DNA from: Thiohalobacter sp.
Lineage (GTDB): Bacteria > Pseudomonadota > Gammaproteobacteria > Thiohalobacterales > Thiohalobacteraceae
NCBI RefSeq assembly: GCF_027000115.1
Contig: NZ_JALTON010000048.1
Coordinates: 1 to 40,549, forward strand
Direction: 5' to 3'
DNA length: 40,549 bases
A program made the translations under genes and the position numbers. Below the pieces are notes generated by a model. The model had not been told where the DNA came from. It was given only the letters and a program-made list of their open reading frames with translations, and searched no databases. Below, one piece after another: positions 1 through 40,549 of the stretch (positions are counted from its first letter, which is position 1; each line of letters begins with the position of its first letter).

Positions 1-962
1 GCTCGCGCAAGGAAACCCTGGTCGAGTACGGTTTCCGCCTGCCCTCGGCCCTGGACAACCGCCCGCTGCGCTTCGACGAGTTCGAGCGGCTGGCGCCGCA
101 GACCATCTTCGTCTCCGCCACGCCGGGGCCCTACGAGCAGGCGCACGCCGGGCAGGTGGTGGAGCAGGTGGTGCGGCCGACCGGGCTGGTGGACCCGGAA
201 GTGGAGGTGCGGCCGGTGGCCACCCAGGTGGACGACGTGCTGTCGGAGATCCGTGCCCGGGTCGCGGCCGACGAGCGGGTGCTCATCACCACCCTCACCA
301 AGCGCATGGCAGAGGACCTGACCGAGTATCTGGCCGAGCACGGGGTGCGGGTGCGCTATCTGCACTCGGACATCGACACCGTCGAGCGCGTGGAGATCAT
401 CCGCGACCTGCGCCTGGGCGAATTCGACGTGCTGGTTGGCATCAACCTGCTGCGCGAGGGGCTGGACATGCCCGAGGTCTCGCTGGTAGCCATCTTCGAT
501 GCCGACAAGGAAGGCTTCCTGCGTTCCGACCGCTCGCTGATACAGACCATCGGCCGCGCCGCGCGCAACGTCCACGGCAAGGCGATTCTCTATGCCGACG
601 AGATCACCGGCTCCATGCAGCGCGCCATCGAGGAGACCGAGCGCCGGCGCGCGAAGCAGATCGCCCACAACGAGGCCCATGGCATCACCCCGCGCAGCAT
701 CTGCAAGGGCGTGGCGGACATCATGGAAGGCGCCACGCCCGCGGCGCCGGGCATGCCGCGGGCGGCGAAGCAGGTGGCCGAGCCCGCGGCAGAGTACGCG
801 GCGCTCACCCCGGAGGCCGCCATGCGCCGCATCGCCGAGCTGGAAAAGGCCATGTACGCCCACGCCCGCAATCTCGAGTTCGAGGAGGCGGCCCGCCTGC
901 GCGACGAGATCGAGCACATCCGTGCCCGGGGGCTGGGACTGCCGGACAAGGAAGTCGGTTGA
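1..962 (+). CDS. uvrB: UvrABC excinuclease subunit B, C-terminal part (5' end outside window)
   Basis: UvrB is the damage-verifying helicase-like subunit of nucleotide excision repair. It is loaded on DNA by UvrA and then recruits UvrC. The reading frame is open from base 3, so the gene begins left of the window. The visible part carries the family segment [12 protein letters not shown], the helicase motif region with [14 protein letters not shown] and IFDADKEGF, motif [11 protein letters not shown], and a C-terminal UVR domain ([20 protein letters not shown]) that contacts UvrC. It stops at TGA 960-962. The next gene starts inside this stop, so the two are probably co-transcribed. Identification is secure from the motifs. 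Only the length and start are unknown. Confidence 0.97.
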
Positions 963-3301
963 AACGGCGCGCGGGAAATTGGCTCGCGGTCCTGCTGTCG
1001 GCCCTGGCCGTGGCTGCGGCTGCCGCGCCGGAGGGCCGGGATGCCGGCCACTTCGACACCCGCGTCCGCCCCATCCTCGACCGTCGCTGTGTGGTCTGCC
1101 ACGGCTGCTACGATGCCCCCTGCCAGCTCAAGCTGTCCTCGCCCGAGGGCCTGCGACGCGGAGCCAGCCGGCAGCCCGTGTACGACGGCACCCGCCTGCG
1201 CCCGGCGCAGCCGACCCGGCTGTTCATCGATGCCGACTCGATCGCCGGCTGGCGCGCGCTCGGCTTCCATCCGGTGTTGCCGGAGGGGGAAGCGACGCCC
1301 GAGGCCGGCCCGGAGGCTTCATTGCTGCGGCAGATGCTGGCGCTCAAGGAACGGCACCCGCAGCCGCGGTCGGGGCGGCTGCCGGCCGATTACACCCTGG
1401 GGTTGGACCGGGAGCAGGTGTGCACCGACCGCGCCGGCTTCGAGGAATTCGCCCGCGAGCACCCGCGCTGGGGCATGCCCTATGCCATGCCCAATCTGTC
1501 CAGTGCCGAGTACCGGGCGCTGGTGCGCTGGATTGCGCAGGGCGCGCCGCTGCCGCCCGACGAGCCGCCGTCGCCGGCCGCCCTGCCGCAGATCGCGCGC
1601 TGGGAGGCCTTCTTCAACGGGTCCGGCAACAAGCAGCGGCTGGTCAGCCGCTATCTCTACGAACACCTGTTTCACGCCCACCTGCATTTCGAGGGCACGC
1701 CGGCGCGGGAGTTCTTCCGCTTGGTGCGCTCGACCACGCCACCGGGCGAGCCGATCCGCGAAATCGCCACCGTGCTGCCCTACGACGATCCGGGCCGGCC
1801 CGATTTCCACTACCGCCTGCGCCGGGTGCAGGGCAGCATCGTGCAGAAGAACCACCTTGTCTACAGCTTGTCGGACGCGCGGCTGGCGCGCTTCCGCGCG
1901 CTCTTCATCGAGCCGGACTATGTCGTCGACCGGCTGCCCTCGTATCGCCCGGAGCTGGCGGCCAACCCCTTCAGGACCTTCGCTGCCATCCCCGCCAATG
2001 CCCGTTACCGCTTTCTGCTCGACGACGCCCATTTCTTCATCGAGGGATTCGTGAAGGGGCCGGTGTGTCGCGGGCAGGTTGCGCTGAGCGTGATCGAGGA
2101 CCGCTTCTGGGTCATGTTCTTCGATCCGGATGCGCAGTTCTTCGCCGACGAGGGCGCCTTTCTGGCCTCTGTCGCAGACGAACTGCAGTTGCCCACCGCC
2201 GACGGCCCGGGCCTGGGCCTGCTGCGCATCTGGACCGACTACCGTGAGCGGGAGCGCCGCTACATGGCCGCCCGCCAGGCCCGGTTCCTGCGCCTGCCGG
2301 AAAGGGATCTGGACCAGGCGCTGGGCCTGGTCTGGAATGGCGACGGCCGCAATCCCTCCGCGGCGTTGACCGTGTTCCGCCACTTCGACAGCGCCTCGGT
2401 GGCCTGGGGACTGGTCGGCGAGGCGCCGGAAACGGCCTGGTTCCTCGACTATCCGCTGTTCGAGCGCATCCACTACCTGCTGGTGGCCGGGTTCAACGTC
2501 TTCGGCAATCTCAGCCACCAGCTCAACACCCGGGTGTACATGGACTTCCTGCGCATGGAGGGAGAAGACAATTTCCTCGCCTTCCTGCCCGCTGCCACGC
2601 GACGGCAGGTGCGCGCGCGGTGGTACCGGGGCCTGCGGGGCGAACTGCAGCGTTTCTTCCGCGAGCCCCAGGCCTGGCTGTCGGTGGATGTGGTCACCGG
2701 CTACCGCAGCGACGACCCGCTGCAGGAGCTTTACCGGCGCATGCGGGCGCTGGTCGCGCCGGTGGCCGAGCGCCAGGCCGGCCGCAACCGTTGCGATGCC
2801 CCGCCCTGCGGGACGCGCGGCATTCCGCCGGCGCTGCGGGCCCGTGCCGATCGGGCCATGGCCGGCATCACGCGCAACCGGGGTGCCCGCCTGCACGCCT
2901 TCCCGGAGGTCGCGCATGTCAGGGTACGCAGCGCACAGGGCGACATGGCCTACTCGATCCTGCGCAACAAGGCCTACCGCAACGTGTCTTCCTTTCTCGC
3001 CGACAAGGGCGAGCGGGAACGCGCCGACATCGAGCACGACACCGTGACGGTGGTCGACTGGCTGGAGGGCAACTACCCCAACTTTTTCTTCGAGGTCGAC
3101 ATCGACGACATCGAGGCCTTCGCCCGCCAGTGTGCCGCTATCCGCGACCCGGCGGACTACGAGCGCTTTGTGCTCCGCTATGGCGTGCGCCGCACTCACC
3201 CGGGCTTCTGGGCCGTGGCGGACTGGTTCCAGGGCCAGCGTAGCCGGCAGCATCCGCTCACCGGCGGCATCCTGGATCTGAACCGCTACGACAACCTGTG
3301 A
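959..3301 (+). CDS. cti: Fatty acid cis/trans isomerase, periplasmic c-type haem protein
   Basis: Members of this family convert cis-unsaturated phospholipid acyl chains to trans in place, a rapid way to stiffen membranes under solvent or heat stress. The protein is 780 aa, near the usual size. Residues 1-23 form a signal peptide (basic start, then a Leu/Ala-rich core). A haem c site CVVCH lies at residues 44-48, with two further Cys at 50 and 55, as expected for this periplasmic cytochrome-like enzyme. The start is a TTG sharing bases with the uvrB stop (ttga), with AAGGAAG just upstream as ribosome binding site. The assignment rests on the N-terminal haem region and overall length. The long C-terminal part was recognised by family resemblance only. 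Confidence 0.88.
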
Positions 3302-3319
3302 GCCCGGGGGCGGCCGTGA

Positions 3320-3347
3320 TTGACAAGCCGGGGGCGCCACCTATAAT
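3320..3347 (+). promoter_or_regulatory. Sigma-70 promoter of tRNA-Val
   Basis: A perfect -35 box TTGACA (3320-3325) and a perfect -10 box TATAAT (3342-3347) are separated by 16 bp. The bases after the -10 box are GC-rich (gcccgg), a discriminator type typical of stable-RNA promoters under stringent control. The tRNA starts about 18 bases downstream. Confidence 0.85.
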
Positions 3348-3364
3348 GCCCGGTTTACGACTTC

Positions 3365-3441
3365 AGGCGCGTAGCTCAGCTGGTTAGAGCACCACCTTGA
3401 CATGGTGGGGGTCGTTGGTTCGAGTCCAATCGCGCCTACCA
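3365..3441 (+). tRNA. tRNA-Val (GAC)
   Basis: A 77-nt cloverleaf. The 7-bp acceptor stem AGGCGCG pairs with CGCGCCT. The anticodon stem CCACC/GGTGG encloses the loop TTGACAT, giving anticodon GAC. The T-arm has GGTTCGAGTCC, and CCA is encoded at 3439-3441. It closely resembles the E. coli Val-GAC tRNA. It lies directly upstream of the thrS operon and may be co-transcribed with it, since no terminator is obvious between them. Confidence 0.97.
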
Positions 3442-3450
3442 AATTCAGGC

Positions 3451-3525
3451 AGATGCAGGAGGCAAGTAGCAAGATACAAGTCGGTGCACAGCTGCTTGGT
3501 ATCCTGTCTCTTGCATCTTGTATCT
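3451..3525. repeat. Inverted-arm intergenic repeat of the GATACAAG type, copy 1
   Basis: The left arm contains agatgcagga and aagatacaag (3451-3480). The right arm contains ttgcatcttgtatct (3511-3525), which is complementary in pattern. The same words recur between sdhA and sdhB (24260-24395). The repeat lies between tRNA-Val and thrS, so it would be in the thrS leader RNA. Positions 3526-3606 after it hold no other recognisable element. Confidence 0.7.
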
Positions 3526-3606
3526 CGCCGCCGCGCTCCTCCCGGACCGGCGGCCGGGAAATCCCAACCAAGTGACCCCTCGTATCGGTCACCACTGGAG
3601 CCTTTC

Positions 3607-5535
3607 ATGCCGACCATCACGCTGCCCGACGGTTCCCGCCGCAGCTACGATCACCCCGTCACCCTTCAGGACATCGCCGCCGACATCGGCCCCGGCCTCG
3701 CCAGAGCGGCGCTGGCCGGCAAGGTCGACGGCCGCATGGTGGATCTGAGTCACACCATCGACACCGACGCCGAAGTGGCGCTCGTCACCGCCCGCGACGA
3801 CGAGGCGCTGCAACTGCTGCGCCACGATGCCGCCCATGTCATGGCGCAGGCGGTGCAGGAGCTCTATCCCGGCACCCAGGTCACCATCGGCCCGGTGATC
3901 GAGGACGGCTTCTACTACGATTTCGCCCGCGAGGAGCCCTTCACACCCGAGGATCTGGAGAAGATCGAGGCGCGCATGCACGAGATCGTCAAGCGCGACC
4001 TGCCCATCCGCCGCGAGGTCTGGGACCGCGACGAGGCCATCCGTGTCTTCGACGAACTGGGCGAGAAGTACAAGGTGGAGATCATCCGCGACCTGCCCGA
4101 GGGCGAGGAGATCTCCGTCTATCGCCAGGGCGACTGGTTCGACCTCTGCCGCGGCCCGCACCTGCCGTCCACCGGCAGGCTGGGCAAGGCCTTCAAGCTG
4201 ATGAAGCTGGCCGGTGCCTACTGGCGTGGCGACTCGCGCAACCCGATGCTGCAGCGCATCTACGGCACGGCCTGGCGCGACAAAAAGGAACTGAAGGCCT
4301 ACCTGCACCGGCTGGAGGAAGCGGAGAAGCGCGACCACCGCAAGCTGGGCAAGGCGCTGGACCTCTTCCATACCCAGGAAGAGGCTCCGGGCATGGTGTT
4401 CTGGCACGACCGCGGCTGGCAGATCTATCTCACCATCGAGCAGTACGTGCGCGACAAGCTGCGCCAGCACGGCTACCAGGAGGTGCACACCCCGGAGGTC
4501 ATCGACCGGGTGCTGTGGGAGAAGTCCGGGCACTGGGACAAGTTCCAGGACATGATGTTCACCACCCACTCGGAGAACCGCGACTACGCGGTCAAGCCGA
4601 TGAACTGCCCGGCGCACATCCAGATCTTCAATCACGGCCTCAAGTCCTACCGGGACCTGCCGCTGCGGCTGGCGGAGTTCGGCTCCTGCCACCGCAACGA
4701 GCCTTCCGGGACCCTGCACGGCCTGATGCGGGTGCGCAACTTCGTCCAGGACGATGCCCACATATTCTGCATGGAATCCCAGATCCTCGACGAGGTCTCG
4801 GCCTTCATCGACCTGCTGTTCGAGGTCTACCGGGATTTCGGCTTCGACGAGGTGCTGATCAAGCTCTCCACCCGCCCCGAGCAGCGGGTCGGCGACGATG
4901 CCCTCTGGGACCGCGCCGAGCAGGCGCTGGAGGACGCCCTCAACCACAAGGGCCTGGAATGGGAACTGCAGCCGGGGGAGGGCGCCTTCTACGGGCCCAA
5001 GATCGAGTTCTCGCTGCGCGACTGCCTGGGCCGGGTCTGGCAACTGGGCACCATTCAGCTTGATTTCTCCATGCCGGGGCGACTGGGCGCCCACTACATC
5101 GCCGAGGACGGCAGCAAGCAGGTGCCGGTGATGCTGCACCGGGCCATCTTGGGCTCGCTGGAGCGCTTCATCGGCATCCTGATCGAGCACTACGAGGGCA
5201 GGTTCCCGCTCTGGCTGGCCCCGGTGCAGGCCGTGGTGCTCAATATCACCGATCGCCAGGCCGAGGCCGTCCGGGCGGTGGAACAATCCTTGAAAAATCA
5301 GGGTATCCGGGCCATTTCGGACTTGAGAAACGAGAAAATCGGCTTTAAAATCCGCGAGCACACATTGCAACGGGTTCCCTACCTCCTGATCGTGGGAGAC
5401 CGGGAAGCCGAAGCCGGAACCGTGGCCGTGCGCACGCGCAGCGGGGAGGACCTGGGTACCATGACACTGGATGCCCTGGTCGAACGACTCTCCTCGGAGA
5501 TCGCGAGCCGCGGCCGCGCTGCTTTGGAGGAATAG
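3607..5535 (+). CDS. thrS: Threonine--tRNA ligase
   Basis: Charges tRNA-Thr with threonine. At 642 aa it equals the E. coli enzyme. It has an N-terminal TGS domain (about 1-62), an editing domain with the [10 protein letters not shown] and CRGPHL histidine/cysteine motifs (about 63-225), a class II catalytic core with [12 protein letters not shown] and [13 protein letters not shown]-type motif 2 (here [19 protein letters not shown]), and a C-terminal anticodon-binding domain (about 540-640). The frame is open further upstream through the tRNA. ATG 3607 is chosen because it begins the standard N-terminus ([10 protein letters not shown]) and has GGAG nearby. It heads the translation operon; infC begins 3 bases after its stop. 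The 3' end contains an AT-rich patch that may hold an infC promoter. Confidence 0.98.
5323..5351 (+). promoter_or_regulatory. Candidate internal promoter for infC-rpmI-rplT inside thrS
   Basis: In an unusually A-rich stretch near the 3' end of thrS, TTGAGA (5323-5328) and TAAAAT (5346-5351) are spaced by exactly 17 bp. The infC start is about 190 bp downstream. In E. coli infC also has promoters located inside thrS, which supports the reading, but this site is predicted by eye only. Confidence 0.5.
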
Positions 5536-5538
5536 GGC

Positions 5539-6072
5539 ATCGCTAAGCCAAAGGAACAGTACCGCGTCAATGATCGGATCCTGGCGCCCGAAGTGCGGGT
5601 GATCGACCAGGACGGAGAACAGGTCGGCGTGGTGCCGATTGAAAAGGCGCTCGCCCTGGCCGAGGAAGCGGACCTCGATCTGGTCGAGATCTCTCCCAAC
5701 GCGGAACCTCCGGTCTGCCGGATCATGGACTATGGCAAGTTCAAGTTCGAGCAGTCCAAGCGGCAGCAGTCGGCGCGCAAGAAGCAGAAACAGGTCCAGG
5801 TCAAGGAAGTGAAATTCCGGCCTGGCACGGACGTAGGGGATTATCGGGTCAAACTCCGCAACCTGATACGTTTCCTGCAGGACGGGGACCGGGTGAAAGT
5901 CACCCTGCGGTTCCGCGGCCGCGAGATGGCCCACCAGGAACTGGGACGCGAGCTGCTCGAACGGGTCAAGCAGGACCTGGAAGAGTACGGCGTCGTGGAA
6001 CAGTTTCCGAAGATGGAAGGCCGTCAGATGGTCATGGTCATGTCCCCGAAGAAGACCGTCGCCGCGCAGTAA
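5539..6072 (+). CDS. infC: Translation initiation factor IF-3 (ATC start codon)
   Basis: IF-3 binds the 30S subunit and rejects non-standard start codons and wrong initiator tRNA. No ATG or GTG gives a full N-terminus; the first would be at 5593 and would lose about 18 conserved residues. The frame continues upstream to ATC 5539 (then [13 protein letters not shown], the standard IF-3 start), with a strong GGAGG at 5526-5530, 8 bases before. The product is 177 aa (E. coli 180). Rare AUU/AUC/AUA starts on infC are the known basis of its autoregulation. The N-domain ends around residue 75, followed by the lysine-rich linker ([19 protein letters not shown]) and the C-domain. It follows thrS after 3 bases. 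Confidence 0.95.
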
Positions 6073-6129
6073 CGCGGTCTCGGACATTGAACCGGTCGCC
6101 GCGGCGGCCGCCAATACGGAGTTGCAGAA

Positions 6130-6327
6130 ATGCCGAAGATGAAGTCCAACCGGGGCGCCGCCAAGCGCTTCAAGCGGACGGCGAAGGGCGGGTTCAAACG
6201 CATCCAGTCCCACCGTCGTCATATCCTGACCAAGAAGAGTTCCAAGCGGAAGCGCCAGCTCGGCACGCCCGCGCGGATCGCGGAAGCGGATGTGGCCATG
6301 GTGCGCCGCATGCTTCCCTACAGCTGA
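6130..6327 (+). CDS. rpmI: 50S ribosomal protein L35
   Basis: A 65-aa, very basic protein, the normal length for bL35. It has the family N-terminus [15 protein letters not shown] and the central [10 protein letters not shown] segment. GGAG lies just before the ATG. It sits between infC and rplT, as in nearly all gammaproteobacteria. In E. coli the rpmI-rplT messenger is repressed by L20. The 57-nt infC-rpmI spacer is the position where such control could act, but I did not resolve a structure there. Confidence 0.97.
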
Positions 6328-6342
6328 GCGGGGTGATCCGAC

Positions 6343-6702
6343 ATGGCACGCGTAAAACGTGGTGTGGTCGCCCGCGAGCGCCACAAGAAGGTTCTGAAGA
6401 AGGCCAAGGGCTACTATGGCGCACGCCGCAAGGTGTTCCGGGTTGCCAAGCAGGCCGTCATCAAGGCCGGGCAGTATGCCTATCGTGACCGCCGGCAGCG
6501 CAAGCGGCAGTTCCGCGCCCTGTGGATCGCCCGCATCAATGCGGCGGCCCGCGAGAACGGACTGTCCTACAGCCGCCTGATCAACGGTCTCAAGAAGGCC
6601 GAGGTGGAAATCGACCGCAAGGTGCTGGCGGACCTGGCCGTGCACGACAAGGCCGCCTTCGCCGCCGTTGCCGAGCAGGCCAAGGCCGCTCTGGGTGGTT
6701 GA
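6343..6702 (+). CDS. rplT: 50S ribosomal protein L20
   Basis: A 119-aa basic protein, typical for bL20, an early assembly protein of the large subunit that binds 23S rRNA. It starts [21 protein letters not shown] and includes [24 protein letters not shown], both diagnostic when read as a family pattern. It follows rpmI after 15 bases. A strong terminator (6744-6780) follows and separates it from pheS. Confidence 0.97.
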
Positions 6703-6724
6703 GCGCGCGCGTCAGCCAGGCTGA

Positions 6725-7816
<1,092 letters not shown>

Positions 7817-7821
7817 GAGGA

Positions 7822-7988
7822 ATGGATGGCCACGGAATCCACTGAATGAATCCACCGAATGCGTTTCGGGTGCAGGATGGACAATCCATGACAGCCACAG
7901 CCGGTGTGCCCCCGAGTCAGGGTGTCCGGTCGAGCACCTGCCTGACAGCGAGTTTGCCGTGGGTGCAGTGGATCCCGTGGCCATCCAT
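7822..7988. repeat. Inverted-repeat mini-element inserted between pheS and pheT
   Basis: A 23-bp terminal sequence at 7822-7844 (core GGCCACGGAATCCACTG) is repeated in inverse at 7966-7988 with one mismatch, enclosing a 121-bp interior with no gene. The same core word recurs at 39793-39809 upstream of mfd. The shape is that of a non-autonomous, MITE-like element. A small inner hairpin (atgga/tccat) is also visible. Confidence 0.8.
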
Positions 7989-8012
7989 CGATATCAATAA
8001 AAGATCCGGATC

Positions 8013-10391
8013 ATGAAATTCAGCGAACAATGGCTCCGCGAGTGGGTAAACCCGCCGATCGACACCCGGGAACTGGCCGAGCGCCTGACCATGGCGGGGC
8101 TGGAGGTGGACAGCGTCGAGCCGGCGGCACCGGACTTCGAACAGGTGGTGGTGGCAGAGGTGCTGGAGGTATCGCCGCACCCGGACGCCGACAAGCTCCG
8201 GGTCTGCCGCGTCGATGACGGCAGCGGCGAGCCGCTGCAGATCGTGTGCGGGGCGCCGAACGTGCGCGCCGGCATGAAGGCGCCGCTGGCGCGGGTCGGG
8301 GGCGTCATGCCCGGCGGCATGAAGATCCGGCGCGCGAAACTGCGCGGGGTGGAATCCTTCGGCATGCTCTGCTCGGCACGTGAGCTGGGCCTGTCCGAGG
8401 ACCATGCCGGGCTGATGGACCTGCCTGCGGATGCCCCGGTCGGCCAGGACATCCGCGATTACCTGCAGCTCGACGATGCCCTGATCGACGTCGACCTCAC
8501 GCCCAACCGCGCCGACTGCCTCGGCATTCTCGGCATCGCCCGCGAGGTCGGCGCCCTGACCCGGTCGCCGGTCACCGTGCCGCGGATGGACGAGGTGCCC
8601 GCAGCCATCGCCGATGTCTTTGCCGTGGAAGTCAAGGAACCGGCCGCCTGTCCGCGCTATCTCGGCCGTGTGATCCGCGGGGTGAATCCCGAGGCGCCGA
8701 CGCCGCTGTGGATGCAGGAACGCCTGCGCCGCAGCGGCCTCCGTTCGCTGGGCCCGCTGGTCGATGTCACCAACTATGTGCTGCTGGAACTGGGCCAGCC
8801 CATGCATGCCTTCGACCTCGCCCGGCTGGAAGGCGCCATCCACGTCCGCAATGCGCTGCCGGGCGAACGGCTGGTACTCCTCGACGAACGCGAGGTGACA
8901 CTGGATACGGATACCCTGGTGATCGCCGATGCCCGCCAGGCGCTGGCCATCGCCGGCGTCATGGGGGGCGAGGCCTCGGGCTGCAGCGACCGCACCCGCG
9001 ACGTCTTTCTGGAATGCGCCTTCTTCACCCCCGAGCGGCTGGCCGGTGTCGCCCGCCGCTACGGGCTGCAGACCGATGCCTCCTACCGCTTCGAGCGCGG
9101 CGTTGATCCCTGGCTGCAGCGGCAGGCAATGGAACGCGCCACCCGGCTGCTGCTCGACATCGCCGGGGGCGAGGCCGGCCCGGTGGAGGCGGTCACCCGC
9201 GCGGACTTCCTGCCCGAGCGGGCGGCCATTCACCTGCGCGCGCCCCGTATCGGGCGGCTTCTGGGCCTGGACATGCCCCGCGACGAGGTCGAGGACATCC
9301 TCGGCCGTCTTGGCTGCAGCCTGGAGCCCCTGGCCGACGGCTGGCGGGTGACGCCGCCCGGTTTCCGCTTCGACATGGCCATCGAGGCCGATCTGATCGA
9401 GGAGCTGGGCCGCGTCCATGGCTACGACCGGCTGCCGGAGCGCACGCCGACCGGGGTGCTTGGCCTGAAGTCAGCCAGCGAGACCCGGCTGCCACGGGAG
9501 CGCCTCCGGGCCACGCTGGTGGACCGGGGCTACCGGGAGGCAATCACCTACAGCTTCATCGATCCCGAGCTGGCTGCCGCCTTCGACCCCGACCACACCC
9601 CGGTCGCACTCGCTAACCCCATTTCCTCGGAGATGGCGGTGATGCGCAGCAGCCTCTGGCCGGGCCTGGCCGGCGTGCTGCGGCACAACCTCAACCGCCA
9701 GCAGGAACGGGTTCGCATCTTTGAGTCCGGTCTCAACTTTATTTCTCAAGATAATGAAATAAAACAGATTGGATACCTCGGCGTCATGGCCTGCGGCAGT
9801 CGCTGTCCGGAACAGTGGGGGGTGCCGTCGGAGCCGATCGACTTCCACGATGTCAAGGGCGATGTCGAGGCCCTGCTGGCCCTGACCGGGCGCGCCGCAG
9901 ACTTCGAATTCCGTCCCGATCGCCATCCGGCGCTGCATCCGGGGCGCTGCGCGCGTATCCTCGAAGACGGGCGGCCGGTCGGCTGGATCGGGAGCCTGCA
10001 CCCGGCGCTCGCCGGTCGTCTCGACCTGCCGGCGAACACCCAGCTGGCCGAGATCGAACTGGCGGCTCTGGAATCGGCGCGGCCGGCGCGATTCGCGCCC
10101 ATTTCCCGCTTTCCGGCGCTGCGTCGGGACCTGGCCGTGGTGGTCGACGCGACCGTTCCCTGGGGCGAAATCCGCCGCGTGGTGAGTGAGGCCGGGGGCG
10201 AAACACTCAAGGAAACCCGCCTGTTTGACGTATACATGGGGCAGGGGGTAGAAAAGGGACGTAAAAGCATAGCGTTAGGCTTGATTCTTCAAGATTCCTC
10301 ACGCACACTTACTGACCAGGACATCGAGAGTGTCGTTTCCCGCGTGACCGCGGCACTCAGGGAGCAACTCGGGGCTAGTCTGAGAGAGTGA
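8013..10391 (+). CDS. pheT: Phenylalanine--tRNA ligase beta subunit
   Basis: Structural and editing subunit of PheRS, 792 aa (E. coli 795). It begins MKFSEQWLREWVNP, the standard start. An EMAP/tRNA-binding fold follows (about 40-150), then the B3/B4 editing domain (about 210-370, with TNYVLLELGQPMHAFD), the B5 domain (about 400-475), the catalytic-like core, and the C-terminal ferredoxin-like anticodon-binding domain (about 700-792, with RFPALRRDLAVVVD). Two stretches (9721-9775 and 10202-10320) are markedly AT-richer and use codons rare elsewhere in the window. They may hold promoters for ihfA. The ribosome binding site is weak. ihfA follows after 3 bases. Confidence 0.97.
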   Translation: MKFSEQWLREWVNPPIDTRELAERLTMAGLEVDSVEPAAPDFEQVVVAEVLEVSPHPDADKLRVCRVDDGSGEPLQIVCGAPNVRAGMKAPLARVGGVMPGGMKIRRAKLRGVESFGMLCSARELGLSEDHAGLMDLPADAPVGQDIRDYLQLDDALIDVDLTPNRADCLGILGIAREVGALTRSPVTVPRMDEVPAAIADVFAVEVKEPAACPRYLGRVIRGVNPEAPTPLWMQERLRRSGLRSLGPLVDVTNYVLLELGQPMHAFDLARLEGAIHVRNALPGERLVLLDEREVTLDTDTLVIADARQALAIAGVMGGEASGCSDRTRDVFLECAFFTPERLAGVARRYGLQTDASYRFERGVDPWLQRQAMERATRLLLDIAGGEAGPVEAVTRADFLPERAAIHLRAPRIGRLLGLDMPRDEVEDILGRLGCSLEPLADGWRVTPPGFRFDMAIEADLIEELGRVHGYDRLPERTPTGVLGLKSASETRLPRERLRATLVDRGYREAITYSFIDPELAAAFDPDHTPVALANPISSEMAVMRSSLWPGLAGVLRHNLNRQQERVRIFESGLNFISQDNEIKQIGYLGVMACGSRCPEQWGVPSEPIDFHDVKGDVEALLALTGRAADFEFRPDRHPALHPGRCARILEDGRPVGWIGSLHPALAGRLDLPANTQLAEIELAALESARPARFAPISRFPALRRDLAVVVDATVPWGEIRRVVSEAGGETLKETRLFDVYMGQGVEKGRKSIALGLILQDSSRTLTDQDIESVVSRVTAALREQLGASLRE
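10225..10254 (+). promoter_or_regulatory. Possible ihfA promoter inside pheT
   Basis: TTGACG (10225-10230) and TAGAAA (10249-10254) with an 18-bp spacer lie in an AT-rich patch at the 3' end of pheT, about 140 bp before ihfA. E. coli ihfA also has a promoter inside pheT. The -10 match is only moderate. Confidence 0.3.
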
Positions 10392-10394
10392 CAC

Positions 10395-10697
10395 ATGGCG
10401 CTGACCAAAGCCGATCTGGCGGAAAAACTGTTCGAAGAACTGGGTTTGAACAAACGGGAAGCGAAGGAACTCGTCGAGATGTTTTTCGAAGAGATCCGGG
10501 TCGCCCTGGAAACCGGGCATCAGGTCAAACTGTCGGGATTCGGCAACTTCGACCTCAGGGACAAGAACGAGCGGCCGGGGCGGAACCCCAAGACGGGTGA
10601 GGAAATCCCCATCAGCGCCCGCCGCGTGGTGACCTTTCGTCCCGGTCAGAAGCTGAAATCCCGAGTAGAGGCCTATGCTGGAAGCGAGCAACAATAA
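10395..10697 (+). CDS. ihfA: Integration host factor subunit alpha
   Basis: IHF-alpha pairs with IHF-beta to form a sequence-specific DNA-bending protein used in recombination, replication and transcription. The protein is 100 aa, the normal length. It has [20 protein letters not shown] at the N-terminus and the DNA-binding beta-arm sequence [18 protein letters not shown] with the conserved proline region. It follows pheT after 3 bases and overlaps the following merR-family gene by 23 bases, so the three are read from one transcript. Confidence 0.97.
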
Positions 10698-11031
10698 CGA
10701 TCTTCCGCCGATCCCCGGCAAGCGCTACTTCACCATTGGCGAAGTCAGCGAACTGTGCGGCGTCAAGCCGCATGTGCTGCGCTACTGGGAGCAGGAGTTC
10801 CCGCAGCTCAAGCCCGTCAAGCGCCGCGGCAACCGCCGTTACTACCAGCGCCACGACGTGATCATGATCCGCCAGATCCGCAGCTTGCTCTACGAGCAGG
10901 GCTTCACCATCGGCGGTGCGCGCCAGCGCCTGTCCGGCCAGGAGGCCCGCGAAGATATTTCCCACAGCCAGCAGGTAGTGCGCCAGATGCGCATGGAGCT
11001 GGAAGAACTGCTGCAGATCCTGCGGCGCTGA
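10675..11031 (+). CDS. MerR-family transcriptional regulator
   Basis: A 118-aa protein with an N-terminal winged helix-turn-helix (about 18-85): [20 protein letters not shown], then [20 protein letters not shown], which is the MerR signature. A short C-terminal helix for dimerisation follows (about 95-118). It has no effector-binding cysteines or extra domain. The same small MerR-like gene sits between ihfA and tRNA-Pro in Pseudomonas and other gammaproteobacteria. Its targets are not known to me. It starts 23 bases inside ihfA. Confidence 0.9.
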
Positions 11032-11085
11032 TTTCCTTGTTTCGGACGATCGGGTATGATGTGCGTCCCCTGCAGGCAGGGGTCA

Positions 11086-11211
<126 letters not shown>

Positions 11212-11286
11212 TTCCCGGCCCCTCGGCACAGCCTCGGGGCGTTCGCCCGGCGCGAAGCAGTGCTTCGCGCAAACCGCCGGGCTCAC

Positions 11287-11351
11287 CCTCTCGCCCCGAC
11301 CAATAATGAGAAAGCCGCCGCTGGCGGCTTTTTTGATGGGACGGCTCGGGA
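11287..11351. repeat. Direct repeat, copy 2 (tRNA-Pro 3' end scar plus terminator)
   Basis: A second copy of the 65-bp unit at 11147-11211, including the 16-nt tRNA tail (cctctcgccccgacca) and a second intact terminator hairpin (11311-11334). It has no tRNA body in front of it, so it is a scar, not a second tRNA gene. Confidence 0.95.
11311..11334 (+). terminator. Duplicated rho-independent terminator
   Basis: Identical to the hairpin at 11171-11194. As a tandem copy it could act as a back-up terminator. Confidence 0.85.
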
Positions 11352-11697
11352 ATCCACGACCAGGTCATCAACGCAGAGTTCGCAAAGGCGCAGAGGGCGC
11401 CGAGAACCTTGCATGATGGCGGCGGCTGGCACCGCGTAGCTCGGATGGAGGCCGAAGGCCGCAATCCGGGGCACTGCCAATGGGAAGCCCCGGATTTCGC
11501 TGCGCTTCATCCGGGTTTCACGGCGGGACTTTGGCTAAACCACCCAACTGGGAAACAGGTTTGCACAGGTCACGCTTTGCCTTGCCCGTCCCCGGCCGGG
11601 ATCAAGCGAAGCACCTGTCATCCCCCCAATACCTTTGCGTCCTCGGCGCCTCTGTGAACTCTGCGTTCCCTGACCAGGACACAATGGCGGAGTTGGT
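11352..11697. repeat. Gene-free repeat island: nested inverted repeats
   Basis: There is no credible gene in this stretch. Outer inverted arms at 11370-11391 (aacgcagagttcgcaaaggc) and 11646-11667 (reverse complement, 20 of 22 bases matching) enclose about 250 bp. Inside lies a second inverted repeat at 11442-11514: cggatggaggccgaaggc up to aatccgggg, facing ccccggatttcgctgcgc up to catccggg. Both word families resemble short repeats seen between genes in many proteobacteria. The rest (about 11515-11645) shows nothing I recognise. Confidence 0.75.
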
Positions 11698-11784
11698 AGG
11701 ATGGGCAAAGGCCCGAAGGGCCGTGCCCATCATGACGGTCACGGGATGCTGATGGGCACGTCGCTACGCTCCTTTGCCCATCCT
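11698..11784. repeat. 87-bp palindromic repeat, copy 1 (downstream of mlaA)
   Basis: The outer ends AGGATGGGCAAAGG and CCTTTGCCCATCCT are inverse copies. Inside them GTGCCCATCA and TGATGGGCAC form a second inverted pair. A near-identical 87-bp copy lies at 12620-12706 on the other side of mlaA, and a half copy lies at 16682-16718. It could fold into a long cruciform or hairpin in RNA, and it is placed where mlaA transcription would end. Confidence 0.9.
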
Positions 11785-11832
11785 GCAAATTCTGCGTTCA
11801 CACACTGCGGTACGGATCACCCATTCATCGTC

Positions 11833-12552
11833 TCAGTCGAACTTCGGCGGCGGGGGGTTGCCGTCGTGGATGCGGTTCCAGCGCAGCTGCCGGTAGGCCT
11901 CGCGGGTGAAAAGATAGCTGTCCAGCGCGGCCGTGTCGCGCACCTTGCTGGCGGTCAAAAGCTGGGCGCGGTCGTCCACGGCGCGCAGCCCGATCAGGGC
12001 ATTGCGCTCGCGTACCTCGTCGTGTCGTGCCACCGGATCGAGTGCATAGTCCCCGAACAGGCCGATGCCGTCACGTATGTTGCTGGGACCGAGGAAGGGC
12101 AGCACCAGATACCAGCCCTCGCCGATACCCCAGCGGCCGAAGGTCTGGCCAAAGTCCTCCTGGTGCCGCGGCAGGTCCATGTGCGAGGCGACGTCGAACA
12201 GGCCGCCGATGCCGAAGGTGGTGTTGAAGGTGAAACGCAGCCCGTCCTGGGCGCCCTGGCGCAGCTTGCCCTGGAGCAGGTCGTTGACCAGGGTCAGCGG
12301 CTCTCCAAGGTTGGCAAAGAAGTTGTTCACACTGCGACGGACAGGTGCCGGGATGGTGCGTTCGTAGCCGGTGGCCAGGGGTTTCAGGAGCCAGCGGTCG
12401 ACCTTGTCGTTGAATCGATCGATGACCCGGTTGACCGGTTCCAGCGGGTCGCTGGTCTCTTCCTCCGGCGGTACCACCGCGCAGGCGGAGAGGCCGAGAA
12501 CGAGAAAGGCGGCCAGCAGACGGCGGCCGGTGCGCGCAAGACGGATTTCCAT
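11833..12552 (-). CDS. mlaA: Outer-membrane lipoprotein MlaA (VacJ), retrograde phospholipid transport
   Basis: MlaA removes misplaced phospholipids from the outer leaflet and hands them to MlaC and the MlaFEDB transporter. The protein is 239 aa from ATG 12550-12552. The first 20 residues are a lipoprotein signal with lipobox LSAC. The body has the family sequence DPLEPVNRVIDRFNDKVDRW, then RTIPAPVRRSVNNFFANLGEP, TTFGIGGLFDVA and EDFGQTFGRWGIGEGWYLVLP. The frame is open upstream to 12630, but that part lies in a repeat, and AGGAG precedes the chosen ATG. The gene stands alone between two copies of an 87-bp palindrome, away from other mla genes. Confidence 0.93.
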   Translation of the reverse strand: MEIRLARTGRRLLAAFLVLGLSACAVVPPEEETSDPLEPVNRVIDRFNDKVDRWLLKPLATGYERTIPAPVRRSVNNFFANLGEPLTLVNDLLQGKLRQGAQDGLRFTFNTTFGIGGLFDVASHMDLPRHQEDFGQTFGRWGIGEGWYLVLPFLGPSNIRDGIGLFGDYALDPVARHDEVRERNALIGLRAVDDRAQLLTASKVRDTAALDSYLFTREAYRQLRWNRIHDGNPPPPKFD

Positions 12553-12619
12553 GTGAGGGCTCCTGCTTCCTGTTTCCTGGACGGGCAATGCGGTCCGATG
12601 CTCAGAGTTCAGAATTTGT

Positions 12620-12706
12620 AGCATGGGCAAAGGCCCGAAGGGCCGTGCCCATCATGACGGTCACGGGATGCTGATGGGCACGTCGCTGCGCGCCTTTGCC
12701 CATCCT
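12620..12706. repeat. 87-bp palindromic repeat, copy 2 (upstream of mlaA)
   Basis: Same unit and same orientation as 11698-11784, with only a few differences (for example cgctgcgcgc for cgctacgctc). It lies about 70 bp before the mlaA start, so any mlaA promoter is next to or inside it. On its mlaA side it is followed by CAAATTCTG when read outward; the same word follows copy 1 on its mlaA side. Confidence 0.9.
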
Positions 12707-12765
12707 ACCCAGTCCGCCACCATCAGACAGAACGTAATATTTCCGACAAAATGTGTGCTCCGCTC

Positions 12766-14205
12766 TCAGAGTTCGGGTGACCGCACCACCAGCAGCTTTT
12801 CGATCTGCATGTCCTCGAAGGTGTAGGGGATGCCGCCGACGCCGAGGCCGGACTGGCGCAGGCCGGCGAAGGGCATCCAGTCCACGCGGAAGGCGGTGTG
12901 ATCGTTGACCATCACGGCCGAGGCGTCCAGCCGGCGGTAGGCGCGCAGCGCGCGATGGATGTCGCGGGTGAACACGGCGGCCTGGAATGCGAAGGGCAGG
13001 GCATTGGCCTGCTCGATGGCGGCGGCCATGTCGCGGCAACTGTAGACACAGATCACCGGTCCGAAGATCTCCTCGCGCGACACGCGGGCATCCGTGGGCG
13101 GATCGAGCAGCACCGTGGGAGCGTAGGTGGTCTCCGACAGGGCCTTGCCTCCGCACAGCAGTTTCGCGCCGCCGGCCACTGCCTCCTGAACCCATTCGTC
13201 CACCCGCCGTACCTCGCGCGGCCGGATCAATGGGCCGACCTCGGTATCCTCCAGCCTGGGGTCACCCACGCGCATGTCCTCGCCCAGCGCCGCCAGGCCA
13301 CGCGCCACGTCGCGGGCAACCGATGCATCGCAGAACACCCGTTGCACCGACACGCAGACCTGTCCGGCATGGTAGAAGCCGCCCTTGGCCAGCAGCGGCA
13401 GGGCATCGTCGAGATCGGCATCGGCCTCGATCAGCACCGGCGCCGCGCCACCGTGTTCCAGCGCACAGCGCGCCCCTGGCGCAAGCTTGGAGCGCAGCAT
13501 CCAGCCCACCCGGGCACTGCCGATGAAGCTGAAAAAACCCACCCGCGCGTCGGTGACCAGGGCCTCGGCCACGGCCAGGTCCTTGACCACCAGCGCCTGG
13601 CACCAGGCCTCCGGCAGGCCGGCCTCCCGCAGCAGGCCGACGAAGCGCAGACAGGACAGGGGCGTGTCCTCGGCCGGCTTGACCACCACCGGGCAGCCGG
13701 CGGCGATGGCCGGCCCGACCTGATGGACGATGAGATTCAGGGGATGGTTGAAGGCGCTGACCGCCACCACCACGCCGATCGGCTCGCGGTGGGTCATGGC
13801 CAGGCGGTGGGCCGAGGCGGCGTTGATGCCCATGGGGATCTCGCGGCCGGCATTCTCGCGGATGCACTCCACGCAGTTGCGCACCCCGTCGATGGCCCGC
13901 GCCACTTCCACCCGGGAATCGATCAGCGGCTTGCCGCCCTCGCGGGCCGCCGCCAGCGCCAGTGTCTCCGCCCGGGCCTTCATCAGCTCGGCGACCCGCT
14001 CCAGGATGGCGATGCGCTCCGGTGCCGGCAGCCAGGCATCCCGGTTGCGAAACAGCGCATGGGCCTGGGCCATGGCCCGCTCGACCGTCTCGGGCCCGGC
14101 GGCATCGACGGTGGCGATCAGGCTGCGGTCGAAGGGGGCGTGGACTTCCAGTGTCTCCCCGGTCGCCGTGGCACCGGGGACCATCAGGGGGAAGTGCTCC
14201 GTCAT
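12766..14205 (-). CDS. NAD(P)-dependent aldehyde dehydrogenase family protein
   Basis: A 479-aa enzyme of the aldehyde dehydrogenase superfamily, which oxidises an aldehyde to the acid with NAD(P)+. Visible motifs are the cofactor-binding segment SAFNHPLNLIVHQ with PAIAAGCPVVVKPAE, the general base Glu250 in ALEHGG, and the nucleophile Cys284 in GQVCVSVQR. EEIFGPV and the C-terminal MPFAGLRQSGLGVGG are also family features. The ending DMQIEKLLV resembles the lactaldehyde, succinic-semialdehyde and phosphonoacetaldehyde dehydrogenase branch, but the substrate cannot be read from the sequence. AAGGAA precedes the ATG. It is a single gene, divergent from the DAHP synthase. Confidence 0.9.
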   Translation of the reverse strand: MTEHFPLMVPGATATGETLEVHAPFDRSLIATVDAAGPETVERAMAQAHALFRNRDAWLPAPERIAILERVAELMKARAETLALAAAREGGKPLIDSRVEVARAIDGVRNCVECIRENAGREIPMGINAASAHRLAMTHREPIGVVVAVSAFNHPLNLIVHQVGPAIAAGCPVVVKPAEDTPLSCLRFVGLLREAGLPEAWCQALVVKDLAVAEALVTDARVGFFSFIGSARVGWMLRSKLAPGARCALEHGGAAPVLIEADADLDDALPLLAKGGFYHAGQVCVSVQRVFCDASVARDVARGLAALGEDMRVGDPRLEDTEVGPLIRPREVRRVDEWVQEAVAGGAKLLCGGKALSETTYAPTVLLDPPTDARVSREEIFGPVICVYSCRDMAAAIEQANALPFAFQAAVFTRDIHRALRAYRRLDASAVMVNDHTAFRVDWMPFAGLRQSGLGVGGIPYTFEDMQIEKLLVVRSPEL

Positions 14206-14273
14206 TGCGGGTTCCTTTGCGCTGCGCGTCTGCCGTCACAGGATAGTACAGGACTTCGGGACCCGGCCCGAGC

Positions 14274-14302
14274 CTGACAGCCCGCGGCCTTTCTGGGATA
14301 AT
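14274..14302 (+). promoter_or_regulatory. Sigma-70 promoter of the DAHP synthase gene
   Basis: CTGACA (14274-14279) and GATAAT (14297-14302), with a 17-bp spacer, lie about 100 bp before the start codon. Five of six bases match consensus in each box. Confidence 0.65.
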
Positions 14303-14400
14303 GCCGCCTTTCGCGGCCGTGCCCCGCCGGGGCCGGTCCTACCGAAGGATTTCGGTCCCTTGCGACCCGAACTTGAGCCGCCCGCGCGGCAGCGACAGCG

Positions 14401-15483
14401 ATGAGCACACGGCAACCGACAGACGACCTGCGCATACTCGAGATCAAGGAGGTCTCGCCGCCGGCGCAGGTGCACGAGGAATTCCCGATCACCGAGCAGG
14501 CCGCGGAGACGGTATCGCGCACCCGCTGCGACATTCACCGCATCCTGGCCGGCGATGACGACCGGCTGCTCGCCGTGGTGGGGCCCTGCTCCATCCACGA
14601 CCCCGAGGCCGCGCTGGCCTATGCCGACCGGCTCGCTGCCATCCGCGAGCGGCTGGCCGGGGACCTGCTGGTGGTCATGCGCGTGTATTTCGAGAAGCCG
14701 CGCACCACGGTGGGCTGGAAGGGCCTGATCAACGACCCGGATCTGGACGGCAGCTTCCACATCAACAAGGGCCTGCGCATCGCGCGCCGACTGCTGCGCG
14801 ACCTGAACGAGCGCGGTGTTCCGGCGGCCACCGAGTTCCTCGATCTCATCAGCCCGCAGTACGTGGCCGACCTGGTGAGCTGGGGTGCCATCGGCGCACG
14901 CACCACCGAAAGCCAGGTTCATCGCGAGCTGGCCTCCGGGCTGTCCTGTCCCGTCGGCTTCAAGAATGCCACTGACGGCACCCTGCGGGTGGCGGTCGAT
15001 GCCATCCGTTCCGCCTCCCAGCCGCATCACTTCCTGTCGCTGACCAAGCAGGGCCACTCGGCCATCTTCTCCACCAGCGGCAACGAGGACTGCCACGTCA
15101 TCCTGCGGGGCGGGCGTGAACCCAACTATGCTGCCGCCAGCGTGGACGCGGCGGCGAAGGAGCTGGAGAAGGCAGGCCTGCCGCCGCGGATCATGATCGA
15201 CTTCAGCCACGCCAACAGTCGCAAGCAGCCGGAGCGTCAGCTGCTGGTGGGCGAGGACGTGGGGCACCAGATCGCCGGTGGCGATCGCCGCATCATCGGC
15301 ATCATGGCCGAGAGCCATCTGCTGCCCGGTCGCCAGGACGTGGTTCCCGGCCAGCCGCTGACCTTCGGCCAGAGCATCACCGACGCCTGCATCGGCTGGG
15401 ACGACACCGTCACCCTGCTCGAGGGCCTAGCCGAGTCGGTGCGCAGGCGCCGCGGCCAGGGTTCCAGCGCCGCTGCTTCCTGA
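14401..15483 (+). CDS. 3-deoxy-7-phosphoheptulonate (DAHP) synthase, class I
   Basis: First enzyme of the shikimate pathway. It condenses phosphoenolpyruvate with erythrose 4-phosphate. At 360 aa it matches the AroF/AroG/AroH type. Family motifs are VVGPCSIHDPEAAL, RVYFEKPRTTVGWKGLINDP, ATEFLDLISPQYVADLVSWGAIGARTTESQ (read in parts), GFKNATDG, and the metal-binding DFSHANS with the nearby IMAESHL. The first in-frame start is ATG 14401. The ribosome binding site is poor. Which aromatic amino acid inhibits it cannot be decided by eye. The upstream promoter is close to consensus, and I saw no clear attenuator or TyrR/TrpR operator. Confidence 0.95.
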   Translation: MSTRQPTDDLRILEIKEVSPPAQVHEEFPITEQAAETVSRTRCDIHRILAGDDDRLLAVVGPCSIHDPEAALAYADRLAAIRERLAGDLLVVMRVYFEKPRTTVGWKGLINDPDLDGSFHINKGLRIARRLLRDLNERGVPAATEFLDLISPQYVADLVSWGAIGARTTESQVHRELASGLSCPVGFKNATDGTLRVAVDAIRSASQPHHFLSLTKQGHSAIFSTSGNEDCHVILRGGREPNYAAASVDAAAKELEKAGLPPRIMIDFSHANSRKQPERQLLVGEDVGHQIAGGDRRIIGIMAESHLLPGRQDVVPGQPLTFGQSITDACIGWDDTVTLLEGLAESVRRRRGQGSSAAAS

Positions 15484-15566
15484 GCCGGCGCTTTCGCGGT
15501 GTCCGACTGGCGGCCATGGTGTATCATGGCGCGCTTCGATTGAACCGATCAAGCTGGAGTTTCCCG

Positions 15567-16662
15567 GTGGAAATCAATCCACTCATCAACCGCATCAAGG
15601 ATCTGCAAGGGCGCGCCGAGTCCCTGAGGGGGTATCTTTGACTTCGAGGGCAAGCAGGAACGCCTTCAGGAAGTCACCCGCGAGCTCGAGCAGCCCGATG
15701 TCTGGAACGACCCCGAACGCGCCCAGGAACTGGGCCGCGAACGTGCCCGCCTGGAAGAGGTGGTGCACGGCCTCACCCGCATCCGCGACGGCCTGAACGA
15801 GGCCGAGGAACTGATCGAACTCGCCGCCGCCGAGGGCGACGAGGCAACCGTCGCCTCGGTCGAGGCCGACCTCGACGCGATCGAGAAGGAAGTCTCCAAC
15901 CTCGAGTTCCGGCGCATGTTCTCGGGGGAGATGGATGCCAATAACGCCTTCGTCGACATCCAGGCCGGTTCCGGCGGCACCGAGGCCCAGGACTGGGCCG
16001 AGATGCTGCTGCGCATGTACCTGCGCTGGGGCGAGCGCAAGGGCTTCAGGACCGAGCTGATCGAGGTCTCGCCCGGCGAGGTCGCCGGCATCAAGAGCGC
16101 GACCATCCGCTTCGAGGGCCCCTATGCCTATGGCTGGCTGCGCACCGAGACCGGCGTCCACCGGCTGGTGCGCAAGTCGCCGTTCGATTCCGGCAACCGC
16201 CGTCACACCTCCTTCGCCTCGGTCTTCGTGTCGCCGGAGATCGACGACAGCATCGAGGTCGAGATCAATCCCGCCGATCTGCGCATCGATGTCTACCGTG
16301 CCTCGGGCGCCGGCGGCCAGCACGTGAACCGCACCGAATCCGCGGTGCGCATCACCCATCTGCCCACGGGCATCGTGGTCCAGTGCCAGAACGACCGTTC
16401 CCAGCACAAGAACAAGGACCAGGCCATGAAGCAGCTCAAGGCCAAGCTCTACGAGCTGGAGCTGCAGAAGCGCAACGCCGAGGCCCAGGCGCTGGAGGAA
16501 ACCAAGTCCGACATCGGCTGGGGCAGCCAGATCCGCTCCTATGTGCTCGACCAGTCGCGCATCAAGGATCTGCGCACGGGCGTGGAGACCGGCAACACCC
16601 AGGCGGTACTGGACGGCGACCTCGACCCCTTCATCGAGGCCAGCCTCAAGGCGGGGTTGTGA
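15567..16662 (+). CDS. prfB: Peptide chain release factor 2, made by programmed +1 frameshift
   Basis: RF2 ends translation at UGA and UAA. The gene starts at GTG 15567 ([16 protein letters not shown]), reads 24 codons, and meets an in-frame TGA at 15639-15641. After CTT 15636-15638 the ribosome must skip one base and continue with GAC 15640. The classic signals are all present: AGGGGG before TATCTTTGAC. The joined product is 364 aa (E. coli 365). It contains the stop-codon-reading SPF motif ([14 protein letters not shown]) and the GGQ motif ([16 protein letters not shown]). A possible -10 box TATCAT lies at 15522. lysS follows after a spacer with a repeat fragment, the normal prfB-lysS order. 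Confidence 0.98.
15627..15642 (+). promoter_or_regulatory. RF2 programmed +1 frameshift site
   Basis: AGGGGG (internal Shine-Dalgarno-like sequence) is followed by TAT CTT TGA C. Low RF2 lets the slow UGA be bypassed by a +1 slip on CTT, so RF2 controls its own synthesis. The downstream frame (GAC TTC GAG) restores the RF2 sequence. Confidence 0.97.
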
Positions 16663-16681
16663 GGCGTGAGGCGCTCAGCCG

Positions 16682-16718
16682 GTAGGATGGGCAAAGGCCC
16701 GAAGGGCCGTGCCCATCA
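16682..16718. repeat. Half copy of the 87-bp palindromic repeat, between prfB and lysS
   Basis: GTAGGATGGGCAAAGGCCCG through CGTGCCCATCA matches the left half of the repeats at 11698 and 12620. The right half is missing. It lies 20 bases after the prfB stop and 75 bases before lysS. Confidence 0.85.
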
Positions 16719-16793
16719 ATCCCTGCGGCAGGAACCCGCCCCAAACCGTCCGCCTACCGGCGGCACCAACGACAAGCGAAGAGAATTCTCGGC

Positions 16794-18299
16794 ATGAGTG
16801 AAGACAGAACCCGAACCGCCCAGGACGAACACCGGCTGATCAGCGAGCGCCGCCGCAAGCTGGCGGCGCTGCGCGAACAGGGCATCGCCTTTCCCAACGA
16901 CTTCCGCCGCGACGTCATGGCCGGCGAGCTGCATGCCGAGTACGACGACAAGGACGAGGCCTGGTTCGAGCAGAATCCCATCCGGGTCAAGGTCGCCGGA
17001 CGCATGATGGCCAAGCGCATCATGGGCAAGGCCAGCTTTACCCATATCCAGGACATGTCCGGTCGCATCCAGCTGTTCGTCCAGCGCGACAGCCTGCCGG
17101 AGGGCGTCTACAAGGCCTTCAAGACCTGGGACGTGGGCGACATCGTTGGCGCCGAGGGCTACCTGTTCAAGACCCGAACGGGTGAACTGAGTGTGCGCGT
17201 GGAGCAACTGCGCCTGCTGGTCAAGTCGCTGCGCCCGCTGCCCGAGAAGTTCCATGGCCTGACCGATCAGGAGGCCCGTTACCGGCAGCGCTATCTCGAT
17301 CTGATCATGAACGAGGTCTCGCGCGAGGTGTTCCGCACCCGTACCCGCGTGGTGCGCTACCTCCGCAACTTCCTCGACGACCGTGATTTCCTGGAGGTCG
17401 AGACGCCGATGATGCAGGCCATCCCCGGCGGCGCCACGGCGCGGCCCTTCATCACCTATCACAATGCGCTGGACATGCAACTGTTCCTGCGCATCGCGCC
17501 CGAGCTCTATCTCAAGCGTCTGGTCGTCGGCGGCTTCGAACGCGTCTACGAAATCAACCGCAACTTTCGCAACGAGGGGCTGTCCACCCGGCACAACCCC
17601 GAGTTCACCATGCTCGAGTTCTATCAGGCCTATGCGGACTACCGCGACCTGATGGATCTCACCGAGGAGATGCTCCGCGGCCTGACGCAGGAAATCCTCG
17701 GCAGTACCACGATCGAGTACCAGGGCGAGCGCTACGACTTCGGCAAGCCCTTTGCCCGCATGACCGTGCGCGAGTCCATCCTCCACTTCAATCCCGACCT
17801 GCAGCCGGCAGACGTCGACGAGCTGGAGCGTGCGCGCGCCGTGGCCGAGCGCCTCGAGATCGCGCTCAAGCCCAACTGGGGCCTGGGCAAGGTGCAGATC
17901 GAGATCTTCGAAAAGACGGTCGAACACCGGCTCAAGGACCCGACCTTCATCACCGCCTATCCCACCGAGGTGTCACCGCTGGCAAGACGCAATGACGATG
18001 ATCCCTTCGTCACCGACCGCTTCGAGTTCTTCGTCGGCGGGCGCGAGATCGCCAATGGCTTTTCCGAGCTCAACGACTACGAGGACCAGGCCGAGCGTTT
18101 CCGCCAACAGGTCGCGGAGAAGGAGGCAGGCGACGAGGAGGCCATGCATTTCGACGCGGACTACATTCGCGCCCTCGAACACGGGATGCCGCCGACGGCA
18201 GGCGAGGGCATCGGCATCGACCGGCTGGTGATGCTGCTGACCGATTCGCCGTCGATCCGTGACGTGCTGCTGTTCCCGCATTTGCGGCCGGAGGCGTGA
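16794..18299 (+). CDS. lysS: Lysine--tRNA ligase, class II
   Basis: Charges tRNA-Lys. It is 501 aa (E. coli LysS 505). An N-terminal OB-fold anticodon-binding domain (about 60-150) includes [20 protein letters not shown]. The class II core has motif 2 ([20 protein letters not shown]) and motif 3 ([20 protein letters not shown]) and ends [10 protein letters not shown]. The starting [20 protein letters not shown] is typical. It follows prfB, as in E. coli. The 131-bp gap between them carries a repeat fragment, so it may have its own promoter, but I could not identify one with confidence. Confidence 0.97.
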
Positions 18300-18524
18300 G
18301 CCGGCACAGATCCAGAGCGCCTGCCTTGCCGAGCAGGGTCGCCGTTTGTTCAATTAATTGAGTTTGAAGGACTTTTTTCCGAAGGGGATCCACCGCAGCC
18401 TGGGTTTTCGCCTGGGTGGCGAAGCCCCGGATTTTCTTCTACGCTGTCAGCAGGCTGCCATAGTTAAACCCTTTGCGCCGCCAGCCGCCAACATGAAGAA
18501 GAACAGGCTGGCAAAGGTAGGGGA
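18300..18524. other. Gene-free spacer between lysS and the GGDEF-EAL gene
   Basis: This 225-bp spacer holds no gene. It contains the 12-bp palindrome TCAATTAATTGA (around 18350-18361) in an AT-rich pocket followed by ACTTTTTT. That could be an operator or part of a promoter for the downstream gene, but no paired -35/-10 boxes are clear. Confidence 0.4.
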
Positions 18525-20471
18525 ATGCCGACCACCGACCCGGAGCATCTGGCCGCACTCGAGCGTGCCCTCGCGGAGCGCGAGCGCGAGATCGAGCTGC
18601 TCAAGGAAACGGCCTTCGCCGTGGGCAGCGAGCTGCACCTGCAGCCTGTGCTCGATCTGATCGCCCAGCGTGCCCGCCAGCTCATCAACGCCGAAACCGT
18701 GCTCATCCCCATTCTGGACCGTGCCTGCCAGCAGTACACCTACCGCGCAGGTGCCGGCGCCAATGTGGCAGAGATCGTCGGTGAATCCTTGCCACTGGAT
18801 TTCGGCGTTTGTGGCTGGGTATGGCGTCATCAGAAGCCCTGGTGGCGCGGTACGCTTGCGTCCCTGTCGCCCGAGGAGCGCAATCGCTGGGAAAAGGAAG
18901 CGGGGACCCTGATCATGGTGCCGCTGGTGGGGCGCCATCACTTCCTGGGGGGACTCGCCGGCATGAACAAACAGGGCGGGGGCGACTTCTCCCGGCGTGA
19001 CCTGGACCTGCTGACACTGTTCGCCAGCCAGGCTGCCATCGCCATCGAGAATGCCATGGCCTACCAGGACCTGGAAGAGGCGCGCAAGGCCGCCGAGGAC
19101 TTCCAGGAGGAACTCTTCCAGACCAACAAGCGCCTGGTGGCGGTGAACCAGGAACTCGAATATCTCTCCCTGTATGACACCCTCACCGGGCTGCCCAACC
19201 GATCCCTGTTTCGCGACCGTGTCCGTCAGCAACTGCTCAACACGCAGCGTGATACCGGTCATTTTGCGGTCGTTCTGCTGGACCTCGACCGCTTCAAGGC
19301 CATCAACGAGACCCTGGGACACGAGGTCGGCGACCAGTTGCTCAAGCAGGTCAGCACCCGCCTGGCCGGCGAGCTGCGCACCACCGATACCGTCGCCCGG
19401 CTGGGCGGCGACGAGTTCGCGGTGCTGTTGCCGCAGGCGGACGAGGCGGCGGCGCGCGTCGTTGCCGAGCAATTGCTGCGGGCGCTGGATCCGCCCTTCA
19501 CGGTCGATCACCAGCAGCTCGCCGTGGGCGCCAGCGCAGGCATCGCCATCTACCCCCAACATGGCGACGACCTCTCCCAGTTGCTGCGTCACGCCGATAC
19601 GGCCATGTACATGGCCAAGCAGGAACATGCCGGCGTGGCAGTCTATGATCCGTCGCAGGACGATCTCAGTGTTCGCCAGTTGTCTCTGATGGCTGATCTC
19701 AAGTCGGCGCTCGCAGGGAACCAGTTCCAGCTCCATTTCCAGCCGAAGGTCGACCTGTGCCGTGAGCGGGTGGTGGGCGTGGAGGCGCTGGCGCGGTGGC
19801 AGCATCCCGAGCAGGGCATGGTCCCGCCCGACCGCTTCATCGGCGCACTGGAGGAAACGGGTCTGATGCACGCCTTCAGTCACTGGGCGCTGGACACGGC
19901 CCTTGCCCAGTTGGCCAGCTGGCGCGATCGTGGCTGGGAACTGAGCATGGCGGTCAACCTGTCGGTCAAGAACCTGCTCGAGGCAGACTTCGCACAGCGG
20001 CTGGAGATGCTGCTGGAGAAATGGCAGATCCGTGGCGGGCTGGTGCTGGAAATCACGGAAGACCTGTTCCTCAGCGACTACGACCATCTCAACAGCGTGC
20101 TTACCCGCATCTGCGACCTGGGCGTGACCCTGTCGATCGACGATTTCGGGACCGGCCATTCCTCGCTCAGTCGGCTCAAGAAACTGCCCGTCGGAGAACT
20201 CAAGATCGACCGCTCCTTTGTCATGGACATGGTCAACGACAGCGATGATGCCACCATCGTCCGGTCCACGGTCGAGCTTGCCCACAACCTGGGGCTGGTA
20301 GTGGTCGCGGAGGGCGTCGAGGATGAAGAAGCGCTTTCCCGGTTGCGCACCCTGGGCTGCGACATGGCGCAGGGCTATCACATCAGTCGGCCGCTTTCTG
20401 CCGGTGATCTGGATCAGTTTCTCGCCGAATCGCCCTGGCCGGTGGTCGGCCTCACCCGCGCCTTTGCCTGA
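18525..20471 (+). CDS. GAF-GGDEF-EAL protein, cyclic di-GMP synthesis and/or breakdown
   Basis: A 648-aa cytoplasmic signalling protein with no membrane segment. A short coiled coil (about 8-28) precedes a GAF sensor domain (about 30-178). A linker helix leads to a GGDEF diguanylate cyclase domain (about 210-375) with intact GGDEF at 294-298 and an inhibitory RxxD site (RTTD) five residues before it. An EAL phosphodiesterase domain follows (about 390-640) with EAL at 420-422, DDFGTGHSSL, LKIDRSF, VVAEGVE and the terminal AQGYHISRPL. All the catalytic residues I can check are present in both domains, so it may do both reactions, switched by the GAF ligand. ATG is preceded by GGTAGGGG. It is a single gene, convergent with ygfZ. 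Confidence 0.93.
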   Translation: MPTTDPEHLAALERALAEREREIELLKETAFAVGSELHLQPVLDLIAQRARQLINAETVLIPILDRACQQYTYRAGAGANVAEIVGESLPLDFGVCGWVWRHQKPWWRGTLASLSPEERNRWEKEAGTLIMVPLVGRHHFLGGLAGMNKQGGGDFSRRDLDLLTLFASQAAIAIENAMAYQDLEEARKAAEDFQEELFQTNKRLVAVNQELEYLSLYDTLTGLPNRSLFRDRVRQQLLNTQRDTGHFAVVLLDLDRFKAINETLGHEVGDQLLKQVSTRLAGELRTTDTVARLGGDEFAVLLPQADEAAARVVAEQLLRALDPPFTVDHQQLAVGASAGIAIYPQHGDDLSQLLRHADTAMYMAKQEHAGVAVYDPSQDDLSVRQLSLMADLKSALAGNQFQLHFQPKVDLCRERVVGVEALARWQHPEQGMVPPDRFIGALEETGLMHAFSHWALDTALAQLASWRDRGWELSMAVNLSVKNLLEADFAQRLEMLLEKWQIRGGLVLEITEDLFLSDYDHLNSVLTRICDLGVTLSIDDFGTGHSSLSRLKKLPVGELKIDRSFVMDMVNDSDDATIVRSTVELAHNLGLVVVAEGVEDEEALSRLRTLGCDMAQGYHISRPLSAGDLDQFLAESPWPVVGLTRAFA

Positions 20472-20551
20472 AGCAGCACCCGCTGCGCAGCATCCCCAAC
20501 GGCCGCGCCGTCAACGCGGAGGCGCGGAGCGCACCGGGATACCCGGGGCGG

Positions 20552-21607
20552 CTATTCTCCTGCCGTCGCTTCAGCCACCGGGTAGGGCAGGTCCAGAAAC
20601 TCCAGCACGGGTCCGTCCGCCGAGCCGAGGTGCAGATCACCCTTGTCCGCGGCGGCGATACGGATCACTGCCAGCGCCACCTGTCCGCCATCCGGATGCG
20701 GCCGCGCCTCGACGATCTGGCCGGCGCTCTGTTCCGGGTCATCGGCGCTGAAGATGTCGGTGCCGGGCGCGGCGGGGGGCTCGTCGGCGATGCGCACCAG
20801 GTACATGCGACGCTTGAGCTTGCCCAGATACTGCATGCGCGCCACCACCTCCTGACCGGGGTAGCAGCCCTTCCTGAAGCTGACGCCGCCCAGCAGCTCC
20901 AGGTTCGCCATCTGCGGCACAAAGGCCTCGACCGTTTCCGCATGGATCACCGGGATGCCCGACATCACCTCGAGCAGGCCCCAGGCCGGCTCGCCGACGG
21001 GCGCGCAACGCACGTTCAGGCCCTGCCAGAGGCGCTGGGCGCAGTCCAGCGGGCCGTAGATCTCGAACCGCGGGTGAATGCCCGCGACCCGGATCACGGT
21101 ACAGTCGTCACTGCGCAGGACGTCGTCCACCGATTTCGGCACCTCGCCGAGCAGATTTTCCAGCTCCGCCCCGGCGTCCGGTCCCGAGGCACCCAGGTGA
21201 ACGAAGGTGTCGGTCACGATTTCCAGCGTGACATCGGAGCGCAGCACGAACATGCGCAGCCTTTGTACCACCGACTCCACCAGTTCCTCCGGCAACGAAA
21301 GGTAGAACTCGTCGCCACGGCGGAACAGCCGGAAGATGGCCAGCATGCGCCCCTTGGGCGAGCAGTAGCTGGTCAACTGGCTGCGACTCTCGCTGACCTC
21401 TCGAACATCGTTGCTGAGCTGATTCTGCAGAAACTCGGCCGCGTCCTTGCCGTGCACTGCCACCAGCGCCCGGTGGGAGAGGTCGGCAAACACATTGCCG
21501 GTCAGCGCCATGCTCAACTCGCGCCTGGCCGAGCCGTAGCTGACCACCCGATCGCCGTCGAACTCGGCACCGTTTTCCTGCAGAAATGTGCGCCATTCGG
21601 CCTTCAT
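20552..21607 (-). CDS. ygfZ: Folate-dependent iron-sulfur repair protein YgfZ (GcvT-like)
   Basis: YgfZ binds tetrahydrofolate and supports the assembly or repair of certain [4Fe-4S] enzymes. The protein is 351 aa. Its family motif is KGCYPGQEVVAR, whose cysteine is essential in E. coli. FLQNQLSNDV with SYCSPKGRMLA near residues 60-95 marks the GcvT/YgfZ fold. It is divergent from the sdh operon. That fits, because succinate dehydrogenase is an iron-sulfur enzyme and SdhE (YgfY) is encoded in the same neighbourhood. No terminator is clear in the 80-bp convergent gap with the GGDEF-EAL gene. Confidence 0.93.
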   Translation of the reverse strand: MKAEWRTFLQENGAEFDGDRVVSYGSARRELSMALTGNVFADLSHRALVAVHGKDAAEFLQNQLSNDVREVSESRSQLTSYCSPKGRMLAIFRLFRRGDEFYLSLPEELVESVVQRLRMFVLRSDVTLEIVTDTFVHLGASGPDAGAELENLLGEVPKSVDDVLRSDDCTVIRVAGIHPRFEIYGPLDCAQRLWQGLNVRCAPVGEPAWGLLEVMSGIPVIHAETVEAFVPQMANLELLGGVSFRKGCYPGQEVVARMQYLGKLKRRMYLVRIADEPPAAPGTDIFSADDPEQSAGQIVEARPHPDGGQVALAVIRIAAADKGDLHLGSADGPVLEFLDLPYPVAEATAGE

Positions 21608-21696
21608 CGTGCACTCCCGGTGAACTGTTCAGGGGCCGTCAGTCTAGCCAAAAGCGGCCGCGCTTTCAGCCGTGCCGTTCGCGGGGACATGGCCCC

Positions 21697-21725
21697 TTGG
21701 CAAAGCCCGGGTCGAGGTGTATAAA
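21697..21725 (+). promoter_or_regulatory. Sigma-70 promoter of the sdh operon
   Basis: TTGGCA (21697-21702) and TATAAA (21720-21725) are spaced by 17 bp and end about 26 bases before the sdhC start. The spacing is optimal and five of six bases match consensus in each box. Confidence 0.7.
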
Positions 21726-21751
21726 CCGGTGAGGCAAAGAAAAAACGGAAC

Positions 21752-22132
21752 ATGCCGACCACCACCCAAAGACCGCGGTTTCTGAACCTGCTGCAGATCC
21801 GGATGCCCATCGGCGCCGTGACCTCGATCGCGCACCGCGTCTCCGGCGTGCTCTTGTTCCTGGCCATTCCCCTGGGCGCCTTCCTGTTCGAGCTGTCGCT
21901 GAAAAGCGAGGCCGGATTCGAGCGGGCCGCGACCCTGTTGCAGAGTCCGCCGCTGCGGCTGTTCGGCCTGCTGCTGGCCTGGGCCCTGATGCACCACCTG
22001 CTCGCCGGCCTTCGCTTCCTGATGCTCGATCTCGGGGTGGGGCTGGACAGGCCACAGGCCCGGCGTTCGGCCTGGCTTGCGACGCTGCTGGCACCGATCG
22101 CCGCCCTGGCGCTGTTGTGGAGGTTCTGGTGA
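21752..22132 (+). CDS. sdhC: Succinate dehydrogenase cytochrome b556 subunit
   Basis: Membrane anchor of complex II, which helps bind haem b and the quinone. The protein is 126 aa with three hydrophobic helices (about 30-50, 68-88, 105-125). The family signature is RPRFLNLLQIRMPIGAVTSI followed by AHRVSGVLLF, and MHHLLAGLRFLMLDLG carries the haem-ligand histidine region. It is the first gene of the sdhCDAB operon, behind a good promoter. Its stop overlaps the sdhD start. Confidence 0.93.
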   Translation: MPTTTQRPRFLNLLQIRMPIGAVTSIAHRVSGVLLFLAIPLGAFLFELSLKSEAGFERAATLLQSPPLRLFGLLLAWALMHHLLAGLRFLMLDLGVGLDRPQARRSAWLATLLAPIAALALLWRFW

Positions 22133-22467
22133 GCCGCCGGGCGCATGGTCTGCGCGCCTGGCTGCTGCAACGCTTCACGGCCGTTTACCTGGCCGGATTC
22201 ATCCTGTTCGTGCTGGCGCGTGCCTGGCAGGCACCCATGGCCACTCATGGTGAATGGAAGGCCTGGGTCGCCGATCCGCTGGTCAATCTCTCCATCGGCC
22301 TGTTCGTGCTTGCGCTGCTGCTGCACGCCTGGGTGGGCATCCGCGACGTGATCATGGACTATGTGCGCCATACCGGGCTGCGCGTCAGCCTGCTGGCCCT
22401 GGTGGCCCTGACCCTCGCCGGCAGCGGACTGTGGCTGCTGCGGGTACTGTTCGTGCTGGCCTACTGA
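22129..22467 (+). CDS. sdhD: Succinate dehydrogenase hydrophobic membrane anchor
   Basis: Second membrane subunit of complex II. It is 112 aa from GTG 22129, which overlaps the sdhC stop (gtga) and has GGAGG 5 bases upstream. An earlier GTG at 22117 has no ribosome binding site. Three membrane helices are visible (about 15-33, 52-75, 84-110). The motif [18 protein letters not shown] carries the haem b histidine and the conserved Asp-Tyr quinone region. sdhA follows after 22 bases. Confidence 0.92.
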
Positions 22468-22489
22468 AGGGACTGCCTTCGCCGACGTC

Positions 22490-24253
22490 ATGGACATTCC
22501 GAGACGAAAGTTCGATACCCTCATCATCGGCGCCGGCGGCGGCGGCTTGCGTGCCGCGCTCCAGCTTTCGCGCGCCGAGGCTCACGTGGCCGTGGTGTCC
22601 AAGGTGTTCCCGACCCGCTCCCACACGGTTGCCGCGCAGGGCGGCGTGAACGCGGCGCTGGCCAATGTACTGCCCGACAACTGGCACTGGCACATGTTCG
22701 ACACCGTCAAGGGCAGCGATTATCTCGGCGACCAGGATGCCATCGAATACATGTGCCGTGCCGCCCCGCGCGTGGTCTACGAGCTGGAGCACATGGGGGT
22801 GCCCTTCTCGCGGCTGGACAACGGGCGCATCTACCAGCGGGCCTTCGGTGGCCAGAGCCGGGATTTCGGCGGCGAGCAGGCGGCGCGCACCTGTGCCGCC
22901 GCCGACCGCACGGGACATGCCATTCTGCATTCCCTGTATCAGCAGAACATCCGCGCCCGTACCCACTTCTTCGACGAATACTTCGCCGTCGACCTCATCC
23001 GCGATGACGAGGGTGTGGTGCTGGGCGCCGTGGCGCTGGAGATCGCCACCGGCGAACCCATCGTCATCGAGGCCAAGACCACCCTGCTGGCCACCGGCGG
23101 GGCAGGGCAGTTGTTCCGAACCAACACCAATGCCCTGATCAACACCGGCGACGGCATGGCCATGGCGCTGCGCGCCGGCATTCCGCTGCAGGACATGGAG
23201 TTTTTCCAGTTCCATCCCACCGGCATCGCCGGCAAGGGCATGCTCATCACCGAGGGCGCGCGCGGGGAGGGTGGTTATCTCATCAACAGCGAGGGCGAAC
23301 GCTTCATGGAACGCTACGCCCCCAAGGCCAAGGACCTCGCCAGCCGCGACGTGGTCAGCCGCGCCATCGCCATAGAGGTGCGCGAGGGCCGCGGCTGCGG
23401 GCCCAACAGGGACCACGTGCTGCTCAAGCTCGACCATCTGGGCGTGGACATCGTCGCCAGGCGCCTGCCGGGTATCCGCGACACCGTGCGCACCTTCCTG
23501 CACATCGACCCGGCGGAAACGCCCATCCCGGTCTATCCCACCGCCCACTACACCATGGGCGGCATCCCCACCGACCGCTTCGGGCAGGTGGTGGTGCCCG
23601 AACACAACGGGCCGGAGGAGCCGGTGGTCGGCCTGTACGCGGCCGGCGAGTGCGCCTGTGTCTCGGTGCACGGCGCCAACCGGCTGGGTGGCAACTCGCT
23701 GCTGGACATACTGGTATTTGGCCGCGCGGCGGCCAACCACATCATCGAGTTCCTGCGCGAGAACCGCTATCACCGGCCGCTGGACGAAACCAGCATCGAA
23801 CGGGCGCTGGCCCGGTTGGTACGCTGGGATCAGCCCGGGCGGGGCGAAACGGTCGATGGCCTGCGCCAGGAGCTGCAAAAGGTGATGGAAGAGGACTGCG
23901 GCGTGTTTCGCAACGAGGAGACCCTGCGTCAGGGTACGCAACGGGTGGCCGCCATCGCCGAGCGCCTGCAGGACGCCGGCATCCGCGATCACAGCAAGGT
24001 GTTCAACACCGCCCGGATCGAGGCACTGGAGCTGGAGAATCTGGTCGAGGTCGCGCTGGCCACGGTGCACTCTGCCCTGGAACGCAAGGAGAGCCGGGGC
24101 GCCCATTCACGGGTGGACTTCCCGGACCGGGACGACATCCACTGGATGCGTCACACCCTGTTCTATCGCGACGGCCGCCGGCTGGACTACAAGCCGGTGC
24201 GCATCAAGCCCATTACCGTGGAGCCGTTCCCGCCGAAGGAGAGGGTGTATTGA
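22490..24253 (+). CDS. sdhA: Succinate dehydrogenase flavoprotein subunit
   Basis: Oxidises succinate to fumarate with covalently bound FAD. It is 587 aa (E. coli 588). The FAD-binding [14 protein letters not shown] lies near the N-terminus, followed by [21 protein letters not shown], in which His of RSHT is the covalent flavin attachment site. Further on are the substrate site [10 protein letters not shown], the active-site stretch [10 protein letters not shown], and [12 protein letters not shown]. The C-terminus ends [20 protein letters not shown]. Its maturation needs SdhE, encoded four genes downstream. A 150-bp gap with a repeat separates it from sdhB. Confidence 0.97.
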
Positions 24254-24259
24254 AATGAG

Positions 24260-24395
24260 GGATACAAGATACAGGATGCAAGATACAAGTAACGAGGTGC
24301 GTGGCTTCTTCCGGCCTGGGCATGACATGCCCGGCAGCAGGATGCGCTTGCCACGGTGTTCAGGACTTGTATCTTGTATCTTGCCACTTGTATCT
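24260..24395. repeat. GATACAAG-type inverted repeat between sdhA and sdhB, copy 2
   Basis: The left arm ggatacaagatacagg and gatgcaagatacaag (24260-24289) is matched by the inverse right arm cttgtatcttgtatcttg and acttgtatct (24366-24395). The middle has a small hairpin gggcatgacatgccc. The element fills the whole space inside an operon that is normally tight. Related to 3451-3525. Confidence 0.85.
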
Positions 24396-24403
24396 GACCA
24401 TCC

Positions 24404-25105
24404 ATGAAATTTTCGATCTACAGATACAATCCCGACGTCGACGCCGAGCCGCGGATGCAGGACTATGAGCTGCCGGCGTCGGCCATTGAACCGGGCATGA
24501 TGCTGCTCGATGCGCTGCTGGCGCTGAAGGCCATGGACGAGTCACTGAGCTTCCGTCGTTCCTGCCAGGAAGGTGTCTGCGGCTCGGATGCCATGAACAT
24601 CAACGGCCGCAACGGTCTGGCCTGCGTGACGGCGCTCAATACGCTCGCCGAGCCCGTGACCCTGCGGCCGCTGCCGGGCATGCCGGTGATCCGCGACCTG
24701 ATCGTGGACATGGAACCCTTCTATCGCCAGTACCGGGAGGCCCGCCCCTACCTGATCAACAACGATCCGGAGCCCGAGGTGGAACGCCTGCAGAGCCCCG
24801 AGGACCGCGAAAGGCTCGACGGGCTGTACGAGTGCATTCTCTGCGCCTGCTGCTCCACCTCCTGTCCTTCGTTCTGGTGGAACCCGGATCGCTTCCTCGG
24901 CCCAGCGGCCCTGCTGCAGGCCTGGCGTTTCCTTGCCGACAGTCGCGACCAGGCCACGGACGAACGACTGGATGATCTCGAGGGGCCGTTCAAGCTGTTC
25001 CGCTGTCACACCATCATGAACTGCGTGGAGGTCTGCCCCAAGGGTCTGAATCCGACCCGGGCGATCGGGCACATCAAGGAGCTGATGCTCAAGCGTTCCC
25101 TGTGA
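24404..25105 (+). CDS. sdhB: Succinate dehydrogenase iron-sulfur subunit
   Basis: Carries electrons from SdhA to quinone. It is 233 aa (E. coli 238). The [2Fe-2S] ligands are in RRSCQEGVCGSDAMNINGRN and the following LAC. The [4Fe-4S] and [3Fe-4S] ligands are in CILCACCSTSCP and CHTIMNCVEVCPKGLNP. It ends at TGA 25103-25105 inside the start of sdhE. The ATG follows the repeat directly after 8 bases, so part of its translation initiation region may come from the repeat flank. Confidence 0.97.
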   Translation: MKFSIYRYNPDVDAEPRMQDYELPASAIEPGMMLLDALLALKAMDESLSFRRSCQEGVCGSDAMNINGRNGLACVTALNTLAEPVTLRPLPGMPVIRDLIVDMEPFYRQYREARPYLINNDPEPEVERLQSPEDRERLDGLYECILCACCSTSCPSFWWNPDRFLGPAALLQAWRFLADSRDQATDERLDDLEGPFKLFRCHTIMNCVEVCPKGLNPTRAIGHIKELMLKRSL

Positions 25106-25368
25106 CCGGCATGGCATCCACCACAGCGAACCGCCATGGTCGCCTGTACTGGCAGTGTCGGCGCGGCATGCGCGAACTCGACCTGCTGCTGGGCGCCTAC
25201 CTGGAAAGGCGTTATGATCAGGCACCGGCTGCCGAACGGCAGGCCTTCGAGCGCCTGCTGTCCTATCCCGACCAGGTCCTGTTCGAGGTCCTGCTCGGTC
25301 GCCAGACACTCAGCGAGAAGGAACTTGCCGATGTCATCGAACGAATCCGCGCCCCCGCTGATCCTTGA
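25102..25368 (+). CDS. sdhE: FAD assembly factor SdhE (YgfY/CptB family)
   Basis: SdhE helps attach FAD covalently to SdhA. The protein is 88 aa, with the signature RGMRELDLLLGAYLE at about residues 21-35 and a five-helix bundle composition. The GTG start overlaps the sdhB stop (gtga); an ATG three codons later (25111) is also possible. It overlaps ygfX by 38 bases. Its place at the end of sdhCDAB fits its role. Confidence 0.93.
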   Translation: MTGMASTTANRHGRLYWQCRRGMRELDLLLGAYLERRYDQAPAAERQAFERLLSYPDQVLFEVLLGRQTLSEKELADVIERIRAPADP

Positions 25369-25747
25369 AGTCCGCCGTTCGCGGTGGTTGATCGCCCTGT
25401 ATGCGCTGTCCTGGCTGGCCGTGCTGCTGGCACTGGTGCTCGGCCGGCCCCCGGTCTGGCTTCTGGTAGTCGCGTTGGCAGTGCTGGTCGATGCCGTGCT
25501 GCGCCAGTGGCACAGCTTGGATCCCACCCCGTTGCGCATCGACGGGCGAGGGCGCCTGCACCTGGAGGGACTGTCGGGCCGGGTGCAGACGGGTCGCGGT
25601 CTGTCCCATCCCTGGCTGCTGGTCCTGGTCTGGCGCCCCGACGGCAGGCGCCGCAACCGTCGCCGGGTGCTGACGCCCGACAGCCTGGCCGGGGACGGTT
25701 TCCGCCGGCTGCGGCGCCATCTCGACGACCTGTCCGCACACACCTGA
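25331..25747 (+). CDS. ygfX: YgfX-like (CptA family) small membrane protein
   Basis: A 138-aa protein from ATG 25331. An arginine-rich N-terminus precedes two close membrane helices (about 18-60: LIALYALSWLAVLLALVL and WLLVVALAVLVDAVL). A soluble beta-rich tail with LRIDGRGRLHLEG and a very basic end follows. Position next to sdhE (ygfY) and topology match YgfX, which in E. coli was described as a membrane toxin-like partner of YgfY. The sequence match is loose, so the family call is mainly from context and layout. The frame is open upstream into sdhE, but that part is a shadow. Confidence 0.75.
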   Translation: MSSNESAPPLILEVRRSRWLIALYALSWLAVLLALVLGRPPVWLLVVALAVLVDAVLRQWHSLDPTPLRIDGRGRLHLEGLSGRVQTGRGLSHPWLLVLVWRPDGRRRNRRRVLTPDSLAGDGFRRLRRHLDDLSAHT

Positions 25748-25932
25748 TTTGCAGCCAGGCTCAAGGCACGGCGCCTGAACGCGGAGATCATTGCCATCGC
25801 CATCTGCCATGTCGCCCGCATGCAGCGCACGCGGAACCCGGTCACGGCGTCGATCGCTACCATTCGCCTCCCGGCTGCTCTACCATGCCCCGAACGCCAC
25901 CGGCAGCGGGCGGGGCGTGCGGACGATCACGC

Positions 25933-26418
25933 ATGGCAATCGAAATCGAGCGCAAGTTTCTGGTACGCGACGATGGCTGGCGAACAGGTGCGGACGCCGG
26001 CACCCGCTATCGCCAGGGGTATCTCACCGGCATGCCGGGCGAGTCGGGGCTGCGCAGCTCGGTGCGGGTGCGGATCGCGGGTGATCGTGCGGAACTCAAC
26101 ATCAAGAGCGCCGAGCTGGGCATCCGCAGGCTGGAATACCAGTACGAGATCCCGGTCGCCGATGCCGAGGAAATGCTGGACCGGCTGTGCATCGGCCATA
26201 CCGTGGAGAAGGTGCGTCATCATGTCCGCATCGGGCGGCACCTGTGGGAAATCGACGTCTTCGGCGGCGACAATGCCGGGTTGGTGGTCGCCGAGATCGA
26301 ACTGGCGCGCGAGGACGAGCCCTTCGAGCGGCCGGACTGGCTGGGCGAGGAGGTCTCCGACGACCCGCGCTACTACAATGTGTACCTGGCCGCACATCCC
26401 TACCGGACCTGGCAATGA
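25933..26418 (+). CDS. CYTH-domain protein, probable inorganic triphosphatase
   Basis: A 161-aa single-domain CYTH protein. CYTH enzymes form a beta-tunnel that hydrolyses triphosphates with a divalent metal. The ExExK signature is Glu4, Glu6 and Lys8 in MAIEIERKFLV. RVRI, KSAELGIRRLEYQYEIP, EKVRHHV, WEIDVF and VAEIELA supply the expected alternating charged strands. The short bacterial members act on tripolyphosphate; adenylate cyclase and thiamine triphosphatase relatives share the fold, so the substrate is inferred. Its TGA overlaps the ATG of the next gene. The 185 bp upstream hold no gene and no clear promoter. Confidence 0.9.
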   Translation: MAIEIERKFLVRDDGWRTGADAGTRYRQGYLTGMPGESGLRSSVRVRIAGDRAELNIKSAELGIRRLEYQYEIPVADAEEMLDRLCIGHTVEKVRHHVRIGRHLWEIDVFGGDNAGLVVAEIELAREDEPFERPDWLGEEVSDDPRYYNVYLAAHPYRTWQ

Positions 26419-27905
26419 AGACAGGCCTGGACAGATTCGGCCTGGCGGGGGTGCTGCTCTGTGTTGCTCTGCTGCTCTGGGGATGCACACAGCCACCCGA
26501 TCCCGCTGTGATCCGGTTTGGCCTGGCCAGCGCGCCGACCACGCTCGATCCCCGTCATGCCACCGATGCCGCCTCGGCGCGTGTCAATCGCCTGCTGTAC
26601 GCGCGGCTGGTCGATTTCGACGAGCGCATGCGGCCCGTACCCGCCCTCGCGCACTGGGTCCGGGAAACGCCCACCCGCTACCGCTTCGTGCTCCGTGCCG
26701 ACCGGCGTCCCTTCAGCGACGGTCGGCGCCTGACCGCCGCGGACGTCGCCGCGACCTACCGCTACGTGCTGGATCCGGCGAACGGATCGCCCCACCGCGG
26801 CAGCCTGGCACTGATCGAGCGCATCGAGGTGCTGGACGAGGACAGCCTGCGCTTTCATCTCAACCGCGCCGATCCGCTCTTTCCCGGCTACCTGGTGATC
26901 GGCATCGTGCCGGCGGATGCAACCGGCGACCTGGCCCGCCGGCCACAGGGTTCCGGACCCTTCGAGCTGGTCGCCTGGCCCGACGCCGGGCGCCTGCGGC
27001 TGCGCCGGCGGGACGACGGTCAGCAGGTGGAACTGATCGAGGTGAAGAACGCCACCGTGCGCGCCCTCAAGCTGCGCCGCGGCGAGATCGACCTGCTGCA
27101 GAACGATCTCGACAGTGAACTGATCGCCTGGCTGGAGCGGCAGCCGGGGATCCGGGTGGAACGCAGCCGCGGCAGCAATTTCGCCTATCTGGGATTCAAC
27201 CTCGAAGATCCCGTCACCGGCCAGCTGAAGGTACGCCAGGCCATCGCCCGGGCCATCGACCGGGAGGCCATCATCCGTTACCTGCTGGCGGGCGCGGCGC
27301 GCCCGGCCGGTGGCCTGCTGCCGCCGGATCACTGGGCCGGCAACCCGGAACTGACCGGCATCGAGCACGATCCGGCCGCGGCCCGGGCGCTGCTCGCCGA
27401 ACTGGGTCATGGTCCGGAACAGCCGTTGCCGCTGGTCTACAAGACCTCCAGCGATCCCTTTCGCATCCGCATTGCCACCGTGCTGCAGGAACAGCTAAGC
27501 CGGGTCGGCTTTTCGGTCGCCCTGCGCAGCTACGACTGGGGCACCTTCTACGGCGACATCAAGGCCGGGCGCTTCCAGATGTACAGCCTGGCCTGGGTGG
27601 GGATCAAGACCCCGGACATCTTCCGCTACGTGTTCCACAGCACATCGATACCGCCCGCGGGCGCCAATCGCGGCCGCTACCGCGACCCGGTCACGGATGC
27701 CCTGATCGAGGCCGCGGAACGGGCAGGGGATCTGGACAGCCAGGCGGTGCTGTACCGGAAACTGCAGGCGCGGCTGCTGCAGACCCTGCCTTACGTGCCG
27801 CTGTGGTACGAGGACAACGTGCTCGCTGCGCGCGAGGACATCGCCGGCTACCGGCTGGCACTCGACGGAAATCATGACGGACTCATCGACATCCACCGGC
27901 GCTGA
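26415..27905 (+). CDS. ABC transporter substrate-binding lipoprotein, oligopeptide type (family 5)
   Basis: A 496-aa protein from ATG 26415, overlapping the CYTH stop by 4 bases. The signal is a lipoprotein type with lipobox LLWGC at about residue 24. The mature part is a peptide/nickel family 5 binding protein: RFGLASAPTTLDPRHATDAA, FSDGRRLTAADVAATYRYVL, and KVRQAIARAIDREAII are the typical segments. It is related to OppA, DppA and MppA. Two matching permeases lie just downstream and nagZ after them, so the cargo may be murein peptides. That is inference from context. Its end overlaps the L,D-transpeptidase start by 32 bases. Confidence 0.92.
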   Translation: MKTGLDRFGLAGVLLCVALLLWGCTQPPDPAVIRFGLASAPTTLDPRHATDAASARVNRLLYARLVDFDERMRPVPALAHWVRETPTRYRFVLRADRRPFSDGRRLTAADVAATYRYVLDPANGSPHRGSLALIERIEVLDEDSLRFHLNRADPLFPGYLVIGIVPADATGDLARRPQGSGPFELVAWPDAGRLRLRRRDDGQQVELIEVKNATVRALKLRRGEIDLLQNDLDSELIAWLERQPGIRVERSRGSNFAYLGFNLEDPVTGQLKVRQAIARAIDREAIIRYLLAGAARPAGGLLPPDHWAGNPELTGIEHDPAAARALLAELGHGPEQPLPLVYKTSSDPFRIRIATVLQEQLSRVGFSVALRSYDWGTFYGDIKAGRFQMYSLAWVGIKTPDIFRYVFHSTSIPPAGANRGRYRDPVTDALIEAAERAGDLDSQAVLYRKLQARLLQTLPYVPLWYEDNVLAAREDIAGYRLALDGNHDGLIDIHRR

Positions 27906-28413
27906 ACGGCGCATCCTGGTCAGCATTCCCGAGCAGCGGCTGGCGCTGGTGGCCGGCGGGACCCTGATCGCCGAGTACCCGGTCTCCACCGCGCGCAACG
28001 GGCCCGGCGAAAGCATCGGGAGCGAGTGCACGCCGACCGGCTGGCACCGCATCCGCGCCCGCATCGGCGCCGGCTGCCCGCCCGGGACCGTGTTCGTGGG
28101 TCGCCGACCCACCGGCGAGATCTACAGCCCGGCGCTCGCGGCACGCGAGCCGGACCGGGACTGGATACTGACCCGCATCCTGTGGCTGTGCGGCATGGAA
28201 CCCGGACGCAACCGGCTGGGGGATGTCGACAGCCAGCGCCGCTACATCTACATCCACGGCTGTCCGGACGAACTGCCGATGGGTATCCCCTTGTCCCACG
28301 GCTGCGTGCGCATGCGCAACACCGATGTCATGGCGCTGTTCGACGCAGTCGGTGTCGGCACCCGGGTGCTGATCGAGAACCGGCCGCTGCAGGCACTGCT
28401 CGCGGTCTCCTAG
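27874..28413 (+). CDS. L,D-transpeptidase (YkuD) domain protein
   Basis: A 179-aa protein made almost wholly of a YkuD domain. These cysteine enzymes make or cut bonds at meso-DAP in peptidoglycan, or attach proteins to it. The catalytic motif is complete: YIYIHGCPDELPMG and then SHGCVRM with Cys144. No signal peptide is visible, so the domain may act in the cytoplasm or be exported by a route not seen here. The gene starts 32 bases inside the binding-protein gene, so translation is probably coupled. Position between a peptide-binding protein, two permeases and nagZ suggests work on cell-wall peptides. Confidence 0.9.
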   Translation: MTDSSTSTGAERRILVSIPEQRLALVAGGTLIAEYPVSTARNGPGESIGSECTPTGWHRIRARIGAGCPPGTVFVGRRPTGEIYSPALAAREPDRDWILTRILWLCGMEPGRNRLGDVDSQRRYIYIHGCPDELPMGIPLSHGCVRMRNTDVMALFDAVGVGTRVLIENRPLQALLAVS

Positions 28414-28511
28414 CCCGCATATTGCCGGGCAAAGTCGATCCGCAGGATTTCCGGAGGTTTTGGCGTATCATGGGGTGCCCAGGTACCCGCACCTTGCCTC
28501 ACAGGGACTCG

Positions 28512-29441
28512 ATGCCAGCACTGCTCCTCCGCCGCCTGCTTGCGACCGCCTTCGTGGTACTGGGCGTCGCGCTGCTGGTGTTCCTGCTCATTCACCTGAT
28601 ACCCGGCGACCCGGTCGACGTGATGCTGGGCGAGTCGGCCTCGGCGGCCGACCGCGAGGCCCTGCGCCAGAACCTCGGCCTCGACCGCCCGCTGGGCGCG
28701 CAGTTGCTGGCCTGGTTCGAGGGCCTGGCCCGGCTCGATCTCGGACTGTCGCTGCACGAGCGGCAGCCGGTCACGCGCCTGATCGCCGAGCGCCTGCCCG
28801 CCACCCTGGAGCTGGCTGCCGCGGGCCTGGGCGTGACCCTGCTGCTGGCGCTGCCACTGGGCCTGCTGGCCGCGGCACGGCGCAACACGCCCTGGGACCG
28901 CGGCGCCATGGTCTTCTCCCTGCTCGGCGTGTCCATTCCCAACTTCTGGCTGGGGCCGCTGCTGATCCTGGTGTTCTCGCTCTGGCTCGGCTGGTTTCCG
29001 GTGAGCGGGCGGGAAGCGCCCGCCTCGGTGGTGCTGCCGGCGCTGACTCTTGGCCTGTCGCTGGCCGCCATCCTCTCGCGCATGGTGCGCAGCAGCCTGC
29101 TCGAGGTGCTGGGCGAGGACTACATCCGCACCGCGCGCGCCAAGGGCCTGGACGCGCGACGTGTCCTGCTGGGCCACGCGCTGCCCAACGCGCTGCTGCC
29201 GGTAATCACGGTCATCGGCCTGCAGCTCGGTGCCCTGCTGGCCGGTGCCGTGATCACCGAAACCATCTTCTCCTGGCCCGGCATCGGCCTGCTCACCATC
29301 GAGGCCATCCAGACCCGCGATTACCCGCTGGTGCAGGGCTGCGTGCTCTTCATCGCCCTCGCCTATGTTTTGATCAACATGTTCACCGACCTGCTCTACG
29401 GGTTCATCGATCCCCGCATCCGGCTGGGAGCGGCCCGATGA
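28512..29441 (+). CDS. ABC transporter permease, DppB/OppB type
   Basis: A 309-aa inner-membrane permease with about six helices. The N-terminal LLRRLLATAFVVLGVALLVF and HLIPGDPVDVMLGE are typical of the DppB/OppB branch. The cytoplasmic EAA loop is EDYIRTARAKGLDARRVLLG and HALPNALLPV, which contacts the ATPase. The ATG at 28512 was chosen because it starts the usual N-terminus. It lies 98 bp after the transpeptidase, with a possible -10 box TATCAT at 28466. Its stop overlaps the next permease (atga). Confidence 0.94.
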   Translation: MPALLLRRLLATAFVVLGVALLVFLLIHLIPGDPVDVMLGESASAADREALRQNLGLDRPLGAQLLAWFEGLARLDLGLSLHERQPVTRLIAERLPATLELAAAGLGVTLLLALPLGLLAAARRNTPWDRGAMVFSLLGVSIPNFWLGPLLILVFSLWLGWFPVSGREAPASVVLPALTLGLSLAAILSRMVRSSLLEVLGEDYIRTARAKGLDARRVLLGHALPNALLPVITVIGLQLGALLAGAVITETIFSWPGIGLLTIEAIQTRDYPLVQGCVLFIALAYVLINMFTDLLYGFIDPRIRLGAAR

Positions 29442-30256
29442 GACGCCTCGATCCCGCGCTGCTGATCCTCGCCCTGTGGGCCGCGGCCGCGGTGGCCGGT
29501 CCCTGGCTGCCGCTGAACCCGGACCAGATCCGGCTGGAGCGCATCCTGGCCACGCCCTGGGAGGCGGGCGGGCTGGGCTACGACGATCTCGGCCGGCCGC
29601 TGTTCGACCGCATGCTGGCGGGCGCCCGGACCTCGTTCTGGGTCGCGCTCTGGGTGGTGGCCGTGTCGGCCATTGCCGGCACCCTGATCGGCGGTCTGGG
29701 CGGCTATCTGGGCGGCTGGCTCGACCGCACGCTGGTGCACCTGATCGACCTGTTCCTGGCCTTTCCGGGCATCCTGCTGGCGATCGCGATGGCGGCCATT
29801 CTTGGCCCCGGCATCGGCAACGTGGTGATTGCGCTCAGCCTGGTCGGCTGGGTGGGCTACGCACGCCTGACCCGTGCCCAGGTGCTGGCGCTGAAACACC
29901 GGGAACACGTGCAGGCCGCCGAGGCGCTGGGCGCGCGGCACCGGCGCATCCTGCTGCGACACCTCATACCGCTGGCCGCGGCGCCGCTGATCGTGGAGGC
30001 GACCTTCGGCGTGGCCTCGGTGGTGATCGCCGAGGCCAGCCTGTCCTTTCTCGGGCTGGGCGTGCAACCGCCCGCCGCCTCCTGGGGCAGCATGATCCGC
30101 GACGGTACCCGCTACCTGCTGGTGGCGCCGCACATGGTCCTCGTGCCGGGGCTGGCCATGGTGCTGGTGGTGCTGGCAGTCAATTTGCTGGGCGACCGCC
30201 TGCGCGATCGTCTCGACGTGCGCAGTGACATCCGAAGCGGGAGGGCGACGGCATGA
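29438..30256 (+). CDS. ABC transporter permease, DppC/OppC type
   Basis: A 272-aa partner of the upstream permease. It has an N-terminal helix, then DDLGRPLFDRMLAGARTSFW (the DppC signature region), and an EAA loop REHVQAAEALGARHRRILLR with HLIPLAAAPLIVEA. It ends with two helices. ATG 29438 overlaps the previous stop by 4 bases, and its own TGA overlaps the nagZ start, so the genes form one translational unit. No gene for the ATPases (DppD/DppF) follows, so they must be supplied from elsewhere in the genome. Confidence 0.94.
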   Translation: MRRLDPALLILALWAAAAVAGPWLPLNPDQIRLERILATPWEAGGLGYDDLGRPLFDRMLAGARTSFWVALWVVAVSAIAGTLIGGLGGYLGGWLDRTLVHLIDLFLAFPGILLAIAMAAILGPGIGNVVIALSLVGWVGYARLTRAQVLALKHREHVQAAEALGARHRRILLRHLIPLAAAPLIVEATFGVASVVIAEASLSFLGLGVQPPAASWGSMIRDGTRYLLVAPHMVLVPGLAMVLVVLAVNLLGDRLRDRLDVRSDIRSGRATA

Positions 30257-31302
30257 CACTGGGGCCGGTGATGGTGGACCTGCAGGGCAAGGCGCTCACC
30301 GAGAGCGAACGCCGCCGGCTGCTACGGCCGGAGGTCGGTGGCGTGCTGCTGTTTACCCGCAACTACGAATCTCCGGAACAGATCCGCGCACTGGTGAGCG
30401 AGATCCACGCCCTGCGTGATCCGCACCTGCTGGTGGCCGTCGATCACGAGGGCGGGCGGGTGCAGCGCTTCCGCGACGGCTTCACCCGTCTGCCGCCGGT
30501 GGCGGAACTGGGCCTGGTACACGACCGCGATCCCCGCGAGGCAGAGACGCTGGCCGAACTGAGTGGCTGGCTGATGGCGATCGAGCTGCGCGCCGTGGGC
30601 GTGGATCTGTCCTTTGCGCCGGTACTGGACATCGGGCGGGACCTCTGCCCGGTGATCGGCGACCGGGCCTTCCATCGCAACCCCGAGGTCATCGCCCGCC
30701 TGGCCGGCGCCTACCAGCGCGGCATGAAGCGGGCCGGCATGGCCGCGGTCGGCAAGCACTTCCCCGGTCACGGCGGCGTGTACGAGGACTCGCATGTGGC
30801 CTTGCCGCACGACACCCGCAGCCTCGCCGACCTGCAACTGGAAGACCTGGTGCCCTTCGAGCGCCTGATTCACCAGGGGCTGCCCGGCATGATGATCGCG
30901 CATGTACGCTACAGCGCCATCGACGATCGTCTCGCGGGTTTTTCACCCTTCTGGCTGCGCGACTGCCTGCGCGGCGAGCTGGGCTTCCAGGGCGCCATCT
31001 TCTCCGACGACCTGAGCATGGTTGCCGCCGAGGCCGCCGGTGAGGTGCCCGACCGTGCCCATGCCGCGCTGAAGGCGGGCTGTGATATGGTACTGGTCTG
31101 CAATGCACCGGACGATGCCGATGCCGCCGTCGACCGGCTGCGTGGCCACGCCGATCCCGCCGCGCAACTGCGCCTGACACGGCTGCACGGGCGGCAACCG
31201 GCGCCCGACTGGGAAGCGCTGCACCGTGACCCGGCCTGGATCGAGGCGCGCGATCGGGTGCGCGGCTATGACCAGGAACCCCTGCTCGACATGGACATGT
31301 AG
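30253..31302 (+). CDS. nagZ: Beta-N-acetylhexosaminidase, cell-wall recycling
   Basis: NagZ removes N-acetylglucosamine from GlcNAc-anhydroMurNAc-peptides in the cytoplasm, making signals for beta-lactamase induction. It is a glycoside hydrolase family 3 single-domain protein, 349 aa (E. coli 341). Signatures are the N-terminal GPVMVDLQGKALTESE, AVDHEGGRVQRFRDGF, the general acid/base loop KHFPGHG (168-174) with following DSH, and the nucleophile region IFSDDLSM (Asp252 or Asp253). It overlaps the permease stop by 4 bases. Upstream genes handle peptides and cross-links, which fits a recycling operon. mscS follows after 15 bases. Confidence 0.96.
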   Translation: MTLGPVMVDLQGKALTESERRRLLRPEVGGVLLFTRNYESPEQIRALVSEIHALRDPHLLVAVDHEGGRVQRFRDGFTRLPPVAELGLVHDRDPREAETLAELSGWLMAIELRAVGVDLSFAPVLDIGRDLCPVIGDRAFHRNPEVIARLAGAYQRGMKRAGMAAVGKHFPGHGGVYEDSHVALPHDTRSLADLQLEDLVPFERLIHQGLPGMMIAHVRYSAIDDRLAGFSPFWLRDCLRGELGFQGAIFSDDLSMVAAEAAGEVPDRAHAALKAGCDMVLVCNAPDDADAAVDRLRGHADPAAQLRLTRLHGRQPAPDWEALHRDPAWIEARDRVRGYDQEPLLDMDM

Positions 31303-31317
31303 GAAGGCCTGATCACC

Positions 31318-32430
31318 ATGGACCCCAACGCACTGCTCGAACCGCTGCGGAGCTGGCTGGGTGACAACACCTGGATCGCCCAGATCTTCGTGGTCATCTT
31401 CGCGGCCCTGCTGGTCAGCTACATCGCGCGCCGCCTGCTCAAGCGTCTGCACGCTCGCCTGCAGGTCACCCGTACCCCCTGGGACGATGCACTGATCGAT
31501 GCCATGCGCCGGCCGCTGACCGTGCTGATCTGGGTGGTGGGCATCGCCTTCGCCGGCGAGATCGTTCTCCGGGAAACCGGCACGACCCTGTTCGAGGCCG
31601 TGGACCCGGTCCGGGATGTTGCCATCATCGGCATCCTGGCCTGGTTCCTGATCCGCCTGACCACCAACGTTCAGAACAACCTGATCGAGCGTCACCAGCG
31701 CGAGGACATCCACTACGACCGTACCACCATCGAGGCCATCGGTCGGCTGTTGCGGGCCTCCATCGTCATCACTGCGGTTCTGGTTGCGCTGCAGACACTG
31801 GGTTTCAGCATTTCCGGCGTGCTCGCCTTCGGCGGTATCGGCGGTATCGCCGTCGGCTTTGCGGCCAAGGATCTGCTGGCCAATTTCTTTGGCGGCCTGA
31901 TGGTCTACCTCGACCGGCCCTTCGCGGTGGGCGACTGGATCCGTTCCCCCGACCGCGACATCGAGGGCACGGTGGAGCAGATCGGCTGGCGCCTGACGCG
32001 CATCCGCACCTTCGACAAGCGCCCCATCTATGTACCCAACTCGGTCTTCACCAGCATCGCAGTGGAGAACCCGCAGCGCATGACGCATCGACGCATCTAC
32101 GAGACCATCGGCATCCGCTACGAGGACATCGACAAGATGGACGCCATCACCCGCGAGGTACGGGAGATGCTGGTCGCGCACCCGGCCATCGACGAATCGC
32201 AGACGCTGATGGTCCACTTCAATGCCTTCAACGCCTCGTCCATCGACTTCTTCGTCTACACCTTCACCCATACCACGGTGTGGACGGAGTTCCACCGCAT
32301 CAAGCAGGAAATCCTGCTGAAGATCGCGGACATCATCGCGGCACACGGCGCCGAGATCGCCTACCCGACCCGCACCCTGCATATGGCCGACGGGTTGCCC
32401 TCACCTGAACCGGCACCGGCCACGGGCTGA
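31318..32430 (+). CDS. MscS-family mechanosensitive channel
   Basis: A 370-aa small-conductance channel homologue. It has about four membrane helices before residue 160, then the pore helix TM3 with glycine/alanine packing (VLAFGGIGGIAVGFAAKDLL), followed by the beta-domain starting DRPFAVGDWI and VEQIGWRLTRIRTFD, and PNSVF. The C-terminal alpha/beta domain continues to about 350. It is longer than E. coli MscS (286 aa) by additional N-terminal helices. It lies in one direction with nagZ and the patatin gene (6-base gap). A role in osmotic protection fits a cell-envelope neighbourhood. Confidence 0.94.
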   Translation: MDPNALLEPLRSWLGDNTWIAQIFVVIFAALLVSYIARRLLKRLHARLQVTRTPWDDALIDAMRRPLTVLIWVVGIAFAGEIVLRETGTTLFEAVDPVRDVAIIGILAWFLIRLTTNVQNNLIERHQREDIHYDRTTIEAIGRLLRASIVITAVLVALQTLGFSISGVLAFGGIGGIAVGFAAKDLLANFFGGLMVYLDRPFAVGDWIRSPDRDIEGTVEQIGWRLTRIRTFDKRPIYVPNSVFTSIAVENPQRMTHRRIYETIGIRYEDIDKMDAITREVREMLVAHPAIDESQTLMVHFNAFNASSIDFFVYTFTHTTVWTEFHRIKQEILLKIADIIAAHGAEIAYPTRTLHMADGLPSPEPAPATG

Positions 32431-32436
32431 GCTGGC

Positions 32437-33384
32437 ATGGGACGCAAGCCCCGCATCGGGCTGGCACTGGGCGGCGGCGCGGCACGCGGCTGGGCCCACA
32501 TCGGCGTACTGCGCTATCTCGAATCGGTCGGTATCCGCCCCGAGGTGGTCTGCGGCACTTCCATCGGCGCCATCGTCGGCGGTGCCGAGGTCAGTGGCCG
32601 GCTGGGCCAACTTGAAGACTGGGTGCGCACGCTGGAATGGCGTGACATCGTCGCTTTCCTGGATGTCAGCTTCAATGGCGGGCTTATCGAGGGTGGCAAG
32701 CTGATCGAATTTTTCGCGCAGTATTTCCAGGACTGCCCCATAGAGTCACTCGACCGTCCTTATGGCGCTGTCGCCACCGACCTGTTCAGCGGTCAGGAGG
32801 TCTGGCTGAACGAGGGTTCCCTGTACAGTGCCATCCGTGCGTCCATCGCACTTCCCGGCCTGTTCACGCCGGTTCGCCAGGACGAGCGCTGGCTGGTCGA
32901 TGGCGGACTGGCCAATCCGGTGCCCGTGTCCCTGTGCCGCGCCCTGGGTGCCGACCGCATCATCGCCGTCGATCTCAATGCCGACCTGCTCACCCGAACC
33001 CGCCATCGCCTGCGGCCTCCGACACGTTCTTCCGGCAGGGAAACGGCGGAGGAGAAGGCGCTGGGCGAGCTGCTGCGCAAACGGGACTGGCGCGGTCTGT
33101 TCTCTGCCGTGATCGCCGAGCCGGCAGGACAGTGGCGGAATCAGCTTTTCGGCAACGGCAACGGCGCGCCCTCGCTGATCGATGTGGTCGCCCAGAGCGT
33201 GTACATCATGCAGGTGCGCCTGACCCGGGCGCGCATGGCGGGTGATCCGCCAGACGTCCTGCTCACGCCACGGCTGGCCCACATCCGCCTGATGGAGTTC
33301 CACCGCGCCAGCGAGGCGATCGACGAAGGCTGGCGGGCCGCCGAGCGTGCGGCCGAATCGCTGACCGACTTGCTGGAGTACTGA
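32437..33384 (+). CDS. Patatin-like phospholipase family protein (RssA type)
   Basis: A 315-aa protein with a patatin serine hydrolase domain (about 6-200). The oxyanion glycine box is GLALGGGAARGWAH (8-21), the nucleophile Ser42 is in GTSIG, and the dyad Asp is in LVDGGLANPVP. The subgroup looks like RssA, a conserved bacterial member whose substrate is not established. The tail (200-315) is helical with no known domain. No signal peptide is present. It sits 6 bases after mscS and 4 bases before the DsrE-fold gene. Confidence 0.92.
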   Translation: MGRKPRIGLALGGGAARGWAHIGVLRYLESVGIRPEVVCGTSIGAIVGGAEVSGRLGQLEDWVRTLEWRDIVAFLDVSFNGGLIEGGKLIEFFAQYFQDCPIESLDRPYGAVATDLFSGQEVWLNEGSLYSAIRASIALPGLFTPVRQDERWLVDGGLANPVPVSLCRALGADRIIAVDLNADLLTRTRHRLRPPTRSSGRETAEEKALGELLRKRDWRGLFSAVIAEPAGQWRNQLFGNGNGAPSLIDVVAQSVYIMQVRLTRARMAGDPPDVLLTPRLAHIRLMEFHRASEAIDEGWRAAERAAESLTDLLEY

Positions 33385-33388
33385 CACC

Positions 33389-33757
33389 GTGGCAGAGAAG
33401 CTCATCATCGTGCTGGCCAACAGCGATCCCGCCTATCCGCTGGAAGTGATTCCGCCGCTGGTGCAGGCCAATGTCGCCTCGGCCATGTCCTATGAGGTGG
33501 AGGTGATACTGAGCGGCCGCTGTGCGTGTCTGGCCACTGCCGATGTCGCCGCCCGGCTGAGTCTGGACAGCGACCCGCCGCGCACGGCACTGGACCTGAT
33601 CCGGGAGGCCGTGGACAATGGCGCCCGGTTCAAGCTGTGCGCCCCGCTGGGCAAGGCGCCCGAGGGCGAGCTGATCGCCGAGATTGGCGAAACCATCGGT
33701 GCGGTCTATGTCATCAGCGAGGCCATGAACGAGGATACCGTCGTTTTTACCTACTGA
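33389..33757 (+). CDS. DsrE-fold (DsrE/DsrF/DrsH-like) sulfur-relay family protein
   Basis: A 122-aa protein beginning at GTG 33389 with the DsrE fold pattern KLIIVLANSDPAYPLEVIPP, a helix with ANVASAMSYEVEVILSG, and a final ETIGAVYVISEAM strand and helix. Cysteines are at 45, 47 and 84. Cys84 (FKLCAPLG) lies where DsrE proteins carry the sulfur-bearing cysteine. No TusA, rhodanese or Dsr gene is next to it, so a partner is not visible. It may pass sulfur or act in redox sensing. The function remains open. Confidence 0.75.
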   Translation: MAEKLIIVLANSDPAYPLEVIPPLVQANVASAMSYEVEVILSGRCACLATADVAARLSLDSDPPRTALDLIREAVDNGARFKLCAPLGKAPEGELIAEIGETIGAVYVISEAMNEDTVVFTY

Positions 33758-33779
33758 CCCAAGCCAGGAACACTATCGC

Positions 33780-34340
33780 ATGCCCATAGACGCCCGAACC
33801 GCGGCAAGGGTGCTCGCCGAATCCGATCAGCTCGTCTCCCCGGAACAGGTACAGGCGACGCTGGAGACCATGGCGGCTGGCATCAGCGACCGTCTGAGCG
33901 ACAGCGATCCTCTGGTGCTGTCGGTGATGACCGGCGGCCTGATCTTCACTGGCCAGTTGCTGCCCTTGCTGGACTTCCCGTTGCAGCTCGACTACATCCA
34001 TGCCAGCCGCTATCGGGGCGAAACCCGGGGGGGTGACACACTACACTGGATTGCACGCCCCACGCTGCCGGTCGAGGGCCGCAATGTGCTGGTGCTGGAC
34101 GACATCCTGGATGAGGGCCTGACCCTGGCTGCCATCGTCGACTGGCTGAGGCAGGCCGGGGCGCGTTCGGTGACCACGGCCGTGCTGGTGCGCAAGCTGC
34201 ATGACCGTTGCATTGAGGAGATCGAGGCGGATTTCGTCGGGCTGGAACTGGAGGATCGCTACCTGTTCGGCTGCGGCATGGACTATCACAACTATCATCG
34301 CAACCTGCCCGGCATTCATGCCGTCGGCGAATCAACCTAG
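33780..34340 (+). CDS. hpt: Hypoxanthine(-guanine) phosphoribosyltransferase
   Basis: Converts hypoxanthine or guanine and PRPP to IMP or GMP. It is 186 aa with a type I phosphoribosyltransferase fold. LSVMTGGLIFTGQLLPLLDF is the N-terminal loop region, and the PRPP loop is VLVLDDILDEGLTL. The C-terminal KLHDRC and DRYLFGCGMDY match purine transferases, but the preference for hypoxanthine over guanine is not readable. It is directly followed (9 bases) by a phosphorylase that can release hypoxanthine, which suggests a joint salvage step. Confidence 0.92.
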   Translation: MPIDARTAARVLAESDQLVSPEQVQATLETMAAGISDRLSDSDPLVLSVMTGGLIFTGQLLPLLDFPLQLDYIHASRYRGETRGGDTLHWIARPTLPVEGRNVLVLDDILDEGLTLAAIVDWLRQAGARSVTTAVLVRKLHDRCIEEIEADFVGLELEDRYLFGCGMDYHNYHRNLPGIHAVGEST

Positions 34341-34349
34341 AGACTCCAC

Positions 34350-35090
34350 ATGGCAGAACTCGCAATCATTGGCGGCACCGGACTGACCCAGCTCAAGAAT
34401 CTGGAGATCGAGCGCCGCGAAGTCCTGCAAACGCCCTACGGAGAACCGTCCAGTCCACTGACCCATGGCCGCATCTGCGGTGTGCAGGCGGTGTTCCTGC
34501 CCCGGCATGGCACCGCCCACACCATTCCGCCCCACCTGGTCAACTACCGCGCCAATCTCTGGGCCCTGCAGTACATTGGCGTGAAGAAGGTGATCGCGGT
34601 CGCCGCAGTGGGCGGGATCCGTTCCGACATGGCGCCCGGCGTGCTGGCCTTTCCGGACCAGATCATCGACTACACCTACGGCCGGGAACACACCTTCTTC
34701 GGTGAAGGCAGGTCCGGCGTTACCCACATCGATTTCACCGAGCCCTACTGCGAGGCACTCCGGTCCGTGCTGATCGAGGGTGCTGCCAGAGCCGGCATCG
34801 AGGCGGTGGACAACGGCACCTATGGCGCCACCCAGGGGCCGCGGCTGGAAACCGCGGCCGAGGTCAACCGGCTGGAACGCGACGGCTGCAGCATGGTCGG
34901 CATGACCGGCATGCCGGAAAGCGCGCTGGCGCGCGAACTGGACCTGTGCTATGCCACCTGCGCCGTGGTGGCCAACCGGGCGGCCGGACGTGGTGACGAG
35001 GCCCTCAGCATGGAGGCCATCGAGCGCAATCTCAGGGAAGGCATGGCGCGGGTGCGCAAGCTGCTGGAAACCGTGATCCCCATGCTCTGA
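34350..35090 (+). CDS. S-methyl-5'-thioinosine (or thioadenosine) phosphorylase
   Basis: A 246-aa PNP/MTAP-type phosphorylase. Family marks are AIIGGTGLTQL, FLPRHGTAHTIPPHLVNYRAN, GVKKVIAVAAVGGI, GTYGATQGPRLETAAEVNRL and VGMTGMPESALARELDLCYA. The protein splits methylthioadenosine or methylthioinosine, made in polyamine synthesis, into a base and methylthioribose 1-phosphate. In Pseudomonas the homologue next to nagZ is the methylthioinosine enzyme. The same neighbourhood occurs here with hpt, favouring the inosine form, but key specificity residues were not aligned. bcp follows after 15 bases. Confidence 0.88.
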   Translation: MAELAIIGGTGLTQLKNLEIERREVLQTPYGEPSSPLTHGRICGVQAVFLPRHGTAHTIPPHLVNYRANLWALQYIGVKKVIAVAAVGGIRSDMAPGVLAFPDQIIDYTYGREHTFFGEGRSGVTHIDFTEPYCEALRSVLIEGAARAGIEAVDNGTYGATQGPRLETAAEVNRLERDGCSMVGMTGMPESALARELDLCYATCAVVANRAAGRGDEALSMEAIERNLREGMARVRKLLETVIPML

Positions 35091-35105
35091 ACGGGAGGAA
35101 CGACC

Positions 35106-35582
35106 ATGTTGAAACCCGGTGATCGCGCCCCCGGCTTCGGACTGCCCGAAAGCGACGGCGAACGGGTCCATCTGTCCGAATTCCGCGACGAGAAGAACGT
35201 CGTGCTCTACTTCTATCCGAAGGACGACACCCCCGGCTGCACGGTGGAGGCACAGGACTTTACCCGTCTGCTGCCCGAGTTCGAGGCCCTGCACACGGTG
35301 GTGCTGGGCGTGAGCCGTGACGACACCGCCAGCCACTGTGCCTTCCGTGACAAGTTCGGCCTGCGGGTGCCCCTGCTGGCGGACGTCGACGGCCAGGTCT
35401 GCGAACAGTACGGTGTCTGGCAGGAGAAGGCGCGCAACGGCGAGAAACACATGGGCATCGTGCGCTCGACCTTTCTTATCGACCGCAACGGCATCATCCG
35501 CGAGGCGCTCTATGGGGTCAGCGCGGAAGGCCATGCCGCAGACATGCTGGAGCGAGTGAGGAGACTGGAGGAGGACGGCTGA
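35106..35582 (+). CDS. bcp: Thiol peroxidase, Bcp/PrxQ family
   Basis: A 158-aa thioredoxin-fold peroxidase that reduces hydroperoxides. The peroxidatic Cys45 sits in YPKDDTPGCTVEAQDF. The usual resolving cysteine five residues later is replaced by Gln50. Another cysteine (Cys78 in ASHCAFRDKFGL) lies on helix 3, where some PrxQ proteins carry the resolving cysteine instead. Arg in GIVRSTFLID completes the active site. Good GGGAGGA precedes the ATG. It is the last gene of this plus-strand run and converges on csiV across a 26-base gap without a clear terminator. Confidence 0.93.
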   Translation: MLKPGDRAPGFGLPESDGERVHLSEFRDEKNVVLYFYPKDDTPGCTVEAQDFTRLLPEFEALHTVVLGVSRDDTASHCAFRDKFGLRVPLLADVDGQVCEQYGVWQEKARNGEKHMGIVRSTFLIDRNGIIREALYGVSAEGHAADMLERVRRLEEDG

Positions 35583-35608
35583 GATCCGGCAAGCGCGCCG
35601 GCCTGATA

Positions 35609-36217
35609 TCAGTCGCTTTCCACTGGCGTGACCCGCACCAGGATCCCCAGCCGGGGATGATCCAGATAGTGCAGCTCGCCGCTGCGCATGCGCCGCGACT
35701 GCCGTAGCGCGACCCGCAGGGGTTCGAAGCCTTCGCCCGGCCCCAGTTCCGGGTCGGCATAGCGCAGGTCGGCCTGCAGGTGCAGGTAACGGCCGCGATA
35801 CAGGCGCAGGGTGCCTTCCAGCACCGAATGTCCCTCCATGTCCGTTGCGCCCGCGGCCACGCGGATCGACACTGCGTCGTTGCGGTCCCAGCCCGGCTGC
35901 CGCCACACCTGGTACCAGAGCGCCTGGTAGAGATCGGAACGGTCGATGGCCGCGTAGAGGTTGCCGAGTTCCCAGTCCTTCGCCGGCACTGGCCGCAGCG
36001 TGCCCAGCTCGCCGACGGGCACGGCGCTGTCGAGGGCGTCAGGCGGGGGTGCCGGACGCCAGAGTTCCTCGCCATCGTCGGGCAGCCGCGAGGCGAACAC
36101 CATCAGCTCGACCTGGTACCAGGTCTCCTCGGGCGCCGCCCGGAGGGGCAGGGCGAGGCACAGCAGAAGCAGCGGAATGTATCGGTACATGTCGAGAGCT
36201 TGCCGCATCGTGTTCAT
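35609..36217 (-). CDS. CsiV-like periplasmic protein
   Basis: A 202-aa exported protein. A signal peptide (YIPLLLLCLALPLRA, cleaved near AAPEET) is followed by a WYQVELMVFA start, conserved tryptophans and a C-terminal SGELHYLDHPRLGILVRVTP. This matches the CsiV family, peptidoglycan-binding factors needed in Pseudomonas-like bacteria for envelope stability. It overlaps the end of mfd by 4 bases, the same order as in Pseudomonas. The start could be M1 (36217) or M10 (36190); the overlap favours M1, the signal peptide shape M10. The name is by resemblance, not by alignment. Confidence 0.78.
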   Translation of the reverse strand: MNTMRQALDMYRYIPLLLLCLALPLRAAPEETWYQVELMVFASRLPDDGEELWRPAPPPDALDSAVPVGELGTLRPVPAKDWELGNLYAAIDRSDLYQALWYQVWRQPGWDRNDAVSIRVAAGATDMEGHSVLEGTLRLYRGRYLHLQADLRYADPELGPGEGFEPLRVALRQSRRMRSGELHYLDHPRLGILVRVTPVESD

Positions 36218-39200
36218 CCCCGCAATGCCGCCAGCAACGCGCGCACGGCCTCGACCCGCGCCAGCGGGTCCGGCAGCTCGTCCAGAATGCGCAGCCGGTC
36301 GCCGTCCAGCCGGTAGCGCGCCGGTTCGGACTGGATCAGCGCCACCAGCCGGGCGGGATCGACCGCCGTCTCGGCGCGGAACTGGACCCGGCCGCCGCGC
36401 GTGCCGAAGTCGATCTTGGCGATGCCCAGCGGCAATGCCATGAGCTTGAGCTCGGTCAGCGTGAACAGGTTCTTCACCGGCTCTGGCAGCAGTCCGAAAC
36501 GGTCGATCATCTCCACCTGCAGATCGCGCAGGGCCTCGGCATCCGGGGCGCTGGCAATGCGCTTGTAGAGAATCAGCCGGCCATGCACATCCGGCAGATA
36601 GTCCTCGGGAATCAACGCCGGCAGCCCCAGCTCGATCTCCGCACCGTGATCCAGCGGCCGGTCGAGCTGCGGCTGCTCCCCGGCCTTCAGCGAGCGCACG
36701 GCGCGTTCCAGCAGCTCGGCATACAGGGTGAAGCCGACCTCCTGGATCTGGCCGCTCTGCTCGTCACCGAGCAGCTCGCCGGCACCACGGATCTCCAGGT
36801 CATGGGTGGCCAGCGAGAAGCCGGCACCCAGATCCTCCAGCGACTCGATGGCCTCCAGGCGCTTGATGGCATCGGGGGTCATGGCCTGTCGGGGCGGGGT
36901 GATCAGATAGGCGTAGGCACGATGGTGCGAGCGCCCCACCCGGCCGCGCAACTGGTGGAGCTGCGCCAGACCCAGCTTGTCGGCGCGGTTGATGATGATG
37001 GTGTTGGCGGTGGGGACGTCGATACCGCTTTCGATGATGGTGGTGCACACCAGCAGGTTGGAGCGGCGATGATAGAAGTCCAGCATCACCTGTTCCAGCT
37101 CGCGCTCGCGCATCTGGCCGTGGCCGATGCTGACCGTGGCCTCCGGCACCAGCTCGGCCAGCTCACGCGCCATGCGCTCGATGCTTTCCACCTCGTTGTG
37201 CAGGAAATACACCTGGCCACCGCGGCGAATCTCGCGCAGGCAGGCCTCGCGCACGGTGGGCGCGTCCCATTCGCCGACGAAGGTCTTGATCGCAGTGCGC
37301 TCCGCCGGTGGCGTGGCGATGATGGACAGGTCGCGCAGCCCGGACAACGCCATGTTCAGGGTGCGCGGAATCGGCGTGGCCGTGAGGGTGAGCAGGTCCA
37401 CCTCGGCACGCAGGGCCTTGAGCCGCTCCTTCTGGCGCACGCCGAAGCGGTGCTCCTCGTCGATCACCACCAGCCCCAGATTGGCGAAACGCACCTCGGG
37501 CTGCAGGATCTTGTGGGTCCCGATCAGAATATCGACCTTGCCCGCTGCCAGATCGGCCAGTACCGCCTGCTGCTGCCTGCCGGAACGGAAGCGGGACAAC
37601 ACCTCGATGCGGATGGGCCAGTCGGCCATGCGATCGCGGAAGTTCTCGTAGTGCTGCTGGGCAAGCAGGGTCGTGGGCACCAGCACCGCCACCTGGCGGC
37701 CGGCGGTCGCGGCCACGAAGGCCGCGCGCATGGCCACCTCGGTCTTGCCGAAACCGACATCGCCGCATACCACGCGGTCCATGGGTTGGGGTGCGGCCAT
37801 GTCCGCCAGCACGGCCTCGATGGCCGACTGCTGGTCCGGGGTCTCCTCGAAGGGGAAGGCCGAGGCGAACTGGCGGTACTCCTCGGTATGTACCTCGAAG
37901 GCGTGGCCCTTGCGCGCGGCGCGCCGGGCATGGATGTCGAGCAGCTCCGCGGCCACGTCCCGCACCCGCTCGGCGGCCTTGCGCCGGGCCTTCTGCCACT
38001 GGTCGCTGCCCAGCCGGTGCAGCGGTGCCGCCTCGGGACTGGCCCCGGTATAGCGGCTGACCAGGTGCAGCGAGGACACCGGCACGTACAGCTTGTCGCC
38101 GCCGGCATATTCCAGGGTCAGGAATTCCTGCACCTGGCCACCGACCTCCAGCCGGTTGAGGCCCAGAAAGCGCCCGACCCCATGGTCCTCGTGCACCACC
38201 GGCGCGCCGATGGCGAGATCGTTGAGGTCTGCGACCACCCGTTCGGCGTCACGCCCCTTGCGCCGCCGCCGCGCCTGCTCCACCCGCCGGCCGAGCAACT
38301 GGGTCTCGGTCACCAGGGCGATGCCGGCGGCATCCAGCAGCAGGCCTTCCTCCAGCGGCGCCACCGTCAGTGCAGGGTGCGCATCCCCGCGCGCGAAGTC
38401 CTGCCAGCCCTCCACCAGCTGTGGCCGCAGTCCCTGGTCACGCAGCAGGTCCTGCAGGTACTCGCGCCGCCCCGCAGACTCGGCGGTAATCAGCACGCGG
38501 CCGGGGAAGCGGTCCAGAAAGCTCCGCAGGCGGTCGGCGGGCTCTGCGGCACGCGGCTTGATGGAAACATCGGGCAGGGCAGCGGTGGCAAAATTGATCT
38601 GTTCGGCAGCGGGGTTCGGGAACTCGAACCGTTGCAGGAGGATGCGCGGCCGGGCCGAGAGCGACGCGGTGACCTCCTGCGGCGCCAGATACAGCTCGTC
38701 CGGCGCCAGGATGGGGCGCTCGCTGTCATGCTGCCGCTGTTCGTGGCGGGCCTCGAGATCGCTGTGGAAGGCCTCCAGCGTCTCCAGGCTGCCGGGCAGG
38801 GCGATGAACAGCGTGTTGTCCGGCAGATAGTCGAACAGGCTGGCCATCTTGTCATGGAACAGCGGCAGATAGTACTCGATGCCCGCTGGCGCCAGCCCCT
38901 GGCTGACGTCGCGGTACAGGCCGCTGCGCCGGGGGTCGCCCTCGAAGCGGCGGCGCCAGGCCTGGCGGAAGTGCCGGATAGCCTGTTCCGTGAACGGGAA
39001 CTCGCGTGCCGGCAACAGGCGCACGTTGTCGACCTTCTCGATCGAACGCTGGGTCTCGGGATCGAAAGTGCGCAGGGTCTCGATCTCGTCGTCGAACAGA
39101 TCGATGCGGTAGGGCAGGGCACTGCCCATGGGGTAGACGTCCACCAGCGAGCCGCGCACCGCAAACTCGCCGTGTTCCATCACCTGGGCCACGCACTGGT

Positions 39201-39690
39201 AGCCGGCCTGCTCGAACCGGTTGCGCAGACTGTCGAGGTCGATCCGCTCGCCGGTAGAGAGCATCAGCCCGGTGGCCTGGACGTAGGCCGGCGGCGCCAG
39301 CCGCTGCAGCAGGGTCGGGGCCGCCATGACCACGAAGCCCCGCGCCAGCGAGGGCAGCCGATACAGGGTTTCGATCCGCTCCGAAATGATGTCCTGGTGT
39401 GGCGAAAAAGCGTCGTAGGGCAGGGTCTCCCAGTCGGGGAACCCCAGCAGCGGCAGCTCCGCCCCGGCGAACCAGGGTAACTGGGCACGCAGTCGATCCG
39501 CCTGGGCCGGATCCTCGGCCAGCACCACCACCGGGCCGGCATGGACCCGGGCTGCCTGCGCGATTGCCAGCGGCAGGGCGTCACCATACAACCGGCCCCA
39601 GGCGAGCTGGCAGGTGGCCCGGGGCAGCGGCGGACGGCGCGGATCGGCCGGTTCAAACGAGGCGGAAACGGAGGGGGCGGACTCGGTCAT
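36214..39690 (-). CDS. mfd: Transcription-repair coupling factor
   Basis: Mfd removes RNA polymerase stalled at DNA damage and recruits UvrA. It is 1158 aa from ATG 39688-39690 (E. coli 1148). It has an N-terminal UvrB-like domain (about 30-350), the RNA polymerase-interaction region near VVHEDHGVGRFLGLNRLEVG, a helicase with Walker A CGDVGFGKTEVAMRAAF, DEEH in VVIDEEHRFGVRQKE, motif III TATPIPRTLNMAL, motif V TTIIESGIDVPTANT and VI QLRGRVGRSHH, and a C-terminal TRCF domain. The frame is open upstream to 40053, but the extra 121 codons lack family resemblance and cross a terminator. uvrB at the other end of the window belongs to the same repair pathway. Confidence 0.97.
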   Translation of the reverse strand: MTESAPSVSASFEPADPRRPPLPRATCQLAWGRLYGDALPLAIAQAARVHAGPVVVLAEDPAQADRLRAQLPWFAGAELPLLGFPDWETLPYDAFSPHQDIISERIETLYRLPSLARGFVVMAAPTLLQRLAPPAYVQATGLMLSTGERIDLDSLRNRFEQAGYQCVAQVMEHGEFAVRGSLVDVYPMGSALPYRIDLFDDEIETLRTFDPETQRSIEKVDNVRLLPAREFPFTEQAIRHFRQAWRRRFEGDPRRSGLYRDVSQGLAPAGIEYYLPLFHDKMASLFDYLPDNTLFIALPGSLETLEAFHSDLEARHEQRQHDSERPILAPDELYLAPQEVTASLSARPRILLQRFEFPNPAAEQINFATAALPDVSIKPRAAEPADRLRSFLDRFPGRVLITAESAGRREYLQDLLRDQGLRPQLVEGWQDFARGDAHPALTVAPLEEGLLLDAAGIALVTETQLLGRRVEQARRRRKGRDAERVVADLNDLAIGAPVVHEDHGVGRFLGLNRLEVGGQVQEFLTLEYAGGDKLYVPVSSLHLVSRYTGASPEAAPLHRLGSDQWQKARRKAAERVRDVAAELLDIHARRAARKGHAFEVHTEEYRQFASAFPFEETPDQQSAIEAVLADMAAPQPMDRVVCGDVGFGKTEVAMRAAFVAATAGRQVAVLVPTTLLAQQHYENFRDRMADWPIRIEVLSRFRSGRQQQAVLADLAAGKVDILIGTHKILQPEVRFANLGLVVIDEEHRFGVRQKERLKALRAEVDLLTLTATPIPRTLNMALSGLRDLSIIATPPAERTAIKTFVGEWDAPTVREACLREIRRGGQVYFLHNEVESIERMARELAELVPEATVSIGHGQMRERELEQVMLDFYHRRSNLLVCTTIIESGIDVPTANTIIINRADKLGLAQLHQLRGRVGRSHHRAYAYLITPPRQAMTPDAIKRLEAIESLEDLGAGFSLATHDLEIRGAGELLGDEQSGQIQEVGFTLYAELLERAVRSLKAGEQPQLDRPLDHGAEIELGLPALIPEDYLPDVHGRLILYKRIASAPDAEALRDLQVEMIDRFGLLPEPVKNLFTLTELKLMALPLGIAKIDFGTRGGRVQFRAETAVDPARLVALIQSEPARYRLDGDRLRILDELPDPLARVEAVRALLAALRG

Positions 39691-39792
39691 CGGGTTCGGT
39701 TCGGGGCAAAGGCCGTATTTTCCCACAGCGCGACCGCCCACGCACCCGCGTCCATGGTCCTGTTCGGAGTGGACTTCAGGGTTGAACGGGCT

Positions 39793-39815
39793 GGCCACGG
39801 AATCCACTGCATCCA
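39793..39815. repeat. Solo end of the GGCCACGGAATCCACTG repeat family
   Basis: The 17-bp word is identical to 7828-7844 and is followed by a second ATCCACGG unit. Only one arm is seen, so this is a fragment or a solo unit, not a complete element. Confidence 0.7.
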
Positions 39816-39915
39816 CGGAAAGGAAGACTGTGAAAGCGCATGTCACAGCAGGATCGGCGGCCGCCGCAGCCTGTCCCCTCACGCCTGACTCGCGACTTCC
39901 CCCGCATCCCTCAAA

Positions 39916-39947
39916 CAGAAAGGCCCCGCCGAAGCGGGGCCTTTCTG
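39916..39947. terminator. Bidirectional hairpin terminator downstream of dsrE2
   Basis: A perfect 14-bp stem CAGAAAGGCCCCGC / GCGGGGCCTTTCTG with loop CGAA. Reading on the minus strand the stem ends in TTTCTGTTT, placed 18 bases after the dsrE2 stop at 39965. Confidence 0.85.
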
Positions 39948-39964
39948 GGTGGGAAGCACCCGCC

Positions 39965-40537
39965 TCAGATGAACAGGCACACGTCCGACTTCCTCGCCAC
40001 CGGCAGAAAGTAGGTCGCGCCCACATAGTCCACGCCATCGATGAACTCGTCATGACTGAAGCCGAACACGTCCACCGTCATCTGGCAGGCATACATCTTC
40101 ACCTCCGCCTCGATGCACAGGTCCCGCAGCTCCTCCACCGTCGCCACGCCCTTGTTCTTGAACGTCTTCTTCATCAGCGACGTGGCCACCTTCTCGAACC
40201 CCGGTATGCCCGCCATGATCAGGTTCGGCATCGGCCAGGAAATGTTCTGGAACCACTTGGGACCAAACGGCATCTTCATCGGCATCGCCGGGTTGCCCAG
40301 CGGGCTCACCTCGCAGGGAATCTCCTTCTTCAGCAGCAGCAACCCATAGAAGGTGAAGAAAACGCTCGTCTCCCACCCCAGCGCGGCCGCCGTCGAGGCC
40401 AGAATGAAGGGCGGATACGCCCAGTCCAGCGTGCCCTTGGTCGCAATGATCGACATCGCCGGAATCTGCGACTCCTCGATCGCCTCCAGCTTCGAAGGCA
40501 GCAGTTCGTCCAGCTTCTGGTTCAGCCACTGGTCCAT
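39965..40537 (-). CDS. dsrE2: DsrE2-type sulfur-relay protein (5' end at window edge)
   Basis: DsrE2 proteins are membrane-linked sulfur carriers found near tusA and rhodanese genes in sulfur oxidisers. The visible protein is 190 aa from ATG 40535-40537. It contains MSIIATKGTLDWAYPPFIL, a hydrophobic stretch TAAALGWETSVFFTFYGLLL, NPAMPMKMPFGPKWFQ, and the cysteine motif EVKMYACQMTVDVFG (Cys151). It ends DVCLFI. The frame stays open to the window edge (PNEQ before the ATG), and homologues often begin a few residues earlier, so the true start may be outside. The natural partners tusA and a rhodanese gene would be expected just to the right. A hairpin terminator follows its stop. Confidence 0.87.
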   Translation of the reverse strand: MDQWLNQKLDELLPSKLEAIEESQIPAMSIIATKGTLDWAYPPFILASTAAALGWETSVFFTFYGLLLLKKEIPCEVSPLGNPAMPMKMPFGPKWFQNISWPMPNLIMAGIPGFEKVATSLMKKTFKNKGVATVEELRDLCIEAEVKMYACQMTVDVFGFSHDEFIDGVDYVGATYFLPVARKSDVCLFI

Positions 40538-40549
40538 CTGTTCGTTCGG

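Follow-up and report, generated by a model that had tools for sequence, protein, structure and literature searches.

Why pheS and pheT, two genes that usually lie nearly end to end, should stand 196 nt apart in a Thiohalobacter genome, and what occupies the space between them, are the questions raised by this locus. The window, by which we mean the whole stretch of DNA that was analysed, comprises 40,549 nt of contig NZ_JALTON010000048.1 and belongs to a genome of 2.65 Mb in 63 contigs (G000). A preliminary description of the gap had seen in it a mobile mini-element that settled inside an essential operon. The features of the window that bear on this are as follows.

6797-7816, plus strand: pheS, the upstream gene, intact (TIGR00468, E 7.5e-109; stop codon at 7814-7816)
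7822-7988, no strand: hairpin element with inverted arms (from arm pairing, shuffles and RNA fold)
7822-7860, plus strand: left arm, ATGGATGG followed by the nonamers CCACGGAAT (7830-7838) and CCACTGAAT (7839-7847), then GAAT (7848-7851) and CCACCGAAT (7852-7860)
7861-7956, no strand: loop of 96 nt, no gene, without a match elsewhere in the genome
7957-7988, minus strand: right arm, reading on that strand ATGGATGG, CCACGGGAT (7972-7980), CCACTGCAC (7963-7971) and CCACGG (7957-7962)
8013-10391, plus strand: pheT, the downstream gene, intact (TIGR00472, E 1.3e-254)
39787-39812, plus strand: single arm of the same element family, upstream of mfd, with no inverted partner seen

The hairpin in the pheS-pheT gap

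Both flanking genes match NCBIfam equivalogs, and most of the gap between them is filled by a 167-bp unit whose ends, 7822-7844 on the plus strand and 7966-7988 on the minus strand, match at 22 of 23 positions, just as first described. The arm pair can be extended to 32 nt (7813-7844/7966-7997) at 84% complementarity. Each arm is made of iterated units of approximately 9 bp, such as CCACGGAAT; in the period test lag 9 was the best lag of the right arm (16/24) and shared first place with lag 13 in the left (15/24). The plus-strand RNA of the element folds at -87.4 kcal/mol (z -4.65), a value equalled by none of 200 shuffles, and 21 of the 23 arm positions pair across to the other arm. With up to three mismatches the 23-mer occurs at three places in the window, compared with 0.00 expected from shuffles. 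The third of these, at 39787-39809, lies upstream of the minus-strand gene mfd and includes an exact 17-mer (39793-39809), which bears out the reported recurrence of the core end word before mfd. Approximately 260 bp at 39729-39988, including this arm, are 95% identical to the end of another contig (G000:C35:4090-4354); on the mfd side a longer duplicated stretch takes in one arm of the family.

The usual close spacing of the two genes holds among relatives: the gap could be read at 109 related loci, and it is shorter than 60 nt at 71 of them and longer at 38. Within the family the gap could be read in seven genomes, and in six of them (G000, G001, G002, G003, G004 and G006) a hairpin with nonamer arms lies between pheS and pheT; the 27-nt gap of G005 is empty of any hairpin. 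The arm words in the gap differ between genomes, reading CCACGAAAT in G001 and CGCAGAGGC in G006, and these two members of one genus also carry different REP-like inserts in the loop. Similar gap hairpins were recognised by reading in L061 (a Thiohalobacter sp. MAG), L100, L111, L126 and G045 (L148). In 10 of 11 pheS-pheT rows the best partner of the left arm is the right arm of its own locus, the exception being G003. Since the arms pair best within their own locus while the words differ, either the site has been re-occupied or the words turn over with pairing kept. No orthologous empty site near enough for alignment occurs among the genomes compared.

A regulatory RNA specific to pheST, either an attenuator or a hairpin that sets the ratio of the two products, would suit the very stable fold and the presence of some hairpin in so many gaps of the family. 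We regard it as very improbable, given that words and loops vary between genomes, that the G005 gap is empty and that copies occur genome-wide; nor does the element contain an intrinsic terminator (a short stem rich in GC with a run of T after it), a match to a sigma-70 promoter pattern or a match to Rfam at E 1. A gap conserved in all relatives, with no copies elsewhere, had been named as the sign of a gene-specific element; instead, the gap is empty in G005, the words differ in G001, G002, G003, G004 and G006, and copies are many.

Dispersed copies and known mobile repeats

A search of the whole G000 genome with the 17-mer GGCCACGGAATCCACTG, at up to three mismatches, gave 109 sites (54+55) compared with 21 (9+12) for the reversed pattern, and BLAST of the whole pheST unit, with E values as high as 10 accepted, gave 70 matches, nearly all on the arms and not the loop. 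The sequence examined in this genome contained 33 inverted pairs, so that the search for end pairs proposed at the outset found them in number there. A typical copy consists of ATGGCCACGGAATCCACTGAATCCACGGAAA, a loop and the reverse complement of ATGGCCACGGAATCCACTGAATCCACGGAAA, and tandem copies were seen on contigs C28 and C39. Sorted with a crude ORF caller by the orientation of the adjoining genes, 13 of the pairs are codirectional, 10 convergent, none divergent and 10 unassigned; the lack of divergent gene pairs among the 23 assigned comes with no background rate, and significance is not claimed for it. Sampled copies mostly have no related interiors besides nested REPs and short stretches near the arms, and none of them has an interior that matches the pheST loop. 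In 400-kb samples, inverted nonamer pairs numbered 5 in G000, 19 in G001 and 11 in G004, and heptamer pairs 1, 2 and 1, respectively. That the pheST unit is a member of a dispersed element, and not specific to pheST, is close to certain.

Two other repeat families were noted in passing. One, of approximately 262 bp with ends CTAGCCCGCATATTGCACCAGG, has three copies in the sampled stretches (L265 16588-16849, L268 13306-13567 and L279 17384-17645); the other, in G004, consists of units of approximately 270 bp with inverted ends of 33-36 bp (TACTAAGACAAACGATAACAAAGCCTCATTCAG), with several occurrences (L304, L306 and L322).

The mobile mini-element of the preliminary description thus survives in part. 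The unit is dispersed, intergenic and non-coding, lies inside an essential operon and has many copies, and like a MITE it is gene-less with terminal inverted repeats. The classical MITE form does not hold, as loops are mostly unshared with no common core, no DDE transposase is shown and the target duplication that was to be looked for is not seen: at the pheST copy, a search within 0-5 nt of the ends gave no exact direct repeats 3-10 nt long, and no direct repeat of at least 3 nt flanks it. The same lack of a duplication, together with the unshared loops and with arms that co-vary while words differ between loci, would accord with a reading in which nothing moves, tandem units arising by slippage and template switching from arm to arm maintaining their likeness. 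One word of approximately 30 nt at many unlinked places in a genome needs copying between places, however, and we give this reading almost no weight.

Another candidate is a REPIN, two inverse REPs moved by the RAYT of the genome. The outline is alike, with short inverted ends, a variable spacer, an extragenic position and many copies (PMC3116915), and with dispersal, a less conserved spacer and a non-autonomous nature (PMC3116915, PMC3733652); the genome does have a RAYT gene (NF047646). Yet the one Y1_Tnp gene found (Y1/RAYT-type, PF01797; G000:C58:26551-26886, L030) is flanked by a different repeat, GATGGGCA.../...TTTGCCCATCCTAC, and within five substitutions its locus has one match to the pheST word, with five mismatches, in an upstream coding region. 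The pheST arms also lack GTAG or CGTC at an end and have no palindromic unit with these tags of the kind described in PMC3733652; the rare tag variant GTGG mentioned there does occur on their minus strand. A REPIN is consequently improbable here, and mobilisation by RAYT was dropped as a lead on the ground that the repeat beside the PF01797 gene found differs from the pheST word. The REP family GATGGGCA/TTTGCCCATCCTAC around the RAYT gene recurs in the sampled stretches L264, L269, L270 and L280.

A third likeness is to the intervening sequence (IVS) of 23S rRNA. The IVS of Coxiella burnetii encodes S23p, has tandem heptamers and bears a terminal stem of 28 bp, which RNase III cuts (PMC4990558). 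In common with the pheST element, the inverted ends of this IVS form a long stem; its loop holds a small ORF or none, the tandem heptamers lie beside the ORF, and the host RNA is tolerated as RNase III removes the stem (PMC4990558). Unlike an IVS, which sits in 23S rRNA and carries S23p, the pheST element lies between two mRNA genes, has nonamer arms and is gene-less. It behaves like a REPIN or a MITE and resembles a gene-less IVS, but in each case it fails defining features that were put to the test.

GxxExxY genes between inverted arms

The preliminary description had proposed a search for a transposase with matching ends. No ordinary one was found, the Y1/RAYT gene having another repeat; matching inverted arms were found instead around genes for GxxExxY proteins (TIGR04256, PF13366). 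G000 has two such genes, one of which splits accB and accC between arms GCGCCACGGAATACACGGAAGGCACGGAA... and their inverse, while the other splits trpE and trpG and has arms ACGCAAAGACGCGAAGGCGCGGAGGACGC. The words of the accBC element (GCCACGGAATACACGG) and the pheST element (GCCACGGAATCCACTG) are alike but of different subfamilies, and no gene-bearing copy with the exact pheST subfamily word was seen in G000. Gene-bearing arms in G004 read GGCCACGGAATCCACGGAA, near the word of the window, and in G001 a word of approximately 30 nt is common to the accBC element, which bears the gene, and to copies without one.

The association was measured in a class sample of 229 genomes, 35 of which have GxxExxY; 31 loci were examined of 49 places listed. 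For the arm score, the 200 nt upstream of a gene were aligned with the reverse-complemented 250 nt downstream of it, and the threshold was set at 30. This was reached at 24 of 31 GxxExxY loci, with a median of 40, or at 23 of 30 if the near-identical L178 and L188, from one genus, are counted once; the other seven of the 31 genes did not reach it. Cross-locus pairs scored a median of 17 and a 99th percentile of 43. By the same measure, control genes for ParE toxins had arms in none of 30 cases and control pheS genes in 4 of 109; three or more of those four loci have a hairpin in the gap. The strict period test was passed by 9/31 upstream and 8/31 downstream flanks, mostly at lags 8-9; passes are less frequent than for the four-helix-bundle genes described below because unit spacing varies. 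GxxExxY genes are associated with nonamer arms.

GxxExxY also occurs in eight plasmid records, of which four were read, and in viral contigs, three of which were found by profile and none by the first protein query. Among seven plasmid or viral-contig loci, four have arms (L344 from Bacteroides finegoldii, L347, L348 and L349) and three score below threshold (L343, L345 and L346). The viral contigs L347 and L348 (approximately 1370-1900) have GxxExxY with the same neighbour genes and different arm words, and in both a full hairpin stands upstream of the GxxExxY gene with a third arm downstream. In L345, a Sphingomonas parapaucimobilis plasmid record in which arms are below threshold, GxxExxY lies between fabD and fabG, in a housekeeping operon.

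At the accBC locus, GxxExxY separates accB from accC in G000, G001, G004, G006 and G009, five of the eight family genomes in which the gap could be read. In G002 the gap holds nonamer arms but no GxxExxY gene, and in G010 (87 nt) and G005 (23 nt) it holds neither arms nor gene. An element common to five family genomes is therefore likely to be old and kept at that place, and from its distribution the gene-bearing accBC element reads as vertically inherited and not freshly mobile.

The GxxExxY protein matches PF13366, a PD-(D/E)XK nuclease family, with E 3.6e-40. Residues E28, E77, K79 and Q91 are kept in all 31 proteins, so that the E-x-K of the PD-(D/E)XK site (E77-x-K79) is invariant, and D67 is at least 90% conserved. 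A predicted model (pLDDT 70) matches restriction-like folds weakly, with Z up to 7.3 and none reaching 8, and fold comparison recovers the broad restriction-endonuclease-like arrangement only. A profile search for relatives in the PDB gave one unconvincing match (E 0.14), and the top Foldseek hit of the model, an R2 retrotransposon protein, was not significant (E 0.06).

Our preferred reading, to which we give a probability of roughly 55%, is that the pheST unit is a copy, lacking a gene, of a hairpin class with arms of approximately 9-bp units, the gene-bearing forms of which carry GxxExxY and come to lie between genes, on repeated occasions within housekeeping operons. Taken by itself, membership of the same class as the GxxExxY elements is probable: both have inverted arms of approximately 9-bp units and both lie inside housekeeping operons. 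The pheST copy differs in having no gene and a 96-nt loop, and is filed as a presumed gene-less form. GxxExxY, or machinery to which it belongs, may copy or insert the hairpin formed by the arms, and gene-less copies could be spread in trans by the GxxExxY protein or by whatever moves the GxxExxY elements. That GxxExxY moved the pheST element itself is a possibility we put a little below even. In the pheST transcript, 7822-7988 would fold to a long stem that is a plausible substrate for RNase III, and the chances that it is cut there seem evenly balanced; translation of pheS and pheT would then proceed either on two RNA pieces or on a single tolerant transcript. The copy may be tolerated because it lies between reading frames and because its stem would be cuttable by RNase III, in parallel to the 23S rRNA IVS, which that enzyme cuts. 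A class of this kind offers a possible explanation for puzzling hairpins that have inserted between essential genes, pheS and pheT being one case, and suggests a little-known kind of selfish DNA.

Heptamer arms and four-helix-bundle genes

A second small gene family is accompanied by arms of another period. Genes of the four-helix-bundle, S23p family (TIGR02436) occur in 42 of the 229 class genomes, and 24 of 31 such loci have inverted heptamer arms at threshold. Their upstream flanks are periodic in 28 of 31 cases, always at lags 7 or 14, compared with 0 of 30 for ParE. G000 has one such gene (L173), with an arm score of only 21, downstream of a gene that we take to be rpsI.

The TAACTGA heptamers of Beggiatoaceae (PMC4679880) may be related; neither 'S23' nor 'four helix' occurs in that paper. 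Lists of genes at CRISPR-cas loci have included S23p genes, one example lying between cmr3 and cmr2 (PMC3936711). In open-access PubMed Central we found no paper that connects such arms with either of the two gene families, a result that leaves their absence from the literature unproven.

As a tentative extension, there may be two parallel classes of mobile hairpin in which arm period is matched to a small protein, approximately 9 bp for the nuclease-like GxxExxY and 7 bp for S23p, the four-helix-bundle protein related to Avd. On this view the 23S rRNA IVS would belong to the second class, as its representative resident in rRNA. Both would survive in or between essential genes because their RNA stem can be cut out or tolerated, and their proteins would have been mistaken for partners of the operons that the elements interrupt. 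Environmental genomes commonly contain GxxExxY and S23p genes, which have no known function; the tie of each family to its own arm repeat makes recognition of those repeats a candidate role, suggests a mobile-element reading and advises caution against function inferred from gene neighbourhood, as with S23p genes in CRISPR-cas lists.

The S23p family is related to the accessory protein Avd of DGRs (PMC10053308). This relation, and the non-significant R2 retrotransposon hit of the GxxExxY model, would fit copying of the hairpin RNA by a reverse transcriptase. No RVT_1 match was present in 7 of 17 genomes searched, however, including G004 and G074, which are both very rich in nonamers; a requirement for reverse transcriptase is unsupported, and the idea is about as improbable as any considered here.

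The main rival to our preferred reading is that other machinery spreads the hairpins, GxxExxY and four-helix-bundle genes being cargo captured in their loops. Both families are found between arms, and REPs too are nested in loops, as in G001 and G006 at pheS-pheT. The counts over the 229 class genomes were made with a degenerate nonamer pattern that covers some words only, so that they are lower bounds, and kinship was ignored in the comparisons. The excess of nonamers over the reversed control has a median of 16 in the 35 genomes with GxxExxY and -3 in the 194 others (p 1.6e-12, kinship ignored). Nonetheless, 18 of those 35 are not nonamer-rich, and 12 of 29 nonamer-rich genomes are without GxxExxY. 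Again with kinship ignored, 17 of the 29 have GxxExxY, 17 have four-helix-bundle genes and 5 have neither; the link of nonamer richness with four-helix-bundle genes is about as strong as that with GxxExxY, and a correlation with either family is what cargo would give. Random cargo would not be expected to have its own arm type per family, heptamers upstream of four-helix-bundle genes in 28 of 31 cases and approximate nonamers around GxxExxY, and we hold this alternative to be unlikely, though the strongest of those set against our preferred reading. At the loci L203-L232, four-helix-bundle/S23p genes stand amid inverted heptamer repeats whose word differs at most loci.
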